Below, in pieces: positions 1 to 64,000 of a stretch of 64,000 bases of DNA; positions within the stretch are counted from its first letter, which is position 1, and every line of letters starts with the position of its first letter. Origin of the DNA: an uncultured Fibrobacter sp. (GTDB lineage Bacteria > Fibrobacterota > Fibrobacteria > Fibrobacterales > Fibrobacteraceae); the NCBI RefSeq assembly GCF_947166265.1, contig NZ_CAMVDO010000002.1:1-64000 (forward strand). Reading direction: 5' to 3'. The translations under genes and the position numbers were made by a program. The notes under the pieces were generated by a model that searched no databases, had not been told where the DNA came from, and worked only from the letters and a program-made list of their open reading frames with translations.

Positions 1-1206
1 TTTTGCTCCTCTTTTCGCCAAAAATCGCACCCCTCGCGGGTGCGTGAATTGAAACAGTCATTTTTTTTGCTCCTCTTTTCGCCAAAAATCGCACCCCTCG
101 CGGGTGCGTGAATTGAAACTCGGTGCCGTGAATCTTGCGGTACATGTAGCTATCGCACCCCTCGCGGGTGCGTGAATTGAAACTGATGTGGGGTCTTTCG
201 TGATAGCCGAAACTCATCGCACCCCTCGCGGGTGCGTGAATTGAAACAACGCATACTAATAGATAAAAGGACACACAACATCGCACCCCTCGCGGGTGCG
301 TGAATTGAAACTGTCGGTAAAAAGAAAATGAGCGAATTAAAGGGATCGCACCCCTCGCGGGTGCGTGAATTGAAACCGACCAGGGCTATGAACTCGCCGC
401 AAACGAGGATCGCACCCCTCGCGGGTGCGTGAATTGAAACAAAAATGGGGCGAACCTTGACGGCCTTTACAAATCGCACCCCTCGCGGGTGCGTGAATTG
501 AAACAAGATCGAGCTTGACGAAGGCCGAGACCTCTAATCGCACCCCTCGCGGGTGCGTGAATTGAAACTTGTATGTCCACAAATCACGTTTCTGGAGCAG
601 ATCGCACCCCTCGCGGGTGCGTGAATTGAAACACGTCGATAGCCTTGAGGAATGCTGCCTTGAGATCGCACCCCTCGCGGGTGCGTGAATTGAAACCAGT
701 TGTAGGCACGGCGTGCGGCAGCACAGGAATCGCACCCCTCGCGGGTGCGTGAATTGAAACAGCATAAACGGAAATAACCTTTTCAAAATTGGGATCGCAC
801 CCCTCGCGGGTGCGTGAATTGAAACTCAACGATTGGCAAAGTGGTGACGAAGTGACCATCGCACCCCTCGCGGGTGCGTGAATTGAAACAGGCATAACGA
901 CAGACAGGATCATCATAAACATATCGCACCCCTCGCGGGTGCGTGAATTGAAACTCCCACATCGACGCGGAATCGGCGTGGTAAAGATCGCACCCCTCGC
1001 GGGTGCGTGAATTGAAACTCTTTGCTGCTGACAAAGATGACGAACAAACTAATCGCACCCCTCGCGGGTGCGTGAATTGAAACACCCGTGCAATGCTGAT
1101 CTCGATGATAATCAAATCGCACCCCTCGCGGGTGCGTGAATTGAAACGGTGTTACGCCTGAAGGATACGTCCACCTGTTATCGCACCCCTCGCGGGTGCG
1201 TGAATT
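1..1206 (+). CRISPR. CRISPR array, type I-C-like repeats, leader-distal part
   Basis: Nineteen copies of a 32-bp repeat (starting ATCGCACCCC, ending GTGAATTGAAAC) begin at 24, 88, 152, 216, 280, 345, 409, 473, 537, 601, 665, 729, 794, 858, 923, 987, 1052, 1116 and 1180. Spacers are 32-33 bp. Each repeat holds a 7-bp stem, CGCACCC/GGGTGCG. The repeat resembles type I-C repeats (GTCGC...GTGGATTGAAAC type), though spacers are slightly shorter than the usual 34-36 bp. The last repeat diverges after TGAATT at 1206, which marks the leader-distal end; crRNAs are therefore read on the plus strand and the leader and cas genes should lie beyond the left edge. The visible 23 bases of the first spacer (1-23) equal the last 23 bases of the next spacer (65-87). 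Open frames crossing the array are an artefact of the repeats. Confidence 0.97.
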
Positions 1207-1446
1207 ATTTTCATGCGCCACTAAAGAAAGATAATGATGGACGGCTTTGCCGTCCGTGGCTGCATTCGGTCATATTTGCATACTATCACTTCGCAAATTT
1301 TATCCTGGACCATTTCCAGAACTCGCAATGAAACGCGAGGCGAGAGCAGTAGAAGCATTTGCAGGCTCTTTTGCCAAGCCGACGCAATCATTCACTCTGC
1401 GCAATGACATACGAAAAGGGGATTCTGACACACAAACATCTCCCTA
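1207..1446. other. CRISPR trailer flank without a convincing gene
   Basis: About 240 bp follow the degenerate last repeat. The only clear structure is a hairpin at 1239-1255 (GGACGGC, loop TTT, GCCGTCC), with no T-run after it. Short open frames here lack a ribosome binding site and any recognisable sequence. Confidence 0.6.
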
Positions 1447-1492
1447 TTGACAAACAAATTTTAATTATATATATTAAATTCCGTTAATACGG
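1447..1492 (+). promoter_or_regulatory. Sigma-70-type promoter with palindromes, upstream of the antitoxin-like gene
   Basis: TTGACA (1447-1452), a 17-bp spacer and TATATT (1470-1475) form a near-consensus promoter 24 bp before the ATG at 1500. A palindrome CCGTTAATACGG lies at 1481-1492, between the -10 box and the start codon, and the AT-rich -10 region itself has TTTAAT...ATTAAA symmetry. AbiEi-type antitoxins are known to repress their own promoters through inverted repeats, so self-repression is a reasonable inference. GGAG at 1491-1494 serves as ribosome binding site and overlaps the palindrome. Confidence 0.75.
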
Positions 1493-1499
1493 AGTCAAC

Positions 1500-2120
1500 A
1501 TGCTTTTAGAGTTCTTGAAATCAAAATTTGGACCGGGAAAGCCCATTTTTACGGAAGATGCCGAACTACTCGGACTTTCGGCAGGGAATCTACGTCAACA
1601 ATTCAAGAAACTTGTTGATTCCGGTGAACTTTTCCGTTATGAACCTGGAGTCTATTTTCTGCCGGACCACAAACACGAATATTACCCGATTTCGTCAAAT
1701 ATGGTTGCTGAATACAAGTACATTACCAATGGCGATGAAATCTACGGCTATTATTCGGGCTACACCTTCGCAAATCAACTTGGATTGTGCCTGCAGGTGC
1801 CGTATAAAGCCGAAATTGTCACAAATAATACAACAGCCATCGCACGCGAAGTTAAAGTAGGAAACATTCCGTTTTACATACGCCGTGCCAAGGTCGCCGT
1901 CACCAAAGAAAACCGCAACGTTCTTCAACTCCTAGATTTGCTAAAGGATGTAGAAGAATACACCGACTACTGCTGTGAAGAGGAAGCTCCCGACATCATT
2001 CGCAGGCATATTCTGCGTAACAAAATTCTCCGCGCCGACGTAGATAAATACATCGAAAGCTTTCCCCTAAAAACATACAAGTCTATCTACGATTTGAAGC
2101 TTTACGATGTACTTGCATAA
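1500..2120 (+). CDS. DUF6088 / AbiEi-like antitoxin-type protein
   Basis: The 206-residue product starts with a winged-helix-like segment (about residues 1-60, containing LLGLSAGNLRQQFKKLVDSG and a wing, RYEPGVYFL). A core follows with the YGYYSGYTFANQLGL motif that I associate with DUF6088, a family grouped with type IV AbiEi antitoxins. The usual partner, an AbiEii nucleotidyltransferase, is absent. Instead the gene ends against a RhuM/PLD-like gene, and the longest reading of that frame overlaps this one by 14 nt, so the two are probably one operon behind the promoter at 1447. Likely role: DNA-binding antitoxin and autorepressor. The family call rests on remembered motifs. Location beside a CRISPR array fits a defence neighbourhood. 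Confidence 0.75.
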   Translation: MLLEFLKSKFGPGKPIFTEDAELLGLSAGNLRQQFKKLVDSGELFRYEPGVYFLPDHKHEYYPISSNMVAEYKYITNGDEIYGYYSGYTFANQLGLCLQVPYKAEIVTNNTTAIAREVKVGNIPFYIRRAKVAVTKENRNVLQLLDLLKDVEEYTDYCCEEEAPDIIRRHILRNKILRADVDKYIESFPLKTYKSIYDLKLYDVLA

Positions 2121-2133
2121 AAAAACAACAGAA

Positions 2134-3084
2134 ATGACAAACCCAGACTTGCTCGAAAGCGACAACAAGGGCGAGATCGTGCTTTATCAACCGGAAGGAG
2201 AAGTTCGATTGGAAGTGCGTGTTGAAAACGACACCGTGTGGCTTTCGGCAAATCAAATGGCGCGCCTTTTCGACAGAGATGAAAAAACACTTAGAAAGCA
2301 TATCAACAATGTATTTTTAGAGGAAGTTGAAAAAGAAAACAACACGCATTTTTTGCGTGTTGATGGAGTTAAACAACCTGTAGCTTTTTACAGCCTAGAT
2401 GTTATCATTTCCGTTGGTTATCGAGTTAAATCTGCAAATGGCATAAAATTCCGTCGCTGGGCAAACCAAGTTCTAAAGGACTACATGCTCAAGGGTTACG
2501 TAGTGAACCAGCGAATAATTGAAACAGGGATGCAGATTGCTAATCAGTTTCAAGAACAGCGGCAATTAATCGAAAATCAGGGTGCAGAAATTGTAGAATT
2601 AAAAAAATCGACAGAAAAGCGACTTTCGACCATTGAAAAACACATTGATTTCTTCGTTAGGGCCGCCCAAACTCCCACAGGAGGCATCCTTGCGACGGGA
2701 ACCCGTTTTGACGGACTTGTATTGATCGCTGATTTAGTGAAATCTGCAAAGCGCTCAGTGGTGTTTATTGATCCGTTTGCGACTATCGAAATTTTGAAGT
2801 TTGCAGCAATTCGAGCAAAAGGAGTAAACGCAGTTATCTATTCCGCCCATATTACTCCTGAATTTAAAGCAGCCGTCACCTTGCATAATAAGCAATATCC
2901 AGGCTTAGATTTAAAAACGATGCGCACTATTCACGATCGATTCTTGCTTGTAGACGATACCGTTTACCACTTTGGGGCGTCATTCAAAGATATGGGCAAT
3001 GAAATGACGGCGTTCAGCGTATTGAACTTTGTTACGCCCAAAGAAGTTATCGTCAAAATTCAGGAGAGTATGAAGGGAAGGTAA
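2134..3084 (+). CDS. RhuM family protein with phospholipase-D-like C-terminal domain
   Basis: Numbered from an upstream in-frame ATG at 2107, residues about 23-135 match the RhuM/virulence-protein domain (GEIVLYQPEGEVRLEVRVE, VWLSANQMARLFDRDEKTLRKHI, FRRWANQVLKDYMLKGYVVN). A helical linker, probably coiled coil, spans 140-185. The C-terminal part (about 195-325) resembles a PLD-like nuclease fold: SVVFIDPFA, then IHDRFLLVDD at 275-284, an HxK(x)4D motif with Arg in place of Lys, then GASFKDMGNEMTAF. I chose the ATG at 2134 because RhuM proteins usually begin 8-12 residues before GEI; neither start has a good ribosome binding site. Paired with the upstream antitoxin-like gene, it may be the effector of a toxin-antitoxin or defence module, which is inference. 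A small TAAGCC/GGCTTA hairpin overlaps the stop. Confidence 0.8.
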   Translation: MTNPDLLESDNKGEIVLYQPEGEVRLEVRVENDTVWLSANQMARLFDRDEKTLRKHINNVFLEEVEKENNTHFLRVDGVKQPVAFYSLDVIISVGYRVKSANGIKFRRWANQVLKDYMLKGYVVNQRIIETGMQIANQFQEQRQLIENQGAEIVELKKSTEKRLSTIEKHIDFFVRAAQTPTGGILATGTRFDGLVLIADLVKSAKRSVVFIDPFATIEILKFAAIRAKGVNAVIYSAHITPEFKAAVTLHNKQYPGLDLKTMRTIHDRFLLVDDTVYHFGASFKDMGNEMTAFSVLNFVTPKEVIVKIQESMKGR

Positions 3085-3119
3085 GCCAAGGCTTAACATT
3101 CTTTTCTGCAAGTAGCTTT

Positions 3120-4010
3120 CTACTTTTCCACAACAATCAGTTCCGCGGCACCTTGGCCCGGAAGCGGCTTGAAGATTTTCACGTTCGTCTGGGTGGCAGG
3201 GCCACCGAAGGCCTTCATTTCACACACGAACAGGTAATTCGTGCCAGCCACCACCTGCGTCGCGACACTCAGCGGCTTGAGTCCCAGGTAAGCGTAGTCC
3301 TTGGTCGCTTCGGCAAACACGGCGGAATCTTCTGCGGCAAGCGGGCGCTGTTCCGAGAACGCCCCCGTAAGAGCTTCTTCGGTCTTGCCGGTTGCAAGGT
3401 CCGCAAAGAATCCTTCGACTTCCTTCGTGGCAACCTCGGCGCCATTTTCAGCCGTAATTCGCTTGTTCGAAATTCCATAGGCGAGCGTCACGTTCGCGTT
3501 CGGTTCGAGCGTCTTGAGTTCTTCGGCAGACACCTTGCGGCCACCGCTGCCGTAGGTGCAGAACGGCACCACCACCTTTCCGCCCAGGTCGTTGGAATCG
3601 AGGAAGGTGTAGATCGGCGGGGCGAATGTTCCGAACATAATCGGGTAGCCCAGATAAACCGTATCGTACTTGGCAAGTTCCGGTTTCGCATTTTCAAGGG
3701 CAGGCCACTGCTTGCTTTCGCGCTGAGCCATTACCGCGGCAATCGTACTGTCGTAGGTAGAAGGGTAAGCCGTCACCAGCTTGAGTTCCACGGCATCGGC
3801 GTTCTTCGCCTTCGCAAAAATTTCCGCGAGTTTCTTGGTCGCACCGTTCTGCGAATAGTACACCACCACCGACTTGGGTGCCGGAGCAGCCACTTCGGCG
3901 GTTTCGGTTTTAGGTGCGGGCTTAGATTCCTGCTCGTTGCAAGCCGTAAGCATTGCAGACAAGCCAAACGCCGACACTGCGGCCAAAGTCAATTTGAAAT
4001 TGCGAAACAT
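3120..4010 (-). CDS. Flavodoxin-like lipoprotein
   Basis: The protein has an N-terminal signal ending in the lipobox LTAC, a short Pro/Ala/Glu-rich linker and a flavodoxin-like domain (VVVYYSQNGATKKLAEIF as the FMN phosphate loop, YDTVYLGYPIMFGTFAPPIYTFLD, FCTYGSGG). About 90 C-terminal residues after it are unassigned. The expected role is a membrane-anchored FMN-binding electron-transfer protein, probably facing the periplasm. A longer frame begins at 4022, but that ATG lies inside GGAGGTGATG, an almost perfect Shine-Dalgarno sequence, so the real start is the ATG at 4010 (five bases after GGAGG), possibly 4013. It lies downstream of cysK on the same strand, with a terminator between them. 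Confidence 0.8.
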   Translation of the reverse strand: MFRNFKLTLAAVSAFGLSAMLTACNEQESKPAPKTETAEVAAPAPKSVVVYYSQNGATKKLAEIFAKAKNADAVELKLVTAYPSTYDSTIAAVMAQRESKQWPALENAKPELAKYDTVYLGYPIMFGTFAPPIYTFLDSNDLGGKVVVPFCTYGSGGRKVSAEELKTLEPNANVTLAYGISNKRITAENGAEVATKEVEGFFADLATGKTEEALTGAFSEQRPLAAEDSAVFAEATKDYAYLGLKPLSVATQVVAGTNYLFVCEMKAFGGPATQTNVKIFKPLPGQGAAELIVVEK

Positions 4011-4096
4011 CATCACCTCCATTCTGATAAGTTTATTCCTAATTTAGCAACAACGCCACCTCTTCGCAAGTACGCTCCTACAAACATTTCCCCTAC

Positions 4097-4130
4097 AAAA
4101 AACACCTACCGAGCCCTTCGGCTCAGTAGG
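4097..4130 (-). terminator. Rho-independent terminator of cysK
   Basis: Read on the minus strand, CCTAC-T-GAGCC, a short loop and GGCTC-G-GTAGG form an interrupted 10-bp stem followed by GTGTTTTTT. It starts 37 bp beyond the cysK stop codon. Confidence 0.8.
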
Positions 4131-4167
4131 TTTCATGAGGCGAAAAATATTTGCCGTTCAGCGAAAA

Positions 4168-5094
4168 TTATTCCGCAAAGAGGGCGGTCGAAAGATAACG
4201 GTCGCCGGTATCCGGGAGGAGTGCGACAATCGTCTTGCCCTTGTTTTCCGGACGCTTGGCGAGTTCCTTGGCGGCCCAGAGAGCAGCACCAGAAGAAATA
4301 CCCACGAGCACGCCTTCCTTCTTGCCGATTTCGCGGCCAGCTTCGAAAGCGGCTTCGTTTTCGACAGCGATGACTTCGTCGTAAACCTTGGTGTTCAGGG
4401 TTTCAGGAACGAAGCCTGCGCCGATGCCCTGGATCTTGTGGGCGCCCGCAGTACCCTTGGTAAGCACCGGAGAGCTAGCCGGTTCAACAGCGATAACCTT
4501 CACGTTCGGATTCTTGGACTTGAGGTATTCACCCACGCCTGTCACCGTACCACCGGTACCGACACCGGCCACAAAAATATCAACTTTACCATCGGTGTCT
4601 TCCCAGATTTCAGGACCGGTGGTGGCCTTGTGGGCTGCCGGGTTTGCCGGGTTCACGAACTGACCCGGAATAAAGCTGTTCGGGATTTCCTTGGCGAGTT
4701 CATCGGCCTTTTCGATAGCGCCCTTCATGCCCTTGGCGCCTTCGGTCAGCACAAGTTCTGCGCCGTAAGCCTTCATAATCTGGCGGCGTTCCACGCTCAT
4801 GGTTTCGGGCATCACGATGATGATGCGGTAGCCACGTGCTGCAGCGACAGATGCAAGACCGATACCGGTGTTGCCCGAAGTCGGTTCGATAATCACGGCA
4901 CCCTTCTTGAGCTTACCGCTCTTTTCTGCTTCGTCAATCATCGCCTTTGCAATACGGTCCTTCACGGAACCGGCGGGGTTGAAGTATTCGAGCTTTCCAA
5001 GAATCTTGGCTCCGAGGCCTTCTTCGATATGGGTGAGTTCGAGAAGCGGGGTGTGACCGATAAGCTGGTCGGCAGAGGAATAAATCTTTGACAT
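4168..5094 (-). CDS. cysK: Cysteine synthase A (O-acetylserine sulfhydrylase)
   Basis: At 308 residues this is a full-length fold-type II PLP enzyme that converts O-acetylserine and sulfide to cysteine. Diagnostic motifs are [11 protein letters not shown] with the PLP lysine at about residue 45, [20 protein letters not shown] (substrate loop, 72-91), the glycine-rich phosphate loop [13 protein letters not shown] (about 174-186), and [16 protein letters not shown] near the C-terminus. AAGGAC lies just upstream of the ATG. The gene stands alone between its own terminator and a repeat-filled gap; no cysE or sulfate genes are nearby. CysK and CysM are hard to separate by eye, but motif spacing favours CysK. 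Confidence 0.95.
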
Positions 5095-5563
5095 TTTGAA
5101 GTCCTTTTTGTTTTATGGAAAATTAGCTAAATCGTGCGTCAGATAACTTTCCCGTTTTTGTTTGACTCCAAATTAGAAGTTTATCCATACAAAAACAATA
5201 GGAAATACAGAAAACCACCCTAATTTTGCTTACATTTTACTTACTAATAGTTTTAAACTATAACTAGATGACGCAGAAAAGCTATAGAAAAGAAAGAAGG
5301 CCCTTCGACAAGCTCAGGGACCTTGGTGAAATCCGCTCTGGATCCCGTCGCTGCGCTCCAGGATGACTTTAGTAGTTGCGTCATCCTCGACCAAAGGGAG
5401 GTCGGACAGCACTTGGCAAGTGGACGCCTTTGGCGTCCGCAATTTCGGCTCAACCATGCCAGAATGTAAACATTCTGTCGCGGCGTTCGCCTTATATGCT
5501 TTTGTTGCCTTAGTGCGCATGGTCCTCGAAGGGGAGAATCCAGGGTGACTTTCTTAATTCACA
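5095..5563. other. Intergenic region with cysK promoter side and repeat elements
   Basis: The right-hand 170 bp next to cysK is AT-rich and should hold its promoter. From 5299 the sequence changes: CCCTTCGACAAGCTCAGGG (5301-5319) belongs to the local repeat family, GGATCCCGTCGCTGCGCTCCAGGATGAC-type sequence (5341-5367) is another member, and GACGCCTTTGGCGTC (about 5424-5438) and AGAATGTAAACATTCT (about 5461-5476) are small palindromes. Open frames here are low-quality and look like translated repeats. Confidence 0.6.
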
Positions 5564-7762
5564 TCACGACTTCTGGGCGTTCGAATCGAGATGGATGCTC
5601 GCCTCGGAGCCCGACTGGTCGAGTCTGGTACGTTCGCTGTAAAGCTTTTCGGAAATATGCGTGAACGTCTCGACGATATCCGGGTCGAAATGCTTGCCCG
5701 CGCCTTCGGTAATGATCGCCATCGCCTTCTCGTAGGTAAACGGTTTCTTGTACACACGCTCGGCCACCAACGCATCGAACACGTCGGCCACGGCCATGAT
5801 ACGCGCCGAAAGCGGAATTTCTTCGCCCTTGATTCCCGTCGGGTAACCGGAACCGTCCCACTTTTCGTGGTGGTAGTGCGCCATATCAATCGATTCGTTC
5901 AGGTAGTTCGCATCGATCGTATTGCCAGCATCTTCCACCATCTTCGTAAGGATCTTCCACCCTTCGGTCGTATGGCTCTTCATAATGGAAAATTCTTCGT
6001 CGGTAAGCTTGCCCGGCTTGTTCAGAATCAAGTCGGAAACAGCGATCTTACCAATATCGTGGAGAGGTGCCGCACGCTTTAACTTGTGAACAAATTCATC
6101 GGTGAGCACGTCGGCGAACTTGCCTTCTTTCTTGAGCTGTTCGGCAAGCGCTTCCACATAGGCCGCCGTTTTCTTAATGTGATTACCGGTGCTCTTGTCG
6201 CGAGCTTCAACGACTTCAGCGAATTCCATAATAATCACTTCCTGCATCTTGCTGATTCGTTCCGCCTGCGCCTGCACTCGAGCAATAAAGTTGTACGTAT
6301 CAGAGGCCATGGACGAAAGTGAATCGTAAAGGTTTCCGATTTCGTCGAACGAGCGTATCCCAAGGCCCACCACGCGGTCCGCAGCATTACGAATCTTGTC
6401 CAGGTTCACCTTTTCGGTATCCATGGTACTTGCAATCATCGTCGTCCCGGAGAACTTCATCGCAGCAAGCGCCATACGGTTCACCGGAATCACGATTCCG
6501 CGATTCACCAGTTCAATGACAATACTCATGATGATAATCGAAAGGCCAAAGAAGAGCGAGAGCATCTTGATAAAGAACATCGCTTCGTCCGACTTGATTT
6601 CATCCATCGAGATATCGGCCGCCGCATAGGCCACCGTCTTTCCGCTTGCATTCTTCAGCGGCGTATAGACGGTCAGCAACCAGCCAAACTTGTCATCCGA
6701 AACTATCGGTTCGATTTCGCCACCGGTAAGCAATGTCGGAAGGTACGGTTCGAACGACGGATCAAACGCTACCACGCTCCCCGGTTCGCTCCCGGGTTCG
6801 CCATCGGTATCCAAGTCAAACACCACATGGCAACCGTCCCGTTCAATCTTGTACACATAGAGGTATTTCGTCTGCGGGAAACTCGACCGGATTCCGTACA
6901 GCGCTTCTTCGATATCCTTGTACCCTTCGGCACTGTCCCCCACCGTCAGGAACTCATCGATACGGTCCGCATCGACCACGTGCGCCGCCGAATTGGTCAC
7001 GCCCTTCGCAATAGCGACAAACCTCTTGATGGAGTTGTCACGATACAGGAAAAAGCCGATCGAACTTGCCAGGGCACCCAGCAGCACCTCAGCCACGATC
7101 ACCATCACCACGACCTTGCGGAGCAGCGAATGTTTCACGTTCTTGTTCGCATCCCTATTGCTAGAATCGCGCAGGAACACCTGATTCAGATGGTTCTTGA
7201 GCCGCCTAGAAACAAAGCGGAAAATGAACATAGCAAGCACCACGACAGCGCCCTTGTCGAGCATGTCGATAATGATGTCCGCCAACAGCTGAGACGTAAA
7301 CTTGCTATAGCCAAACACGTCGTTGAACGCGTGTGCGAACGGGGCCGTAATGCCCTGCCCAAAATTAAGCCCGTACAGGAAATAGGTAAACAGCGAACCG
7401 ACTCCGCCACCAATCAGGGCGAACGTGAAAATGACGACAAACAGACGCGGAATATTCGTGAAGAAACGCTGATGATAAAAGAAGGTCGCCGCCACGGCAA
7501 TCATAATGCTAATGACGCCGTAATACATTGTCTCGGGTTCAGAGATGCCGTTGATCGCATTGGAGCAGAATCCGACTATGACCGCCGGAAGGTTTCCGCC
7601 GAGCATTGCCGTAATGATCGTACCCGTACAGTCCAGGTAAAGCGGGATACCGAACATGATAGCAAGGCGCGAAGGAATAAGGTTCAACGCCAGACCTACC
7701 AGAATGAGAAGCACCGACGAAACCAGCGTCGGATGATTCCTTAGATCAATAAACTTCGTCAT
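5564..7762 (-). CDS. Membrane HD-GYP domain protein (probable cyclic-di-GMP phosphodiesterase)
   Basis: The 732-residue protein has a multi-span N-terminal membrane region (about residues 10-200), another membrane segment near 220, an extracytoplasmic sensor-like region (about 250-385), a further membrane segment near 395-415 and a C-terminal HD-GYP domain. The catalytic signature is intact: LHDIGK near 567, HHEKWDGSGYPTG near 630, then SARIMAVADVFDAL. HD-GYP enzymes hydrolyse cyclic di-GMP, so turnover in response to an unknown signal sensed outside the membrane is expected. It follows the DUF167 gene by 20 bp and is probably the last gene of a divIVA-DUF167-HD-GYP operon. Confidence 0.88.
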   Translation of the reverse strand: MTKFIDLRNHPTLVSSVLLILVGLALNLIPSRLAIMFGIPLYLDCTGTIITAMLGGNLPAVIVGFCSNAINGISEPETMYYGVISIMIAVAATFFYHQRFFTNIPRLFVVIFTFALIGGGVGSLFTYFLYGLNFGQGITAPFAHAFNDVFGYSKFTSQLLADIIIDMLDKGAVVVLAMFIFRFVSRRLKNHLNQVFLRDSSNRDANKNVKHSLLRKVVVMVIVAEVLLGALASSIGFFLYRDNSIKRFVAIAKGVTNSAAHVVDADRIDEFLTVGDSAEGYKDIEEALYGIRSSFPQTKYLYVYKIERDGCHVVFDLDTDGEPGSEPGSVVAFDPSFEPYLPTLLTGGEIEPIVSDDKFGWLLTVYTPLKNASGKTVAYAAADISMDEIKSDEAMFFIKMLSLFFGLSIIIMSIVIELVNRGIVIPVNRMALAAMKFSGTTMIASTMDTEKVNLDKIRNAADRVVGLGIRSFDEIGNLYDSLSSMASDTYNFIARVQAQAERISKMQEVIIMEFAEVVEARDKSTGNHIKKTAAYVEALAEQLKKEGKFADVLTDEFVHKLKRAAPLHDIGKIAVSDLILNKPGKLTDEEFSIMKSHTTEGWKILTKMVEDAGNTIDANYLNESIDMAHYHHEKWDGSGYPTGIKGEEIPLSARIMAVADVFDALVAERVYKKPFTYEKAMAIITEGAGKHFDPDIVETFTHISEKLYSERTRLDQSGSEASIHLDSNAQKS

Positions 7763-7782
7763 AGCACACCCACTTCACGGAC

Positions 7783-8004
7783 TTACTTTACAATTTCCAC
7801 GACCTTTTTATTGTTGGTGGCCCCCGTCACCACTGATACATCTCTCTTGTGCACTCCAAAATGCTTGGCCAGCAATTCACAGATGGCCTCGTTCGCCGCC
7901 CCGTCCACAGGGGGAGCCTTGACTTCCACCTTGTAGCTGCCGTCCGGCAGCTCCACCACGCTTTCGCGCTTGCTCCTCGCATGGACCTTGATATTTACTT
8001 TCAT
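7783..8004 (-). CDS. DUF167 (YggU) family protein
   Basis: A 73-residue protein starting MKVNIKVHARSKRESV and containing KVEVKAPPVDGAANEAICELLAKHFGV, the DUF167/YggU signature; its biochemical role is unknown. A longer in-frame reading back to 8133 runs through the end of the divIVA-like gene and is unlikely; the ATG at 8004 gives the usual family length. It is 16 bp downstream of the DivIVA gene and 20 bp upstream of the HD-GYP gene. DUF167 genes next to divIVA or yggT-type genes are a common arrangement. Confidence 0.85.
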   Translation of the reverse strand: MKVNIKVHARSKRESVVELPDGSYKVEVKAPPVDGAANEAICELLAKHFGVHKRDVSVVTGATNNKKVVEIVK

Positions 8005-8020
8005 AGGGCATTCACCCGAT

Positions 8021-8533
8021 TTAGGCCAGCACGTTCCCCACGGCCGGTTGTGCCGGTTGACGGAGGTCTTCGCGCATACGCTGGTCGTTTTCCATTGCCG
8101 AAAGAAGGTCTTCCTGCCCCTTGATAAGAGCACGGCAGCGGATGAAGTAGTTCGTACGGAGCTGCTTCAGCTGTTCGATTTCCATGCGGAGTTCTTCGGC
8201 TTCTTTCTTAGTCGTTTCCACCTCGCGGACCGCACGGGCCTTCGCTTCGGCAATAATAATTTCGGCTTCCTTTTCGGCTGTCGCCTTGACCTCGTCAACC
8301 GTCCGCTGCATGGTCACCACGGCGTCCTGGATTGTCTTTTCGATCTGGCGGTAGTAATTTACGCGCTCTTCGGCAACCTTAAGCCTTTCGGTCAGGTCGG
8401 TCTTGTCCCTGGACATCTGCTCGAAGGCACCAGCGGCCGTTTCTAAGAAGGCCTTGACCTCTTCGGGGTCGATTCCACCAAAATTTTTCTTGTGAAAAGT
8501 CTGATTGCGGATATCCAAAGGTGTAAGTTCCAT
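8021..8533 (-). CDS. DivIVA domain protein
   Basis: The 170-residue product begins MELTPLDIRNQTFHKKNFGGIDPEEVKAFL, the DivIVA/GpsB N-terminal membrane-binding motif, followed by a long coiled coil (about 35-150) rich in Glu, Lys and Ala. DivIVA proteins mark curved membrane at poles and septa and organise growth or division. Outside Gram-positives, family members like this are annotated only as DivIVA-domain proteins, so a specific cell-pole role is not claimed. It is the first gene of a minus-strand run with the DUF167 and HD-GYP genes. Confidence 0.85.
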   Translation of the reverse strand: MELTPLDIRNQTFHKKNFGGIDPEEVKAFLETAAGAFEQMSRDKTDLTERLKVAEERVNYYRQIEKTIQDAVVTMQRTVDEVKATAEKEAEIIIAEAKARAVREVETTKKEAEELRMEIEQLKQLRTNYFIRCRALIKGQEDLLSAMENDQRMREDLRQPAQPAVGNVLA

Positions 8534-8644
8534 ACTAGACCTGCGAAAAAAATGAATTTGAGCGGTTCTTCCTACGAAAAATATAACAACTTCAAATCTT
8601 TGCGCACCTCAACACCAAAAAATAAGAATTAAAAAGTGCTAAAA

Positions 8645-8676
8645 GACATTTACATAATGTCACATTCTACTATATT
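8645..8676 (+). promoter_or_regulatory. Promoter with inverted repeat upstream of the GGDEF gene
   Basis: TTTACA (8649-8654), a 16-bp spacer and TATATT (8671-8676) lie 15 bp before the ATG at 8692. The inverted repeat GACAT...ATGTC (8645-8661) brackets the -35 box and could be an operator. Confidence 0.5.
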
Positions 8677-8691
8677 TCATTTTACAATCGT

Positions 8692-9780
8692 ATGTATAGG
8701 GCAGCAAAGTCATTTTGGAAAAAACAAGATACGCTGGAACGCAAGATGTTCTGGTCTTTCTTGCTCGTGGTTACCGTAACCGCGGCTTCTTCTGCAGCCT
8801 TTACCGTATTCGAAGGTCTCGGGATCGAAGCATCCCTCTGCAGTATCGGAACGGCTCTCATCTGCGCCATCGTCGCCATTATCGCCGTAAAGACATCGCT
8901 CTACAACCAGTGCTACCTAGTGATGTGCTGTATTTTGAGCTGTTTCTTGACCCCGATACTCTTCCTGTTCTGCGGCGGCATCACATGCGGTATGACCCTT
9001 TACTGCCTGGCATCCATCATCTTGATATCGTTTGCCTCGCGCGGAAGGCTCAAGACTCTCGCCTTCATCATTTCCATGATCGTCCAGATCGCAACGATCG
9101 CGGCTACATGGATTTACCCCGACATGGTGATTGTCACTCTGGACAGGGATGCCTCGTACATCGACTTTCTGTCGTCGCACATCATGGTGGGTCTTGCCAT
9201 TTTCTCTATCGGTTCGCTTTCTGTCAGGGCCTATTCCCAGGAACGCGAAAAGACGGCGAAGCTCCTTGCCAAGCTGGATTTTCTCTCGATGCACGATTCG
9301 TTGACGGAGCTGTACAACCGGCGTTACCTGCTGAACTACCTTGAAAATTTCGTGTGGATGCGTAGAGGCGCCTTCTACCTTGCCATGCTCGACATCGACA
9401 ATTTTAAACAAATTAACCTCAACTACGGACACGATTTCGGTGACGAAGTCATTTGCACCGTGGGCAAGGCGCTGCAGAAGTACGAAGACGAAATCGCAGG
9501 CGAATGCACCGCACGCTATGGCTGCGAAAAGTTCATTTACGTCATCAGCGCGGGTTCCGAAGTAGAGGCTTTCGCCAAGGTCGAGAACTTCCGCAAGACT
9601 GTCCGGCAGATTACCTTCGAAAAGCACCCGCAGGTATCCCTTACCATTAGCGGCGGGTTCGTTTCCTGCAACAGCCGTTTCTTTAACGACGTAAAGCAGA
9701 TGCTTGCAAAAGTAGACGAGCTTCTCACTCACGCAAAGCAACAAGGGAAAAACCAAATCCGCAACATGGCGGATAACTAG
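8692..9780 (+). CDS. Membrane protein with degenerate GGDEF domain
   Basis: The 362-residue protein has five or six membrane segments (about 20-180), then a GGDEF domain starting at DSLTELYNRRYLL (202-214). The metal and base contacts MLDIDNFKQINLNYGHDFGDEV (232-253) look normal, but the signature loop reads RYGCEKF (275-281) instead of RYGGDEF/RYGGEEF. The second Gly is Cys and the fourth position is Lys, so diguanylate cyclase activity is doubtful. It may act as a GTP or nucleotide sensor or a partner protein, which is inference. It is divergent from the DivIVA gene; the neighbouring operon carries an intact HD-GYP phosphodiesterase. Confidence 0.85.
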   Translation: MYRAAKSFWKKQDTLERKMFWSFLLVVTVTAASSAAFTVFEGLGIEASLCSIGTALICAIVAIIAVKTSLYNQCYLVMCCILSCFLTPILFLFCGGITCGMTLYCLASIILISFASRGRLKTLAFIISMIVQIATIAATWIYPDMVIVTLDRDASYIDFLSSHIMVGLAIFSIGSLSVRAYSQEREKTAKLLAKLDFLSMHDSLTELYNRRYLLNYLENFVWMRRGAFYLAMLDIDNFKQINLNYGHDFGDEVICTVGKALQKYEDEIAGECTARYGCEKFIYVISAGSEVEAFAKVENFRKTVRQITFEKHPQVSLTISGGFVSCNSRFFNDVKQMLAKVDELLTHAKQQGKNQIRNMADN

Positions 9781-9799
9781 TAGACAGTTCGTAGAGTTC

Positions 9800-9832
9800 A
9801 GTAGGCCCTTCGACAAGCTCAGGGACCTTAGA
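9800..9832. repeat. Short intergenic repeat
   Basis: GGCCCTTCGACAAGCTCAGG followed by GACCTTA repeats the sequence at 5299-5325 and parts of the elements at 17661 and 21640. It sits between the GGDEF gene and pyrC. Confidence 0.7.
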
Positions 9833-9859
9833 GTCTGTTCTAAATACTATATTTCAGCC

Positions 9860-10861
9860 ATGTTCCTACCTTTACCAGACGACTTTCATGCGCACTTGCG
9901 CCAGGGCGACTTGATGCCCGGCTACGTGCGCGACCTCGTGCAACAATTCGGCCGTGCTATCATCATGCCGAACACCATTCCAGCCATGACTTCGGCCAAG
10001 GCAATCGCCGAATACAAGGCGCAAATCCTTGACGCGGCAAAGAGCGTACGTTCGGACTTCGTTCCGCTCATGACGTTCAAGCTGAACCCGAACTACACGG
10101 AGCAGGACCTCAAGGACATGATGGCCGTAGGAGTCGTCGCGGGCAAGTACTACCCCGCAGGCGTCACCACCAACAGCGCCGACGGCATCAGCGACTTCGA
10201 GGCGGTTTTTCCCGTAGTCGCGATGATGGAAAAGCTAGGGCTTACGCTGTGCGTTCACGGCGAAGAACCGGGGCAGTTCTGCCTGGACCGCGAACCGGCA
10301 TTCATCAAGCGAGTCGAAACGCTCGCCGAAAAGTTTCCGAAACTGAAAATCGTATTCGAGCACCTGAGTTCCGCAAAATCGGTCGAGGCTGTCAAGCGAC
10401 TCCCGGCGAACGTAGCGGCGACCATCACGGTGCATCACCTGATGATGACGCTCGATGACATCGTCGGGGACGCCCTCAGGCCGCACCATTTCTGCAAGCC
10501 GCTCCCGAAGCGGCCTGAAGACCGTGCCGCCATCCGCGAAGCCGCCTTCAGCGGCTCCCCCAAGTTCTTTCTCGGCACGGACTCCGCTCCGCACCAGCTG
10601 AGTAAAAAGGAATGTCCGTGCGGAGCGGCGGGCGTCTACAGCGCACCGGTGGCCCTACCGCTTCTGCTTCAGGAATTCGAACGCGCGGGCCATCTCGACA
10701 AACTCAGCGACTTTATCGCAGGCTTCGGCGCCGACTTCTACGGACTTCCGCGCACCACGCAGCAGATCGAGGTCGTCAAGGAACCGTGGACCGTTCCAAG
10801 CATCGTCAACGGAGTCGTTCCGCTCGCCGCAGGCCAGACACTCGACTGGAAAATCAAGTAA
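9860..10861 (+). CDS. pyrC: Dihydroorotase (PyrC type)
   Basis: A 333-residue zinc amidohydrolase that converts carbamoyl-aspartate to dihydroorotate in pyrimidine synthesis. It starts MFLPLPDDFHAHLR with the metal-binding HAH at 10-12. The carboxylated lysine is expected at 96 in AGKYYPAGVTTNS, and later metal ligands lie in LCVHGE (about 132) and VHHLMM. FLGTDSAPH near residue 236 carries the catalytic Asp. The short class II form is indicated by length and motifs. No other pyr genes are near. No ribosome binding site is visible; a TATATT box (9848-9853) ends only 6 bp before the ATG, which suggests a leaderless or very short-leader transcript. Confidence 0.93.
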   Translation: MFLPLPDDFHAHLRQGDLMPGYVRDLVQQFGRAIIMPNTIPAMTSAKAIAEYKAQILDAAKSVRSDFVPLMTFKLNPNYTEQDLKDMMAVGVVAGKYYPAGVTTNSADGISDFEAVFPVVAMMEKLGLTLCVHGEEPGQFCLDREPAFIKRVETLAEKFPKLKIVFEHLSSAKSVEAVKRLPANVAATITVHHLMMTLDDIVGDALRPHHFCKPLPKRPEDRAAIREAAFSGSPKFFLGTDSAPHQLSKKECPCGAAGVYSAPVALPLLLQEFERAGHLDKLSDFIAGFGADFYGLPRTTQQIEVVKEPWTVPSIVNGVVPLAAGQTLDWKIK

Positions 10862-10932
10862 AAACATTTCCCGTCGCCGTTCGTCTCTATATTTTTACAT
10901 ATATTTACTCATAAACAGTAAGAAGGTGTTTT

Positions 10933-13386
10933 ATGGGTTTCAATTTTAGGGGACTCGCATTCAAGCAGTCCATGATGATTCTAGTGGCGTTCACCGTCGT
11001 GTTCGGCCTTATTTTCGGCATCATGAGCTACCAGACCCAAAATATGCTCAACAAGATGACGATCGAAAACGGTGAAGAATCCAGCCGCGCGAACGTGAAC
11101 TACATCGACAAGCTCTTCAATGCAGGCAAGCTCGTCGGTGACGATGTCGCAGCCACCCTCGGCAAGCGCAAGATGACAAAAGCGGAACTGGACGAATTCC
11201 TGTTTCAGTCTCTCACGAACGCCCGCAACCTCGTTCCCCAAATCGTGGCAGTCGTACTCGCCTACGAACCCGGCATGGGCCCAGAAACACCCAAGGGCGA
11301 ATTCATGCGACTCGCCCGCTTTACCGACAACGAAATCAAGCTGATTACTGGCGCCAACTATCAGGACAAGGAATGGTACTATTCTACCAGGGACGGCAAG
11401 ACCAGTCGCTGGCAGGAACCTTTCATTGGCGAATTCGTTCCCGAACCGATAGCCGTCTACACAGTCCCCATTTTCCGCACAAACGAAAAGGGCGAAGAAG
11501 TCCTTGCAGGTGTCCTTGCCGTAGACATGTCCATCGACTTCCTTAAAGAAACCATTACCGAAATTCCCATTTCAAACTCGGGATACGCCATCATCACCTC
11601 GGCTAAGAATGTGGCCGTCGCCTACCCCAAGAGCATCGCCCAGGGAAAGCGCAACCGAGAAATCACCGTCAAGGAAATTCGCGGAAAAAGTACCATCGAC
11701 TTTGATAGACAGAACCGCGACAGCAGCGGACTTTTCCTAGGCACCATCGCCGGTGGCGAAGAATCTGCCGTTTATTATACCACCATCAAGGCCAACAACT
11801 GGACCTTCATGGTCGCGTGGCCCATCCAGAAATATCTGGAAGACCAGAGAGGCATGCGCAAGCTTTTCCTGGTGCTCGCGTTCGCCGGCTACGGTGGTAT
11901 GCTCGTCATCATCTTGCTGATTTCTTTCCGAGTCGCAAAGCCACTCAAGGAGCTTGCCAAGGCAGCACGTAAACTGGGACTCGGAAACTTCAACGTTACC
12001 ATTCCGCAAATCACCGGACACGACGAGGTTTCCGAATTTGCAGCCGCCTTCTCGAATATGCTGACCGAACTCAAGGACCATATCGAGAAACAGAAGGACA
12101 TGAAGCGCATCGAGCGCGAACTCGATCTCGCCCGCAACATTCAACATTCCATGCTCCCCAGCAGCGAACACGAAGAAAATTCCGACGACGACCGTCACGA
12201 ACTTTCACCGTTCCTGCTTCCGGCCAAGGAAGTCGGTGGTGACTTCTACGACTTCTTCAAGATCGACAACGACCATCTTTGCGTCGTGATCGGCGATGTG
12301 TCCGGAAAGGGCGTCGCCGCGGCACTTTTCATGATGGTAGCCCGAATCATTCTGCGCACCACGACCAAGAACCTGAAGTCCATTGTCGATGCGTTCAACA
12401 AGACGAACTTCGCCCTTGCAAAGCGCAACAAACTGAGCATGTTCGTCACCATCTGGGCGGGCATCATCGACTTGCGCACAGGACACATCGAATTCGCCTC
12501 GGCAGGCCATAACCCGCCCGCCGTTCGCCACAAGGACGGCACCGTCGAATTCATACCGAGCAAGTCGGGCATTGTCATGGCCGCCATGGAAGATACCATC
12601 TACAAGTTGCAGACCTTCGACCTCAAGACAGGCGACACCCTGTTCCTTTACACCGACGGCGTCACCGAAGCGACCAACCGCAACAACGTCCTGTTCGGCG
12701 ACAACAGACTTCTCGAAATTCTTAGACAGGGCGGCGAAAAGACCCCTGCCGAAACATGCACCCTTGTCAAAAAAGAAATCGACAACTTTGTACAGGACGT
12801 TCCGCAATTCGACGACATCACTATGCTCACCGTCAAGTTCAACGGAAGCGATGAACCCGTCTGGGAGCGTTACGAAAAGACGATCGATGTCAGCGGCAAT
12901 AACAAGGGTGAGCTGAAGACTTTTGTACAAGACATTCTTACACCAATGGATGGAGCAAAGAAAATGCAAATGCAAGACGCCTGGGACCGCTACGAAAAAA
13001 TCGTAGACGTCATCCCGGAAAACCAGGATATTCTAACCGCATTCGTCGAGGGAATCCTTGCCCCCATGGAAGGTTCCATGAAGTCGCAGATGCAAATCAA
13101 CATCGCCATCGATGAAATCTACAGCAACATCGTCAAGTTCTCGGGAGCGACCAAGGTAACCCTGATTGTAGAAATCCGCAAAGCAACGCTTACCGCAAGG
13201 CTCACCTTTATCGACGACGGCAAGCCCTACGACCCGATCATGCAGGCAGACCCCGACGTGACGCTCCCCGCCGAAGACCGCGAAATCGGAGGACTCGGAA
13301 TCTTTATCGTGAAGAAAACGATGGATAGCGTCTGCTACCGTCGAAATGGCGACAAAAACGAACTCGCAATCACCAAGACCCTTTAA
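10933..13386 (+). CDS. Sensor PP2C phosphatase fused to an anti-sigma-type kinase domain
   Basis: The 817-residue membrane protein has an N-terminal helix (about 15-35), a Cache-like extracytoplasmic sensor (about 45-300), a second helix (about 308-335) and HAMP. A coiled linker leads to a SpoIIE/RsbU-type PP2C domain (about 420-635; VGGDFYDFFK, GDVSGKGVAAALFMM, YTDGVTEATN, DDITMLTV). The C-terminus is a GHKL kinase of the anti-sigma type (about 680-817; N-box IDEIYSNIVKFSG, FIDDGKPYDP, GGLGIFIVKKTMD). Phosphatase and kinase for one STAS substrate are thus in one chain, and the STAS gene follows 31 bp downstream. A 40-residue tandem duplication (12856-13095) lies at the junction of the two domains. 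AAGGTG precedes the ATG. Confidence 0.9.
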   Translation: MGFNFRGLAFKQSMMILVAFTVVFGLIFGIMSYQTQNMLNKMTIENGEESSRANVNYIDKLFNAGKLVGDDVAATLGKRKMTKAELDEFLFQSLTNARNLVPQIVAVVLAYEPGMGPETPKGEFMRLARFTDNEIKLITGANYQDKEWYYSTRDGKTSRWQEPFIGEFVPEPIAVYTVPIFRTNEKGEEVLAGVLAVDMSIDFLKETITEIPISNSGYAIITSAKNVAVAYPKSIAQGKRNREITVKEIRGKSTIDFDRQNRDSSGLFLGTIAGGEESAVYYTTIKANNWTFMVAWPIQKYLEDQRGMRKLFLVLAFAGYGGMLVIILLISFRVAKPLKELAKAARKLGLGNFNVTIPQITGHDEVSEFAAAFSNMLTELKDHIEKQKDMKRIERELDLARNIQHSMLPSSEHEENSDDDRHELSPFLLPAKEVGGDFYDFFKIDNDHLCVVIGDVSGKGVAAALFMMVARIILRTTTKNLKSIVDAFNKTNFALAKRNKLSMFVTIWAGIIDLRTGHIEFASAGHNPPAVRHKDGTVEFIPSKSGIVMAAMEDTIYKLQTFDLKTGDTLFLYTDGVTEATNRNNVLFGDNRLLEILRQGGEKTPAETCTLVKKEIDNFVQDVPQFDDITMLTVKFNGSDEPVWERYEKTIDVSGNNKGELKTFVQDILTPMDGAKKMQMQDAWDRYEKIVDVIPENQDILTAFVEGILAPMEGSMKSQMQINIAIDEIYSNIVKFSGATKVTLIVEIRKATLTARLTFIDDGKPYDPIMQADPDVTLPAEDREIGGLGIFIVKKTMDSVCYRRNGDKNELAITKTL
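12856..13095 (+). repeat. 120-bp in-frame tandem duplication inside the phosphatase/kinase gene
   Basis: Two copies offset by exactly 120 bp (40 codons) read VWERYEKTIDVSGNNKGEL...MQMQ and AWDRYEKIVDVIPENQDIL...SQMQ. Matching landmarks are TGG at 12862 and 12982, TAC at 12871 and 12991, and CAA at 12973 and 13093. Only the second copy leads into the kinase N-box; the first looks like a vestigial start of the same domain. Confidence 0.85.
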
Positions 13387-13417
13387 AATTTTTAAATTTA
13401 GGATAGAGGAAAAAAAT

Positions 13418-13714
13418 ATGCAGATTAACAAAATCACAGAAAACGACAAGTTGACGGTTGCCCTCGAAGGCCGCCTGGATACCCTGACTGCCCCGCAACT
13501 TGACGCCGAGATTCAAGGCAAGCTCGACGGAGTCAAGTCGCTCGTGTTCGACTTCAAGAAGCTCGAATACATTTCTTCTGCAGGCCTCCGCATTTTGCTC
13601 ATGGCCCAGAAGGTGATGAACAAGCAGGGCACCATGGTCGTGAAGAACGCCAGCTCCGAGATCAAGGAAATCTTCGAAGTCACCGGATTCTGCGACATCC
13701 TGACGGTCGAATAA
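13418..13714 (+). CDS. STAS domain anti-sigma factor antagonist
   Basis: A 98-residue STAS protein: MQINKITENDKLTVALEGRLDTLTAPQLD, then LVFDFKKLEYISSAGLRILLMAQK, whose YISSAGLR contains the conserved phosphorylatable Ser of SpoIIAA/RsbV-like proteins. AGAGGA sits 8 bp before the ATG at 13418, which I prefer over a longer frame overlapping the upstream gene. Expected role: partner-switch substrate phosphorylated by the kinase domain and dephosphorylated by the PP2C domain of the preceding protein. The downstream target, a sigma factor or other protein, is not in the window. Confidence 0.92.
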   Translation: MQINKITENDKLTVALEGRLDTLTAPQLDAEIQGKLDGVKSLVFDFKKLEYISSAGLRILLMAQKVMNKQGTMVVKNASSEIKEIFEVTGFCDILTVE

Positions 13715-13725
13715 TCTTCACCTAT

Positions 13726-13762
13726 AAAAAAGCTTGGCCCGGCCTTACGACCGGGCTTTTTT
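13726..13762. terminator. Terminator between convergent STAS and TolC-family genes
   Basis: A-run at 13726-13731, stem GCCCGG (13737-13742) / CCGGGC (13751-13756), then TTTTTT. It ends STAS transcription on the plus strand; the flanking A-run lets it work in the other direction too. Confidence 0.85.
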
Positions 13763-13778
13763 CATATACTGTCGAAAC

Positions 13779-15074
13779 TTAGTCTAGCTTTCCCTGATAA
13801 AGTTCCAGGAGCTTTCGCGAAAGGAGGCTGGTGTACTTTGCATTAGTTAGCGTGATACGCGCCTTTTCCAGATTGTTTTTCTGAGTCAGAAAATCCGTAT
13901 AGGTGAGCGCGCCGGCATTCCTTTGTTCCTCGGCGACGGCAAGTGCCTCGCTTTCGGCCTCCACCTGAAGAAGCGCAGCCTTCCACTGCATATCGGCACT
14001 GACGGCGTTCAGATAAAGTTTCTCGACACTGTTTTCCAAGGTCTTCAAGTCTTCCCTAAGGCTCACCTGCGACTCGGTCTCGCTGACCTGCGCCTGCAGC
14101 ACCTTGTTTTCCGTGGCACCGCCGTCAATAATCGGAATGTTGATTCCAAGCGAAATGGAATTCTGCCAGCCGTACTTGAGCTGATCCTTGTAGCCACCCG
14201 ATTCCCACGCCTGCAACCCGGTGCTGGAATTGGCACCGAGCGTCACGGTAATGGAACTCCCCTTACCCGCCACCTGCGTATTCTTCTGGGCGGCACGCAC
14301 CGAAATGCTGTCGGACTTGAGTCCGGGATGCGCCTTCTGCACGTCGGACTTAAGTTGTTCGTAAGACGGGAGTGCCTCGAGCGAGTCAGGGCTTTCGATA
14401 CTCGATTCAGGAGCCGAGATCTGGAAATCGGCATCGCCATCCAGTTCCAGTAGCTGACGAAGGGTCGTCTTCGCCGTACTCACCGAAAGCTGCGCAGAAA
14501 GCTGCGACGTCTGCTTCTGCAGCACGTTGGACTGCGACTGCGTAAGGTCCTTCTTGGTAATGCTCCCCGCTTCGAAAAGCTTGCCGTAGTGTTCGAACTC
14601 CGCCTGCGCAAGTTCGACCGAGGCATCGGCGGTACGCAGGTTCTCGTTTGCCGCGAGGAGACTCATATAGGCGTTCAGAACACTTTCCTGAACAGAGCGT
14701 TCCGTCTGCTGGGTCGCATAGGCGGTCGCTTCTTTCGTAAGCGTCTTGGATTCCACGTTCAGGCTTGTCGCCCCACCATCCCACAGCGTATAGGAACCGG
14801 AGATTCCGAGGTTTAGGCGGTAATGGTCTTCGTTATCGACAAAAGGATGGTCAAAGAGCGTATTCTGGATGCTTGCACTCACGGTAGGGCCGCCGCTCGA
14901 CTTCGCCTGCTTCACGGAAATTTCGGCAGACTGTTCACGGAGCTTCGCGGATTCCAGCTTGAGGCTTGCCTTCTTGGCTTGCTTAAGGCAATCTTCGAGG
15001 GTCCAGGAGTCCGCAGCGTAGGCCGCTACGGAACAGGCGAGGAGTCCAAGGAAAATAGCTTGCGTGTTATTCAT
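13779..15074 (-). CDS. TolC family outer membrane protein
   Basis: The 431-residue precursor has a signal peptide (cleavage likely after VAAYA) and two outer-membrane-efflux-protein repeats. These are seen as paired long helices (LEDCLKQAKKASLKLESAKL, LNAYMSLLAANENLRTADAS, LAQAEFEHYGKLFEAGSITKKDLTQSQSNVLQ) and repeated in the second half (VEAESEALAVAEEQRNAGALTYTDFLTQKNNLEKARI). Such proteins form trimeric outer-membrane channels for efflux or type I secretion. No periplasmic adaptor or inner-membrane pump gene is adjacent, so substrate is unknown. It is transcribed toward the STAS gene. Confidence 0.9.
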   Translation of the reverse strand: MNNTQAIFLGLLACSVAAYAADSWTLEDCLKQAKKASLKLESAKLREQSAEISVKQAKSSGGPTVSASIQNTLFDHPFVDNEDHYRLNLGISGSYTLWDGGATSLNVESKTLTKEATAYATQQTERSVQESVLNAYMSLLAANENLRTADASVELAQAEFEHYGKLFEAGSITKKDLTQSQSNVLQKQTSQLSAQLSVSTAKTTLRQLLELDGDADFQISAPESSIESPDSLEALPSYEQLKSDVQKAHPGLKSDSISVRAAQKNTQVAGKGSSITVTLGANSSTGLQAWESGGYKDQLKYGWQNSISLGINIPIIDGGATENKVLQAQVSETESQVSLREDLKTLENSVEKLYLNAVSADMQWKAALLQVEAESEALAVAEEQRNAGALTYTDFLTQKNNLEKARITLTNAKYTSLLSRKLLELYQGKLD

Positions 15075-15115
15075 GCTCTTTAGATGTTTACTTTCGTTTT
15101 ACGGTTGCAACAAGA

Positions 15116-15150
15116 TAAAAAAAAGACCTCCGGGGTAGGAAGTCTTTTTC
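15116..15150 (-). terminator. Terminator of the tRNA-Val gene
   Basis: Minus strand reads AAAAAGACTTCC, loop, GGAGGTCTTTTTTTT: an 8-bp GC-containing stem extended by A/T pairs, directly after the 3' end of the tRNA. Confidence 0.85.
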
Positions 15151-15151
15151 G

Positions 15152-15226
15152 TGGACGGTACTGGATTTGAACCAGTGACCTCTGCCGTGTGAAAGCAGCG
15201 CTCTAAACCAACTGAGCTAACCGTCC
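15152..15226 (-). tRNA. tRNA-Val (anticodon CAC)
   Basis: Folds as a complete 75-nt cloverleaf on the minus strand: acceptor GGACGGT/ACCGTCC with discriminator A, D stem GCTC/GAGC, anticodon stem CTGCT/GGCAG with loop TTCACAC (anticodon CAC, codon GUG), variable AGGTC, and T stem ACTGG/CCAGT with loop TTCAAAT. The 3' CCA is not encoded. Confidence 0.96.
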
Positions 15227-15281
15227 GAGGTGCAGGCAAATATAGAAAAGAATTTTTCCGTTGTCAAGGGATTTTTAGAAA

Positions 15282-15746
15282 TTACAAATACTTGTCCTCG
15301 GCGGCACGGAGAATCGTCAGGAACTCGGCCGGATCCTTGGAGGCGATCAGGTCCCTACGGACACCGCCGTCTGCCAAAAGCCTGCTGACCGACGAAAGCG
15401 CCTTAAGGTGCGGCCCTACCGTATTGCCGGGGCTTACAATCAGGATAATCAGGTATACCGGTTCGCCGTCGAACGAGGCAAAATCAAGTCCGCCCTCGAT
15501 GGTAGCGGCGGCCATGCACATACGGTCCACGCAGTCAATCTTTGCGTGGGGAACAGCGAGTCCACAACCGATACCGGTGGAACGGCTCTGTTCGCGGGTC
15601 CATACGGCATCGAAGATTTCGCTACGGTGTTCCAATTTGTAGGCACTGCAGAGCGTATCCACGAGTTCGTTCAGGACTTCTTCCTTGGACGTGCTCTTGG
15701 AATTGATCAGAATGCAATTGTCGACAAACCTTTCGGAAAGACGCAT
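15282..15746 (-). CDS. PTS EIIA domain protein (PtsN/fructose type)
   Basis: The 154-residue product (MRLSERFVDNCILINSKS...) is a single EIIA domain of the mannitol/fructose/nitrogen type. The phosphorylated His is expected at residue 67 in GCGLAVPHAKI, with VYLIILIVSPGNTVGPHLKALSSVSRLL as the second conserved block. The ATG at 15746 has AAGGAAG nearby; the longer frame from 15818 adds an unlikely leader. No sugar permease or EI/HPr genes are near, which favours a regulatory EIIA-Ntr-like role over sugar uptake. Confidence 0.87.
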   Translation of the reverse strand: MRLSERFVDNCILINSKSTSKEEVLNELVDTLCSAYKLEHRSEIFDAVWTREQSRSTGIGCGLAVPHAKIDCVDRMCMAAATIEGGLDFASFDGEPVYLIILIVSPGNTVGPHLKALSSVSRLLADGGVRRDLIASKDPAEFLTILRAAEDKYL

Positions 15747-15845
15747 GATTACTTCCTTTTGTAAATAACTATATAGATATTTAGCAAAATATTTGCCTTT
15801 CGGGCAAAAAATGACCATTTATAACGAAAAAAACATCAAAAATCG

Positions 15846-16610
15846 CTAAAAGCGGTTCAAAAACGCCAAAATTTCCATCTGGGAATGCAAATTTTCACCC
15901 TGTTCGAGAACCCGACGCATCACGGAGACGTCGATCTGCCCAGGAGCCTCGGAATGTCCGATTGCCCCGTAGGTGAGGTTCGCCCCCTCGTTCAACGACC
16001 AAAGGCGGCTTACCCTGCCGGTTTCGCCCATACCGAACGCGGCAAACATCTGGAACTTTTTCGAGAACTTCTTTGCGAACTTGTACAGGCGGTCGCAGTC
16101 TTCGTTGGAATTGCTCATGGCGGCAATCTTTAGCCCCTGGCCCCCCACGCGCTTGACATCTGCGGCGAAAGTTTCAAGTTCCATGTCACTGGGAATGCGA
16201 ACAAAGTTGTGTTCCGAGATCAAGAGGCTCACTCCCCTGGGGCGCGCCAAGTCACTCAGCTGCTTGAAATCACACAGGCAGTCCCTTTCCAGGTCGAGCC
16301 ATTCAGGCACCTGCTTTGCCGAAAGAATCTGCTGCCACAGGTCCAGGCGTTCCACGACGCGGGCATCGGCGAACTTGCCACCGTCGCGCTTTAGGCGGAT
16401 GGTACCAATCTGCAACTTGTCCTTGACAACATTCCTCACCCTTTCCGAGAGGGCGGGCCACTCCGATTCGTCAAAGAAGTCGTAGCGGATTTCAAGGGCA
16501 TCACAACAGTCCAGGTCAAGACGCACCGGATGAAAGAGGTCCTTTTCAGCGGCTTCGAGGACATCTGGCCCCACAAGCCCCACGAGGTATTTGCGAGAAT
16601 CGGAAAGCAT
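15846..16610 (-). CDS. aroD: Type I 3-dehydroquinate dehydratase
   Basis: The 254-residue protein matches class I dehydroquinases of the shikimate pathway: ALEIRYDFFDE (substrate Glu/Arg), LISEHNF with the catalytic His, GLKIAAMSNSNEDC with the Schiff-base Lys, and FGMGETGRVSRLWSLNEGANLTYGAIGHSEAPGQ at the C-terminal substrate loop. Length is typical. It is divergent from bioB, with only 60 bp between the start codons. No other aro genes are in the window. Confidence 0.88.
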   Translation of the reverse strand: MLSDSRKYLVGLVGPDVLEAAEKDLFHPVRLDLDCCDALEIRYDFFDESEWPALSERVRNVVKDKLQIGTIRLKRDGGKFADARVVERLDLWQQILSAKQVPEWLDLERDCLCDFKQLSDLARPRGVSLLISEHNFVRIPSDMELETFAADVKRVGGQGLKIAAMSNSNEDCDRLYKFAKKFSKKFQMFAAFGMGETGRVSRLWSLNEGANLTYGAIGHSEAPGQIDVSVMRRVLEQGENLHSQMEILAFLNRF

Positions 16611-16670
16611 GGAATAAATATAGAATTTTCTACATTTGGGCCCGTCAGTTCAAGTATCAAGGAGTATCGA

Positions 16671-17642
16671 ATGTCCTTTATCCAGGAACTTAAGCAAAAA
16701 GTGCTCGGCGGGTACGAAATCAACCGCGAAGAAGCCGTTAGACTTTTAAGTGAAAACCTCGACGAACTCTGCGCCGCCGCAAACGAAATCCGCGAAAAAT
16801 TCCACGGAAACAACTTTGACTTCTGTTCCATCGTGAACGCCCGCAGCGGTCGCTGCTCCGAAAACTGCAAGTACTGCGCCCAGAGCAGCTACTACCACAC
16901 CGGCGCCCCCGAATACAAACTCCTTAGCGCCGACGAAATCGTCGAAGACGCCAAGAAAAAGGAAGCCGCAGGCATTCCCCGCTACTCCATCGTCACGTCA
17001 GGTCGCACACTTTCAAACCGCGATGTCGAACAAATTAGCGACGCAATTCGCCGCCTCAAAAAAGAGACGAAACTTTCCGTGTGCCTTTCGGCAGGGCTTT
17101 TGAACAGGGAACAGTTCGACAAGCTGAAAGAAGCGGGACTCACCCGTTTCCACAACAACCTGGAAACCTACCGCAGGCATTTTCCGGACGTGTGCACCAC
17201 GCACACCTACGACGACAAGATTGGCGCATTGCAGAACGCCCTCGCCGCAGGCCTTGAAATTTGCAGCGGCGGCATCATGGGACTCGGCGAAACCATGGAA
17301 GACCGAATCGACATGTGCCTGGACCTCCGCAAACTCGGCGTCAAGTCTACCCCGGTGAACGTGCTGAACGCCATTCCCGGAACTCCGTACGAAAGCCTCC
17401 CGAAGCTTACCAATGACGAATTCTGTCGCATCGTGGCGATTTATAGATTCATCAACCCGAAGGCATTTATCCGCCTCGCGGGTGGCCGCGGTGTCTTGGG
17501 CGACGACGGCAAGCGAGCCTTCCAGAGCGGCGCAAACGCAGCCATCACCGACGACATGCTCACGACCGCCGGCGTCAACAGTTGCAAGGACTTTGAGCTG
17601 GTGAAAGGCCTCGGATTCAAACCGCACGGATTCATTGAATAA
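16671..17642 (+). CDS. bioB: Biotin synthase
   Basis: The 323-residue radical SAM enzyme inserts sulfur into dethiobiotin. The radical SAM cluster motif CSENCKYC places Cys at 62, 66 and 69. YSIVTSGR, VCLSAGLL, NNLETYRRHFPDVCTTHTYDD and NVLNAIPGTPYE are biotin-synthase blocks, and LAGGRGVLGDDG lies near the C-terminus. AAGGAG is 8 bp before the chosen ATG; a longer frame from 16530 overlaps the divergent aroD gene and is rejected. No other bio genes lie here. Confidence 0.94.
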   Translation: MSFIQELKQKVLGGYEINREEAVRLLSENLDELCAAANEIREKFHGNNFDFCSIVNARSGRCSENCKYCAQSSYYHTGAPEYKLLSADEIVEDAKKKEAAGIPRYSIVTSGRTLSNRDVEQISDAIRRLKKETKLSVCLSAGLLNREQFDKLKEAGLTRFHNNLETYRRHFPDVCTTHTYDDKIGALQNALAAGLEICSGGIMGLGETMEDRIDMCLDLRKLGVKSTPVNVLNAIPGTPYESLPKLTNDEFCRIVAIYRFINPKAFIRLAGGRGVLGDDGKRAFQSGANAAITDDMLTTAGVNSCKDFELVKGLGFKPHGFIE

Positions 17643-17660
17643 TTAAAAATGAAAAATTAA

Positions 17661-17797
17661 GAATGTCATCCTGAGCGTGGTTTGCTTCGACAAAGCTCAG
17701 CACAGGCTTAAGCTCACGCTTCGCAAGCTCGCTAACCTTATCAAGGTCCCTGAGCCTGCCGAAGGGCCTAAGTGAACGAAGTCGAAGGATCTCTAGT
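17661..17797. repeat. Composite intergenic repeat (GTCATCCTGAGC...GGATCTCTAG)
   Basis: A 137-bp block starts TGTCATCCTGAGCGTGG and ends CGAAGGATCTCTAG, enclosing CTTCGACAAAGCTCAGCACAGG and GGTCCCTGAGCCTGCCGAAGGGCC. The same pieces recur at 5299, 9800 and 21640. It lies between bioB and the clpP promoter. Confidence 0.8.
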
Positions 17798-17831
17798 TGA
17801 AGTGGGTAGGGGGTTTTCGGCAAAAACTCCT

Positions 17832-17860
17832 TTGACAATCGGTATAGAAAAGACGATAAT
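17832..17860 (+). promoter_or_regulatory. Sigma-70 promoter of clpP
   Basis: TTGACA (17832-17837), a 17-bp spacer and GATAAT (17855-17860), 43 bp before the clpP ATG. Confidence 0.8.
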
Positions 17861-17903
17861 ATATTGAATTTTCTAAATTGTACCCGAACAAAAAGGATTA
17901 TCT

Positions 17904-18485
17904 ATGGCCGATTGCAACGAAAAGAACGAAAAAGCCCCTTCCGAAATCATGAAGAAGGCTGAAGAATACCTTGCCTCCAAGCGCAAAATCTTCTTGTGGG
18001 GCGGTGTCGACGACGAAAGCGCCGAACGCATTGTTAAAGAACTTCTGTACCTGGATTCGCTCTCCCACGAAGACATCTATTTCTTCATCAACAGCCCGGG
18101 TGGCGTGATTTCCAGCGGCCTTGCCATTTACGACTGCATGAACGCAATCCAGAGCGACGTGGTTACGGTTTGCTGCGGTCAGGCAGCCTCGATGGGCGCC
18201 GTACTCTTGACCTCGGGTGCAAAGGGCAAGCGTTACGCCTGGCCGAACGCCCGCATCATGATTCACCAGCCGCTCATTCACGGTGAAATCGTCGCCCCCG
18301 CAAGCGATATCCAGATCCAAGCCGAAGAAATGCTCCGTATCCGTAACATCACGGGTAAGATTCTTGCCGAAACGTCTGGACACTCCATGGAAGAAATCGA
18401 CCGCGACACCGAACGCGACAATTTCATGAGTGCCGAAGAAGCCAAGGCCTACGGTCTGGTCGACAAGGTCGAAAGCATCGTTTAG
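17904..18485 (+). CDS. clpP: ATP-dependent Clp protease proteolytic subunit
   Basis: The 193-residue peptidase subunit has the complete Ser-His-Asp triad: Ser96 in GQAASMGAVLL, His121 in IMIHQPL, and the Asp of the DTERDNFMSAEEA motif (about 168-174). FFINSPGGVISSGLAIYD forms the oxyanion region. ClpP tetradecamers degrade unfolded proteins fed by ClpX or ClpA/C. No clpX or tig is adjacent, unlike the common tig-clpP-clpX order. ftsY follows after 40 bp. Confidence 0.93.
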   Translation: MADCNEKNEKAPSEIMKKAEEYLASKRKIFLWGGVDDESAERIVKELLYLDSLSHEDIYFFINSPGGVISSGLAIYDCMNAIQSDVVTVCCGQAASMGAVLLTSGAKGKRYAWPNARIMIHQPLIHGEIVAPASDIQIQAEEMLRIRNITGKILAETSGHSMEEIDRDTERDNFMSAEEAKAYGLVDKVESIV

Positions 18486-18525
18486 TTGGCCGCAAAAATA
18501 GACGGCCGCCAAATAGGATTACATC

Positions 18526-19449
18526 ATGGGATTTTTTTCTGCCATCAAGAATGGCCTTGCCAAGACCCGCGACGCCCTGATGGGCGAACTCAAGGGAATT
18601 GTCGGTGCAGGCAAAATTACGGACGAGACTCTCGAAGATCTCGAAGAACACCTGATCAAGGCGGACGTAGGTGTAGAAGCCGCGTTCCTCTTGACCGATG
18701 CCCTTCGTGAACAGGCTCTCGGAAAGTCGCTTACCACCGAGCAGGTTCTCGACATTATGCGTAACGAAGCGGAACGCCTCTTGAAGGATCCGCCGCCGTT
18801 TACACTCAAAGGGAAGCCGCACGTGGTGCTCGTTATCGGCGTGAACGGTGCCGGAAAGACGACCACCATCGGTAAACTCGCCGCCCGCCTGAAAGACGAA
18901 GGCAAGAAGGTGATGATTGCCGCCTGTGACACGTTCCGTGCAGCAGCTATCGACCAGCTCGAAACCTGGGCCGAACGCAGCGGTGCCGAATTCGTGAAGC
19001 ACCAGGAAGGTTCCGACCCTGCGGCAGTGGCATTCGACGCCTGCAATGCGGCGGTCGCCCGCGGCTGCGACGTGGTACTGATCGATACCGCCGGACGCCT
19101 GCACAATAAAGACTACCTGATGGAAGAACTCAAGAAGATTGTCCGCGTGATCAAGAAGGTAAGTCCGGAGATGCCGCACGATATGTGGCTAGTCATCGAC
19201 GGCAACACCGGACAGAACACCATCAACCAGACGAAAATCTTCAACCAGAGCTTCCCGCTCACCGGCCTCGTAGTCACCAAGCTCGACGGCACGGCCCGTG
19301 GCGGCGCGGTACTTTCGATTGCAAGTTCGCTCCAGATTCCTATCCGCTGGATTGGCATGGGTGAACGCATCGACCAGTTGGTACCTTTCAGCAAGGCCGA
19401 ATACGTGGAAGGCCTTTTCGAAAACGCCCTGGAAGAAAACGAGCAGTAA
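18526..19449 (+). CDS. ftsY: Signal recognition particle receptor FtsY
   Basis: The 307-residue SRP-type GTPase holds just the NG core without the long acidic A domain of E. coli. It contains the P-loop [18 protein letters not shown] (about 104-121), [48 protein letters not shown] and [14 protein letters not shown]. Membrane contact probably uses the N-terminal amphipathic helix [20 protein letters not shown]. It docks SRP-bound ribosomes at the translocon. Confidence 0.95.
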
Positions 19450-19508
19450 TCAAGAGTTGTAGATATGTTGAGGGATAGGGATGTCGGAAAAATTTTTTCA
19501 GGCCCGCG

Positions 19509-19562
19509 TGTCATGCCGGACGCCTGTGCTGAGCGAAGTCGAAGCATGATCCGACATCTCCT
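19509..19562. repeat. Repeat element overlapping a gene start (GTCATGCCGGAC...ATCTCC)
   Basis: TGTCATGCCGGACGCC, then GCTGAGCGAAGTCGAAGCAT and GATCCGACATCTCC have the ends (GTCAT, ATCTCC) and the CGAAGTCGAAG core of the local repeat family. The ATG and first codons of the next gene lie inside it. Confidence 0.65.
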
Positions 19563-19956
19563 TGTAGCCGCTTTGTTTTTTAGCGCGCTTTTCGGCATAG
19601 GCGGCTGTAGTGGCGAAGTCACTGTCGACCAGAAATTCGTGAACCTTTTCGTAGAACTCCGCATCGTCGAAAACACCTACGGCAAGGATTCCCCGACGGC
19701 GCGTCTACTGAGGCATGAAACCTTGAAAGCGGCCGGCTACACGAGCGAAGAATTTCTCGCCAAGACCGATGAAATTCTGAATGACGAACGCCAGTGGGTA
19801 CCGTTTCAAAAGGCCGTGAACGCGCGCATCGATTCGCTTTTGCAGCAACCCGCCCCCTCACCGGAAAAAGAGGAAGAAAGAAAAGGAAAGGCGCCCACTC
19901 CGCCCATCAAAAAGAAACCGCCCCTGATGCCCGCGCATAAAGGGGGTGTTCCCTGA
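19546..19956 (+). CDS. Small lipoprotein, DUF4296-like
   Basis: The 136-residue product has a signal peptide (MIRHLLVAALFFSALFGIGGC) with lipobox GIGGC. A helical domain follows (KFVNLFVELRIVENTYGKDS, LRHETLKAAGYTSEEFLAKTDEILNDERQW) that resembles DUF4296 lipoproteins of the Bacteroidetes, a tentative match. The tail is Pro/Lys-rich. A longer frame from 19465 would place a translated repeat (RVMPDACAERSRS) before the signal peptide, so the ATG at 19546 is preferred. Its stop overlaps the next start (TGATG). Function unknown; the pairing with a periplasmic thioredoxin-like protein suggests an envelope role. Confidence 0.7.
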   Translation: MIRHLLVAALFFSALFGIGGCSGEVTVDQKFVNLFVELRIVENTYGKDSPTARLLRHETLKAAGYTSEEFLAKTDEILNDERQWVPFQKAVNARIDSLLQQPAPSPEKEEERKGKAPTPPIKKKPPLMPAHKGGVP

Positions 19957-20462
19957 TGAAGCGTACCTCATGGTTTTCCGCCCTTCTGCTTTTTATTCTA
20001 CTTGGCATGGCTCCGACCGTTTTCGCGGCACCCGCCAAGAAGAACGCTGCTCCAGAAAAAAAATCCCTGGTGCACTGGATGGACTACACCCAGGCGCTTG
20101 AAAAGGCGAAGTCCGGTCCGAAGCTTATTTTTGTAGACTTGTATGCGGACTGGTGCGTCCCTTGCCGAATCATGGATGCAAACGTCTACAGCGACCCCAC
20201 CGTCGCGGCCATCCTGAACACCCGCTTTTACGCGGTAAAGCTCGATGCCGATTCGCAGGATTCCATCATGTGCGACGGGCAAAAGAATACGGTGCAACGT
20301 TGCTATTTCGATGTGTGGGACCTGCATGCGCTTCCTGCGTTCGTGCTTGTCGCCCCCAAGGGCATGAGCATTCTTACCGTAACCGATTCCATGTCGCCGC
20401 AAGAGCTACAATACATGCTGTACCAGTTCCTTGAAAAGGAAAAGGAGTGGATGTCTCGATGA
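19956..20462 (+). CDS. Exported thioredoxin-fold protein
   Basis: The 168-residue precursor has a signal peptide ending near PTVFA and a thioredoxin-like domain (LIFVDLYADWCVPCRIMDANVY, with CVPC as the redox motif). The cis-Pro region is ALPAFVLVAPKG. Two further Cys (MCDGQ and QRCYF) could form a second disulfide. It resembles the DsbD C-terminal or thioredoxin_7 type rather than a general thioredoxin. It overlaps the upstream lipoprotein gene by one base and the downstream glycosyltransferase by 16, so the three are probably co-transcribed. Substrate unknown. Confidence 0.82.
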   Translation: MKRTSWFSALLLFILLGMAPTVFAAPAKKNAAPEKKSLVHWMDYTQALEKAKSGPKLIFVDLYADWCVPCRIMDANVYSDPTVAAILNTRFYAVKLDADSQDSIMCDGQKNTVQRCYFDVWDLHALPAFVLVAPKGMSILTVTDSMSPQELQYMLYQFLEKEKEWMSR

Positions 20463-21610
20463 ACGAACAATTCTTGTTCTATGTCCAGGTTGTTTTTTGG
20501 GCATTGCTTTTTCTGCTAGTACACTGCTACCTGCTTTTCCCGATGACGCTCCCGTTCGTGAGCGAAATTTTCAAGCGTCGCAAGTCCCCCGAAAAAGGCG
20601 ACGTCGAACTCCCGACGGTCTCGATTCTGATTTCGGCCTATAACGAAGAAGCCGTTATCGAACGCAAGATTCAGAACATCCTGGAGCTGGACTACCCGAA
20701 AGAAAAACTCGAAGTGCTCATTGGCGATGACGGCTCGGCCGACAAGACCGCAGAAATCATCGCCCGATATGCCGACCAGGGAATTACGCTCGTCAAGGCT
20801 CCGAAAAATGCAGGAAAGGCGGCCATGCTCAACCGTCTGAACACGATTGCCAAAAACGACATTCTGCTTTTCTGCGACGCGAACACGATGTTTTTCCCGA
20901 ACGTGGTCCGCAAGCTGGTGATTCCGTTCCAGGACAAGAAAATCGGCTGCGCCTGCGGGCACCTGATTCTTTCAGACAAAAGCGGCTCTACGCTTGGCCG
21001 CGGCGAAAGTTCCTACTGGGACCTGGAATCCGAAATCAAGAAATTCGAAGGTGTGCTCGACATGCTGATTGGCGGCAACGGTGCCCTCTACGCCATCCGC
21101 CGCGAACTGTACACGGAACTGCCGGTAAAGAAGAGCGTGATGGACGACTTCTTCGTAACGACCAAGGTGCTCGAAAAGGGCTACTACTGCACGTTTGTTA
21201 CAAGCGCAATCGGTACCGAACAGACCTCCAAGGAATCGAGCGGAGAATTCCGCCGCAAGGTGCGTATCGGACGCGCGAACTTCAACTTTCTGTTCTCCTA
21301 CCTGCCGTTGCTGAACCCGCTGCACCCCATGCTCGCGTACCTGTTCTTCTCGCACAAGATACTTCGCTGGTTCTCGCCGCATATTATGATATTACTCTTT
21401 GTCGCAAACGCGCTACTCCTTACGAGCGGACTCTTCTACCAGATTTTCTTTGGCGCCATGACCGTCGCCTTGCTGGTGGCAGCACTCAAGATTGTGCCGA
21501 GCGGATACTATTTCCTTTCGATGAACTACGCGATGCTCAAGGGATTTTTCATGGCGTTTAAGCCCGAAAAGAGTGGCGGCTGGGCACGCGAAGCTCGCAG
21601 CGACGAGTAG
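20447..21610 (+). CDS. Membrane glycosyltransferase, family 2
   Basis: The 387-residue protein has an N-terminal membrane helix (about 10-32), a GT2 catalytic domain (PTVSILISAYNEEAVIERKI, LIGDDGSADKT, FCDANTMFFPN as the DXD-like site, VMDDFFVTTKVLEKGY, RKVRIGRANFNFLF) and two or three C-terminal membrane segments (about 305-365). This is the layout of processive polysaccharide synthases and of transferases acting on lipid-linked or exported glycans. Product unknown. A second possible start, ATG at 20459, lies 12 bp in. Confidence 0.87.
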   Translation: MDVSMNEQFLFYVQVVFWALLFLLVHCYLLFPMTLPFVSEIFKRRKSPEKGDVELPTVSILISAYNEEAVIERKIQNILELDYPKEKLEVLIGDDGSADKTAEIIARYADQGITLVKAPKNAGKAAMLNRLNTIAKNDILLFCDANTMFFPNVVRKLVIPFQDKKIGCACGHLILSDKSGSTLGRGESSYWDLESEIKKFEGVLDMLIGGNGALYAIRRELYTELPVKKSVMDDFFVTTKVLEKGYYCTFVTSAIGTEQTSKESSGEFRRKVRIGRANFNFLFSYLPLLNPLHPMLAYLFFSHKILRWFSPHIMILLFVANALLLTSGLFYQIFFGAMTVALLVAALKIVPSGYYFLSMNYAMLKGFFMAFKPEKSGGWAREARSDE

Positions 21611-21639
21611 GAATTAAGAATTAAAAATGAAGAATAAAA

Positions 21640-21716
21640 ATGTCATCCTGAGCGGAGTTCACAAAGGTCCCTGAGCGTGCCGAAGGGCCGAAGTGAATGA
21701 AGTCGATGGATCTCTA
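21640..21716. repeat. Intergenic repeat (GTCATCCTGAGC...GGATCTCTAG)
   Basis: TGTCATCCTGAGCGGAG, GGTCCCTGAGCGTGCCGAAGGG and TGGATCTCTAG match the element at 17661 but it is shorter. It ends 25 bp before the next start codon, and a TATATT box (21730-21735) lies between. Confidence 0.8.
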
Positions 21717-21741
21717 GTAAAATTGGAGCTATATTGTAGGT

Positions 21742-22200
21742 ATGAAAAAATTTCTGACATCCATTCTGTTCGCCCTAGCGTTTGCCGCAGTACCGGCAAG
21801 TGCGTTCACCATGGACGTGCAGGGCGGCATCGTCAATCACGTAAGCGAACTCAAGAATTTCAACTTGAACGTGTACGGTCACCTATGGTATCCTATCGAC
21901 CAGATGCTCTTTTTCGGCATCGGTTCGGGCTACCAGGAACTCGACAACGAAAGCCAGGTTCCCGTTTCAGGGAGCGTCTGGATTCGCCTGCCAATCGGAA
22001 GCCGCACCCTCCCGGTCTTTACGGGCGACTGGGGATACCTTATCGGTTCTAGGCACCAGATGTTCTGGCGCGCCGGCGGTGGCTTCGATATCAAGAACGG
22101 TGACTACTCCTCGATTATGCTCATGGGCGGCTACCAGTTCCTCGACAAAGAAGGAAAAGGATTCGCCTACGTGCAGGCGGGAATCCTGCTCGAAATCTAG
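21742..22200 (+). CDS. Small exported protein, outer-membrane-like
   Basis: The 152-residue precursor has a clear signal peptide (MKKFLTSILFALAFAAVPASA) followed by alternating beta-strand-like sequence rich in Gly, Tyr and Phe (YGHLWYPIDQMLFFGIGSGYQEL, SVWIRLPIGSRTLPVFTGDWGYLIG, MLMGGYQFLDKEGKGFAYVQAGILLEI). This suggests a small beta-barrel, though no family is recognised. It has its own terminator. The TATATT box ends 6 bp before the ATG and no ribosome binding site is visible. Confidence 0.7.
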   Translation: MKKFLTSILFALAFAAVPASAFTMDVQGGIVNHVSELKNFNLNVYGHLWYPIDQMLFFGIGSGYQELDNESQVPVSGSVWIRLPIGSRTLPVFTGDWGYLIGSRHQMFWRAGGGFDIKNGDYSSIMLMGGYQFLDKEGKGFAYVQAGILLEI

Positions 22201-22223
22201 CCGATTTCATTTCTCACTTTTTC

Positions 22224-22257
22224 AATATGCTCTGATGTCAATGAGCATATTTTTTTT
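22224..22257 (+). terminator. Rho-independent terminator
   Basis: AATATGCTC (22224-22232), a 10-base loop and GAGCATATT (22243-22251), followed by TTTTTT. Confidence 0.88.
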
Positions 22258-22324
22258 ATGTTTTCTGTTCCATTTCCCTCAAAAAATATACATTATAGAT
22301 GTATACAACCATTTATAGGATCTT

Positions 22325-23050
22325 ATGGCTTTCATTCGCGCAATTTTCTACTACTTGAGCATCGCCGTGTGCATTTTTATCATCGGTCTCCCCTACATGT
22401 TCTATAGGGGCGTCCTGTGTCACCGTTGGTCCGACAGCACTCGCATCTGCATTCCGTTCTTCAACACATTATTCAAGTTGGTCGGCATCAAGGTCAAAAT
22501 CGAAGGCAAGGAAAACATTCCCGACCACAAGAAATTTGTCATTGTCGCAAATCACCAGAGCTTTTTGGACATCAACGTCATCTGGCCTTCCATCACGATC
22601 ACCTCGTTCATCGCGAAGGCGGAACTCTGGAACATTCCCGTGTTCGGCTGGATTCTCAACAAAATCGGCTGCATTCCTGTTCACAGGAATCCGCGCAAGA
22701 ACCTGGGCATGGGCACGACCGTGAAAAAGCGCCTTGAAAACAACATCACCATTTCGGTGTTCCCCGAAGGGCACCGCAGCGCCGACGGACACATGCTCCC
22801 GTTCCAGAACGGCATTTTCCGCATGGCAAAAGAAAACGGATTCCCGCTCTTGCCGGTAACGATTGTCGATAGCGGCAAGCGACTCGCCAAGACCAAGTGG
22901 GCGCAGACTCCGGGCGTGGTAAAGATTGTCGTCCACCCGTTGCAGACACCCGAAAGTTTCAGCGACAAGTCCGCCACACAATTGCGAGACGAAGTCCGCA
23001 ACATGATTGAATCCGCACTGCCCTACAGGCAAGCAGAAAAGGAGGCTTAA
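22325..23050 (+). CDS. plsC: 1-acyl-sn-glycerol-3-phosphate acyltransferase
   Basis: The 241-residue membrane-bound acyltransferase makes phosphatidic acid. It carries the HX4D motif in ANHQSFLD (His77, Asp82), the acceptor-binding block FPEGHRS (about 150), GWILNKIGCIPVHRNPRK and PLLPVTIVDSGK. The N-terminal hydrophobic segment (about 5-30) anchors it. The stop is one base before the ATG of rnr, so the two are co-transcribed. Confidence 0.9.
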   Translation: MAFIRAIFYYLSIAVCIFIIGLPYMFYRGVLCHRWSDSTRICIPFFNTLFKLVGIKVKIEGKENIPDHKKFVIVANHQSFLDINVIWPSITITSFIAKAELWNIPVFGWILNKIGCIPVHRNPRKNLGMGTTVKKRLENNITISVFPEGHRSADGHMLPFQNGIFRMAKENGFPLLPVTIVDSGKRLAKTKWAQTPGVVKIVVHPLQTPESFSDKSATQLRDEVRNMIESALPYRQAEKEA

Positions 23051-23051
23051 G

Positions 23052-25436
23052 ATGGCTCAGCATTTACCTAGCGAAGAACAGATTATTGCCATTTTGCGCG
23101 ACGAACCGATGGTCGGTAGCCGCCTGCGCAGTGCCCTTGGCCTCCCTAAAAAGCAGAAGATGGCTTTCAAGCAGATGCTCGCCGACATGGTGGACCGCGG
23201 GCTATTGAAGCGTACCAGCCACAAGGAATACCAGCTGGGCGATGGCGAAACTGTCGAAGAAAAGCGCGAGAAACGCGTGAAGAAGATTGCGGAGCAGTAC
23301 CCCGAAGACAACCGCCGTCCGGGTGCCCGTAGCCGTAGGCAAAACGACAAGCAGAACGAGACCCGCGTGAAGCGCGGTATTCTGCACCAGACGGGCGAAG
23401 AAGAATGGGAAGTGCACGAACTCGAAACCGGAAAGGTGTACGAGATGTGCCACCGCAGGCAGGCGCCGGGCAAGGAAGGCGAAACCATCAGCTTTACGCT
23501 GTACCCGCACCCGAAACTCAAGCATAGCTATTTGGCCAAGGTAGACCGCAGCGCCGAAGCGCTGAACATCAGCTGGGACGAAGTCAAGACGAAGTTCATG
23601 GAAGACGCGAACTTACCCAAAGACTTCAGCCCCGCCATCAAGAAGTATGTGGACAGCGTCAAGGAACCGTGCGGCAAGGATTTCAAGGGCCGCGTAGATT
23701 ACAGGCAACTCACGATTCTCTGTATCGACCCCGATGGCGCCATGGACCATGACGACGCCATTAGCGTGGAACGCACCCCCAAGGGTGGCTACAGGCTGGG
23801 CGTGCATATCGCCGACGTGAGCTACTACGTGCCGGAAGGTTCCGAGCTCGACGAAGAAGCTTTGGAACGCAGCTACACGCAGTACCTGCCATGGACCGCC
23901 GTGCCGATGCTCCCGGAAAAACTTTCGAGCAACGTGTGCAGCTTGCACCAGGGTGTGGACCGCTGCGCATTCACCTGCATGATGGAACTCGATAAGCACG
24001 CGAACGTGCTCAGCTGGGATTTCCACCGCAGTATCGTGAAGATCACCAAGTCCATTACCTACGAGCAAGCGATGGAAATGATGAAAAACGGCGACGACGA
24101 CATCAAGGCGCTCGCCGAGGTGACGGCGCTTTTGAAGCAGAACCGCACCAAGGACGGCCTGCTGGAATTCCAGAGCACCGAATTCGGCTGCAAGTTCAAT
24201 GAGAAGGGCGAACCGGAAAAGATTTACCCGCGCGTAACCGACGAATCGAATTCGTGGGTGGAAGAATGCATGCTCATTGCAAACAACTGCTGCGCGAAGG
24301 AACTCAAGAAGCGAAAGCTCCAGGGCATTTACCGTATCCATGAAGCGCCGGATACCAAGGACATCATGGAACTGTACTACATGTACCCGGACCTGTTCAA
24401 GGATTCTCCGGTGATGTTGCGCGACCTGGGCAAGCCCCGCAGCGGCGACACGAACCTGAACCCGACGGCATTCAAGCTGTACGAACACTTGGTGAAGCGT
24501 GCCGCGGGCGACGAGACTTTGACCAACCGCATTCTGCGCAGCATGCAGAAGGCACATTACGACAGCAACAGCTTTGGCCACTTCGCCTTGAACTGGCAGG
24601 ACTACGCACACTTCACCAGCCCGATTCGCCGTTACGCCGACTTGTGGTGTCACCGTGAACTTGCGCGCAAGGGTGCCGAAATTAACGCCGAGCGCAAGAA
24701 CAGCGTGATTGAAGTCTGCGACTTGATTTCGGCAAATGAAGTCAAGAACCAGAAGACCGAACGCATCGCCATCAAGGTGTGCAGCTGCTGGATTTTGAAG
24801 AGTCACATTGGCGATGACTTCGAAGCTACGGTTTCGGGCATCGAGGAATGGGGCATCTACGTTTCTATCGCCGACCCGATTGCCGAAGGCCTGGTGCGTT
24901 TCCGCGATATCGCCGGTGACGACTTCTACGTATTCAACCCGGATCAGGGACTCGCCTTCGGCAAGAAGAGCGGGCGTACGTTCCGCCGCGGCGACAAGGT
25001 GCTGGTGCGCCTTTTGAGGGTGGACCCTCTGCGCGGTCAGGCGGACTTCAGCATTATCGAAAAACTCAGCAGCGAACCGAAGAAGCGCCGCCGTCAGGGA
25101 GAAGATGACCACCGCAACCGCGACGTTCGTGAACGCGCTGACCGCGCCGCCGCAGCGGAAGCCCTCGGTTACGTGAGCCAACCCGACGACTTTGACGATA
25201 ATTTCGATGACGGCGTTCCGGAATTCGTTTCGGCTCACAGCCACATGAACCGTGGTGGTCGCGGAAAATCTCGCGGCGGCAGGTTTGATTCTGACGCCCC
25301 GAGCTTCGAGCGCCGCAGTTCTCGCAGAGGCGGACGCAACGACCGCAGCGACGACCGCGAAGGATTCCACGTGGCAAGCAAGCCGCGTAAGGGCGGCTCC
25401 CGCAAGGGCGCTGGCCGCAGCCAACGGAGAAGGTAA
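23052..25436 (+). CDS. rnr: Ribonuclease R
   Basis: The 794-residue 3'-5' exoribonuclease has a winged-helix N-terminus (about 1-75), cold-shock-type RNA-binding region, RNB catalytic domain (about 225-560; IDPDGAMDHDDAIS retains the four metal-binding Asp, and HFTSPIRRYADLWCHR is intact) and S1 domain (about 590-690; VSGIEEWGIYVSI). The C-terminal tail is long, basic and rich in Arg, Gly and Ser (about 690-794). AGGAGG lies 6 bp before the ATG at 23052. RNase R degrades structured RNA and takes part in rRNA and tmRNA quality control. The tail is probably an RNA-binding extension. Confidence 0.94.
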   Translation: MAQHLPSEEQIIAILRDEPMVGSRLRSALGLPKKQKMAFKQMLADMVDRGLLKRTSHKEYQLGDGETVEEKREKRVKKIAEQYPEDNRRPGARSRRQNDKQNETRVKRGILHQTGEEEWEVHELETGKVYEMCHRRQAPGKEGETISFTLYPHPKLKHSYLAKVDRSAEALNISWDEVKTKFMEDANLPKDFSPAIKKYVDSVKEPCGKDFKGRVDYRQLTILCIDPDGAMDHDDAISVERTPKGGYRLGVHIADVSYYVPEGSELDEEALERSYTQYLPWTAVPMLPEKLSSNVCSLHQGVDRCAFTCMMELDKHANVLSWDFHRSIVKITKSITYEQAMEMMKNGDDDIKALAEVTALLKQNRTKDGLLEFQSTEFGCKFNEKGEPEKIYPRVTDESNSWVEECMLIANNCCAKELKKRKLQGIYRIHEAPDTKDIMELYYMYPDLFKDSPVMLRDLGKPRSGDTNLNPTAFKLYEHLVKRAAGDETLTNRILRSMQKAHYDSNSFGHFALNWQDYAHFTSPIRRYADLWCHRELARKGAEINAERKNSVIEVCDLISANEVKNQKTERIAIKVCSCWILKSHIGDDFEATVSGIEEWGIYVSIADPIAEGLVRFRDIAGDDFYVFNPDQGLAFGKKSGRTFRRGDKVLVRLLRVDPLRGQADFSIIEKLSSEPKKRRRQGEDDHRNRDVRERADRAAAAEALGYVSQPDDFDDNFDDGVPEFVSAHSHMNRGGRGKSRGGRFDSDAPSFERRSSRRGGRNDRSDDREGFHVASKPRKGGSRKGAGRSQRRR

Positions 25437-25445
25437 ACGTACTAA

Positions 25446-26375
25446 ATGTCCAACAGCAAACTCATCCTGTACGCATCTTACCAGACCGGGGAAAATCTTC
25501 CCGGGTATGTGCAGTTTGCGCTGAAGCACCTTGCCGAAACCGACTTTACCGTTGTGCTCCTTACAAACAAGCGTCCGCTTTCGGCAGAGACGATGTCGTT
25601 TCTGGAAGACAACGGAATCAAGCTCTACCTCACCGAAAATCACGGGTTCGATTTCGGAATGTGGCGCAGGTTCCTCAAGGATCTCGCGAACGGTCGCAAC
25701 AACACCGCCGACCTGAACGGCATCACCCGCCTGCTGCTCGTCAACGATTCTATCGTCTACTTTCAGAATAACTTTGAAAAATTTATTCGCCATGCCGAAG
25801 CGAACAGTGCCGATGCCGTCTCGCTCACGCGAAACGACGAGATTCGCCCGCATCTGCAATCGTTTTTCCTGTACTTAAAGCAAGAGGCCCTGGGCGCCTT
25901 CTACCTGCATCTTTTGGAAACTCCAGAACAGGAAACCTTCTACGATGTGGTACACCGGCTAGAAATCGGAATGGCAAACGTTTTCGACGAGGCCGAAGTG
26001 CGAATGGCCTCCCTTTACAGCACAAGCCAGCGCACCATCTTCGCCTACCCGGAAATGATTGCGCAGGGTTGCGGCTTTATCAAGCGCAAGCTTTTGCAGC
26101 ATCGGTTCGATTTCAAGGAAAAGGTACACTTTATCCGCCACGGCGCTTACGACGCACTGAATGCCGATTACCATCAAATTGTTGTTGATGCAGGCCTCGC
26201 CCCCGACTTCAAGGAGGAATGGCTTCCCAAGCCCATCGGAGGCGCTACATTCCAAGTTGCCGACAAGCTGTGGCAAAAATCATTCGATAAAATCGGATGG
26301 CCCCTGCTCCGCACCGCCATCAAGACAAAGTACAAGTTGCTCGGCAAGGAACTCGAAGGCGACGAGTACAAGTAG
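25446..26375 (+). CDS. RgpF-like rhamnan/glycan synthesis protein
   Basis: The 309-residue protein resembles the RgpF (rhamnan synthesis F) domain: ILYASYQTGENLPGYVQFALKHLAET, VVLLTNKRPLS, GFDFGMWRRFL and LLLVNDSIVYF, followed by SLTRNDEIRPHLQSFFLYLK. Family members are glycosyltransferase-like enzymes of rhamnose-containing surface polysaccharides. No rml or other glycan genes are adjacent. It starts 9 bp after rnr and ends 6 bp from the convergent GH3 gene, with no clear terminator between. Confidence 0.78.
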   Translation: MSNSKLILYASYQTGENLPGYVQFALKHLAETDFTVVLLTNKRPLSAETMSFLEDNGIKLYLTENHGFDFGMWRRFLKDLANGRNNTADLNGITRLLLVNDSIVYFQNNFEKFIRHAEANSADAVSLTRNDEIRPHLQSFFLYLKQEALGAFYLHLLETPEQETFYDVVHRLEIGMANVFDEAEVRMASLYSTSQRTIFAYPEMIAQGCGFIKRKLLQHRFDFKEKVHFIRHGAYDALNADYHQIVVDAGLAPDFKEEWLPKPIGGATFQVADKLWQKSFDKIGWPLLRTAIKTKYKLLGKELEGDEYK

Positions 26376-26381
26376 CTACCG

Positions 26382-27551
26382 TTAGGGAATCAACCCCATC
26401 CGGTATTTCAGTTTCAACACACGGGCTACCGATCTTTCTAGTCTTTCCAGATTCGCCTTATCCTGTAAGGCAAGCTCCAACAAGTACTTTTTCATTGCTG
26501 GAGCCTTAGCCGAATTGGTAATCAAGAAAATATCGTTTCCGGCATCAAAGGCGGCTTTCAGAACCTTCTTGAATTCCGTATCAGGGTAAGACTTGCTTTT
26601 CGCAAGTTCAGGGCCGCTAATCCAGCTCAAGAGCGTCGTTCCCCACAGGTGATCCGTCATCACGACGAGATCCTCGTCGAATTCGTGCGCCATATCGACA
26701 ATTTTCTTTTCGAATACCGCCGGAGCATCGGAAATCTCCCGATAACGGACACTGCTCATCATGATTGCATGAACCTTGTTCGACAAGTCCTTGAACATTT
26801 GGATATTCTCGGCAACTCGTTTCTTGGAAGACCTGCTAAACGCCACCTGAACATCGCTGTCCTGTTCGCTGTCATAGCCCGGGAAATGCTTCAGGACGCA
26901 AGCCACTCCGCCCTGTTTCATTCCCTCTATAAAGGCCTCCACCCTGAAAACATTGGACAATCCTCCCCAGGAGCGCTTGTAACGTTCCATGAAAGAGACC
27001 TTTCCGTCAAACGTCAAGACAGGGTCTATCGCAGGCGCCAAGTTCAAATTGAAACCGGTTTCCTTAAGGGTTACGGCGATATCCCTTGCAATTGGCACAA
27101 TATGTTCGGGTGGCATGTTTCGCATTTCTTGTGGTCCCGGAGTCTCACGCCACGTTGAATCAAAGCGACCCACACGGCTCACGTTTCCGCCTTCCTGATC
27201 GATAGAGACCAGTAGCGGAACCTTTATCCTCGAAGAAATTTTGCCCAAGTTTCTCTTGAACAATTTCATATCGGCAAGATGCGGACCCATCGCAAGAATT
27301 CCGCCGAGATTGTTTTCGGCAATCATTTCCGGAGAAGACATGTAGACCATAATCGTCTGACCGATCTTTTCCTCTAGCGTCAGGGAATTCCATAGTGCAA
27401 ACAATTTCGGGGGCAAGTAGTTCGGATTGTTGTCGAACGAAACAACCGTCCCCATAGGCTCCGTTTTAGGCAAAGTCTCAGACTCTACAGCGGGGGTTCC
27501 GCACGCGAACGAAAAAAAAGTACATACCCCCCAAAGGAGTATGTACTTCAT
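26382..27551 (-). CDS. Glycoside hydrolase family 3 lipoprotein (NagZ-like)
   Basis: The 389-residue precursor has a lipoprotein signal (MKYILLWGVCTFFSFAC) and a GH3 catalytic TIM barrel: LTLEEKIGQTIMVYMSS, LLVSIDQEGGNVSRVGRF, NLAPAIDPVL, VLKHFPGYDSEQDSD (the KHFPG/His-Asp signature of beta-N-acetylhexosaminidases) and LVVMTDHLWG with the likely Asp nucleophile. It probably trims N-acetylglucosamine-containing glycans at the cell envelope. It starts 24 bp after the stop codon of the 7,223-residue gene with no terminator between, so the two may share a transcript. The ATG at 27551 is preferred over an upstream GTG. Confidence 0.87.
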   Translation of the reverse strand: MKYILLWGVCTFFSFACGTPAVESETLPKTEPMGTVVSFDNNPNYLPPKLFALWNSLTLEEKIGQTIMVYMSSPEMIAENNLGGILAMGPHLADMKLFKRNLGKISSRIKVPLLVSIDQEGGNVSRVGRFDSTWRETPGPQEMRNMPPEHIVPIARDIAVTLKETGFNLNLAPAIDPVLTFDGKVSFMERYKRSWGGLSNVFRVEAFIEGMKQGGVACVLKHFPGYDSEQDSDVQVAFSRSSKKRVAENIQMFKDLSNKVHAIMMSSVRYREISDAPAVFEKKIVDMAHEFDEDLVVMTDHLWGTTLLSWISGPELAKSKSYPDTEFKKVLKAAFDAGNDIFLITNSAKAPAMKKYLLELALQDKANLERLERSVARVLKLKYRMGLIP

Positions 27552-27575
27552 ATTTGTCAAAATGGCGGGCACCTT

Positions 27576-30500
27576 TTACTTCACCGCAATCTTAGTCGCC
27601 TGTTGCTGCGAGCCTGCACGGACGCGGATCATATAGAGGCCGGACTTCGGAAGGTCAAGCATCAAGGCGTTCGATCCATTGAGAGCCTGAGCCGAAACGG
27701 TCGAGACTACGTGACCCTTCATATCCATCAGGTCGACGCGGGTCTTTTCGCCAGCGAGGCCTTCGGACACGTTGAACGAGACTTGCAGACGGTTTCCAAG
27801 ACGGGTGGTACGCAGGCCATCGATCTTCTTTGTCACCACGGTACGTGCCGTCGGTGCAACGCGCACCGTAGCGGTCTTGACGCTAGACTTCAGGTAAACC
27901 GTCAGCGGAACATTTTCCTGCATTTCGGTCGTATTGCCGTCCACCGTTACATACACGCGGTAACCGAATGCCTTGACACCTTCGATACCGGCAAGTTTCA
28001 GGTAACCCACGCGGTCGCTCGAAGCGGACAGGGCAACCGTCCATTCCATTTCATCCGAAGATTCCTTGATGGACTTCGCCAAAGTCTTCTTGTTGTCAAG
28101 AATAGCGAAGTTCACATGGTCGCCCATGCTAGAAGGCGGCTCTTCGGCACTAAACGGATTGTTGCCCGCACCCAGGATGTTCCAGGCGTCCTGTCTGCCG
28201 TTCTTATCGGAAAGTACGGCCTGGAGTGTCCAGCGATCCTTAGTAGAAGCCTTCGCCAAGATGCGCTTTTCGAAGGCAACCGTATCGCCGGCTTCAGGAG
28301 CTTCGGATTCCAGAGCCGGTTCTTCGGCATTGAACACAGGAGCAGAAGAAACCATCCAGGTCATCTTCTTAGACACCTTTGCCCATACGGCTTCGTAAGG
28401 TTTCAGGTAGTGGACTTCCTCGTAGTCGGACGTCTGTGCGTTATAGCGCCAGAAGGTGACTTCCGACTGTTCGTCGAAGGCCTTGTCCGCATCCGGACGG
28501 TTCGAGAACAGGCTTACGTCCCAACCATAGGGGTTCGCCACCAGGTTCCAGCCGGTACTTACGCTATCGAGTTCCCACACGATATCTTCGCGTTCCTCTT
28601 CGAGGTCGGTGCGCAGCACCAAGGGACGAGCCTTCAGAGAGCTGTACCAGGCGCCACGTTCCTTGACGATTTCATCGCCCCTGTAGTAGCGCTTGTACTG
28701 CCAGAAGTCACCCGTACCCTGTTCGTCCCACCAGTAGAACACCTGGTCGTTATCCCACTTGAGGGCCGACGTATCGACCGCCGCAAGCGAAATCATCTGC
28801 CAGCTGTCCTTTGCAACCGAGGCAATCTGCGACTTGATCGAGAAGAATCCGTCGTATTCGTCAGATTCCTTTTCATCGCCAATCGTCACGACCACCCTGT
28901 AATCGCCAGGTTTCGTCACATGCAACACCACGTCATCGGCGTATCCCATCGCGACAGAATCGCCAAGCAGGGAGTCGAGAATCACCACATTGGTTGTCGT
29001 ATCAATCAACTGCACCCTAGCAGAGGCCTTGCGGGTCACTTCGAATTCGCTTGCCTTGAAGCTCATCTGGACCGCATTGCCACTCTGGGCAAACGACTTT
29101 TCGACAAGGGTAATCGGAGTCTTGTTGCTCTTGCCAAAGAAGGGCACCAGAACCACATCTTCCATATTGCCCGGCAACTGAGAGCCTTCCGTCAGCTTCG
29201 CCACGATCTTTTCGCCACGGAACATCAGGAGAGAATCAAGCATGAAGCTCGAATCCGGAGCGGTACGCAGCGTCCAGTCGAAGCTTACGATGTCTTCCGG
29301 CAGGAGCATCGTGCCCCTGTTGTTGAAGTTATGGACAACTTCCTTGCCATCCCTGTTCTCGACGAACATCACCTTATCCTTATCATGTTCGACAGAGATG
29401 CGGGTGAAGTAGCCAGCGCAATCTTCCACATTCTGGCTCCAGCGAGCGTAAAGCGGAACCTTCGTCGTTTCATCCAGATTCGGATAGGCGGTATAGATTT
29501 CGTTTGCAAGGTTGTCGTTCATGGTCGTGTAGAGCGACTTGCTCTTGGAAGAGACGCTCCAGCCGGCAAGGCAACGGTTTGCGCTATAGACGACAGCCGG
29601 AAGAACAGCATGTTCGCTTGCGGTCACATCGTCTTCTGCAACCCAGTCATCACCATAGAACAATTTTTCCTTAGACGTTTCCTTCGAATCGACATTGAAC
29701 ACCAGGTGGAATCCGATGTACTTGGCGATAACGCTGAACGTAACCTTCTTCGGCATTTCGTTAAGCATTCCGACAAAGTCATTCTCGGTCGTATCGGCGC
29801 CCGTAGAGGTCTTCCAAATCAAGGGCTTTTCACCCATCAGGAGCCAAGCCGGATCCGATTCGAAGTGAGCGATGACCATCAGTTCGTCGTCCGTGACGGA
29901 CGGAACCTTCATGCCCTTTTCGCCGACCACATAGGTGAACGTCGAATCACCCACCTTCTGGACAATCGAGAGCGTACCCTGTTTCAGGCTCTTCGACACG
30001 ATCTGCTTCGTTTCGACCGTAGCGGATTCCCACACGGCATAGAGCACCGGAGTACGAACCTGAGTGAAGTCCATACCGTAGCGTTCCTGAATGTTGGACC
30101 AATCCAGGTTGCCACCAAGAGATTCTTCCATCAAGCCCGTTTCAAGCAGTTTTTCATACGCCTTTTCGTAAGCTTCTTCAAAGGCGTCGTCGAACGTGGT
30201 AAAGGCCTGTTCGGGATTCGCCTTCTTGTTGAAGCTCCAACCGGCGAGCTTGGCGTCGGCACGGTAGATTCCCGTGGGAAGTTCCTGTCCATAGGCGCTT
30301 GCCGTCCACTTGAATTCGCGGAAGTCGCGACCGAAGAACACGTTCTTGCCCTTCGCATTCACGTCGAGAGCGAATTCGATAGCGTCGATCACGTTCATGG
30401 CGCGGAGTCTTACGTCGGACTTGAAGTTGAATTCGTCACCCGAGGCAAGGTAGCCCACCGGATTTTCACTATCCAGAGGCAGAACGCTAATGGCGTGGTA

Positions 30501-33500
30501 CCTGGCCTTTTCAGAGCTCTGCTTGAATTCGACCGTAAAGAGGAGGTCACTTTCGGCAGGAACCTCAAGCGTACGGCTTCCGTCAATCACATACTCGTTG
30601 GAGCCGAATCCGGCGGCGCCGTTTGCGAGCACGAACGAACCTTCGGAAGCCCTGTTCGCCATCGACACCGTGTAAGTCGGCCTATTGTTCACCGTCTTCC
30701 ACACGGCATAGAGCGTATCCGGCGTATCGAAGGATTCGCGGGATTCGACATGCTTCTTGAACGCGGCGATAAAGGCTTCGTCTACAGAGGCATACACGCC
30801 TTCTTCAGCTACACCCGGGAGCGGTCTCAGCGACCAGCCCGCAAGCTTAGCATCGGTGCGGTACACGTTTACAGGAAGAGCCTCGCCGAATTCAACATCG
30901 GCAATGTTCCAGTCGCGTACAAAGTCCTTGCCGTAGAACACCGCAGCATCACCTGCGTTCATGGCAAACACAACACCTACGCTCTTGACCGTCACATCGG
31001 CATGCAAGACAGTATTTACGTCAAAGCGGTATTCCGTGTTGTCCAGCAGGTAGCCGTAGCTGTCGCCCGATTCATCGAGCAGGCTTGCCGCATACAGGTT
31101 GTATCCGCGACCAATGCTGTAAGATACCTTGAGCATCAGGTCAGAGGCCTTGGGCACGTTGATGGTTACCCCAGGTTCAACCACATAGCTATTGTAAGCG
31201 TCGCTCACCGTAAACACGGCTTCTTCAGTGGCATTATCAGACGAAAGTGTCACGTAAGCCGGAGCGCAGGTTTCATCTGCTTCAGGAGTCGTCCATACGG
31301 CGTAGAGTTTCTTCGGCTTTACGTCGAGAGCCTTGTAAGCCACGATAAAGTCCGTATCGAGCTTAGTGAACACATTCTCTTCAGAGGCGGTCGACTCGAA
31401 GGCGTAACCGACCAGGCACTTATCCGTCTGGTAAATCGAGGTCGGGAATTCACGAGCAAGTTCTTCGTCGCCAAGGTCATACGTTTTCTTAGCAAACCAG
31501 TTCGTGCCGTAGAACACGGTATCGGCCGATTCTGCGTTCACATCGAAGGCGAACTTGTAGACATCGGCAGCCATATTCACGCTCACGACAGTAGATGCCG
31601 TAAATTCATACACACCACCATTCGCAACGGAATCCTTCAGCACCACACCCATGGCATCGGTCCAGCTGAGTTTCAGCGGTTTGCCGCTTGCAACGGTGTA
31701 CTGGTAGTCAGCCACGAAGCTCATGCTGAATTCGAGGTTTTCAACAGCGGGGATTTCAAGACCCGTCGAACCGATTTCATACGAGCCACCGAAACCAGAT
31801 ACCGACTGCGAGAGCGTAAGGACACCCACATTCGTACCAGCCGAGGTAACCGTGTAGGTTCCGGTTTCGTCGTCTGCGGTCCACACGGCATACAAGGTGT
31901 CGAGCGTTTCGGATTCTTCGCGGCTTGCCGCAAACTCCTTATACGCACTCACGAAGTCGTTGTCGTAGGCGGTGTAAGCAACGGTTGCATCCCTGGTGAA
32001 TGCAAAGCCCGCAAGCTTCTTACCCGTGCGGTAGATCTTCGTCGGGAAAGCATCACCGTAGCTAGCCACGGTCCAGTTCAGTCCTTCGAAATCGTTCGAG
32101 AAGAACACGTTTGCACCATTTGCATTCAAGTCGTAGGCAAATTCGACGACAGAGAAGTCCGTTTCAGCCTTCAGTCTCACGCTTTCGCCAAAGCCGTACT
32201 TAGCACCGTCTTCGAGCTGTTCGAGCATAATGTCGTCAACACCGTTCGAGGCAAGCACCTCGATAGCGTTATTGTAGCTATAGGCTCCGTTCGCTTCGAA
32301 GTGAACCGCAAACTTGAGGTCTTCGCCCGCAGGAACCGTGAAGGAGCCATCCAGTTCATACACAGCCTTGATATCGCCCACGGCGTTCGTCAAGACGAAC
32401 TTGCCTTCTTCGGCAGTGTTTTCGACGGTCACCGTGTAATTTTCACGATCACCCGAACATTCATCCCACACGGCGTAAAGCGTCATGGGCGAGCTGAATT
32501 CACCTTCCTTGAAGGCCTTCATAAAGTCATCATCCAATTCGCGGTAAGCCGTCGTAGCGTTTTCAGCGTCAAAGGCAAAGCCCGCGAGGCACTTGTCGGT
32601 GCGGTACAGCGACATCGGGAACTGACGGGTTTCGGCAGAGGCCATGTCGTAGGTATTTTCGGCGACCCAATTTTCACCGTAGAACACCGTAGCGTCACCC
32701 GAGTTCGTATTGAAGGCAAACTCGTAGACATCGCCAGAGACATTCGCCTTGACAAACACATCGCCTGTCATGCTGAAGGTGCCGCCGTTTGTGATCGTAC
32801 CCACAATGGACTGCTCGTCATCGGAATCCAGAAGAATGAGCGGCTTCGTCACCGAGGCAAGCGTATGTTCCAGATTTACAACGAAATAGGCGTTGAATTC
32901 AAGATCGCTTTCGGCAGGAACCTTGAGTCCGTCTTCACCGATTGCATACCCGAGAGAATCTCCGAGCACCCACTGGGCAACCGTCAGGTCGCCGGCATCA
33001 AGACTCTTCGATGCAATCGTGTAAGTGGCGCGTTCAGGTTCGGTCTTCCACACAGCGTAAAGCTTTGTCGGAGCCGTTTCCTGATCGGCGTAGGCCGCCA
33101 TGAAGTCCTTATCGAACTTCGTGAACACACCTTCTTCGGAATCGTCATCGAGTGCCGCAAAGGCCCAGCCCGCAAGCACGGCGCCAGTGCGGTAGATCCC
33201 TGCAGTCGGGAGCGCGGCATCGTCTCTGTAGCCGGCATCAGATTTCCAGGTTCCCGTATAATCCTTGCCGTAGAACACGTCATTTGCGTTCACGTCGAGA
33301 GCGAATTCCACAGACTTCGGCGTTACAGCGGCATAGAGTTCGGCATTGCGCGTAAAGGTAGCGACATCGCCATTACCAATCGTTTCGGTCGTCTTGCCCA
33401 TTGTGATGGTAATATCCTTATCGCTGTAATCTTCGTAGGCGCTACCGGCAGTAAATGCAACACTGAATTCGAGATCCACATCGGGCACCTTCAGAGAGCT

Positions 33501-36500
33501 GAGAGCGTTCACCGCAAAGGTGTTACCCGCATTCGTCAGGGTGTACACGCCTTCGATATCGGCGTTACCCGAAGCAATCGTCACGTAATCCTGTTCGCAA
33601 TCATACCACACGGCATAGAGCTTCATCGGCTTCGTTTCCAGAGCCTTGTAGGCTTCGGCAAAGTATTCCGAAGAAGCAATGGAGTTTCTAGCCTCGTCAG
33701 GATCCGTTTCCGTCGGCGAAATGGCATAGCCAGCAAGGCACTTGTCATCCGAGCGGTAAATCGAATGCGGGAAGCTGAAGTCTTCGTCTTCGTTGGACAG
33801 GTCGTAAGTCTTGGAGTCAAACCACCCTGTTCCGTAGAACACCGTAGCGTTGCCCGCGTTCACGTCGAAGGCGAATTCATAGATTTCGGCAGAAGCATCC
33901 ACTGCGATGACAATCTTACCGGCAGTCACAAGTTCGTCCGTAACCGTGAAGGTTCCGCCGTTTTCAACAGAGGCAACCACATTGCCAAGGCCATCCATGA
34001 ACTTGATGGGCTGTTCGTCGGCAATGGCGTAGCCATCCTTGAGTTCGAAATTCACCGCAAATTCGAGGTTTTCTACGGCAGGAATTTCAAGACCGGATTC
34101 ATCGACAGTGTAAATCTCGTCTTGTCCGGCGACAGACAATTCAAGAGTCAGCTCACCCGCATCGAGGTTCGTAGCGGTCACCAGGTAGGTTTCCGGAGCA
34201 ACCGCATCCGACCACACCGCGTAAAGTTTCTGACTATGACGGTTGATGTTTTCACCATTTTCGGCGTAGAACGCCGCATAAGCTTCTACGAAATCATCGT
34301 CATAAGCGGTAAAGCCTTCGGTTGCCGTTGCAGTAAGTGCCCAGCCCACCAGTTTCATGTCGGTGCGGTAAATCTTTGCAGGCAAGGCCGCATCGCGTTC
34401 TGCGGCAGTCCATTCGAAGTCGTTCGGGAAGAACAGCTTCACGCCGCTAGCAACGTTCAGGTCGTAGTCGAATTCAGGATAGGTCAGCAGGGCCTTCATC
34501 TTCGTATTCTGCGTAAAGGTGTAGGCACCGTGGTCGTAGTTCAGGTCAGAACCATCTGCAGCAGAGAAGAGCTTTTCGCCTTCATAGCCAAAGGCTTCGT
34601 TCACGCGGAATTCCCAGGTGAACTTCACGTCTTCGGCAGCCGGAATCGAGAGCGGATGATCCTTATCCAGCGTGTATTCGACAGAGTTGTCGCCCGCAGC
34701 GTTTGTTAAGGTGAACGAACCTTCCACCACCGGGTTCATGACAGACACGACATAAACTTCGGGTTCCGTTTCGCATTCACCCCACACGGCGTAGACCGTT
34801 ACAGGAGATTCGTAATTTCCGTTCCTGAACGCCGCCAAGAAATCGGTATTGATTTCCCTATAAGTGACCGTCGGGTTTTCAGCTTCGAAAGCGAAACCAT
34901 CCAGGCACTTGTCGGTGCGGTACAGCGAAGTCGGGAAAGCAATCTCGGATGCGGACATGTCGTAGCGGATACTAGTTATCCAGGCCTCGCCATAGAACAC
35001 GGCTGCATCACCGGCGTTAGCGTCAAAGACCACTTCGTATTCACCCGAGGAGGTGTTCGCCTTAATCGTGGTGTTATCCTGGATTTCGAACACACCGCCA
35101 TTTGCAATGGACTTCGAAGGCGTTTCAGAACCATCCAGGTAGAGATCGAGCGGCTTTGTAAGCGCAGCGAGCGAATAGCCCTCATTCGCCACAAAGTAGG
35201 CCTTGAATTCAAGTCCACTTTCGGCAGGAACCGTGAGGCCATTTTCGGAAACCGCATAGCCGATGGAATCTTCGCCGACAATCTGAGAAACCACAAGGCT
35301 ACCTTCGTCGAGGCTTCCCGAGGCAATCGTGTAAGTGGCGCGTTCAGTTTCTGTCTTCCACACGGCATACAGCGTTGCCAGAGCCGTTTCCTGTTCGGCG
35401 TAAGCGGCTGCGTAGGCCGCCATGAAGTCCTTGTCGAACTTCGTGAACATGCCTTCTTCGGAATTGTCGGCGAGTGCCGTAAAGGCCCAACCGGCAAGGA
35501 CTGCGTCGGTACGGTAGAGTCCTTCGGTCGGAAGCGGAGCTTCGCCATCGAAGTCGACATTCTTGGAACTCCAGGAGCCCGTATAATCCTTACCGTAGAA
35601 GACGTTTGCACTACCCGCATTTGCATCGAGGGCAATTACCACGGTCTTCGGCGTTACAGAAGCGCTCAACTGAGCATCAACCGTAAACAGGTAATGATCG
35701 TCATTGCCAAAATAGGCCGTTTTGCTACCCATCTTGACACCGATGATTCCGGAATCATAATCCTTATAGAGGTCACCCGAAACGAATGCCACCCTGAAGC
35801 TCAGATCTTCGGCAACAGGTACCGTCACAGGGGCATCCGCAGAAACCACGTAGTCGTTTTTCGCATCCGTTAAGGTGAAATTACCTTCGGCAGCCGTATT
35901 GGCCGAGGCAACCGTCACACTCGTCTGGTCGCAATCTTCAGTCGTCCACACGGCGTAGAGGTTCTTTGTCGGAGAACTCAGGCTCTTGTAGGCGTTCACG
36001 AAGTCCTGTCCGACTTCCGTGAAGACTGCGTCCGGATTTTTCTTCTTGAACGCAAAGCCCGCAAGGCACTTACCGTTCTGGTAAATGGAGGTCGGGAACG
36101 CACGGGATTCTTCGACACCCATGTCGTAAGTCTTCTTTGCAAACCATTCACTTCCGTAGAACACCGTATCGGTAGAGGCGGCATTCACGTTGAACACCAG
36201 TTCGTACTTGTCGGCATCCAGGGCCACAGCCACGTAGCTCTTGCCCTTGAATTCGAACTGGCCGCCATTGGCGATAGATTCTTCTTCCGTATTGCCCAGG
36301 TCATCGACAATCCATGTAATGGTAATCGGCGTACCGGTGGCAACCGTATGTTCAAAGTCGCTCGTAAAGAGGACGGAGTATTCGAGGTTTCCGTTCACCG
36401 GAATTTCAATGCCTCCGACCGGATCAACCTCATAGGTCTGCGTAACGCCAGCCACCGACTGCGAGAGCGTAAGGACACCCGCATTGAGCGTACTCAAGAC

Positions 36501-39500
36501 AACATTGTACGTTTCGATCGGCTGTTCAGATTCAGCCCACACCGCATACAGCGTGTCCATTTCTTCCGGAGTTTCGCGACCGGCGCTGAATTCTTCGTAC
36601 GCGGCAACGAATTCATTGTCGTAGGCAGTGTAGCCAACCGTTGCATCCCTGGTGAATGCCCAGCCCGCAAACACCTTGTCGGTACGGGTCATCTTTGCAG
36701 GGAACGCATCACCGTAGGCAGTCACATTCCAGTCAAGACCTTCGAAATCGCTTGCCAGGAACACGTTTGCATTGCCCGCGTTCAGGTCGTAAGCGAATTC
36801 GACAACACCGAACGTCGTCAGGGCTTCAAGCGTTGCGCTCTGCGTAAAGCGGTAGGCGTCGCCCTCTTCGATTTCGTCAAGCGTCACAGGAACATCACCG
36901 CTCAGGTCAACGACATTGATATTTCCCGTATAGGCGAACGCATTGTTTGCGTTAAACGATACGTAGAACTTCAGGTCAGATGCAGCCGGAACCGTGAGAG
37001 AATGTTCCCTGTCCAGCTTATATTCCTTCGAAATTCCGTCCACTTCGTTCAACAAGGTGAACGCACCTTCGTCCAGAGTATTCTTCACATTCACGGTGTA
37101 AACTTCAGGAGTCGTTTCGCATTCACTCCATACGGCGTAAAGCGTCGCCGGAGAAGGAATGCCACTTTCCTTGAAGGTCATGAGGAACTCATCCGAAATT
37201 TCGTTGTAAGTCACCGTCGGGTTTTCAGCTTCGAAAGCGAAACCGTTCAAGCACTTATCGGTGCGGTAGGCCGAGGTCGGGAAAGCCTTCGTTTCATCGG
37301 TCGAAAGCATCGATTCATTCCAGCTCGAACCGTAGAACACCGTTTCTTCGCCTGCATTCACGTTAAACACGAATTCGTAGCAGTCCGCGGCGGTGTTCGC
37401 TTCGATAGCAATATCGCCCGTTACCGTAAACACGCCACCGTTTGCAATCTTCGCAGAAGCCGTTTCTTCGCCATCCACATAAAGATTAATCGGCGTACTG
37501 ATAGATGCAAGCGAATGATCCGCATCCGCCTTGAAATAGGCCTTGAATTCAAGGTCCGCATTCAAAGGCACCTCTACACCATTGGCACCGACAGAGTAGC
37601 CGATAGAATCTTCGCCGACAAACTGGGCAACAACGAAGTCGCCTTCATCGAGGCTCTTCGAGGTAATCGTCGCCGTTTCGATTTCCGTTTCAGGTTCAAT
37701 CCATACGGCATAAAGCGTTGTCGGAGCAGTTTCCCCTTCGGCAGAAGCTTCGGCGTAGGCCGCCATGAAGTCATTGTCGAACTTCGTAAAGCCGACCGTT
37801 GCCGTTTCGGTAAAGGCCCAGCCTGCAAATTCCGCATCGGTACGGTAAATGCTTGACGGGAAGGCATCGTCATATTCAGCGGTCGTAGAAGTCCAGTTGC
37901 TCTGGTAGCTCGCACCGTAGAACACATTTGCATCACCTGCATTCGTGTTCAGGGCAAATTCAACAGCCTTCGATTCTACATCGGCCTTCAGGATGGCTTC
38001 GTAGGTCGGGTCAGAGAACTTAAAGGCTTCGCCGTTCACGAACTTCGTGGTCGTCTTGCCGATAACCACCGCAATATCCTTATCGCCATAGTCGCCAAAG
38101 GCGCTTTGAGCGGTAAAGGTCACGTTGAAATCGAGATCCTCTGCAACCGGAACCGTGATGGCGGTTTCTTCGGATACCGTAAAGGTGTTGTCGGCATTCG
38201 TCAAGGTGAACACGCCCTGGTCACCAGAATTGCCCGACTTCACCGTCACATTGACCGGGCTGCAGGTTTCGTCCGTTTCAGGCGTTGTCCAAATAGCGTA
38301 AAGCTTCTTGGGCTTAGAGGCACGGCTCTTGTAGTCGGCCACGAAAGCGGCGTCAATGCCCGTGTAGGTCGTGGTTCCCGTCGACTTGAAGGCATAACCT
38401 GCAAGGCACTTTCCGGTCTGGTAGATCGAAGTCGGGAAGAGGTTCGCCTCGTCAGCCATGCTGAACGTCTTTTGGCCAACCCAGTTCGAACCGTAGAACA
38501 CGGTATCGTCGGTTGCGGTATTTACGACAAAAGTAAACGTGTAAGAATCCACCGTGGTCGCTACGTCTACATAAATCGTAGCACCAGGAGCACCAAATGT
38601 TTCATCAAAGGTAATCGTACCTTCGTTTGCGTAGGTGCCAAGTACATTGCCCTGCACCGACAACAGGCTAATGGGTTCTTCGCCATCGAATGTGTGCGCC
38701 GTATCGATCGCGAAGTTCGCCGTCAACTGGAGGCCTTCAACGGCCGGAACCAGGAGAGAGCCGCCTTCGATCGTCGAGACCACCGTCGAATCGCCAATCG
38801 TCTGGCTAAACGTAAGCGTACCCGCCTTGCTTTCCTGCATCGCATTAGAAACCTGAAGCGTATAGACACCGACCTGGCCTGCGCGAGACCATACCGCATG
38901 GAGCGTATCGGGAGCAGCACCTTCATGAGCGGCCTGGTAAGCCATGTAGGCGGCGGCAAAGCTGTCGTCGTAGCGCAACTTGGCAGCATCGTCCTTTTCG
39001 CCATCGAACTTCCAACCCACGAGGTTGTAACCCGCACGGTAGAGGTTCTTCGGCAGAACAGCGTCATAAGCCACATTTTCGGAGCTCCAGTTCCAGCTGA
39101 AGTCAGGACCGTAGAACACGCCCTCGGCATTGGCGTCAAGAGCAAAGTTCGCCTGCAACAGGAGCGGAGCCTTGATTTCCATATTCGAGGTAACGGTAAA
39201 GGGCACAGCCAAGGTTGCCCATTCCGCTTCGGCATCGGCGCGGGAGCTGTAATCTCTTTCCGTATCGAGAATCAGGCTAGAGCCTTCATTCGGTTCAAAA
39301 CTGACTTCGCTGAAGGTTACATCATCGTTCGTCGAAGAGATGGCAATGCCCGCGGCACCCACGGTATATTCACGCACGATTTCCGTTTCACCCTTCGCAA
39401 ATTTCTGCTTCAGCGTGAGGACACCCTGATCGGCATCGCTTGCGGTCACAGTGTAGACGTCGTCGCAATCTTCCCAGTACGGGTAGAGCGTCACGGGGTT

Positions 39501-42500
39501 TTCAAGTCCAAGTTCAGCATACTTGAGCATGAACTCATCGCTCAGTTCCGTATAGGCACCGTCCGTGTTGTCACCGGCGGCAAAGGTGTAACCTGTCAGG
39601 CACTTCCCGTTACGGTAGAGAGCCGTCGGGAACTTCTTGTTTTCACTCGTGGCACTGTAGCCGATCTCGACTGTCCAGTTGCCGTTTGCATCTTCGGCAA
39701 AGGAAGCTTCGGTAATGAAGTCCGCCCAGGAATCGCCCAGGAACGGCTTGTCTTCGCCTTCGCCCACGTTTTCGGTGAACACCAGTACGTAATCATCGGA
39801 GCTCAGGCTGCTGATTTCGAGAACCGCCGTACCTTCGGAGTTTGCCGAATCGCTAAAGTGATACTTGCTTGCATTCGCAAACGTATGGATTCCGTGTTCC
39901 AGGTCTTCGGCATTATAGATGACAGAAATCTGAGCACCCGTCGCAAGGGTATGCCCTGCCGCAGGCACGAACGAGACCGTGTCATATTCCACCGTGTAGT
40001 CATTCGGGAGCGTAAGCGGATGGTCACCATCGAGCGTGTACGCATACACCACGTCATCCACTTTCTGGACCATTCGGAACGACCCCTGAGAGGCCGGGAC
40101 TTCGGTCGTGAGCGTATAGTTCGAAGGTTCGCAACTTTCATCCCACATGGCATACAGCGGATAGTAGTCGCGGTTTTCCTCTTCGCCAGCGTCAGTGATG
40201 AACATTCCATTTTTCGGAACAATATCGTTCAACACATGAATTGCATCATCTAAGCCGCTATAAGGCCCATTACCCATACTAGCGACAAGATCCCAGCCTT
40301 CAAAGCAGGCTTCCGTACGGCGCAGACGAGAAGGGAAGTACTTGTCGTTACTGGAAACGGTCAAAGTCATTTTCTTGGTCCAGTCCGTACCATAGAACAC
40401 CGAAGCATCCCCGGCATTGACATCGAGCACAAACAGGTAATCCTTCTCTGTGACATTCGTCGAGAATGTGTAAATAGGCGACGGAATATCGACAGAAGTC
40501 AGGTGCCATACGCCACCATTTTCGTCATCGGGTTCAACCTCCACAGTTTCAGAGGCAGGGTCGGAGCCTTCTGCCAACGGAAGCTCATACTGGTATTTGA
40601 GACTAAACTTAGCATCCTCTGCATAGCGGTAGCCCGTTTTCGGAGTACTCTTGACAGGATCAACGTAAACATCGAAAGCCTCGCCTTCAAGTGCCAAGCC
40701 GTAATCATTCGAAACTTCATGGAACAAGGTGTCGCCACCAAACAGCTGGTACAACACGAGTTTAACCTTCTTCGTTTCATTTTCTACGGTCCAGAACTTG
40801 CGATTTTCGGGGCAATTATCTCCCCAGATGGCATACAGTTTCGTGGGGTTGTCCGGGTTCGTGCTGAACTCGGTAAAGTTACCCGCATTAAAGGTCGTGT
40901 AAGCACTATTATCTGCAGTATAATTTGCAGCAGCCGTCGTAGACCAGCCCTGGAAGCAGGTACCCACCTGGAACGGTTTCCAGAAGGCAACCGTATCGGT
41001 GTTGCTTGTAAGTTCAAGCGATTCCGCAGTCGTCGCTTCCGGTGGCAGATAAGTGTTCGCAGAATCGTCAGCCGAAGTAAGCGACAAATCGTAAGACACA
41101 TAAATCGGGGCAAGCTTCGAGAACTTGACATTCCATGCCAAGGGCCTCATCAGGTTCACGAAAGAGCTGTCTTCTACAACGATGGTTTCATGGTTACCAT
41201 CTACATTCTTTTCGTAGGTAATGGCATTCTTACTGTCGAAGGTGTAACCTTCGCCAGGTTCAGCCACGACGCGCACTTTAAAGCCCACCGTTGTCCACGA
41301 ACCATTGGAAGCATAACGGTGAATTGCAGGAACCTGCATGTAATTTTCATCTTCGCTATTCTCAAAGGAGTGCTTGATTACCGCCTGTTCCGGGTCACCC
41401 TCAGCTACAGGGGTCACATCCAGCACCTGTTCAAAGTGGATAGAACCTTTACCTTCGACCGTCAAGGTCTGCTTCAAAGACGAGAAGGAGTCGCAAACCG
41501 CCTGGCTTTCGTCCGGAATAAGAATGTTCTTGAGTTCGACATCTTCGGCACTGGCCATTGTCTTCATGTAGACCAATTCATTGACAATACCCTTATTTTC
41601 ATGATCTTCAGAGTCTTCGACCTTCCAATCCACACGGCAGCCTCTCCATTTATCCAACGACTCATCGAACTTAGACATATAGAGCAGAGGCACCTTGGAG
41701 TTAATGGTTTCAGCAGTCGTATTCAACAACGTGTCAAACCAGTCGATCACATAAGAATCTTCCGCAGTTATGTACTGGTTCGCAACGAACGCTTTCGTAT
41801 TTTCCGGAATGGTATAGCGGACATTGTAATGCAACGGACGATACCTGACAGCCATATCACAGGTATAGCGGAACATTTTAGACGGCTGCAATTTCAAAGT
41901 CTGTTTTTCGGGATTATAGCCCCAACCATCCTCTTCTTCAAGTCCATCTGGCAACAAATTAGATCCATCCAATTCCATTTCATAGCCAGGATCCGGTTCA
42001 AAAGACACATCAAAGGTCAAGGTGTCATCGACAACGTCATCCGGGAATAACAATGCATGGGCCTCCATACCATCGGCGCTTGTAAGCCAGGATTTCTGTT
42101 TGAACGTCAAACCGTTCCAAGTTTGCGACAACACGACACTTCCATGGAATTCGTCACTATAGCCTTCATCCGACCACAAATTGATATACATATAGTATGC
42201 GTTAACAGCATATTCAACATCCGCAACAGGTAACGGATAAACAGTCATCGCAGTTGCAGCGGGATCTTCCTCAAGGAGATTTCCGAGAAGTTCCGAGTCG
42301 AACTCGGGCCTCTGCGACGTATTTACAAACTTTGAACACCATTCATTATATTCTTCATAATCATCGAAATCGGACTCTTGCTTGACCGCATTGGCCCAGA
42401 AAGCATAATTGAAATTTTTGTACCAATTATCGTCTGCTCGCACATACAGATTCGGGAATTCTGTAGCAGTACCCACGTTCATGTGCAACTGTCCATTTTC

Positions 42501-45500
42501 GTCAAGCCTGTCATACCAGCTCTTGCCCAGTACCACGACGCTATCCTGAAGAGAACGGATATCAAAAGTCACGGTGTAGTCAACATAAGTTAAATCTACA
42601 GGAACAAGCTTAGCGCTCGTCCGCGCAGTATGAGTTATCATGTGAAGTTTCTTATTCGTTCCATCGTACACGGCAACATCTTCGCTCGTATTTTCCAACT
42701 TTATAGAACTGAGTTCATACCCAGGATTCGCCTTGTAATCGACATCTAGAGTTATACTCTTATAGTCTTCCACCCAGGGGAATTCGACGGCCCCATCAAA
42801 AGTATGCGACAAGGTGATCGGTTCACCATTAAGCGTAAACGTCTGCGAAAGCGTTACCGTCATCGGATGGTCATATTCGCCACAGCCCTCCATACCCTCG
42901 GGGCAGCCCGCCTGGATTGAATTGACACCACTATACCATACATCTCCATATTTTGGAATATCCCATACAGGATACAATTTAATGACATTGTCTTTTATCG
43001 TTATATCACCATTATCGGCGGCAGTCAGAGCGGCAACGAGCAAGTCACCAGAGAGGTGAGTAAAGAGTTCACCGCCACTACTCGTAGCGCAGCCGTTACC
43101 ACCATCGACTACGCAATAAGCTTTATCTTTATTGAAGGTCCAACCGGCAATAACACGGGAAAATTTGTTATTAGGTTCCTCAAACGAGGCCGCATATAGC
43201 ACCGGCAACCTTTGTTGCATACCGCCAAAGGTGTAAGATTCAAAGCTATTAAGGTCTTCATCGGCAATGTAAAGTGCATACTTATAAGCATGATCGGCAT
43301 TAGGCACTTGAATTTTGTCCCAATTTTCGGTTTCAAATGCAACCGAGTAGGCGCTAGCGTCCATCAGGTCAACAAAGAAATTCACATTATTTCCGTTCGT
43401 CGTAAGAGTTCCGTTTTCATACGGAATCATCAGCGAACCTGCTTCTTGAACGCTCTTCCGATAATACGAATTACTCGTCGTCGTAAATCCGTCTTCAGAA
43501 ATGGCATGGATTTCAAAGGTAAACGGAACAATTGACGTTTCGCCCGTCGCAGAGGTTACTGTAACCTTCGGGATTTCAATCGAGAAAATCTTAGCGTTTT
43601 CATCATTATTGTCTATAACAGGATGCATCGTATGCTTAATCGTATCGGCATGATCCGCAGCCACGAACTGCCAGAGTTCCATACCCGTCAGGTGCTCCGC
43701 ATTAAGGCCTGCGCGACCCGTCACCGTAAAGGTTTCGGTCGGAACTTCTGTACACAGGTTCGCATCATCTTCCGGAGTGAAATAGGTCGACACAAGTTCC
43801 GTACGCTCAGAGAATGTCTCGGCAGCGGCATCGTTGAACTCCCTAAAGATCGAAGTCGTTCCATCGGTTTCCGTCTTTAACCAGCCGATACATCCATTCA
43901 TCGCGTAGAATGCGGGCATCTGCTTGTCTGAACTTGCGACTGTATATGTCAGGGAATCTTTCCAGTTGCTCCCCACATAGCTATCCGCGACAAAGAATTC
44001 AACGGGGTCGTCACCCGATTTCGGAACGTTATCCCCTATCGGGCGGGCAAAGATTACCTTATAATTGACGTAATCGAAGTGGATTGCGAAAAGGAGTCCA
44101 TCAAGCATCGCCGGGTTCACAACGAGAGTCGTGTCTTCGCCTTCAATGTTAAAGCCAAGCGTCACACCAGTCTCGCCAGTAGGATCAATGCCATGATTTA
44201 CGTTAACATTTTCTTCATATTCGATCATAGAAATCGCATAACCCGCTTGCGGAATTGCAGAAACGGTAAACGACAACGTGTCATCCACAAGGGGCAATAC
44301 CGTTGATATATACGTCAACTTATCATCTGCATCATAGGTCGAATCCATCTTGTGTACGATTGTAAGTGCATCACTCAGTTTTTGCTTCAGGACAAGTGCT
44401 CCGGTGACATGTTCAGGGTGGAGCGTCGTAGAATGCGCTCCTGTAGGAGTAACACCTTCATATTCAATTGATAGTGTTGAAGGTGAAAAACTACAAGAGT
44501 CCTGCGTATTCCAATAAGGATAAGCGGTAATATCGAATTCACCTTCGGCAAGATTTGCATTAGCCAAGAATGATCCATTTATCCTTTGGGCATATTCTCG
44601 TTCATGGTAATACCAATCACCCGCAAAAGGCATTTGCGCACCCTCTGTTGGCCACCAAATAGGCATCGTCGGGCATCTCATCGTATAAACCTTCGGGAAA
44701 TAAGGACCTTCAACGGTATATTTTCCCGAAGTCTTCCAATTGCGCCCCACAAAGATAAACGAGTTGTCGGTTTCCGAACTAGGCAATGCAAAATTGAAGG
44801 TCACATTGTAATTAATCAGCTCGTAGTCGGGAGCAATAATCAAGGTATCCTTAATTTCATTTGTATTGCGACTTGCGGCGACCGACCTTGCGGTCCTTAC
44901 ATTCGAAAGGACAACCTTGTCATTTACGCCAAGATGGGGATAATTTTCTTTGTCTTCGCCACCAATCGTCCACGAAACCGTAGCACATTCACCCATCGTT
45001 TCCAAAAGGGCATCCACCTCACCGAAGTTCTTTTCCGTCACAACAAAGTTCTGCTTCGGGTGTGTAGTGCAATTGGTCTCATTATAGGCATCGTACTTAT
45101 AGGTTGCCGTATAGGTGCCCAACGTCTTATAGCCCGTTTTTTTCTCATAGTCATAAGCCTGAATCTTTTCGGCAAAAAGAATATTTTCATCCATGCCTGC
45201 AGCACTGGAATAGTGAATGTAGGCTTCTCCACCATCGGCATCTTCGCCATACAATTTATAGAGATAAGACGAAGCCGACTGCGGGTGCATCACGATTTCA
45301 GGGAATTTATCTCCAAGCTCCCTCGACTTATACTTTATGATTACCCGGCTCACATCTTCATAACTTTCATCGGACATGATTTTTTGCGCAATATCTGCAA
45401 AAGACCAGATAGTACCATCGGACATGCCGCCATATTCATCCACGGAAAGCCACGCTCCCGGAGCGGCACCAGGTTTCTGGAGTTCGACCGTGTAGCTCAA

Positions 45501-48500
45501 TCCCGTAGCCCACGGCTCCGTTTCTGGCCCCGTGAGACTCACTACATTCGGAATCAGCAGGAACTCGGTCGCATCATTTGTAAATTCATCCACCTTGGGA
45601 GACAGGAACAGAAGAGCCCTGTCTGTCACATCTTCAAAAGCATCACAGACATTAGAAACGCAATACTGGTAAACGACTTCGTATGTCGCAGGAAGCACAA
45701 GACGCCACTGCTTATTGGACGAAATCGGTTCGTCCAGCGAAACCGTGCGGCCCTGATTATCCACTAGCATCACGACATCAAAATTGTCGTCAACATCATC
45801 AATCAAGCTTTCAACGTTGCCCTTGAAATCATCACTTAAATTTCCCGTAGAATCGGTATAGCCCACCATTGCCGAAGCGTAGTTTTCCGAACCATCAGAG
45901 AAGTTCGCTACGTAAGTGTAGACACCGAGACTATTTTTCTGCATTTCGGTTAAATTCGCAGATTCCTGCACAGGAATCGTCACCATACGGTTCGGTCGCA
46001 GAGAACCTTCCACAAACACAGGCAGGCCTTTATTTCTGTAATCTGACCTGTACCACACACCGTAATCATCTACAGCAGCTTCAAATGCAGGCGAAACCGG
46101 GCTAGTATTCAACAAGGCCGCGAACTTATCCGACTTCATATCGGCTTCTCTTGCGACACCGTTCCTATTAAAGAGGCAAGACCCTTCATAACAAGAAAAC
46201 GAGAAGAAATCCATATACGGCACGGTTTCACCGGATGTATAATACTGATAGAGATTCATGGCATTGGCCGTCATTCCCGTATAGGCATTACGCACGTTAC
46301 CGAAAATGTAGCTAGAGCCACTCGTCCACACATCATTATCATAGGCAGTATTATTCACGGTTGCCACACCAAGCACAACCGCATCGGAACCGAAGTGATA
46401 GTTGTTAAATACATAGTCGTCGTCAAAGGCGTAACTTATTTTACCAATAATGTAGCCCGCCGTCGTTCCCGAAATCTCACCCACAGAGTAGGTGTTCTTA
46501 ATGGTAACAGTCGTGCCGTTAGTAACCGCAGAACCCACAAGGCCACCCACCACAGCCGATGTTCCAGAGCCGGTTACATCACCATCGTAATATGATTTCT
46601 TAATTTCGAGAGCTCCGCCAGAATACCCTACAAAGCCACCGACATTTTCCGAGCCGGTGACATCCGAATTATTAACCTTGACGTTAGAAATCGTTATACC
46701 ACCAGCAGCGTTACCGGCAATAACACCGACATTCTGCCCAGAAGCACCTTCTATGTGCACATTCAGCAAGGCAATATTTTCTATCGTAACCGCCTGGGTA
46801 TTGGCATAGACTAGGCCCGTCTGACGCGCCTTGTTTTTCTGGCAAAGGCCATCGATGGCATAGCCGTTACCATCTACGCTTACATCGGTAAAGGGTTCAA
46901 ACTGCATAGCGCACTTACCGTCCTTGTAGCCGCCAAAGCGCAAGGTATCGGCAAGTTTCACGGAGTAACCGGAGTAGTTTTGTTCCAAATAATCCACAAG
47001 GCCATACTGGCAGTTGTAATATTGATGAGTCATAGGATCCTTATCACAGACCAACCACTCATGCATCGTACCGCGGTACCAGTACTTAAAGTCAGTCTCC
47101 GATGTCGGATTCGCAGAAACGCCCTGCGAAATCACGCACACACGATTTTCGCATTCCATGTGGAAATACGTTCCATTATTCAAGGCGCCATCGCTATCAA
47201 ACGTTGCGATTTTCGGATTTGCAAAACGCGGCGTCACCGTAACCTTGCCATACGGCATGGTAAAGGAGTATTTATTCTGATTTACGGCATCTCTACTCAA
47301 GCTTATCGAACGGCCCTTTTCATCGACGACATTGAGTTCTATAAGGGCATAATCTTCGTCAGGAATAGCCGTCAAAGAGACCGTTTCTCCATAGGTCGCC
47401 TCCGAGATACCTTCAATGGAACCACCAGAAACAGTCGCAACATCAACATCGTGCGGAACAGAAGCATCTACAAGAGTCACCGTAAAATCAACATTTCCAT
47501 TGCCCCATTCATAGCCAACATTACTTATAGTCACCACATTACTTGTGCTATAGAGATCTTCGACATTTCTACTGCTAGTACCGACGCTCAAGAATCTAGC
47601 AGATTCTAGCTGTTCATTCCCATTATAGAGATCCAGATAAATAGAAGTCGCCGAGCCGTCAAACTTCATTATTTTTCCTTCGGGAGCGGTCAGCACGGTA
47701 ACGCCATTAGCAGCCTTGGAACCATATCCATCAGCGCCGCCATCGTCATAAAGCTTGAACGATTCCACTCCTTCGGGGATTGTAATATTTTGCGGATCCA
47801 CTGTCGTTGTCGGCAAATTATGGTATAGACCGGCACTAGCCTTAAAGACGCTGGTATATACAGGCGTAATCGTCACATCTGAGTACGGCATCGAAAAAGA
47901 AGCCTCCGTCATAAAAGAAGACTGCATATTCACCTTTACCTGACCATCTTCGGCAACAACGTCAACTCCTATGGGCAGATACCCTTCATCTGGATCCAGA
48001 ACCAAGGAAATATTCGTAGAAATAGCTGCTTCCGTAATACCACCAACCACGGCCACACTGCCACCCGTAGTCCCATCCGAAACAGCAATTTCATGAGAAA
48101 CGGATGTTTGAGCAACGGTGACATCCAAATCAAGGTCATTGTCCCCATTGTGGAAGTAAATAGTCATTTTATTGCCGGAACTGACATGAGTACCAATATC
48201 GCGTCCATCAGCGCTAGTATTCATATCAACTAATTTATCGGCTTCATTATCTTCGCCATCGTAAATGGTCAGGTAGCCAATCAAATTTTGCAGCTGAACA
48301 ACCGAACCCTTAACCTGGAAAACACATCCTTCCGGTGCGGTTAATTTAAGGTATCCGCTACTGTTATAAGAGGAACCTCCGTCTCCAGTTGAATATCCGC
48401 CATCGTCATAAACCTTGAACGACTGTACTCCTGCAGGAATCGAAGCCGACAGGGTTCCTGTTGCAGGCACATTGATAGAAAGACCACCCGTCGCAGTCCA

Positions 48501-49247
48501 ATTATCCTTGGATATATAAGAAGGAACGACTCTCACATTTGAAAGAGGCATTTTAAAAGTCGGCGTAACATCGGATGCATACCACCTATCCCCATTTACC
48601 TTCACAGGAACATCATTCGCACCCAAGACACTGATTCCGTCAAGCATATAATCCGTCGCAAGAGTCGGAGTCAAGGAAATTACCGTCCCATATGTTGCAG
48701 TCGTCTTAGAGGCAGTCAAAGATCCGCCCGTCTTTTGAGTAATGCTCACAGAATACGTCACAGAAGCATCAATCAATTCCACGGTCAAGTCAAATCCATC
48801 GGATACGGTAGTACCATCTGAATGAAAGTAAATCGTCACGGATTTGCCACTAGGAGCAACGGGACCAACATCCTTCGTTCCACTAACGGCGTCCACCAAT
48901 ATATCGCCCGATGTTGTAGTTCCATCATAGATGGTCAGCTTATCCCAGCCAGCCTCCGTTTTTATAGAACCCGTAATCTTGGGGACCCTATTATTTGGAA
49001 CCGTTATCGTAAGAGCTCCGTTAAAGTTCGAAGTATACGAACCCGAGCTTCCACCATTATCATAAACATTGAACTTGGTCACGGTTGAAGACGTGAGATC
49101 CAAGATGTTGTCGGTGCCCGAAGGCATATTGATGTAATATCCGCTAGAGGCAGTACCACTCAGGGAAACTGCCGCAGACCAGGCAGCCGTTGTAGAAAAC
49201 AGAATTGCAAGTGCAACAAAGAAAAACGCTTTTGTTTTCGTTTTCAT
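27576..49247 (-). CDS. Giant secreted repeat protein, 7,223 residues, with T9SS-type C-terminus
   Basis: One uninterrupted reading frame. Order of parts: signal peptide (1-25, cleavage after AAWSA); three CUB-like domains (LTIYDG...MTIYFH pattern), each followed by a divergent InlB-like domain (TYGTVISLTPTLATDYML type), to about 690; a GLUG-motif segment (about 800-960); about 500 unassigned residues; divergent InlB-like units (about 1,450-2,808); 19 clear units (about 2,809-6,603), each ending in LYAVW or a variant; a C-terminal region with VSTGWNLVANPYGW; and a type IX secretion type A sorting-like domain (last about 85 residues, ending SGLYMIRVRAGSQQQATKIAVK). The protein is rich in Asp, Glu and Thr. 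Likely a surface-attached fibre or adhesin; ligand unknown. The sorting-domain call rests on pattern. Assembly of such repeats should be verified with long reads. Confidence 0.9.
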   Translation of the reverse strand: MKTKTKAFFFVALAILFSTTAAWSAAVSLSGTASSGYYINMPSGTDNILDLTSSTVTKFNVYDNGGSSGSYTSNFNGALTITVPNNRVPKITGSIKTEAGWDKLTIYDGTTTSGDILVDAVSGTKDVGPVAPSGKSVTIYFHSDGTTVSDGFDLTVELIDASVTYSVSITQKTGGSLTASKTTATYGTVISLTPTLATDYMLDGISVLGANDVPVKVNGDRWYASDVTPTFKMPLSNVRVVPSYISKDNWTATGGLSINVPATGTLSASIPAGVQSFKVYDDGGYSTGDGGSSYNSSGYLKLTAPEGCVFQVKGSVVQLQNLIGYLTIYDGEDNEADKLVDMNTSADGRDIGTHVSSGNKMTIYFHNGDNDLDLDVTVAQTSVSHEIAVSDGTTGGSVAVVGGITEAAISTNISLVLDPDEGYLPIGVDVVAEDGQVKVNMQSSFMTEASFSMPYSDVTITPVYTSVFKASAGLYHNLPTTTVDPQNITIPEGVESFKLYDDGGADGYGSKAANGVTVLTAPEGKIMKFDGSATSIYLDLYNGNEQLESARFLSVGTSSRNVEDLYSTSNVVTISNVGYEWGNGNVDFTVTLVDASVPHDVDVATVSGGSIEGISEATYGETVSLTAIPDEDYALIELNVVDEKGRSISLSRDAVNQNKYSFTMPYGKVTVTPRFANPKIATFDSDGALNNGTYFHMECENRVCVISQGVSANPTSETDFKYWYRGTMHEWLVCDKDPMTHQYYNCQYGLVDYLEQNYSGYSVKLADTLRFGGYKDGKCAMQFEPFTDVSVDGNGYAIDGLCQKNKARQTGLVYANTQAVTIENIALLNVHIEGASGQNVGVIAGNAAGGITISNVKVNNSDVTGSENVGGFVGYSGGALEIKKSYYDGDVTGSGTSAVVGGLVGSAVTNGTTVTIKNTYSVGEISGTTAGYIIGKISYAFDDDYVFNNYHFGSDAVVLGVATVNNTAYDNDVWTSGSSYIFGNVRNAYTGMTANAMNLYQYYTSGETVPYMDFFSFSCYEGSCLFNRNGVAREADMKSDKFAALLNTSPVSPAFEAAVDDYGVWYRSDYRNKGLPVFVEGSLRPNRMVTIPVQESANLTEMQKNSLGVYTYVANFSDGSENYASAMVGYTDSTGNLSDDFKGNVESLIDDVDDNFDVVMLVDNQGRTVSLDEPISSNKQWRLVLPATYEVVYQYCVSNVCDAFEDVTDRALLFLSPKVDEFTNDATEFLLIPNVVSLTGPETEPWATGLSYTVELQKPGAAPGAWLSVDEYGGMSDGTIWSFADIAQKIMSDESYEDVSRVIIKYKSRELGDKFPEIVMHPQSASSYLYKLYGEDADGGEAYIHYSSAAGMDENILFAEKIQAYDYEKKTGYKTLGTYTATYKYDAYNETNCTTHPKQNFVVTEKNFGEVDALLETMGECATVSWTIGGEDKENYPHLGVNDKVVLSNVRTARSVAASRNTNEIKDTLIIAPDYELINYNVTFNFALPSSETDNSFIFVGRNWKTSGKYTVEGPYFPKVYTMRCPTMPIWWPTEGAQMPFAGDWYYHEREYAQRINGSFLANANLAEGEFDITAYPYWNTQDSCSFSPSTLSIEYEGVTPTGAHSTTLHPEHVTGALVLKQKLSDALTIVHKMDSTYDADDKLTYISTVLPLVDDTLSFTVSAIPQAGYAISMIEYEENVNVNHGIDPTGETGVTLGFNIEGEDTTLVVNPAMLDGLLFAIHFDYVNYKVIFARPIGDNVPKSGDDPVEFFVADSYVGSNWKDSLTYTVASSDKQMPAFYAMNGCIGWLKTETDGTTSIFREFNDAAAETFSERTELVSTYFTPEDDANLCTEVPTETFTVTGRAGLNAEHLTGMELWQFVAADHADTIKHTMHPVIDNNDENAKIFSIEIPKVTVTSATGETSIVPFTFEIHAISEDGFTTTSNSYYRKSVQEAGSLMIPYENGTLTTNGNNVNFFVDLMDASAYSVAFETENWDKIQVPNADHAYKYALYIADEDLNSFESYTFGGMQQRLPVLYAASFEEPNNKFSRVIAGWTFNKDKAYCVVDGGNGCATSSGGELFTHLSGDLLVAALTAADNGDITIKDNVIKLYPVWDIPKYGDVWYSGVNSIQAGCPEGMEGCGEYDHPMTVTLSQTFTLNGEPITLSHTFDGAVEFPWVEDYKSITLDVDYKANPGYELSSIKLENTSEDVAVYDGTNKKLHMITHTARTSAKLVPVDLTYVDYTVTFDIRSLQDSVVVLGKSWYDRLDENGQLHMNVGTATEFPNLYVRADDNWYKNFNYAFWANAVKQESDFDDYEEYNEWCSKFVNTSQRPEFDSELLGNLLEEDPAATAMTVYPLPVADVEYAVNAYYMYINLWSDEGYSDEFHGSVVLSQTWNGLTFKQKSWLTSADGMEAHALLFPDDVVDDTLTFDVSFEPDPGYEMELDGSNLLPDGLEEEDGWGYNPEKQTLKLQPSKMFRYTCDMAVRYRPLHYNVRYTIPENTKAFVANQYITAEDSYVIDWFDTLLNTTAETINSKVPLLYMSKFDESLDKWRGCRVDWKVEDSEDHENKGIVNELVYMKTMASAEDVELKNILIPDESQAVCDSFSSLKQTLTVEGKGSIHFEQVLDVTPVAEGDPEQAVIKHSFENSEDENYMQVPAIHRYASNGSWTTVGFKVRVVAEPGEGYTFDSKNAITYEKNVDGNHETIVVEDSSFVNLMRPLAWNVKFSKLAPIYVSYDLSLTSADDSANTYLPPEATTAESLELTSNTDTVAFWKPFQVGTCFQGWSTTAAANYTADNSAYTTFNAGNFTEFSTNPDNPTKLYAIWGDNCPENRKFWTVENETKKVKLVLYQLFGGDTLFHEVSNDYGLALEGEAFDVYVDPVKSTPKTGYRYAEDAKFSLKYQYELPLAEGSDPASETVEVEPDDENGGVWHLTSVDIPSPIYTFSTNVTEKDYLFVLDVNAGDASVFYGTDWTKKMTLTVSSNDKYFPSRLRRTEACFEGWDLVASMGNGPYSGLDDAIHVLNDIVPKNGMFITDAGEEENRDYYPLYAMWDESCEPSNYTLTTEVPASQGSFRMVQKVDDVVYAYTLDGDHPLTLPNDYTVEYDTVSFVPAAGHTLATGAQISVIYNAEDLEHGIHTFANASKYHFSDSANSEGTAVLEISSLSSDDYVLVFTENVGEGEDKPFLGDSWADFITEASFAEDANGNWTVEIGYSATSENKKFPTALYRNGKCLTGYTFAAGDNTDGAYTELSDEFMLKYAELGLENPVTLYPYWEDCDDVYTVTASDADQGVLTLKQKFAKGETEIVREYTVGAAGIAISSTNDDVTFSEVSFEPNEGSSLILDTERDYSSRADAEAEWATLAVPFTVTSNMEIKAPLLLQANFALDANAEGVFYGPDFSWNWSSENVAYDAVLPKNLYRAGYNLVGWKFDGEKDDAAKLRYDDSFAAAYMAYQAAHEGAAPDTLHAVWSRAGQVGVYTLQVSNAMQESKAGTLTFSQTIGDSTVVSTIEGGSLLVPAVEGLQLTANFAIDTAHTFDGEEPISLLSVQGNVLGTYANEGTITFDETFGAPGATIYVDVATTVDSYTFTFVVNTATDDTVFYGSNWVGQKTFSMADEANLFPTSIYQTGKCLAGYAFKSTGTTTYTGIDAAFVADYKSRASKPKKLYAIWTTPETDETCSPVNVTVKSGNSGDQGVFTLTNADNTFTVSEETAITVPVAEDLDFNVTFTAQSAFGDYGDKDIAVVIGKTTTKFVNGEAFKFSDPTYEAILKADVESKAVEFALNTNAGDANVFYGASYQSNWTSTTAEYDDAFPSSIYRTDAEFAGWAFTETATVGFTKFDNDFMAAYAEASAEGETAPTTLYAVWIEPETEIETATITSKSLDEGDFVVAQFVGEDSIGYSVGANGVEVPLNADLEFKAYFKADADHSLASISTPINLYVDGEETASAKIANGGVFTVTGDIAIEANTAADCYEFVFNVNAGEETVFYGSSWNESMLSTDETKAFPTSAYRTDKCLNGFAFEAENPTVTYNEISDEFLMTFKESGIPSPATLYAVWSECETTPEVYTVNVKNTLDEGAFTLLNEVDGISKEYKLDREHSLTVPAASDLKFYVSFNANNAFAYTGNINVVDLSGDVPVTLDEIEEGDAYRFTQSATLEALTTFGVVEFAYDLNAGNANVFLASDFEGLDWNVTAYGDAFPAKMTRTDKVFAGWAFTRDATVGYTAYDNEFVAAYEEFSAGRETPEEMDTLYAVWAESEQPIETYNVVLSTLNAGVLTLSQSVAGVTQTYEVDPVGGIEIPVNGNLEYSVLFTSDFEHTVATGTPITITWIVDDLGNTEEESIANGGQFEFKGKSYVAVALDADKYELVFNVNAASTDTVFYGSEWFAKKTYDMGVEESRAFPTSIYQNGKCLAGFAFKKKNPDAVFTEVGQDFVNAYKSLSSPTKNLYAVWTTEDCDQTSVTVASANTAAEGNFTLTDAKNDYVVSADAPVTVPVAEDLSFRVAFVSGDLYKDYDSGIIGVKMGSKTAYFGNDDHYLFTVDAQLSASVTPKTVVIALDANAGSANVFYGKDYTGSWSSKNVDFDGEAPLPTEGLYRTDAVLAGWAFTALADNSEEGMFTKFDKDFMAAYAAAYAEQETALATLYAVWKTETERATYTIASGSLDEGSLVVSQIVGEDSIGYAVSENGLTVPAESGLEFKAYFVANEGYSLAALTKPLDLYLDGSETPSKSIANGGVFEIQDNTTIKANTSSGEYEVVFDANAGDAAVFYGEAWITSIRYDMSASEIAFPTSLYRTDKCLDGFAFEAENPTVTYREINTDFLAAFRNGNYESPVTVYAVWGECETEPEVYVVSVMNPVVEGSFTLTNAAGDNSVEYTLDKDHPLSIPAAEDVKFTWEFRVNEAFGYEGEKLFSAADGSDLNYDHGAYTFTQNTKMKALLTYPEFDYDLNVASGVKLFFPNDFEWTAAERDAALPAKIYRTDMKLVGWALTATATEGFTAYDDDFVEAYAAFYAENGENINRHSQKLYAVWSDAVAPETYLVTATNLDAGELTLELSVAGQDEIYTVDESGLEIPAVENLEFAVNFELKDGYAIADEQPIKFMDGLGNVVASVENGGTFTVTDELVTAGKIVIAVDASAEIYEFAFDVNAGNATVFYGTGWFDSKTYDLSNEDEDFSFPHSIYRSDDKCLAGYAISPTETDPDEARNSIASSEYFAEAYKALETKPMKLYAVWYDCEQDYVTIASGNADIEGVYTLTNAGNTFAVNALSSLKVPDVDLEFSVAFTAGSAYEDYSDKDITITMGKTTETIGNGDVATFTRNAELYAAVTPKSVEFALDVNANDVFYGKDYTGTWKSDAGYRDDAALPTAGIYRTGAVLAGWAFAALDDDSEEGVFTKFDKDFMAAYADQETAPTKLYAVWKTEPERATYTIASKSLDAGDLTVAQWVLGDSLGYAIGEDGLKVPAESDLEFNAYFVVNLEHTLASVTKPLILLDSDDEQSIVGTITNGGTFSMTGDVFVKANVSGDVYEFAFNTNSGDATVFYGENWVAENTYDMASAETRQFPMSLYRTDKCLAGFAFDAENATTAYRELDDDFMKAFKEGEFSSPMTLYAVWDECSGDRENYTVTVENTAEEGKFVLTNAVGDIKAVYELDGSFTVPAGEDLKFAVHFEANGAYSYNNAIEVLASNGVDDIMLEQLEDGAKYGFGESVRLKAETDFSVVEFAYDLNANGANVFFSNDFEGLNWTVASYGDAFPTKIYRTGKKLAGFAFTRDATVAYTAYDNDFVSAYKEFAASREESETLDTLYAVWTADDETGTYTVTSAGTNVGVLTLSQSVSGFGGSYEIGSTGLEIPAVENLEFSMSFVADYQYTVASGKPLKLSWTDAMGVVLKDSVANGGVYEFTASTVVSVNMAADVYKFAFDVNAESADTVFYGTNWFAKKTYDLGDEELAREFPTSIYQTDKCLVGYAFESTASEENVFTKLDTDFIVAYKALDVKPKKLYAVWTTPEADETCAPAYVTLSSDNATEEAVFTVSDAYNSYVVEPGVTINVPKASDLMLKVSYSIGRGYNLYAASLLDESGDSYGYLLDNTEYRFDVNTVLHADVTVKSVGVVFAMNAGDAAVFYGKDFVRDWNIADVEFGEALPVNVYRTDAKLAGWSLRPLPGVAEEGVYASVDEAFIAAFKKHVESRESFDTPDTLYAVWKTVNNRPTYTVSMANRASEGSFVLANGAAGFGSNEYVIDGSRTLEVPAESDLLFTVEFKQSSEKARYHAISVLPLDSENPVGYLASGDEFNFKSDVRLRAMNVIDAIEFALDVNAKGKNVFFGRDFREFKWTASAYGQELPTGIYRADAKLAGWSFNKKANPEQAFTTFDDAFEEAYEKAYEKLLETGLMEESLGGNLDWSNIQERYGMDFTQVRTPVLYAVWESATVETKQIVSKSLKQGTLSIVQKVGDSTFTYVVGEKGMKVPSVTDDELMVIAHFESDPAWLLMGEKPLIWKTSTGADTTENDFVGMLNEMPKKVTFSVIAKYIGFHLVFNVDSKETSKEKLFYGDDWVAEDDVTASEHAVLPAVVYSANRCLAGWSVSSKSKSLYTTMNDNLANEIYTAYPNLDETTKVPLYARWSQNVEDCAGYFTRISVEHDKDKVMFVENRDGKEVVHNFNNRGTMLLPEDIVSFDWTLRTAPDSSFMLDSLLMFRGEKIVAKLTEGSQLPGNMEDVVLVPFFGKSNKTPITLVEKSFAQSGNAVQMSFKASEFEVTRKASARVQLIDTTTNVVILDSLLGDSVAMGYADDVVLHVTKPGDYRVVVTIGDEKESDEYDGFFSIKSQIASVAKDSWQMISLAAVDTSALKWDNDQVFYWWDEQGTGDFWQYKRYYRGDEIVKERGAWYSSLKARPLVLRTDLEEEREDIVWELDSVSTGWNLVANPYGWDVSLFSNRPDADKAFDEQSEVTFWRYNAQTSDYEEVHYLKPYEAVWAKVSKKMTWMVSSAPVFNAEEPALESEAPEAGDTVAFEKRILAKASTKDRWTLQAVLSDKNGRQDAWNILGAGNNPFSAEEPPSSMGDHVNFAILDNKKTLAKSIKESSDEMEWTVALSASSDRVGYLKLAGIEGVKAFGYRVYVTVDGNTTEMQENVPLTVYLKSSVKTATVRVAPTARTVVTKKIDGLRTTRLGNRLQVSFNVSEGLAGEKTRVDLMDMKGHVVSTVSAQALNGSNALMLDLPKSGLYMIRVRAGSQQQATKIAVK
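27579..27833 (-). other. Putative T9SS type A sorting domain (C-terminus of giant protein)
   Basis: The last about 85 residues form an Ig-like pattern: LGNRLQVSFNVSEG, TRVDLMDMKGHVVSTV, NALMLDLPKSGLYMIRVRAG, ending in KIAVK. Type A sorting domains have the LDLPxSGLYxVRV...KxxVK layout and direct export and surface attachment by the type IX system. Confidence 0.7.
29439..40823 (-). repeat. Array of 19 bipartite InlB-type units with four-unit higher-order periodicity
   Basis: Each unit is about 599 bp (192-200 codons in the regular part). A first half reads like a divergent InlB domain (GxLTLxQxVxG...Y.V...PxxxxLEFxVxF); the second half is FxxDVNAGxxxVFYGxxW...FPTSIYRTDKCLAGFAF...FVxAYK...LYAVW. 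Matching codons for the FYG motif lie at 38491, 36154, 33832 and 31507, so unit 4 recurs as units 8, 12 and 16 every 2,337, 2,322 and 2,325 bp. Unit types run A-B-C-D, A-B-C-D, A-B-C-D, A-B-D, then a diverged unit 19. Confidence 0.9.
46430..46810 (-). repeat. GLUG-motif segment of the giant protein
   Basis: Repeated (N)VGGxVG-type motifs: NVGVIAGNAAGGI, NVGGFVGYSGGAL, VVGGLVGSAVTNG and AGYIIGKI, at 20-40 residue spacing. This is the GLUG pattern of bacterial surface proteins, probably a short beta-solenoid. Confidence 0.7.
47200..49172 (-). repeat. Three CUB-like plus divergent InlB-like domain pairs (N-terminus of giant protein)
   Basis: Three successive modules. CUB-like parts: KLTIYDGTTTSGD...SVTIYFHSDG (about 48780-49170), YLTIYDGEDNEAD...KMTIYFHNGD (about 48110-48480), and a more diverged VESFKLYDDGG...LDLYNG...VTISNVG (about 47470-47850). 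Each is followed by a GGSL/GGSV/GGSI segment ending in MPLSNVRVVPSY, MPYSDVTITPVY or MPYGKVTVTPRF, a divergent InlB B-repeat pattern. Confidence 0.7.
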
Positions 49248-49351
49248 ATATGTTTACCAAAATAAGTTTACGTACAAAATCTAGAAAAGCAAAACCAGCC
49301 CATCTATGAAAAATAAAGAAAACAGTCCGCAAAACATCACATTATCGTAAT

Positions 49352-49370
49352 TTACGCAAATTTTGCGTAA
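49352..49370. promoter_or_regulatory. Perfect 19-bp palindrome in a divergent promoter region
   Basis: TTACGCAAA-T-TTTGCGTAA lies 104 bp upstream of the giant gene and 83 bp upstream of the OpgB-like gene, in their shared 206-bp AT-rich intergenic region. No T-run follows, so an operator is more likely than a terminator. Confidence 0.55.
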
Positions 49371-49453
49371 TTTATAACAAATTCAATATTTTAGCCTGTT
49401 TTTTTACAAAAAAAAGCTAAATTACATCACCGAACCCCACTCCAGCATACCCC

Positions 49454-50989
49454 ATGATCATTTTCCTAATTTCCGCATTCTGTACGCTTTCCTTGATGAT
49501 TGAGATTTTCTGCATCAAGGAAATCCCCGTCCTCGCGAAAACCTTTCCGCTTTCCAATACGGAGGCAGTAACATTCACACTGGCTCAAAATATTGCCGGA
49601 GCGCGCGATTTTGCGATTTCCCTCGCCCTTGACGCCCTTAAAGAAGCATCCATCATCTTCTTGCTTACAATTCTTACCGTAGCAATCCTCTTACTTGCAA
49701 CACGGCTCTTGCGTAAATACGGAGTCCTAAAGCAGGGCAAACACCCCAATTATCTGGAAATTGCCATTTTTCTGAACGTCATTTGCCTCGCCATACTTGC
49801 AAGAGGCATTTACACGGACATTCCCATTGCCCAATACTACAAAATCTGGAAAGATTCAGGCATCATTCCTGAACATTCCGAATTCTACACCACAGAATAC
49901 ATCGACCCGGATTCCGTCAAAATCAGATTCAGGGAAAAGAGGAACCTGATCCTTATTTTTCTGGAATCCATAGAATACAATTTTCAAGACTCCCTTAATG
50001 GGGGGAATCTCCCGCAAAACCTGATTCCTGAAATTACGGAATACCTAAAGGCCGAGCAAAGCGTTATTCCTGGGGGAACACAAATCGTCGGTACAGGCTG
50101 GACGATGGCCGACGCTGTCGCAAAGACCTGCGGCATTCCGCTGATGTTCCCGCCACGATTCAAGAGAAATTCCGTACCACAAGTAAACTTTCTCCCCGGC
50201 GCCACTTGCCTTACCGACCTTTTGGAGCGAAACGGATACAACACGGTCGTTTCCAAGGGCGCCCCCCTGAACTTTTCCGGGATGGACCTGTTCTTAAGGC
50301 AACATTCTGTAAATAACGGCTATGGGATGCGCGAATACAAGAAAATCAAACCGATCGACCAAGATGTGCTAAGCGAATGGGGAATCACGGATTCGGCCCA
50401 TTATGAGCTCGTCAAGGAACACATCGGCCAACTTTCCGCAAGCAAAAGGCCCTGGGCCGTATGGCTGTTCACCGTCAACACGCACACACCCTACGGACTT
50501 TTCGACCCCGCCTGCAACATTCCCAGGAACGTCTCGAACGCAGAAAAAATACAAGAAAACATCCGATGCACCTCCCGCCAGGTTCAGGATTTTATTGAAT
50601 GGGCCAAAACGCAGGAATGGTTCGAATACACGACGATTGCCGTCATGGGAGACCACGCAACCATGTCGCCTAAGGATTCCGTCGGTTTCAAGGACACAAC
50701 CCTCACCCATTACTGGCTCGATTTTTTCATCAATCCCGCAAAGAAATTCCCCTCCTCCAAAAGGGAATTTTCCTCGCTTGACATGTTCCCGACCATTCTA
50801 GAAGCTATCGGCGCCGATATCCCGGAACATTCATTAGGGCTTGGCAGATCGCTCTATTCCAGAGAGCCAACCCTTCTGGAAAAATACGGCCTAGACTCCC
50901 TGAACAAGGCTCTTGGGAAACGAAGCGTCGAATACGACTATTTCCTTTATTTCGACAAGAAAGGAAATCCCCCGCCAAGAAAGAAATGA
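49454..50989 (+). CDS. OpgB/LTA-synthase-like phosphoglycerol transferase
   Basis: The 511-residue membrane protein has three or four N-terminal helices (about 1-125) and a large extracytoplasmic sulfatase-fold domain. Key blocks are LILIFLESIEYNF (metal Glu), VGTGWTMADAVAKTCGIPL with the catalytic Thr as in MdoB/OpgB, FTVNTHTPYG and AVMGDHATMSP (metal Asp-His). These enzymes transfer phosphoglycerol or similar groups to periplasmic glucans, teichoic acids or other glycans; the substrate here is unknown. It is divergent from the giant surface protein gene. Confidence 0.83.
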   Translation: MIIFLISAFCTLSLMIEIFCIKEIPVLAKTFPLSNTEAVTFTLAQNIAGARDFAISLALDALKEASIIFLLTILTVAILLLATRLLRKYGVLKQGKHPNYLEIAIFLNVICLAILARGIYTDIPIAQYYKIWKDSGIIPEHSEFYTTEYIDPDSVKIRFREKRNLILIFLESIEYNFQDSLNGGNLPQNLIPEITEYLKAEQSVIPGGTQIVGTGWTMADAVAKTCGIPLMFPPRFKRNSVPQVNFLPGATCLTDLLERNGYNTVVSKGAPLNFSGMDLFLRQHSVNNGYGMREYKKIKPIDQDVLSEWGITDSAHYELVKEHIGQLSASKRPWAVWLFTVNTHTPYGLFDPACNIPRNVSNAEKIQENIRCTSRQVQDFIEWAKTQEWFEYTTIAVMGDHATMSPKDSVGFKDTTLTHYWLDFFINPAKKFPSSKREFSSLDMFPTILEAIGADIPEHSLGLGRSLYSREPTLLEKYGLDSLNKALGKRSVEYDYFLYFDKKGNPPPRKK

Positions 50990-51017
50990 CACGCAACGAA
51001 TAGCGCAACAAAAAGGG

Positions 51018-51078
51018 AGATCCCCGCCGGAGTTTATCCCGGACTCCGTTCCGGGACGGGGATGACGAGGATAGGGGC
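51018..51078. repeat. Hairpin repeat (GATCCCCGCC...GGGGATGAC)
   Basis: GAGATCCCCGCCGGAG, then CCCGGACTCCGTTCCGGGA and CGGGGATGACGAGG. This is the GATCCCCG...CGGGGATGAC member of the local repeat family, also seen at 54043. Confidence 0.75.
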
Positions 51079-51116
51079 GCAGGGAAGGTCCGCTGCAAGG
51101 AAAACGGTGGGGAAAG

Positions 51117-51144
51117 CAAAAACCGGTCCTGGGAACCGGCTTTT
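51117..51144. terminator. Bidirectional terminator between OpgB-like gene and yidC
   Basis: AAAAA, CCGGT (51123-51127), a 7-base loop, ACCGG (51135-51139), then CTTTT. On the minus strand the stem is followed by TTTTT, placing it 41 bp beyond the yidC stop. Confidence 0.65.
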
Positions 51145-51184
51145 CAATGTTTTGCTAGAGATCCTTCGACTCAGGGGCCTTAAA

Positions 51185-53071
51185 TTACTTCACAATTTCG
51201 GCGTCGACGACTTTCTTGCCGTTCACGGTTTTCGGGCCATTGTTGCCCTTGTCGCGACGAATGATCTTGTACTGCACAATGCTCCAGATGTTCGACACAA
51301 TCCAGTAGAGGACAAGGCCAGAGGGCATCACCGCACTGAATACAAAGAACATCGCGGGCATCATCCAGGTCATCATCTTCTGCTGAGCCGGATCCATCGC
51401 GCCGTTGCCGACCATGGTGACCTTGGTCTGGAAATACGTGGTCACGAGCATAATCCAGGGAAGGAGTGCAAAGCCGTCGGGCATAATAAAGGGGATGCTG
51501 AACCCATGGAAAATTACGTCACTGCGGCTGAGGTCGGTTATCCAGAGGAAAGCCGGCATTCCGCGAAGTTCCACCGCACGGCCAAGCACATAGAAAAGTC
51601 CAATGAAGATCGGCATCTGGATAATCATCGGGAGGCAGCCACCAGTGCAGCTTGCGAGCGGGTTCACGCCGTTCTTGGAATAGAGTTCCATGACAGCGGC
51701 CTGCTTCTTTGCAGGATCGCTACGGTACTTCACGTTGATTTCGTCGAGCTGCGGCTTGAGCTTGCTCATGGCGGAGGTAGACTTAAGCTGCTTGATGGTG
51801 AAAGGCGTCGTAAAGCCGCGAACAATGAAAGTCACGAGGATAATGGCGACACCGTAGTTCGGAATAATCGAATAGAAGAACTTGAGGAGCTTGAGGAGCC
51901 ACTTGCAGATCCACACGAACCAGACGCTGGAACCGGGGAACCACTTGGAACCGGTCACGATAATCTTTTCGTAGCCCTGGCCGAGCGATTCGACTTCGTC
52001 CCACTGGAGCGGAAGCACCATGAAGTTGTAGGCCACGGAATCGCCACGAACGTCGTCTGCAATAGAAATGCTGTAGGTACCCGGATCTGGGTTGTCTTCT
52101 TCGCCGACCTTGATATGCTTCGCCTTCACCTTGGCAGGCACCGGCTTGTCGAACTGCACCGACATGGCCACGTACTTGCGGCGAAGTCCCACCCAGTAGT
52201 ACTTGGCTTCGTCAAACGTCATGGCGTCGGAGAACGTTTCGCGTTCGGTAATTTCGCTGTTCTTGTAAATGACTTCGCTAAAGAAATAGCCGGCGACACC
52301 GATTGTCTTTCCCTTCGGAATGGATTCGGTTTCGCGCATGCCACCCTTCCAGGAAAGTTCGTAGTTATCGACACGGAAACCCTTGAACTTGTTCACCTGA
52401 CGTACGGCGGCACCGTCCTTGGTAAAGGCGTAGCTACGCACCAGCTGGTTGCCGTTAGCATCGGTAAAGACAAACTGCACCGACGTGTCGGAATCGACGT
52501 TGATCCATTCCGGGGCATCGACATCGAACAGGACTTCGGAAAGGTCTGCGCCGCCCACCTTAAGGTCGAGTGCGCCGAGAGTCGTATCCTGGATGAGTTC
52601 GGGGAACTGCTTTGCAGTATCCGGCAGGGCCTTCACGATAACGCTCTGTACCTTGCCGCCCTTGTTGCTAAGGGTCATGATGAACTTGTCGGTTTCGACC
52701 GTGACCGTGCGCTGGGCAATCGGCTTCGGGGCGGCGTCAGCGGTAGATTGCTTCGCTTCGTTCGCAATGACGTTAGAGGAACTGTCGCTGGCAGCGGTCA
52801 CTTCGGCAGGCTCAGCGACCTTGTCGGTTGCCGGAGCTGCGGCTCCAAGGACCGGGGCAGCCTTGAGTTCGGCTGTAGAACCCGGAAGCACGAGTCCGTT
52901 TGCAGACGGAGCCTCGGCGGAATCGGCAACCTGGGCAGCGGCTTCCTTTGCGGCGGCCTTCTGCGCAAGCTTCGCACGCTCGGCGGCTTCGTTATTCGCG
53001 GAGTTCATAAAGAACCACCAAATCATGATGGCGCCGATAAGAACGGATCCGATGATAGTATTCTTGTTCAT
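51185..53071 (-). CDS. yidC: Membrane protein insertase YidC
   Basis: The 628-residue YidC/Oxa1 protein has an N-terminal helix (about 5-23), a long low-complexity linker (25-120), a periplasmic P1 domain (about 125-375) and the conserved five-helix insertase core (about 385-605; GVAIILVTFIVRGFTTPFTIKQL, YRSDPAKKQAAVMELYSKNGVNPLASCTGGCLPMIIQMPIFIGLFYVL). It inserts membrane proteins alone or with Sec. The linker contains an in-frame repeat (VIANEAKQS, residues 101-109). Its ATG overlaps the yidD stop codon (ATGA), and the cluster order rpmH-rnpA-yidD-yidC is classical. Confidence 0.95.
   Translation of the reverse strand: MNKNTIIGSVLIGAIMIWWFFMNSANNEAAERAKLAQKAAAKEAAAQVADSAEAPSANGLVLPGSTAELKAAPVLGAAAPATDKVAEPAEVTAASDSSSNVIANEAKQSTADAAPKPIAQRTVTVETDKFIMTLSNKGGKVQSVIVKALPDTAKQFPELIQDTTLGALDLKVGGADLSEVLFDVDAPEWINVDSDTSVQFVFTDANGNQLVRSYAFTKDGAAVRQVNKFKGFRVDNYELSWKGGMRETESIPKGKTIGVAGYFFSEVIYKNSEITERETFSDAMTFDEAKYYWVGLRRKYVAMSVQFDKPVPAKVKAKHIKVGEEDNPDPGTYSISIADDVRGDSVAYNFMVLPLQWDEVESLGQGYEKIIVTGSKWFPGSSVWFVWICKWLLKLLKFFYSIIPNYGVAIILVTFIVRGFTTPFTIKQLKSTSAMSKLKPQLDEINVKYRSDPAKKQAAVMELYSKNGVNPLASCTGGCLPMIIQMPIFIGLFYVLGRAVELRGMPAFLWITDLSRSDVIFHGFSIPFIMPDGFALLPWIMLVTTYFQTKVTMVGNGAMDPAQQKMMTWMMPAMFFVFSAVMPSGLVLYWIVSNIWSIVQYKIIRRDKGNNGPKTVNGKKVVDAEIVK
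52744..52775 (-). repeat. Repeat element translated within yidC
   Basis: TAGATTGCTTCGCTTCGTTC followed by GCAATGACGTTA is a copy of the widespread CGTCATTGCGAAC...GAAGCAATC repeat, read in frame as NVIANEAKQST at residues 100-110. Confidence 0.8.
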
Positions 53072-53334
53072 CTTTTTTCCTTTCTGGGCGGGACCGGGTC
53101 ATAACCGCCCTTGCAAAACGGGTTGCACCTTAAAATTCTGAAAGCCGCAAGATAGAAACCTTTGAACACTCCGTGTACCTGGATTGCCTCAATCGCATAC
53201 TGCGAACACGTCGGCTGAAACCTACACACCCCATGGAAAAAGTAGGGATGAATCAACTGGTACAGCCGGATGGGAACAATCAGCACGGCCTTTAACGCGC
53301 CGTGGAGCCTTCCCCAGAAATTTCGGCTATCCAT
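53068..53334 (-). CDS. yidD: Membrane protein insertion efficiency factor YidD
   Basis: An 88-residue protein with the family signature: RLYQLIHPYFFHGVCRFQPTCSQYAIEAIQVHGVFKG, then RILRCNPFCKGGYDPVPP. The Cys residues and the N-terminal amphipathic helix are conserved. It assists YidC-dependent membrane insertion. It overlaps rnpA by 8 bp and yidC by 4. Confidence 0.95.
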   Translation of the reverse strand: MDSRNFWGRLHGALKAVLIVPIRLYQLIHPYFFHGVCRFQPTCSQYAIEAIQVHGVFKGFYLAAFRILRCNPFCKGGYDPVPPRKEKR

Positions 53335-53689
53335 TGGCCCCTTCGGAAAGTTCGAGCCCCTCGGTCCATTCCATTTTCTTGAAAACCTTGAGCGCAGATT
53401 CGCGCATGCGCGCCGAGGACATGACCTCGGAATTGTCGCTCACGATAATCATCGCCCACACGGGCTTTGTGATATGGGGAACCCTTTCAAAAAAGAGGGG
53501 CCGCAGCAATCTACGGCACTTGTTGCGGTAAACGGCATTGCCATTTTTCTTTTTAGCCAAAAAACAGAAACGACAAAAACCGTCCGGGCTTTCAATCCAA
53601 CGCATCGTGAAAGACGGCGTGCGAATGAACTTCCCATGGACGGCTACTTGCCGATAAGCTGGCTGGTTAGGCAGCCTATAGGAGCGCAA
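53327..53689 (-). CDS. rnpA: Ribonuclease P protein component
   Basis: A 120-residue basic protein with YRLPNQPAYRQVAVHGKFIRTPSFTMRW at the N-terminus and the RnpA signature KKKNGNAVYRNKCRRLLRPLFFE (the RNR motif is here YRNKCRR). It binds RNase P RNA for 5' tRNA maturation. The only plausible start in frame is a TTG at 53689, 18 bp after the rpmH stop. C-terminal residues past 100 are variable. The family call follows from both motif and position. Confidence 0.9.
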   Translation of the reverse strand: MRSYRLPNQPAYRQVAVHGKFIRTPSFTMRWIESPDGFCRFCFLAKKKNGNAVYRNKCRRLLRPLFFERVPHITKPVWAMIIVSDNSEVMSSARMRESALKVFKKMEWTEGLELSEGANG

Positions 53690-53707
53690 CGAGGCTATGA
53701 GCCAATC

Positions 53708-53863
53708 CTACTTTTTGTAGATGGTGTCGCTCACGGTAAGGCGCTTGCGACCCTTGGCGCGACGACGGCTCAGAACAGCACGACCCCAACGGTCTTCCAT
53801 GCGGGCACGGAAACCATGCTTGTTGGCGCGCTTACGATTATGAGGCTGGAATGTTCTTTTCAT
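53708..53863 (-). CDS. rpmH: 50S ribosomal protein L34
   Basis: A 51-residue, highly basic protein starting [22 protein letters not shown] and continuing [17 protein letters not shown], which is L34. The C-terminal extension TVSDTIYKK is slightly longer than in E. coli (46 residues). AAAGG precedes the ATG. It leads the rpmH-rnpA-yidD-yidC cluster; dnaA, its frequent neighbour, is not here. Confidence 0.96.
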
Positions 53864-53903
53864 TTTAGTAACCTTTAGTAAAAGTCAAATTTTTTGAGTC
53901 TCA

Positions 53904-53931
53904 AAATTAGAAAAATTCCTAGATAAATCAA
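53904..53931 (-). promoter_or_regulatory. Probable rpmH promoter
   Basis: On the minus strand TTGATT (53931-53926), 16 bp, TAATTT (53909-53904), about 40 bp before the rpmH ATG. Confidence 0.5.
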
Positions 53932-54042
53932 GGGGTCAGGAGCGTCTGTAAGTAAGTTTTACGGACATTTTTTACCTTTCCCCCGCGGGTCTATCAACAT
54001 ATCAACAATCTATTAACAGCAGACCGTTTTTACGAGGCGCAA

Positions 54043-54078
54043 GATCCCCGCCTGCGCGGGGATGACAGGGGGGGGGGA
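54043..54078. repeat. Hairpin repeat with G-run
   Basis: GATCCCCGC-CTGC-GCGGGGATGAC is a compact hairpin of the local family, immediately followed by ten G residues (54068-54077), a homopolymer that may vary or be miscalled. It lies just after the mlaF stop. Confidence 0.75.
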
Positions 54079-54090
54079 ACGCGCGTAGGG

Positions 54091-54906
54091 CTAGCCGCTG
54101 GTGCGGAGATCGCGGAAAAGTTCCCTGGAGATTTCGCTGTTGGAATTCACCCAGTAGTCAAAGGAATGCGGTTCGCTCAGGCTTTTACGGTGAACGAAGC
54201 AGATATTGCAGTCAAGTTCATCGGAAATCAACAGGTCATGCGTCACGATGATAATCGTCGTCTTGAACAGCATACGCATGTTGTCGATCAGCGGCAACAG
54301 GTTTCGGCGGTTGTAGTTGTCGAGCCCCGCCGTAGGTTCGTCCATCAGCAAAAGCTTCGGGTCCATGGCCCAGCTGCGGGCAATCGCCACACGTTTCTGC
54401 ATGCCCATGCTCAGCATGTGCGGGAACAGGTCCGCCTCGTCGCGCACACGCATCAGGTCCATCGCCATATTGATTTTTTCTTCGATTTCGGCGGGAGATC
54501 CCATTTTGTGGTAACGAAGCGGGAGCGCAATGTTGTCACGCACCCTGAGGTTAGAAATCAGGGCCCCGTTCTGGAAAACCATCCCTACCTGGCGTTTAGC
54601 GACTTCGAGCGCCGTAAGCCTTTCGGGCGGAATATATTCGCCAAAGTAGTAGAGGTTGCCACGCGTCGGGCGAATCAGCCCCGCAATAATTCGCAAAAGG
54701 GCACTCTTGCCCTGGCCCGAACCACCACCGATGCACAGGGTCTCGCCGCGTTTTACGACCAAATTAACATCCGAGAACAATTCCTTTTGCGGGTCGGTTT
54801 CTTCACCCTGGAAAAAGCCAAGCGTCCTAGGCTTAGAAAACATGGTCCCTGCGATATCGCGATACGCAAGGTGAATATCTTCCATTCTTAAAGCTTCGTC
54901 CAGCAT
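54091..54906 (-). CDS. mlaF: Mla-type ABC transporter ATP-binding protein
   Basis: The 271-residue ATPase has Walker A GGGSGQGKSALLRIIAGL, Q-loop GMVFQNGALISNL, an LSMGMQKRVAIARSWAMDP signature and Walker B LLLMDEPTAGLD, with the switch His in VTHD. The GALISNLRVRDNIALPLRYH block is typical of MlaF. It powers phospholipid transport between membranes with the permease MlaE. The ATG at 54906 overlaps the mlaE stop (TAATG), so I prefer it to a longer frame from 54960. No MlaD (MCE) gene follows; the next gene is rpmH. Confidence 0.88.
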   Translation of the reverse strand: MLDEALRMEDIHLAYRDIAGTMFSKPRTLGFFQGEETDPQKELFSDVNLVVKRGETLCIGGGSGQGKSALLRIIAGLIRPTRGNLYYFGEYIPPERLTALEVAKRQVGMVFQNGALISNLRVRDNIALPLRYHKMGSPAEIEEKINMAMDLMRVRDEADLFPHMLSMGMQKRVAIARSWAMDPKLLLMDEPTAGLDNYNRRNLLPLIDNMRMLFKTTIIIVTHDLLISDELDCNICFVHRKSLSEPHSFDYWVNSNSEISRELFRDLRTSG

Positions 54907-55784
54907 TAGATAATCGTCTTGAGGTTGCTCATATAATTCGGCAAGAAATACAGCAAACAAATCACGTCCGCAATCACAACATACAGGAAAGACTTAATGA
55001 CCGAACGCGAAACCGCCTTGGGAACCTGGCGCATGTCGCGCGGAATATTCAGGGCCTGGTAACAGGCGTTCGTCGTAATGATGGCACCGAATATGATCGG
55101 TTTCAGGATCACAAAAACAAAGTCCGACCACCAGACGGCGCCCAGGATTTCGGAACTCAGATACGACCACGTGAGCTGCACGTTAAGGTCAATGCCGCTC
55201 AAGATAATGAGAATCTTGGTGATAAAGTACCCCACCACAATCGCGCTCGTACTAAAGAAGATGTTCATGATGACCGTGGCGACGCATCCACCAATAAGCC
55301 CCGGCATCACCAAGAAACGGATCGGGTCCACCCCCATTGTCGCCAAGGCGTCCACCTCGGAATTGATGACCATACTGCCGATGTAGGTCGTGAGCGAAGA
55401 TCCGCTTCGGCCCGCAATCAAAAACGCCGTGAGGATAGGCCCCATTTCGCGAATGATAATCACCACGATCAGGCTTCCCACCACATCCGAAAAGCCGACA
55501 CGCCCCATCATGGAAACAACTTCAAAAATCACAATCGTTCCAAAGAGGGTCGCTACAATAAAAAGAATCGGGAAAATTTCGACACCCGTAAAGAAGGTCT
55601 GCAAAATGATGTTTCGGGAGTCGGTCTTGAAGCTTCGGCTATGCGAAAAGATACTTGTAAACGCCTTGAAGAAAAGGGCGCAGAGCTGGCCCCAAGGACG
55701 GCGCAACAGGAAAAGCCCCAGCGAGTGGAACACTCTCGCGGGAGGCGTCAGACGTTGCCAGTTCTTATATGCCTTCCTTATCAT
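54906..55784 (-). CDS. mlaE: Mla-type ABC transporter permease
   Basis: A 292-residue MlaE/YrbE permease with five or six membrane segments and the family core GVEIFPILFIVATLFGTIVIFEV, then IIREMGPILTAFLIAGRSGSSLTTYIGSMVINSEVDALATMGVDPIRFLVMPG. It forms the transmembrane part of a phospholipid or lipid transporter. Its start lies 20 bp inside engB, so translation is probably coupled. Confidence 0.9.
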   Translation of the reverse strand: MIRKAYKNWQRLTPPARVFHSLGLFLLRRPWGQLCALFFKAFTSIFSHSRSFKTDSRNIILQTFFTGVEIFPILFIVATLFGTIVIFEVVSMMGRVGFSDVVGSLIVVIIIREMGPILTAFLIAGRSGSSLTTYIGSMVINSEVDALATMGVDPIRFLVMPGLIGGCVATVIMNIFFSTSAIVVGYFITKILIILSGIDLNVQLTWSYLSSEILGAVWWSDFVFVILKPIIFGAIITTNACYQALNIPRDMRQVPKAVSRSVIKSFLYVVIADVICLLYFLPNYMSNLKTII

Positions 55785-56412
55785 TTTCCTGCCCGGACAA
55801 CTCCAAAGCTTCCAAGATACTTTGCCACAAGTGTTCCAGTCCGAATTTCTTGAGCGAGCTCACGCATAGCGGATTTTCGTCCAAGCCGAACTTTTCGCGG
55901 ATAGAGCGGAGTCCCTTCGAGAGTTCCGACTGGTTAGCCTTGTCGCGCTTGCTTGCAACAATCAGCACGGGGCAGCCCGACGCACGGATGTTCTCGACCG
56001 TCTCGAAATCGATAGCATGTCCGCCGTGGCGCACATCCACCAAATAAACGAGCCCTTTCAGGTCCTTGCACTTTTCCACGTAGTCGCGGATAAAGTCCGA
56101 CATCTGGTCGCGCTTGCTGTTGCTGACCTTTGCAAAGCCTACACCAGGTAAATCTACTAGAAAAAATCGGTTGTTGACTTTGAAAAAATTCAATTCACGC
56201 GTTTTTCCGGGGGTTCTGCCCACTTTTACCAGGTCCTTGCGGCCCATGAGGGCGTTCATGAGCGAAGATTTGCCCACATTCGAGCGACCAAGAAAGGCTA
56301 TTTGCGGCAGACGTTCCTCGGGCAGGTGCTTAATGCTTGTAGCACCCTTCACAAATTCAGCGGAGACGATCTTGTATCCGCCCACCACGACAGGAGCATG
56401 ATGAACCGTCAT
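55765..56412 (-). CDS. engB: Ribosome biogenesis GTPase EngB/YsxC
   Basis: The 215-residue GTPase has G1 GRSNVGKSSL, G2 TPGKTRELNFF, G3 DLPGVGFAKVS (usually DLPGYGYA) and a G4 motif SKRDK in place of TKxDK. EngB is needed for 50S subunit assembly. It overlaps recR by 4 bp (ATGA) and mlaE by 20 bp. Confidence 0.93.
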   Translation of the reverse strand: MTVHHAPVVVGGYKIVSAEFVKGATSIKHLPEERLPQIAFLGRSNVGKSSLMNALMGRKDLVKVGRTPGKTRELNFFKVNNRFFLVDLPGVGFAKVSNSKRDQMSDFIRDYVEKCKDLKGLVYLVDVRHGGHAIDFETVENIRASGCPVLIVASKRDKANQSELSKGLRSIREKFGLDENPLCVSSLKKFGLEHLWQSILEALELSGQENDKEGI

Positions 56413-57005
56413 AAACTAACCCTCCCTTCAAAGGCTCGGAGCATGGTAACTTCGTCAACAAATTCAAGGTCGCTGCCCATCGGGATTCCGCGGGCAAGAC
56501 GTGTACGCTTGACGTTTACTCCTGCAAGCATGTGGTCAAGCATCAGGGCGGTGCTGTCGGCCTCGGGACTAGAGCCTAGCGCTAAAATCAGTTCCTCGAT
56601 TCCCTCGTCCTTAATGCGCCGGACAAGCTCCGGCAGGTGCAGGTGTTCGGGGCCGATCCCGTCGAGCGGAGAAACAACTCCCCCCAGAACAAAGTAAGTT
56701 CCCTTGTAAATTCCGGAGCGTTCAAAAGGAAGTATGTCGGAGCTTTTTTCGACAACGCAAATGGATTTCGAACCTTCGCGGGACTTGCACACGGGGCAGA
56801 GGTCTTCATCGGTAAAGGCGTAGCAACGCGGACAGGGATGCACCCGCTTTTTTGCATTCAGCAGGTTTTCCGAGAAACGCTCCACATCCTGCTCGGTACG
56901 GGTGAGGATATGGTAGGCAAGCCTTCGTGCAGTCTTATGCCCGATTCCAGGGAGCGACGAGAATTCCCCGATTAACGCATCCAGGCTTTGAGGCTCAATG
57001 TTCAT
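56409..57005 (-). CDS. recR: Recombination protein RecR
   Basis: The 198-residue protein starts MNIEPQSLDALIGEFSSLPGIGHKTARRLAYHIL, a helix-hairpin-helix. A C4 zinc finger (CPRCYAFTDEDLCPVC) and a Toprim domain (ICVVEKSSDILPFERSGIYKGTYFVLGG) follow. RecR loads RecA at gaps with RecO/RecF. ATG at 57005 is chosen over an upstream TTG; it overlaps the EAL/HDOD gene by 11 bp. Confidence 0.94.
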   Translation of the reverse strand: MNIEPQSLDALIGEFSSLPGIGHKTARRLAYHILTRTEQDVERFSENLLNAKKRVHPCPRCYAFTDEDLCPVCKSREGSKSICVVEKSSDILPFERSGIYKGTYFVLGGVVSPLDGIGPEHLHLPELVRRIKDEGIEELILALGSSPEADSTALMLDHMLAGVNVKRTRLARGIPMGSDLEFVDEVTMLRAFEGRVSL

Positions 57006-58230
57006 TGTCAAAACTGTACGATTCGTTGATACCGAGTTTCAGCTGCGAAAAATTCAGGTTCAGTTCACCGAGGCCTGCGCGGATCGATTCACTGTCGTCG
57101 AGTTCCACGGCATCGGCAAGACGCAAGAGCGTTCCCAGGCGACCGGTGCGGTTCAGCAGGGCTTCCCGCATTTCGTCGTCGGCGGGAGAATCGGGCAAAA
57201 TGGTTTCGAGAGGCGCCCGTACCAGGGCGTCCATGCGGCTGATAAGCCCCACCATGAAAGCCTTCGCGCAGAACGCATCGTCGTTTTCGTCGATGCTGCG
57301 AGCAAGACTTTCCATGAACTTCGCACGGTGGCTCGCATTCTGGAACAAGGGCGACACCTGCGGGGTCATGCCAAGTTCCGGACGGGCATAAAGCATCAGC
57401 ATCAGCCATTCCTGAATGCGACGCATGCCCACCCATACGATGGCATCCTTCACCGTATCGATACGGCTATGCCTCGCCTGCGAATCGGAATTTACGAACC
57501 GGAGCAGATTTTCGGAAATATCGCCATGTTTCGAAAGTCCGTCGCACAGGACCTCGAGGCTCGGACGGGACTTGATCAAAAGCAGGAGCTGCAAAATCGT
57601 AGCGGACGTGGCATCGATTTTCTTGCCGGTCACGAGTTCGGGTTTTGCAAAGAAGAATCCCTGGAAATAGTCGTACCCCGCGTCTTCGCAACGCTTGAAA
57701 GTCGCCTCGTCTTCGACCTTTTCGGCAAGGAGCTTGACCCCCATCGTCTTGAAGAACGTGGCCGCCGTATTCATGGACTGCTGCGAATTGTCGACAACGT
57801 CCATCTTCACGTAGCTGATGTAGGGGAACAGCGGCTTGAAGCGCGTAATGAATTCGTCGTTGAAAATAAAGTCGTCGAGCGCGAGTTCGAAACCAAGCGC
57901 CTTGTAGCGCTGCACGGCCTTCACGATCGCATCATCCACCTCGACGTCTTCGAGAACTTCGAGCACAAAGCATTTCGGGTTCAAAAGACCGAACAGGTTG
58001 TCGAGCAACATGTTGCGGCTGCAGTTCACGAAAGCCTTGCTCTTACCGATCAGGCGTTCGATGCCGATGTTGTTCAGCACATTTTCGAGTACCTGCGCCG
58101 TGGCAAGCACATCGCTTGCTATCACCGCGATATCGCTTTCGGGAGAATCGCGGAACAAAAGTTCATAGGCGTAAATCTTACCCTCGCGGTCGAGGATAGG
58201 CTGGCGTGCTAAATAGGCGAGAGACTGCAT
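56995..58230 (-). CDS. EAL-HDOD (YuxH-type) signalling protein
   Basis: The 411-residue soluble protein has an N-terminal EAL-like domain (about 1-205) and a C-terminal HDOD domain (about 210-380). The EAL signature reads YELLFR (21-26), but many other active-site positions look kept: VNCS, LEVLEDV, LALDDFIFND, YVKMDV, EKVED and YFQGFFF. YuxH/CdgJ-type proteins usually regulate motility or development and often lack phosphodiesterase activity, so activity is uncertain. It sits between hisG (3 bp gap) and recR (overlap), so it is co-transcribed with housekeeping genes. Confidence 0.87.
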   Translation of the reverse strand: MQSLAYLARQPILDREGKIYAYELLFRDSPESDIAVIASDVLATAQVLENVLNNIGIERLIGKSKAFVNCSRNMLLDNLFGLLNPKCFVLEVLEDVEVDDAIVKAVQRYKALGFELALDDFIFNDEFITRFKPLFPYISYVKMDVVDNSQQSMNTAATFFKTMGVKLLAEKVEDEATFKRCEDAGYDYFQGFFFAKPELVTGKKIDATSATILQLLLLIKSRPSLEVLCDGLSKHGDISENLLRFVNSDSQARHSRIDTVKDAIVWVGMRRIQEWLMLMLYARPELGMTPQVSPLFQNASHRAKFMESLARSIDENDDAFCAKAFMVGLISRMDALVRAPLETILPDSPADDEMREALLNRTGRLGTLLRLADAVELDDSESIRAGLGELNLNFSQLKLGINESYSFDNEH

Positions 58231-58233
58231 GCG

Positions 58234-59073
58234 TTAAATTCGTGCGCTCTTGATACCGAACAGGAGGATGCTACGTGCACCAACGTCCCAAAGCTTGTCC
58301 ATAATGGCGTTCGCTTCTTCTTGCGGGACCATGGCCTTCACGGCATACCAATCGCGGCCATGCAGCTTGGTCACTGTCGGGGCGTCGAGGCCCGGCGTGA
58401 GTTCGCATGCCTTCTGGAGAATTTCAGCCGGGCAGTCGTACTCGATCATCATGTACGTCTGTGCGACAAGCTTGCCCTGGATGCGGCGGATGAGCGTGTT
58501 GACTTCTTCAAGTTCGGTTTTCTGCGGGTTGCAGAAAAGGGCGGCATTGCTACGGAAAAGCGGCTCACCCACGATACGCAGTCCAGCCTGCTTGAGCGTA
58601 GTACCCGTTTCGACCACGTCGACAATGGCGTCTGCCACGCCGAGGCTCACCGAGATTTCGACGGCGCCTTCGAGCACCACGAAGTCCATCGGCTTCTTGT
58701 AGAAGCCTTCCACAATGTTCGGGAAGCTGGTAGCAATCGTAGAATTCTTGAGTTCGTCAAGGGACTGCACCGGGCTATCGTTGGGGACTGCGGCGCACAT
58801 CTTGGAGGCGCCATAAGGCAAGTCGAGAACCTTGACCGCCGGGCTCTTTGCTTCGGCATTGAAGTCGATTCCGGTAATGCCCGCGTCGATAATGCCACGG
58901 CCCACGTACATGGGAATGTCGCTTGGACGGAGGAAGAAGAATTCGATTCCGTTCTTGGTATCGAGCTGGGTCAAAGTCTTGTACGGCTTGGAAGCCTTGT
59001 AGCCACAAGCCTTCAGAAGTTCCTGGGTGGGCTCAAAGAGCATGCCCTTGTTCGGGAGAGCTACCTTAATCAT
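58234..59073 (-). CDS. hisG: ATP phosphoribosyltransferase, long form
   Basis: The 279-residue enzyme catalyses the first step of histidine synthesis. It begins MIKVALPNKGMLFEPTQELLKACGY and has FLRPSDIPMYVGRGIIDAGITGIDF, VSLGVADAIVDVVETGTTLKQAGL (PRPP loop) and a C-terminal ACT-like regulatory domain (about 205-279). Long-form HisG works without HisZ and is inhibited by histidine. It overlaps hisE by 4 bp; the rest of the his genes are elsewhere. Confidence 0.94.
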   Translation of the reverse strand: MIKVALPNKGMLFEPTQELLKACGYKASKPYKTLTQLDTKNGIEFFFLRPSDIPMYVGRGIIDAGITGIDFNAEAKSPAVKVLDLPYGASKMCAAVPNDSPVQSLDELKNSTIATSFPNIVEGFYKKPMDFVVLEGAVEISVSLGVADAIVDVVETGTTLKQAGLRIVGEPLFRSNAALFCNPQKTELEEVNTLIRRIQGKLVAQTYMMIEYDCPAEILQKACELTPGLDAPTVTKLHGRDWYAVKAMVPQEEANAIMDKLWDVGARSILLFGIKSARI

Positions 59074-59330
59074 AGTTTTGCGTACACTTCTTCGAGGGTG
59101 AGACCTTTTTCAGCCATCATCACGGCCACATAGTAAAGCACCTGGGAAAGTTCCAGACACTGGGCGTCACGGCTTTCGAAACGGGCGGCCATCCAGCTTT
59201 CGGCGGCTTCTTCGACGAGTTTCTTGCCAATGCCGTGGGGACCTTTCTTGAAAAGTTCCGTGGTGCCCTTACCTTCGGGCATATCCTTCTTGCGCTGGCA
59301 AGCCAGTGCGAACATCTCTTCAAATGTCAT
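59070..59330 (-). CDS. hisE: Phosphoribosyl-ATP pyrophosphatase
   Basis: An 86-residue alpha-helical MazG-like enzyme with GIGKKLVEEAAESWMAARF (metal-binding EExxE type) and LSQVLYYVAVMMAEKGLTLEEV. It hydrolyses phosphoribosyl-ATP in the second step of histidine synthesis. GAGGTCC precedes the ATG. It is the first gene of the hisE-hisG-EAL/HDOD-recR-engB-mlaE-mlaF run, in which all junctions are gaps of 3 bp or overlaps. Confidence 0.92.
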   Translation of the reverse strand: MTFEEMFALACQRKKDMPEGKGTTELFKKGPHGIGKKLVEEAAESWMAARFESRDAQCLELSQVLYYVAVMMAEKGLTLEEVYAKL

Positions 59331-59407
59331 AATGGACCTCGTATTTTTTTACGGGGTAAAGATAGCTTTTTAATCAGGGGGCGTGAAAGAAACACTCCGC
59401 CGAACTG

Positions 59408-61966
59408 CTAGAAATAATACTCAAAATTGAGCATGATCGGCAGGAACGGGAACTGGGTCACTTCGGTCTTTTCGGGCGGATTCTTGCTCGTGTCGTAGAA
59501 CGTATAGAACATGTTCTCGTGATCCGTCAGGTTGATAATGGTCCAGCTGAAGTTCCACTTGTCTTCGCGACCGATGTCGATCGGCTTCACGTCGATTCTA
59601 AAGTAATCTGTCTGGCGGCCCGCATTGCGGCTTCCCGGAAGCACCACAATCTGGTCGGAAAATTCCTGGTGTCCGAGCTCCTGCGAAAAGTAGTAGCCCT
59701 TGTATTCGCTGATCGGCATTCCCGCCGAATACTTGAGGATAATGGACGAGCGGAAATAGCGGCCAGGAATCTTGTGCTTTCGGCGGGCATTCTCGTCGCC
59801 CTTCCAGTTGATGCCCGCATCGAGCTTGAGGGCATAAGGCTGATGCCAGCTCGGGTAATACGGCCTGGTACCGTCATCGGATTTCATCACGCTAATGCTC
59901 TGGCTCCAGTTGATGCCGCCAAACCACCAGCCCCTATCCTTACGCAACGAAAGTTCGTAGCCGAAGGAGTAGCCCTCCGCGCGTCCGAAATAGTCCGCCA
60001 TCACAAAATCGTCGGAAGTCGTTTCATCGTTACTGTCGAGCTCGACCACGAACGTATTCAGGTTGTTTTGCGTCTTGTAGTACACCCCCACGGTCGCATC
60101 GTAGTCTTCAAAGATTCCGCGCTGGCTGTATTCCGCGGCAAGCAACCACGACGAGGCTGGATCGATTTGAGTCCCCTTGGTCGTTTTTGTTGCTGGATAA
60201 TAGAATTCGTTCAGCGTTTCCTGGTCGGTATAGACAATCGAATTCAGGTACTGCAGGTAGTAGCCGCCATAAAACTCAAGCGTCTTTTCGTCATCGAGGT
60301 TGATCGTCAGGGAGGCTCGGGGTTCCACGCCAAAATGTTCCGCGGCGGTCTGGTAATTGAAACGAAGGCCGTACTGCAACAGATAATCGGGAGCAAATTT
60401 CCAGGCATCCTGCACATAGCCCACATGGTGGAAAGGCTTCTGGATATCGGCCGCGCTTACCGTAGACATCTGTTCCTGGTAACGTTCGTAGTCATATTCC
60501 AGCTCGTAGCCAAAGGTGAACGTATGGTTCGAAATGCCCCTGAAATTCAGCCACTGCTTTCCGGCAAACGTGTACAGGTACATCTCGATGGACATGAGTT
60601 CGCCGATTTTCATGGTCTGGTAGAATTCGCTAAAGGCAAGCGTCGCGTTGTAATCCCAGTCGCCGTTAAAGCGGTGGTAAAGGCCGAGCGGAATGGCGAT
60701 GTTTCCCCAGTCCATATAGAGCGGGTCAAAGCTTAAGCGGTCCTTGCCGATATAGTAGCTGAACTTCATGCGGGTATCGTCAGTGAAGTTGTACATAACG
60801 GTGCCCTGCAAGTCCGTAAACTCGTAATCGAGATTCAGGTCCAAAAGGCCAATGGCATTGCAAAGGTCAAGCACGTAGCCAATGTAGGTCGTACGCCCCG
60901 CAAACACCCAACGGGCCGGCCCCTGATGACCTTCGGTATGGAGCTGCGCGGCGAAAGTGCTTATCTTGATACTCGACTTGCTGAACCATTCGTTCACGGT
61001 ATCCTGACCGCCCGCACGGCCATCCATCTTGAGCACCGAACTCAGGCGGTTGCCATACTGCGCCGGGAAACCGCTCTTGTAGAACTGCACATCGTCAATG
61101 CCTTCGACAAGGAAGGTGCTGAAAAGTCCGAAGAAATGCACCGGGGAATAGACAACGGCGTTATCGAACAGGAAAAGGTTCTGGTCGGCGGCACCACCGC
61201 GCACGTAAATCTTGGAACTGAAATCGGAACTTGCGACCACGCCGGGAAGCGCCTGGATACTCTTGATGACATCGGCTTCGGCAAGGCCCGGCATACGCTT
61301 AATGGACTTCGCGGAAACTACGGATTCACCGGGCTTACGTTTTGGACGGCGACGGAGCTGCACCACGACTTTCTTGAGCTCGGTCACCTTCGCGTTGTCG
61401 CCTGCGGCAAGGAGAGCGTCGACATCGACGTCACGCTTTGTACTGTCAGACGAATCGCTACTAGAGATTGCTTCGTCACTTCCGTTCCTCGCAATGACGT
61501 TTGTAGAATCGGGGCGTTGCGGGGTGTCCCCGCTAGAAGGGGTAGCGGATGCCGTGTCAACGGCAGCAGCGAGGGGATGGCCATTCCCTTCTTTTTTCTC
61601 GTCTTCTACAAATGCTTCGCCGAGTGCCTGCGAGAAAGCACGTTCTGCACCGATGTACTTGAGTTCGTAGCATTTTTCCTTTTCGGCTCCGGCCGTGTCG
61701 GAATTGGTAACGCAGATGTTCCAGAGCGTATCTTCGGGAAGCACAACGCTGAAGGACTTACCGACCGTCGTCTGTAGCGCCTCACCCGATTCAAGAATTT
61801 CCACGTTCAGCTTTTCGTCTGCCGCGAATGAGGAATCCAGCACGACACCGTTAAAGACAATTCCTTTCGGTGCGAGGGAATCAGGCGCAAGGGAATCCGA
61901 CGCGGTCTCTTGCGCCATAGCAGCGATTGCCGCCAACATAACGATAATGCAAATTTGAAGTTTCAA
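59408..61966 (-). CDS. TonB-dependent outer membrane receptor
   Basis: The 852-residue precursor has a signal peptide (MKLQICIIVMLAAIAAMA), an N-terminal beta domain (about 33-115), a Ser/Asp/Glu-rich linker (about 120-195) and a plug domain (about 200-330; VVSAKSIKRMPGLAEADVIKSIQALPGV, KIYVRGGAADQNLFLFDNAVVY). A 22-stranded barrel ends in FEYYF with terminal Phe. Plug-in-barrel receptors import siderophores, cobalamin or glycans with TonB energy; substrate not evident. A repeat element is translated in the linker (VIARNGSDEAIS, residues 157-168). A 26-bp palindrome lies 27 bp upstream of the start. Confidence 0.9.
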   Translation of the reverse strand: MKLQICIIVMLAAIAAMAQETASDSLAPDSLAPKGIVFNGVVLDSSFAADEKLNVEILESGEALQTTVGKSFSVVLPEDTLWNICVTNSDTAGAEKEKCYELKYIGAERAFSQALGEAFVEDEKKEGNGHPLAAAVDTASATPSSGDTPQRPDSTNVIARNGSDEAISSSDSSDSTKRDVDVDALLAAGDNAKVTELKKVVVQLRRRPKRKPGESVVSAKSIKRMPGLAEADVIKSIQALPGVVASSDFSSKIYVRGGAADQNLFLFDNAVVYSPVHFFGLFSTFLVEGIDDVQFYKSGFPAQYGNRLSSVLKMDGRAGGQDTVNEWFSKSSIKISTFAAQLHTEGHQGPARWVFAGRTTYIGYVLDLCNAIGLLDLNLDYEFTDLQGTVMYNFTDDTRMKFSYYIGKDRLSFDPLYMDWGNIAIPLGLYHRFNGDWDYNATLAFSEFYQTMKIGELMSIEMYLYTFAGKQWLNFRGISNHTFTFGYELEYDYERYQEQMSTVSAADIQKPFHHVGYVQDAWKFAPDYLLQYGLRFNYQTAAEHFGVEPRASLTINLDDEKTLEFYGGYYLQYLNSIVYTDQETLNEFYYPATKTTKGTQIDPASSWLLAAEYSQRGIFEDYDATVGVYYKTQNNLNTFVVELDSNDETTSDDFVMADYFGRAEGYSFGYELSLRKDRGWWFGGINWSQSISVMKSDDGTRPYYPSWHQPYALKLDAGINWKGDENARRKHKIPGRYFRSSIILKYSAGMPISEYKGYYFSQELGHQEFSDQIVVLPGSRNAGRQTDYFRIDVKPIDIGREDKWNFSWTIINLTDHENMFYTFYDTSKNPPEKTEVTQFPFLPIMLNFEYYF
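61464..61502 (-). repeat. Repeat element translated within the TonB receptor
   Basis: GAGATTGCTTCGTCACTTCC followed by GTTCCTCGCAATGACGT is the CGTCATTGCGAGGAAC...GAAGCAATCTC repeat, read in frame as NVIARNGSDEAIS in the linker before the plug. Confidence 0.85.
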
Positions 61967-61992
61967 GCAAAATCTCGCGTTCTAATAAAAAA

Positions 61993-62018
61993 TAGCAAAT
62001 AAGAATTCTTATTTGCTA
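61993..62018. promoter_or_regulatory. Perfect 26-bp palindrome upstream of the TonB receptor gene
   Basis: TAGCAAATAAGAA and its exact complement meet at 62005/62006. On the minus strand it is followed by TTTTTTA, so it could end transcription of the caspase-like gene; it also sits 27-52 bp before the receptor ATG, where an operator would lie. Confidence 0.6.
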
Positions 62019-62069
62019 CTGTAACACCTAAAGGAGTCGGATGTGTCACTTTAATTTTTTCTCATAAAA

Positions 62070-62096
62070 GGAGATGCCCGCCTTCGAGGGCATGAC
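62070..62096. repeat. Hairpin repeat (GATGCCC...GGGCATGAC)
   Basis: GATGCCCGCC-TTCGA-GGGCATGAC, a compact member of the local repeat family, between the TonB receptor and the caspase-like gene. Confidence 0.75.
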
Positions 62097-62123
62097 AGCT
62101 CCGCGAACGTGACAAGTTTGCTG

Positions 62124-64000
62124 TTAGAACTTACCCACAGTGACGGCGGCGTAGAAACCTGGCCACCAACGAGCCTTGTGATCTTTACTGCCGAAGTCGT
62201 CGTGGTATTCCGCCAGCGGCTTGAGCCACAGCTTATCCCCAGTGATTTCATGAGCAAAGTTGAGAGAACCGCCCACAGAAAGTCCGAAGAAGGGGAAAAC
62301 TTGAGTGGTGTAGCCCAGACGCAGACGATGGTGGAAATTGACGTCATCGCCGTCGTTGTATTCAAAGCCCGAGAAATCCGAATAGAGCCCATGCTTGTTT
62401 TGTGCCGTCAGGAACATGTACTCCATCTCAAAGTGGCTTCCATACTTGCCAAACTGCGTTCCAAGACCGATTCCGGTTTCATTGACATCGCTGAATTCCT
62501 TGAACTGAGTTCCCTTTTCAATCAGGCGGGCACCTTCGAGGGCAGTAAACAGGTAGGCCGTACCCATGTGGAAAGAAAGCCCAAGCGCACCCATTTCGTT
62601 CATGGAAGCCGTTACGCTCCACACGCCGTTACCGACAATATTGATGAGGCCCACCGGAGTCTTTTCGCAGCTACCGCAGATATTCACAAGACCAACCTGG
62701 CGGCCATTCGCCTTCCCCGAGATGTTCACGACACCCGCCTGCACATCGTCAATCCTGCCCGCAATGTTCAGGACAGACGCCTGCACGTTGGACTCTCCGG
62801 CGATATTCATCGCGGCAGTCGCCTGCACATCGGAGGTTCCCGCAATGTTCATCGCAGCAGACGCCTGTACATTAGACTTGCTTGCAATATTGATCGCAGC
62901 AGTTGCCTGCACATCGGACTCACTTGCCACATTGATCGCCGCAGAAACCTGAGCCTTTGCCACCCGCGCACAGTTGGCCGCAGGCGCAATCTGCATTCCA
63001 GACAAGGTATCGCCCACATAGTTCAGCGCAGCCGAGACTTGAGCCCCCGAAGACTTGCTTTTAGCGATGTTTGCTACCGGAGAAATCTGGAGACCGTCAA
63101 AGGAACCCGCATAGTTGACAACGCTCGAAACCTGGGCGCCTTCAAAATGTTCTTTCGCTCCGTTAAACGTAGCCGTCAGCTGCAAGCCGTGCATTTCCTT
63201 ACGGGCAATATTTGCAAACAAGCTAATCTGTGAACCCAGCATGTAGTTGTCGGTACGCGTCACAAACAGGCCCATCTGCAAGCCCTTGCGGGGTTCACGA
63301 TCCTTGTCAACTAGGTTGAAGGTCACACGGTATTTTCCGTTATGATCAAGCGAGTCGAGAGAATATTCCACGGAATCGCTACGGCCTTCGCTCCTGATTT
63401 CGCCACGGAGCATCGTCTTCTCGGCTGCAATCGCATTGAACTGTTTCTGGGAAAGGCGGGCGCGGTAGTTGTCCTGCAAGGAAACGGTCGCTTCCTTGTA
63501 CTCGGCGGGACGTTCCAGGCGAACGCTGTACTTTCCGGCCGGAAAACCGAGGCTCATCGCGCGACCAGGCTTCTTGTAGAGTTCGGCAACAAGTTCACCC
63601 TTCTCGTCGCGGATAAACAGGTGACCGTCAATATCCTCGTCGAGTTCGAGGCCCGCACTCGTACTGCGCAAATCCGTCATCACCACGTCGCCAGTGCCCG
63701 CCAAGTTCATGTCGCGGCTAGGATGCTGCGCACCGCCCATCGTCGCTTCGGTTTTCTGCAGAGTTTCGTTGAAGGCAAACTGGTAGGCTTCGGAAAGCGT
63801 CACCTTGCCGTCACCGCTCACGTCGCCTGCGCCACGGAGGCCGCTCACCAGGGAATGCGTAAAGAAGGAACCCTTCAGCTTGTCGCTTTCCTGACTGGAT
63901 TCGTCTTGCGTGCTGCTCGTGATAAAGGCGTAGCCTTTCATGTCGCTGCTCTTGTCGACCATGAACGCGGGGACAGCGACACCGCCCTTCACTCGCGTGA
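62124..64000 (-). CDS. Caspase-like protein with short repeats and outer-membrane-like C-terminus (N-terminus missing)
   Basis: The frame stays open through the right edge, so the N-terminal part is missing. The visible first 80 residues match the end of a peptidase C14 (caspase-like) domain: YAFITSSTQDESSQESDKLKGSFFTHSLVSGLRGAGDVSGDGKVTLSEAY. This contains an EF-hand-like DVSGDGKVTLSE loop. A PEGA-like segment follows (about 115-165), then 12 or so short repeats of about 14 residues with the core VQASAAMNIAG / QVGLVNI (62640-63240). A C-terminal beta-rich region ends FYAAVTVGKF with terminal Phe. Caspase-like domains with LVNIAG surface repeats occur in other Gram-negatives; function unknown. 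The catalytic His and Cys, if present, lie outside the window. Confidence 0.82.
   Translation of the reverse strand, partial: TRVKGGVAVPAFMVDKSSDMKGYAFITSSTQDESSQESDKLKGSFFTHSLVSGLRGAGDVSGDGKVTLSEAYQFAFNETLQKTEATMGGAQHPSRDMNLAGTGDVVMTDLRSTSAGLELDEDIDGHLFIRDEKGELVAELYKKPGRAMSLGFPAGKYSVRLERPAEYKEATVSLQDNYRARLSQKQFNAIAAEKTMLRGEIRSEGRSDSVEYSLDSLDHNGKYRVTFNLVDKDREPRKGLQMGLFVTRTDNYMLGSQISLFANIARKEMHGLQLTATFNGAKEHFEGAQVSSVVNYAGSFDGLQISPVANIAKSKSSGAQVSAALNYVGDTLSGMQIAPAANCARVAKAQVSAAINVASESDVQATAAINIASKSNVQASAAMNIAGTSDVQATAAMNIAGESNVQASVLNIAGRIDDVQAGVVNISGKANGRQVGLVNICGSCEKTPVGLINIVGNGVWSVTASMNEMGALGLSFHMGTAYLFTALEGARLIEKGTQFKEFSDVNETGIGLGTQFGKYGSHFEMEYMFLTAQNKHGLYSDFSGFEYNDGDDVNFHHRLRLGYTTQVFPFFGLSVGGSLNFAHEITGDKLWLKPLAEYHDDFGSKDHKARWWPGFYAAVTVGKF
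62640..63240 (-). repeat. Short tandem repeats in the caspase-like protein
   Basis: Units such as VQATAAINIASKSN, VQASAAMNIAGTSD, VQATAAMNIAGESN and VQAGVVNISGKANG repeat at about 14 residues. Upstream units (GLQISPVANIAKSKSSG, GAQVSAALNYVGDTLSG) are longer. The pattern suggests a beta-solenoid or repeated strand-turn structure. Confidence 0.8.

Follow-up and report, generated by a model that had tools for sequence, protein, structure and literature searches.

The AbiE operon is a type IV toxin-antitoxin (TA) system, a type in which antitoxin and toxin proteins do not touch during neutralisation. It encodes the antitoxin AbiEi and the nucleotidyltransferase AbiEii, and AbiEi is known to repress its own operon via inverted repeats (PMC3985639). 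TA loci can also degrade in such a way that only the antitoxin is kept, and orphan antitoxins of this kind are common in Klebsiella (PMC7192599). A further group of relevance is that of PADLOC's phage defence candidates (PDCs), mostly without experimental validation, among which PDC-S05 has candidate status (PMC12988326). The locus described here lies near the beginning of a 64,000-nucleotide stretch of an uncultured, rumen-type Fibrobacter genome (the window) and resembles each of these in part. It shares with AbiE a DUF6088 protein of AbiEi fold, a candidate inverted-repeat operator and a short overlap with the downstream gene; however, the AbiEii nucleotidyltransferase is gone, with four of its codons left before a RhuM gene takes over. 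The RhuM protein matches PDC-S05 over its full length, including a PLD-like C-terminus, and is encoded by a solo gene in other genomes, but while solo copies usually have a promoter and hairpin leader of their own, this one lies behind an AbiE promoter and carries an N-terminal MYLH. As with the orphan antitoxins of degraded TA loci in Klebsiella (PMC7192599), the toxin has gone, the antitoxin has been kept and an unrelated gene sits in the toxin position, although here the breakpoint falls within the first toxin codons, with an in-frame fusion of the incoming gene. The locus is best explained as an AbiE type IV TA operon without its toxin, with a solo defence-candidate RhuM-PLD gene in the toxin's place. 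Taken as a whole, this account is reasonably probable; the replacement of AbiEii by RhuM, taken alone, is very likely indeed, and control of RhuM by DUF6088 is held to be less likely than the replacement.

The antitoxin gene (positions 1500 to 2120, forward strand) encodes 206 residues, with a winged helix at the N-terminus followed by an AbiEi-like C-terminal domain. Its Pfam match to PF19570, at 25.9 bits, is barely over the cutoff of 25; the PADLOC AbiEi profile PDLC02236 covers 206 of 206 residues with an E-value of 3e-71. A sequence search against the PDB returned no meaningful match for the protein, and the top structural match of its AlphaFold model (mean pLDDT 91) is the crystal structure of AbiEi from S. 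agalactiae (6y8q, E 3.5e-5), followed by the AbiEi homologue Rv2827c. The AbiEi profile and the nearest fold thus uphold the assignment as an AbiEi-type antitoxin made in an earlier sequence-only reading of this DNA, and upon domain search both genes keep their names, DUF6088 through PF19570 and AbiEi, RhuM through PF13310 and PDC-S05. The named genomes nearest by DUF6088 belong to Fibrobacter and are for the most part metagenome assemblies from rumen or gut. Pairwise dN/dS of the gene ranges from 0.02 to 0.08 with or without AbiEii; judged by these ratios, DUF6088, orphans included, is kept under strong purifying selection.

Upstream of the gene lies a sigma-70-type promoter, TTGACA-17-TATATT (1447 to 1475, forward strand; 11/12 match), which is the best of six sites where 4.1 are expected by chance. 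Its -10 is overlapped by a candidate operator on the same strand (1459 to 1488), composed of the palindrome TTTTAATTATATATATTAAA (1459-1478) and a GTTAAT half-site, to which binding is predicted. Every one of the 17 aligned DUF6088 loci has the promoter and the AT-rich palindrome, with ATTAAA and GTTAAT invariant throughout whatever gene lies downstream, and a chance origin is dismissed because of this recurrence. The strong promoter with a palindrome that had been noted at first is therefore real, and alignment assigns it to the AbiE cassette. Since repression of the operon by AbiEi via inverted repeats is documented (PMC3985639), autoregulation by DUF6088 at the 1447-1475 promoter is expected by analogy.

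The extent of the cassette can be read from DNA similarity. Homology with AbiE cassettes that lie at unrelated places in relatives spans positions 1442 to 2131 (forward strand), with a sharp onset at 1442-1447 and a stop at 2118-2136 depending on the relative, while the part similar to solo RhuM loci lies between about 2150 and about 3088. The RhuM-PLD open reading frame, of PDC-S05 type (2107 to 3084, forward strand; 325 residues), overlaps that of DUF6088 by 14 nt and is RhuM-like only from about 2119. Its first four codons (2107 to 2118, forward strand; ATGTACTTGCAT) are a relic of abiEii whose start codon overlaps the antitoxin stop: they encode MYLH, the residues with which AbiEii begins in relatives; there its overlapping ATG (GATGTACTTGCATAA) is the same start codon as that of the RhuM frame here. 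The residues that follow, KKTTEMTNPDLLESDNKGEIV, resemble MTKKTEMSIPEPVGGDNKGEIV at the start of a solo RhuM gene (L037). An AbiEii-type MYLH joined in frame to RhuM implies that the toxin of an AbiE operon was lost and its slot taken by a RhuM gene. As the alignments show, promoter/operator and DUF6088 correspond to the 5' half of the AbiE cassette, which in other loci runs on into abiEii, the breakpoint falls at codon 4-5 of abiEii with RhuM continuing in frame, and the junction is unique among the genomes searched. No AbiEii remnant was found 3' of the RhuM stop, and no AbiEii was detected downstream in the window or, in a search of limited power at E 0.01, in the source genome. At the exact site, 29 relatives share the downstream lipoprotein gene (3120-4022), but none of them shows AbiE, RhuM or CRISPR repeats within 1.5 kb, and they are hence uninformative about its ancestral state.

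The structure of the junction suggests that a single deletion or recombination fused the two loci and deleted abiEii along with RhuM's own leader and start codon. As a consequence of this one joining event, the DUF6088 promoter would now drive transcription of RhuM, whose translation would begin at the former abiEii start in coupling with the antitoxin stop, and DUF6088 would repress the promoter at 1447-1475 in the manner of AbiEi. RhuM most likely works on its own, like the copies at other locations: its Bro/RhuM-like N-terminal domain may bind DNA or a phage component, and its PLD-like C-terminus may act on nucleic acid, with dimerisation presumably needed for the active site. DUF6088 would not be a dedicated RhuM antitoxin, and the orphan could have been retained as promoter control or as protection against incoming AbiEii. 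Against this account, the in-frame junction, of which there is one example, might have been selected for a joint action of the two products. With regard to the origin of such chimeras, the toxin would be lost first, and a selected antitoxin with its promoter would leave a transcribed slot for other genes.

The main rival to the replacement account with DUF6088 control is a neutral scar, in which a chance deletion put RhuM beside an orphan antitoxin, DUF6088 exerts no control and the arrangement is functionless. This is rather unlikely, and it is best weighed against the other loci from which the toxin has vanished. Orphan DUF6088 genes after AbiEii loss are indeed common, as are the orphan antitoxins of Klebsiella (PMC7192599): among 26 Firmicutes DUF6088 loci, AbiEii is intact in about half and reduced to remnants or nothing in the rest, with an orphan DUF6088 kept beside decayed AbiEii remnants at L074, L078, L080, L082, L083, L085, L091 and L096. 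Besides the source genome, three Fibrobacter loci are without AbiEii. The first (L013), whose DUF6088 is nearest at the DNA level (92%), carries a gene for a HipA N-terminal domain that begins at the antitoxin stop; this lone frame (L013:1127-1498, minus strand; PF13657, E 3.5e-16) starts on the stop codon of the orphan DUF6088, and no HipA kinase part was found beside it. The slot of the second (L014) holds a RelB antitoxin gene with its own promoter-like sequence and then a small open reading frame that looks like the toxin of the RelB pair, while in the third (L015) only the AbiEii start and a 34-residue C-terminal remnant are left. Thus, in Fibrobacter a TA-type or RhuM gene comes next in 3/4 AbiEii-less versus 0/13 intact loci (Fisher p 0.006, from few and non-independent loci); in Firmicutes, 3/12 loci without AbiEii are followed by TA or Fic genes and 2/12 intact ones by a second AbiE unit (p 1.0). 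Over all loci, TA-type genes occupy 6/16 vacated versus 2/25 intact positions (p 0.04, again with non-independent loci). The enrichment of TA genes in vacated slots is only suggestive, because it is strong in Fibrobacter yet absent in Firmicutes alone and because the loci are not independent, and its weakness fits the neutral scar. On the other hand, the fusion is in frame near both start codons and the AbiE promoter and operator are intact, which speaks against a purely accidental arrangement.

A more far-reaching idea is that the promoter-antitoxin half of AbiE works as a landing slot, with DUF6088 retained and RhuM-PLD, a HipA N-terminal domain or a RelB-led pair captured at the abiEii start under DUF6088 control, so that successive effectors are re-partnered. 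This generalisation is doubtful. If such re-partnering were functional, effectors that have escaped recognition could be traced through orphan AbiEi/DUF6088 genes. What keeps the locus interesting is that an antitoxin has been retained while its toxin slot admits unrelated genes.

The sequence-only reading had instead proposed a distinct TA or anti-phage module, and its explanation in terms of a cognate pair, in which DUF6088 neutralises a toxic RhuM-PLD nuclease, is very unlikely. In its favour are the operonic arrangement with the 14-nt overlap, the intact frames of both genes, the strong and conserved promoter, the in-frame junction and the listing of RhuM-PLD among the PADLOC defence candidates. 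Against it, the pair occurs in one genome only. Among 151 genomes from this group and related ones, close DUF6088 relatives are present in 18 and RhuM homologues in 73, the latter as solo genes dispersed across the genus. Among 17 Fibrobacteraceae DUF6088 loci with readable downstream sequence, 13 have an intact AbiEii directly after the antitoxin, identified by both Pfam (PF08843, E 1e-24 to 1e-26) and PADLOC (E about 1e-77), in agreement with the premise that an AbiEi-type antitoxin normally pairs with AbiEii; RhuM adjoins DUF6088 in one of the 17, that of the source genome. A GTDB scan of 84,980 species genomes gave 42 DUF6088 loci from other genomes, in Fibrobacter and Firmicutes, none of which has RhuM within 4 kb. 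The partner of DUF6088 in relatives is thus AbiEii, and solo RhuM genes occur there in many contexts, with a DUF6088 neighbour in none of the loci examined. A search for published work on RhuM with TA systems or DUF6088 found nothing on the pair. The pair is thus not conserved, an outcome that the sequence-only reading had itself named as refuting. A distinct two-gene DUF6088-RhuM module is not supported by these comparisons; having turned up a single time, the pairing is a one-off scar and not a new defence system, a misreading that the arrangement makes tempting and that the present analysis corrects. As to an assembly chimera of two unrelated contigs joined at about 2119, the lack of the junction in any second genome and the predominance of metagenome assemblies among the other named DUF6088 genomes are outweighed by the in-frame junction and the coherent flanks on both sides, so that it is extremely improbable, and a collapsed repeat is unlikely because this RhuM copy is just 73% identical to the nearest paralogue in the genome, a solo gene on contig C3.

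The neighbourhood contains in addition the trailer end of a type I-C CRISPR array (24 to 1206, forward strand), with 18 exact 32-nt repeats, the last repeat being truncated. The window opens contig C2 of a genome assembled into 89 contigs (3.77 Mb in total), and C2 begins inside the array. Another contig of this genome, C55, carries a complete type I-C operon (cas3-cas5-csd1-cas7-cas4-cas1-cas2; C55:3039-11485) and the array start; as both contigs break inside the array, they probably join through it. The adjacency reported earlier is accurate, as 294 nt separate the array end (about 1206) from the DUF6088 start, but its value as a hint of a module is lost: among relatives, no searched locus with DUF6088 or RhuM contains repeats of the I-C type. 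The adjacency is therefore incidental, and the array is not part of the DUF6088/RhuM unit.

The RhuM protein itself matches PF13310 at 72 bits and the PADLOC PDC-S05 profile PDLC04879 with an E-value of 9.7e-106, its residues 20-317 of 325 aligning to profile positions 3-283 of 285. Its PLD-like C-terminal domain (2674 to 3066, forward strand; residues about 190-320) includes the motif H276xR278x4D283x6G290 (2932-2976, forward strand), which begins as H276-D-R278-FLLV-D283; HxRx4Dx6GxS is invariant in 20 relatives. Foldseek matches of the domain include TrmB, NucT, FAM83, Tdp1 and Zucchini (E 1e-7 to 1e-3), and VIA-align gives Z scores of 12.2 for TrmB, 12.0 for 4urj, 11.4 for NucT and 10.5 for Nuc, with rmsd 3.2-4.0 over 124-133 aligned residues and nearly all rows being PLD-fold proteins. 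The model has a low mean pLDDT of 58, which rises to about 80 across much of the PLD part. According to this model, the C-terminus folds as a PLD domain (Z about 12), and the HxR(x)4D motif noted in the sequence-only reading does lie within it. The single-HKD PLD nucleases NucT and Nuc are similar in fold, with Z scores of 11.4 and 10.5 across 132 residues, and in the HxRx4Dx6G motif, but the lysine of the classical HKD motif (HxKx4D) is replaced by arginine in RhuM. Some of the best matches, FAM83 and TrmB, are PLD folds that serve as binding domains, so that nuclease activity of the RhuM domain is no more than possible.

The RhuM-plus-PLD architecture is already known, as the PDC-S05 models in PADLOC span both domains full-length, and RhuM-PLD genes are best treated as stand-alone units and not named by their neighbours. 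A sequence search of the PDB with the protein gave no meaningful match, and a RhuM profile scan of viral contigs confirmed no relative. The PLD-like C-terminal domain is common to RhuM and ORF6N-domain proteins, both filed as PDC-S05 by PADLOC (L178, L180, L190), in which the PLD half is retained and the N-terminal half exchanged. Genes of the source genome at C2:204571, C2:210548 and C17:14540 encode a C-terminal domain related to the PLD-like one of RhuM.

Solo RhuM genes are also preceded by recurrent leaders. One of them is shared in Fibrobacter by L034:1401-1500 and about 30 other loci (L149-L218), and consists of a -10 TTGTATATT, an invariant CACC-AGAAAR-GGTG hairpin and a terminator-like hairpin with a T-run just before the ribosome site; three stem pairs vary on both sides, and the loci scanned gave no Rfam match at gathering scores. 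It sits before unrelated genes, namely RhuM-PLD and ORF6N-PLD (both PDC-S05), YhcG (PDC-S02) and RelB, and resembles a shared attenuator that has spread together with single-gene defence or TA units. A role as an RNA antitoxin specific to RhuM was considered for the hairpin leader of solo RhuM genes and dismissed, since ORF6N-PLD, YhcG and RelB genes have the same leaders in front of them. More leader families with a similar promoter-hairpin-start layout are found 5' of solo RhuM (L043, L002, L031, L038), including family A, with a AAGTCGTATTTC..GAAATACGACTT stem, family B, with a AAGTCGGCC..GGCCGGCTT stem, and two others. Family B also lies before ORF6N-PLD genes and before small RelE-like open reading frames without a Pfam match.

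Follow-up and report, generated by a model that had tools for sequence, protein, structure and literature searches.

The window analysed here, a stretch of 64,000 nucleotides from an uncultured Fibrobacter sp. (contig NZ_CAMVDO010000002.1), carries at 10933..13386 a gene for an 817-residue protein, defined by its open reading frame and Pfam domains, in which a sensor, a phosphatase and a kinase are joined in one chain. This gene and all features described below lie on the forward strand. The Pfam order is a dCache-like region, HAMP, PP2C/SpoIIE, a segment that we call copy 1, and a HATPase_c_2 kinase. The putative periplasmic sensor (PF02743, 11347..11805, aa 139-291) is a dCache_1-like match below the Pfam cut-off, scoring 37.3 bits against a curated value of 45, and it is followed by the HAMP domain (PF00672, 11923..12075, aa 331-381). 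The phosphatase domain (PF07228, 12268..12840, aa 446-636, E 3.5e-50) reaches 171.1 bits against a curated cut-off of 25, as expected of a SpoIIE/RsbU-type PP2C, and the RsbW/SpoIIAB-like kinase domain (PF13581, 12982..13383, aa 684-817, E 6.7e-14) reaches 52.4 bits against 27.4. The motifs AIDEIYSN, FIDDGKPYDP and GGLGIF, which we take to be the N box and two glycine boxes of the kinase, are intact in the window protein and retained in its orthologues, in an alignment that omitted some near-identical rows of the set of 30 double-copy orthologues described below.

Immediately downstream, at 13418..13714, is a gene for a STAS protein resembling anti-sigma-factor antagonists (TIGR00377, above cut-off; PF01740), a separate reading frame that is not fused into the sensor-phosphatase-kinase chain. 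A STAS gene lies at most 50 nt downstream in 26 of the 30 full double-copy orthologues, and from this gene neighbourhood the STAS protein is the likely candidate substrate of the kinase and phosphatase. The four orthologues that lack an adjoining STAS gene (L026-L029) form one subclade in the tree, and each of their genomes encodes a STAS relative elsewhere. Given that several single-copy fusions also have a STAS gene as neighbour, the duplication is not tied to gaining the substrate. Upstream, at 8692-9780, is a gene for a GGDEF-like protein, presumably with GCEKF as its signature motif, which looks degenerate.

The repeat at the phosphatase-kinase junction

The first-pass annotation of this DNA had reported a 40-residue tandem duplication at 12856-13095, its copies 120 bp apart, and these coordinates, equivalent to aa 642-721 at the phosphatase-kinase junction, proved right. 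The best ungapped 40-residue self-match in the whole protein is found at a lag of 40, starting at aa 642, with a BLOSUM62 score of 106, as against 26 for the best self-match at any other lag. Framed on their common tryptophan, copy 1 (12862..12981, aa 644-683) and copy 2 (12982..13101, aa 684-723) are identical at 20 of 40 residues without gaps and score 102; 100,000 shuffles gave a mean of -34 (sd 13) and a maximum of 29, confirming that the tandem repeat is real. At the DNA level the copies share 73 of 120 positions and only 16 of 40 third codon positions, which indicates that the duplication is old, and a nucleotide repeat finder did not report the pair, the repeat being visible at the protein level only. 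Of the residues singled out earlier as kept in both copies, RYEK is indeed shared, but MQMQ is present in copy 1 only, copy 2 reading SQMQ. Neither Pfam nor PHROGs held a family for copy 1 alone, 40 residues being short for such searches.

A profile built from the kinase tail and related sequences matches RsbW (6m36_A, E 6.8e-10) and SpoIIAB, and residues 48-182 of an AlphaFold2 model of the tail align with SpoIIAB (1th8_A) with a VIA-align Z of 16.9 and an rmsd of 2.5 over 124 aligned residues. Since model residue 49 is the first residue of copy 2, and the solved SpoIIAB and RsbW chains align from there on, copy 2 represents the usual beginning of an RsbW/SpoIIAB-like kinase domain, its own first strand and helix (beta1-alpha1). 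Copy 1 is an additional, in-frame beta1-alpha1 between phosphatase and kinase. The earlier placement of the repeat between the two domains thus holds for copy 1, the kinase domain itself opening with the 40 residues of copy 2. Relative to the phosphatase, copy 1 begins at the place of the single beta1-alpha1 of a single-copy fusion (KFNGSDEPV-W in the window, QFIGSKDNE-W in L137).

Modelling of the region, which had been proposed as a check, yielded a copy 1 helix of low confidence and no strand. In two single-chain AlphaFold2 models, built with 61 and 63 sequences, the blocks of copy 1 have mean pLDDT values of 37-72, and in both the helix spans aa 658-669. The low confidence may stem from how little variation is available for copy 1, about 30 close sequences, and the predicted structure would equally fit a helical spacer. 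The helix is amphipathic, with a moment of 0.47 versus 0.23 for shuffled sequences (sd 0.11). Among the matches listed by the fold search, none made copy 1 part of a known fold; for one SiaB chain, 6kko_B, the alignment started at model residue 34, with an rmsd of 6.2.

Distribution, origin and constraint

When 167 Fibrobacterota genomes were searched with both copies, 31, each from the same genus as the window, had the two together, and six others matched on copy 2 only. Our orthologue set comprises one reading frame from each of 30 genomes; a further genome, G032, in which the contig ends inside the gene, was excluded and is counted only among the 31. Both copies are kept in all 30 full orthologues and loss was seen in none, which, by the reasoning of the first-pass annotation that conservation of both copies would imply function, argues that copy 1 is functional. 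The contrary case that it had named, orthologues with one copy, does not occur within the clade, single-copy relatives being found only outside it.

We built a tree from 41 fusions, 23 of the 30 double-copy orthologues and 18 single-copy proteins, with copy 1 left out of the alignment. On it a single branch with support 100/99 separates all 23 double-copy proteins from the rest, so that one change suffices to account for them; since the root was placed at the midpoint, a single gain would be the natural reading of the tree and not proof. Among 35 single-copy relatives, 31 are nearer to copy 2, four are ties and none is nearer to copy 1, and the consensus sequences of the two copies share 21 of 40 residues, as against at most 15 of 40 for copy 1 and any of the 35. 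That the copies are closest to each other, with the relatives nearer to copy 2, points to a duplication within this gene, in which copy 2 would occupy the old position. Gene conversion between the copies was not seen, their DNA identity being 0.612 within species and 0.606 between species, and indels within copy 1 are in frame across the 30 orthologues.

Given that dS was saturated (over 1, and not computable for copy 2), we used pN/pS as the measure of constraint. Over the 30 orthologues 17 of the 40 columns of copy 1 are invariant, with a pN/pS of 0.174; the corresponding values are 30 of 40 and 0.044 for copy 2, 63 of 94 and 0.091 for the rest of the kinase, and 88 of 191 and 0.200 for the phosphatase. 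Copy 1 is under purifying selection, with a constraint about equal to that of the phosphatase domain and weaker than that of the kinase. What is conserved in it follows its twin: 18 of the 23 positions conserved in at least 29 of 30 orthologues carry the copy 2 consensus residue, compared with 3 of the 17 others (Fisher p 3e-4). The strand WERYEK with V10 and the helix face L18, F21, V22, I25, L26, P28 and M29 are retained, WERYEKT being invariant in 30 of 30, and five conserved positions are unlike copy 2 (T7, K19, T27, D30 and A40). Position 19 is Lys662, invariant in all 30 copy 1 sequences, as Thr702 is in copy 2. The loop that joins beta1 to alpha1 in copy 1 is free to change, at 6.9 times the kinase rate.

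As a reference for rates we used the single beta1-alpha1 of two groups of free-standing kinases, cut at 0.75 and 0.72 identity, with one of 30 (L170) falling in neither. Relative to the rest of the kinase the element changes at rates of 1.43 and 1.62 in these groups, as against 2.61 for copy 1, with overlapping intervals, and 0.64 for copy 2. There is a hint, and only a hint, that copy 2 slowed to an unusual degree once the duplication had occurred, since its bootstrap interval (0.23-1.24) overlaps those of the free-standing groups (0.46-3.39 and 0.90-2.73); in eight matched genomes its rate was 0.93 versus 1.41, and a coarser table of pairs gave a stronger-looking slowing, but from pairs that are not independent.

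Relatives of the gene vary in composition. L141 (G071:C3) has a STAS domain (PF01740, aa 702-796) joined to its phosphatase in place of the kinase, and the alignment indicates the same for L142 (G095:C18). Three single-copy fusions, L143, L146 and L147 (G087, G081 and G036), have lost N-box and glycine-box residues (e.g. VQIFDN, DILGQF) and are for this reason probably pseudokinases; the kinase domain of L143 scores under the Pfam cut-off. At L144:2330-2375 (G045) the phosphatase and kinase are encoded by separate genes, in frame and three bases apart (TAA CAA ATG), and the fusion L140 (G043) retains the old start region of the kinase, SNMQNFRK, which together suggest that fusion may have come about by loss of a stop codon, or the split form by gain of one. 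The single-copy fusion L054:1011-2713 (G027) directly follows an HD_4 gene and a RelA_SpoT gene, and a double-copy gene of another genome (L050:1525-2700) also adjoins a RelA_SpoT gene; a link of these fusions to alarmone metabolism is possible.

Possible roles of the additional element

According to the excerpted text of PMC7340262, Bacillus subtilis RsbW dimerises directly through beta1 and alpha1: the beta1 strands of the two subunits together make a cross beta-sheet, and alpha1 lies against the alpha1 and beta1 of the partner. What was duplicated in Fibrobacter is the equivalent of this element, and we tentatively favour, at somewhat less than an even chance, the proposal that copy 1 mimics or extends an RsbW-type dimer interface and so tunes kinase pairing in the fused protein. 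Through an in-frame tandem duplication of some 120 bp, in an ancestral member of the genus, the PP2C-kinase gained a second beta1-alpha1, which might pack on the beta1-alpha1 surface that the partner kinase would otherwise use, whether in cis or between the chains of the sensor dimer. The chains are probably already dimerised through their HAMP and phosphatase parts, to judge from the excerpted text of PMC12143880. If the kinase dimerises as RsbW does, copy 1 could then act as an internal mimic of that element, one that determines the pairing of the two tethered kinase domains whenever the phosphatase is driven by the sensor, and altered pairing would shift the balance of kinase and phosphatase activity on the neighbouring STAS protein. 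In an alternative geometry copy 1 would add a second pairing surface across chains. A stricter version, which we regard as rather unlikely, is a toggle, controlled by the dimer of sensor and phosphatase parts, between a cis 'pseudo-dimer', in which copies 1 and 2 of one chain pair, and the true dimer with the other chain. Such a toggle would constitute an intramolecular dimer-interface switch in a GHKL-type serine kinase, of which there was none among the literature matches listed, and to our knowledge none has been described.

The serious rival to an interface mimic is that copy 1 is a helical spacer, lengthening and stiffening the connection between phosphatase and kinase, with its helix packed either against its twin or against the phosphatase, and with a resemblance to the kinase that is historical. 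The strandless helix of both low-confidence models and the nearly unconstrained loop are what such a part would show, and coiled-coil linkers carry signals in RsbU-type phosphatases, though there, as far as the excerpted text of PMC12143880 goes, they are placed before the phosphatase. A plain spacer, however, has no need of an invariant WERYEKT strand, or of conserved positions that track copy 2. It is because of the low-confidence, strandless models and the faster change of copy 1 that we hold the interface proposal only tentatively and take the spacer, doubtful as we find it, as a real possibility. A further proposal, that copy 1 is a second docking face for the STAS protein or a sigma factor, draws on Lys662 and its invariant counterpart Thr702. 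The position 19 column aligns with Arg23 of RsbW and Arg20 of SpoIIAB (from a profile alignment, with residues counted by hand), and in the excerpted text of PMC7340262 Arg23, the residue aligned to Lys662, contacts RsbV through a hydrogen bond to Asp23. We consider a docking role improbable nonetheless, as it would hang on one residue, and 4 of 30 orthologues do without an adjoining STAS gene, though they have STAS genes elsewhere.

Two further readings came from the first-pass annotation, which had suggested that the first copy is a relic of a second kinase domain or a pseudo-substrate-like segment. That copy 1 is a piece of a kinase domain is correct. It ends in QMQDA right before copy 2, and free-standing relatives start with MQN or MQD, as if two tandem kinase units had once been present and most of the first had been lost; recombination of two kinase genes would give the identical product. 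Copy 1 is, however, constrained and hence not a decaying relic, a longer remnant of a second kinase was found at that place in no searched genome, and a single 120-bp tandem duplication is simpler, so we judge the loss of a former kinase unit very improbable. The pseudo-substrate idea, in which copy 1 would occupy the kinase active site, has in its favour that copy 1 directly precedes the kinase domain, but what copy 1 resembles is the kinase's own N-terminus, as its match to the copy 2 consensus attests, and not a STAS phosphorylation site; by eye it has neither a likeness to STAS nor the Ser/Thr of a STAS-like motif, and we give the idea hardly any credence.

Copy 1 bears on the question of how a fused phosphatase-kinase chain avoids running both opposed activities at once. 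Situated exactly between the two enzymes, conserved and easily deleted, it is a concrete candidate for the part that couples them. A natural control is provided by the single-copy proteins of the same genus, one of which shares a genome (G027) with a double-copy gene.

Comparison with known systems

From copy 2 onward the kinase shares its fold and profile match with RsbW and SpoIIAB (6m36, 1th8, 1l0o), from which the Fibrobacter kinase differs in being fused to a sensor phosphatase and in having a second beta1-alpha1 in front. In SypE-SypA of Vibrio fischeri a kinase and a phosphatase in one chain likewise act on a STAS protein, but SypE has another domain order and a receiver domain. The nearest proteins on the tree are the single-copy PP2C-HATPase fusions of Fibrobacter (L137, L138), which are of like architecture and often have a downstream STAS gene but have one beta1-alpha1 only. 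A published Fibrobacter partner switch was absent from the best 10 of 36 and the best 10 of 89 literature matches.

The combination of PP2C and RsbW-type kinase in one chain is already known from Rv1364c of Mycobacterium tuberculosis (3ke6), a PAS-PP2C-kinase-STAS protein that the Fibrobacter protein matches in sequence (3ke6_A, E 2.1e-14) and in which, in the excerpted text of PMC9138534, the PP2C is followed by the RsbW-type kinase. The Fibrobacter system differs from it in that the sensor is membrane-bound (Cache-HAMP) and STAS is encoded by a separate gene, and the conserved partial duplication of a dimer element is, as far as these searches go, new.

Follow-up and report, generated by a model that had tools for sequence, protein, structure and literature searches.

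Translated palindromes are best known from Rickettsia. Described repeats that most resemble the one analysed here include: (i) the CGTC-tagged REPs (Di Nocera et al. 2013, PMC3733652), which have an unpaired (C/T)GTC tag and a single 8-9-bp stem that opens with AT..AT, and which are dispersed, mostly intergenic with some intragenic copies, and free of a linked transposase, (ii) the Rickettsia palindromes RPE-4, RPE-6 and the longer RPE-1 (Ogata et al. 2000, 2002, via PMC3733652 and PMC2229807), which are found in frame in many conserved genes, and (iii) the GTAG REPs/REPINs with RAYT, which are small palindromes with an unpaired tag and genome-wide dispersal. RPE-6 and RPE-4 are equated with CGTC-1 and CGTC-4, and the Rickettsia members of the CGTC-tagged super-family, with those of some other genomes, are known as in-frame inserts (PMC3733652). 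One Rickettsia protein with an insert was found by assay to be translated and active, with an altered substrate affinity (PMC2229807). A nearby case is that of different REPs at about the same recB site in two Xanthomonas species (PMC3733652). These statements follow the available portions of PMC3733652 and PMC2229807.

A repeat of this kind, element A, is located within the gene of a TonB-receptor-type protein in a 64,000-nt stretch of the genome of an uncultured Fibrobacter sp. (the window; Table 1). The minus strand at 61464-61499 reads CGTCATTGCGAGGAACGGAAGTGACGAAGCAATCTC, starting at 61499 and ending at 61464. The codons at 61463-61498 of ORF 59408-61966(-) specify VIARNGSDEAIS (residues 157-168), with VIARNGSDEAI read within the receptor. 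An earlier note had placed an in-frame repeat insertion at 61464-61502; the repeat is real, while its true span is 61464-61499 of the minus strand. A 17-base half of element A is unique within the window (2 matches at ≤3 mismatches; chance mean 0.25); thus, the window alone is no proof of a repeat, and the genome counts supply it. The pattern GTCATTGCGA-N{4,30}-GCAATC has 38 copies in the 3.77-Mb genome of the window (G000; 89 contigs), and its reversed control has 0. Of the genomes searched, 59 of 61 in the genus and 45 of 80 in the phylum carry the core pattern.

Table 1. Coordinates of the repeats, their host genes and neighbouring features.
Feature	Position	Strand	Description and basis
Element A, CGTC-tagged REP-like palindrome	61464..61499	-	Read as VIARNGSDEAIS; 38 genome copies, control 0
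Element B, 80-nt three-hairpin repeat	61510..61589	-	Read as ...GNGHPLAAAVDTASATPSSGDTPQRP...; end-to-end alignment with Fibrobacter, Treponema and Alphaproteobacteria copies
Variable low-hydrophobicity linker, about residues 116-198, holding B and A	61373..61621	-	Both ends approximate
Host gene, TonB-receptor-type protein, 852 aa, start TTG 61966	59408..61966	-	Plug domain (Pfam) at residues 215-307
yidC, host of second element A copy	51185..53071	-	60KD_IMP and YidC_periplas domains (Pfam)
Second element A copy (short type) in yidC, ahead of the YidC periplasmic domain	52746..52771	-	VIANEAKQS; genome pattern search
Sister palindrome TGTCAT-stem-ATCTCC, CGTC type, 8-bp stem, 4-nt loop, intergenic	62070..62097	-	Genome pattern search
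GACGARA tandem loci	L317, L327, L328 (yidC); L035 (receptor); L063 (glycosyltransferase)		

Element A has an outer stem of 5 bp, followed by a small internal loop and an inner stem that varies. The inner part is distinct in 35 of the 38 copies and yet self-complementary, with a mean stem of 2.97 compared to 1.70 when shuffled (maximum 2.21) and 1.91 when the arms are swapped (maximum 2.29). RNAfold of a single copy of element A is no better than shuffles, and an automatic inverted-repeat search does not include element A among its results. The palindrome is not visible by single-copy folding and is instead visible at the family level, through the self-complementarity of the inner stem across copies. 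In three genomes (G096, G117 and G128), A-type units of the long and the short type are opposed on the two strands, one to some tens of bases apart, in a manner that resembles REPINs or head-to-head REP dimers.

The features that define the CGTC-tagged REPs are shared by element A to differing extents. The unpaired CGTC (or TGTC, CCTC) end is present, the base preceding GTC being C in 30 and T in 8 of the 38 copies, with GTC itself fixed by the search pattern. The complementary A, T stem opening is found as ATTGC..GCAAT in element A and as AT..AT in a sister set of palindromes; this opening is built into both search patterns, so its support is the copy number relative to the reversed controls and not an independent test. 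The sister pattern TGTCAT-N{8,38}-ATCTCC has 51 genome matches compared to 2 for its reversed control. Many sister copies (ATGCCCGC-GTAG-GCGGGCAT) match the 8-9-bp stem with a 4-5-nt loop. By contrast, the copies of element A show the composite arrangement described above in place of the single stem of the published repeats. The published tail is short and unpaired with the consensus CCA (PMC3733652, available portion); the base after ATC in element A is T in 23, C in 14 and A in 1 of the 38 copies, and the next base is A in 20 and C in 18. Association with a transposase is lacking for the Y1 class, to which this comparison was confined, and no RAYT gene flanked by the repeat was found. By its tag, its first base pairs and the absence of a linked Y1 transposase, element A fits the CGTC-tagged REP super-family; its composite stem agrees with the published stem rule in part only. 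Fibrobacterota are absent from the five phyla named in the available portion of PMC3733652. The likeness to the Rickettsia RPEs, which belong to a different phylum, is one of description and not of sequence comparison, and the GTAG REPs/REPINs differ in their tag and in having a RAYT partner, none of which was found for element A. Among the papers listed by a literature search on Fibrobacter with palindromic or REP repeats, the titles and abstract beginnings show nothing on such repeats. The kind of element is known already, and its occurrence in Fibrobacter proteins is new as far as the literature was searched. Two features extend beyond what is known of this kind: a single orthologous linker has been used repeatedly by several families of repeats, of which the available portion of PMC3733652 gives no account, and a second repeat, element B, is present.

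The host receptor gene is matched in 41 of 41 related genomes. Residues W, F, Y, I, L, M and C make up 8% of the receptor linker compared to 31% of the remainder, and this composition, together with the alignment, suggests that the linker is disordered. A phmmer search of the receptor against the PDB gave no match at E 0.001. Among 30 aligned receptor homologues (25 of the genus and 5 more distant), the element A peptide is found in the window's copy and is missing in all 29 others, which supports the earlier proposal of an in-frame insertion into a disordered-looking linker. The three nearest orthologues (L033-L035; 84-86% protein identity) have element B or a decayed B in the same position and no element A; thus, element A is younger than B.

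REPs that differ in sequence, strand and position occupy this one receptor linker across species. Of the 25 genus orthologues, one fragment (L052) was left out for want of anchors; the linkers of the other 24 (4,854 nt in total) have REP hairpins in 11, element B in 6, a GACGARA tandem in 2 and any repeat in 16. The remaining 56,550 nt of these receptor genes include six weaker hairpin matches, all GTCGT-headed, and no GTCAT-headed hairpin. When 25 linkers were codon-shuffled, the mean was 0.18 with a maximum of 2 in 500 shuffles, compared to the 11 of 25 observed. The hairpins include a GTCATCCTGAGC..AAGGATC palindrome (L042 and L046) and reverse-strand CGTC hairpins (L041, L043-L045, L047, L055 and L056). 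From sequence and position, we read at least seven distinct repeat entries into the receptor linker. One linker (L039, of genome G002) has a REP nested within an element B that is itself in the gene, with the frame kept.

The copy of element A in yidC is of the same family as that of the receptor (26-base versus 33-base type), in agreement with the earlier description of one as a variant of the other. A similar peptide occurs in 2 of 23 other yidC orthologues, and the DNA repeat is present in both. A-type hairpins are found in 3 of 24 yidC linkers and nowhere in the rest of yidC; in G019 and G001, the palindrome is in the same position with different inner parts. The peptide without the DNA repeat was looked for in the receptor and yidC homologues and was not found. 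Besides these two genes, element A enters genes for uvrA-like, GSCFA and glycosyltransferase proteins, a trpC-trpF fusion (2 copies) and a DUF3418/OB_NTP_bind protein, which we take from this domain pair to be an HrpA-type helicase (hrpA). The glycosyltransferase of this genome has both B and A, whereas the G014 orthologue has B in the same position and no A. In-frame insertion combined with absence in orthologues, as in the RPE definition, is found for the receptor, yidC and glycosyltransferase; the other genes are judged by Pfam context only. In the trpC-trpF linker (L028:1501-1712), the two copies of element A are in opposite orientation and are directly followed by the peptide CHPEQAQRVEGSP, apparently a GTCATCCTGAGC-type repeat read in reverse.

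The surviving in-gene copies of element A are in frame and without stops. The view that coding entry is tolerated holds. That it is also frequent, as the earlier note suggested, is true only in the sense that entry occurs: 8 of the 38 copies are in genes, compared to about 90% of the window being coding (34 ORFs, called by our own codon-usage score trained on the window), such that coding copies are strongly under-represented, by about four-fold. Likewise, the receptor and yidC copies are in variable linkers as had been proposed, and B lies between the two domains of the glycosyltransferase and the first trpC-trpF copy of A between two Pfam matches, but the inserts of GSCFA, HEM4 and the glycosyltransferase (element A) are inside Pfam matches.

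This distribution is very probably explained by the insertion of CGTC-REPs followed by selective loss, from which disordered linkers offer a refuge. As a CGTC-tagged REP, element A would be a short, non-autonomous and dispersed palindrome of Fibrobacter genomes, and its copies were presumably moved by transposition-like copying. New copies would arise elsewhere by an enzyme-driven process, the Y1 class having yielded no mobilising enzyme for element A. In-gene copies would be purged unless the frame is kept, no stop codon is introduced and the extra residues are harmless at the site. Disordered linkers would best meet these terms, and the receptor linker could thus gather several unrelated repeats across species. 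In the window's receptor, element A would have been added beside an older copy of B, and its peptide is presumably neutral. A target-site duplication was not seen at the insert junctions in the receptor and yidC comparisons, the empty sites having diverged too far for one to be recognised.

Exchange between existing copies, instead of new movement, could also spread the repeats. That recombination or gene conversion between linker copies carries them from one gene to another, in place of independent insertion, is rather unlikely, although some features point this way. In-gene copies of element B share a middle hairpin (CTGCCGCTGACGCGGCA or close) in the receptor, FeoB, glycosyltransferase and others, whereas most intergenic copies differ, and in yidC the bases that surround the palindrome are common to the linkers of G000, G001 and G019, yet G000 is nearer to species without it. 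Against such exchange, the same receptor linker is filled by REPs of differing sequence, strand and position, and most copies of element A are intergenic. The intergenic location of most of this DNA also weighs against conservation of the peptide, by which a functional linker motif would have arisen through convergence. The VIA frame is used by 4 of the 6 in-gene copies of A that are on the coding strand, and all classified in-gene copies of B are in one orientation; however, other frames and the opposite strand are also used (uvrA, trpC-trpF and GSCFA copies), orthologues are without the peptide, and the inner stem is kept at the DNA level, which leaves convergence very improbable. Repeats commonly cause misjoins and the assembly is a draft, but the copy is inside a 277-kb contig with the frame kept and comparable inserts are found in the same linker of other assemblies, so an assembly artefact is hardly credible.

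By analogy with the GTAG REPs, a Y1 (IS200/RAYT-type) transposase may be considered as the mover. The general REP architecture is in keeping with such an enzyme, and Y1_Tnp matches are found in 20 of 61 genus genomes. By contrast, the other 41 genomes have no match, the counts of element A do not differ between genomes with and without Y1 (Mann-Whitney p 0.29), and the window's genome has a partial Y1 match only. A GTCAT hairpin is in the flanks (≤1.5 kb) of 3 of 26 Y1 loci, the nearest about 220 bp away, none of the 26 is bracketed by GTCAT hairpins on both sides, and the core of B is at 0 of 27 Y1 loci. A like absence of a dedicated transposase is reported for the CGTC repeats of other phyla (Di Nocera et al. 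2013, PMC3733652, available portion). Movement by a Y1 enzyme is, on this evidence, improbable.

Element B was found when the DNA of the receptor linker was searched against the genome and is unrelated to A; the earlier note had overlooked both this repeat and the intergenic sister palindrome at 62070-62097. It spans about 80 nt and is arranged as a GGGGAAAGCCTTCCCC-type hairpin, a variable hairpin and ACCCC-N-GCGGGGACACCCCGCAACGCCCC. The core is matched in at least 120 stretches, most with the same surrounding architecture, and the taxa among the matches listed are Fibrobacter, Treponema and other spirochaetes, Chitinispirillia, Alphaproteobacteria, Myxococcales, Verrucomicrobia and Bryobacterales. 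Thirty-five hand-picked copies, including the window's, align over 85 columns. RNAalifold on these copies recovers the first and last hairpin only, with almost no covariation; the middle hairpin has its sole support in our own energy comparison, in which the middle part folds at a mean of -9.1 kcal/mol compared to -5.6 shuffled and -6.2 arm-swapped. As a known RNA, B was rejected by cmscan (Rfam) of seven B loci, which gave no match at B; its output was confined to tRNAs and three matches below threshold, two to the L20 leader and one of plastid type. A literature text search with three sub-strings of B returned no relevant paper. Element B is apparently an uncatalogued, structured, multi-phylum repeat and is worth separate study as such. 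The GGGGACAC of B fits the GGGGWSAS motif published for the TIR repeats of TIRYT transposases (Di Nocera et al. 2013, PMC3733652, available portion); B as a TIRYT terminal repeat was rejected on its absence from the Y1 loci of the genus.

Of the 8 copies of element B in the genome, 4 are in genes. Among 40 rows classified across genomes, the in-gene copies are all in coding orientation (15 of 15). The first ten loci of this set came from protein-search matches, which favours genes. The remaining 30 loci are the first listed match per genome; L117 failed the B pattern and was left out, and the other 29 yielded 30 copies, of which 8 are in genes when L100, L104 and L114, already among the first ten, are counted again. 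The window's copy is open in 4 of 6 reading frames. Element B is also within pseudouridine-synthase and RlmL-like genes of other species; the core is one base shorter in the RlmL-like genes, which places the end of B in another frame. In Alphaproteobacteria, B is about 90-320 nt upstream of ArdC anti-restriction genes (L255:6645-7625 and L258:1106-2062) and of ParB-like genes (L281:997-3015 and L242:849-2990), a position at which a mobile element might be expected to have a folded single-strand signal. Unlike this placing, B looks dispersed in spirochaetes and Fibrobacterota.

A broader and tentative proposal is that the disordered linkers of Fibrobacter envelope and other proteins could be built largely from translatable mobile palindromes that accumulate in them and belong to at least two unrelated families (the CGTC-REPs and the cross-phylum B). 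A sub-lineage of B with its middle hairpin fitted to one frame would then imply that selection acts on B to be harmless when translated. One orthologous linker with repeated, even nested, entries is traceable here through 24 species of a free-living gut genus; thus, the origin of the linker sequence and the mover of the CGTC-REPs are testable by close-strain comparison.

Further repeats and features accompany these elements. Sister copies are in genes in 4 of 50 matches (topoisomerase, BirA-like, CobA-HemD-like and Type ISP), the 50 including a few evident non-elements (e.g., L165:1150) and one double count (L145). A third in-frame repeat is formed by 7-base GACGARA tandems, which are read as DERRETKDER in linkers of different genes and species. 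The minus strand of the window at 27576-49247 is a single ORF of 7,223 codons, and its codon score is like that of coding DNA.
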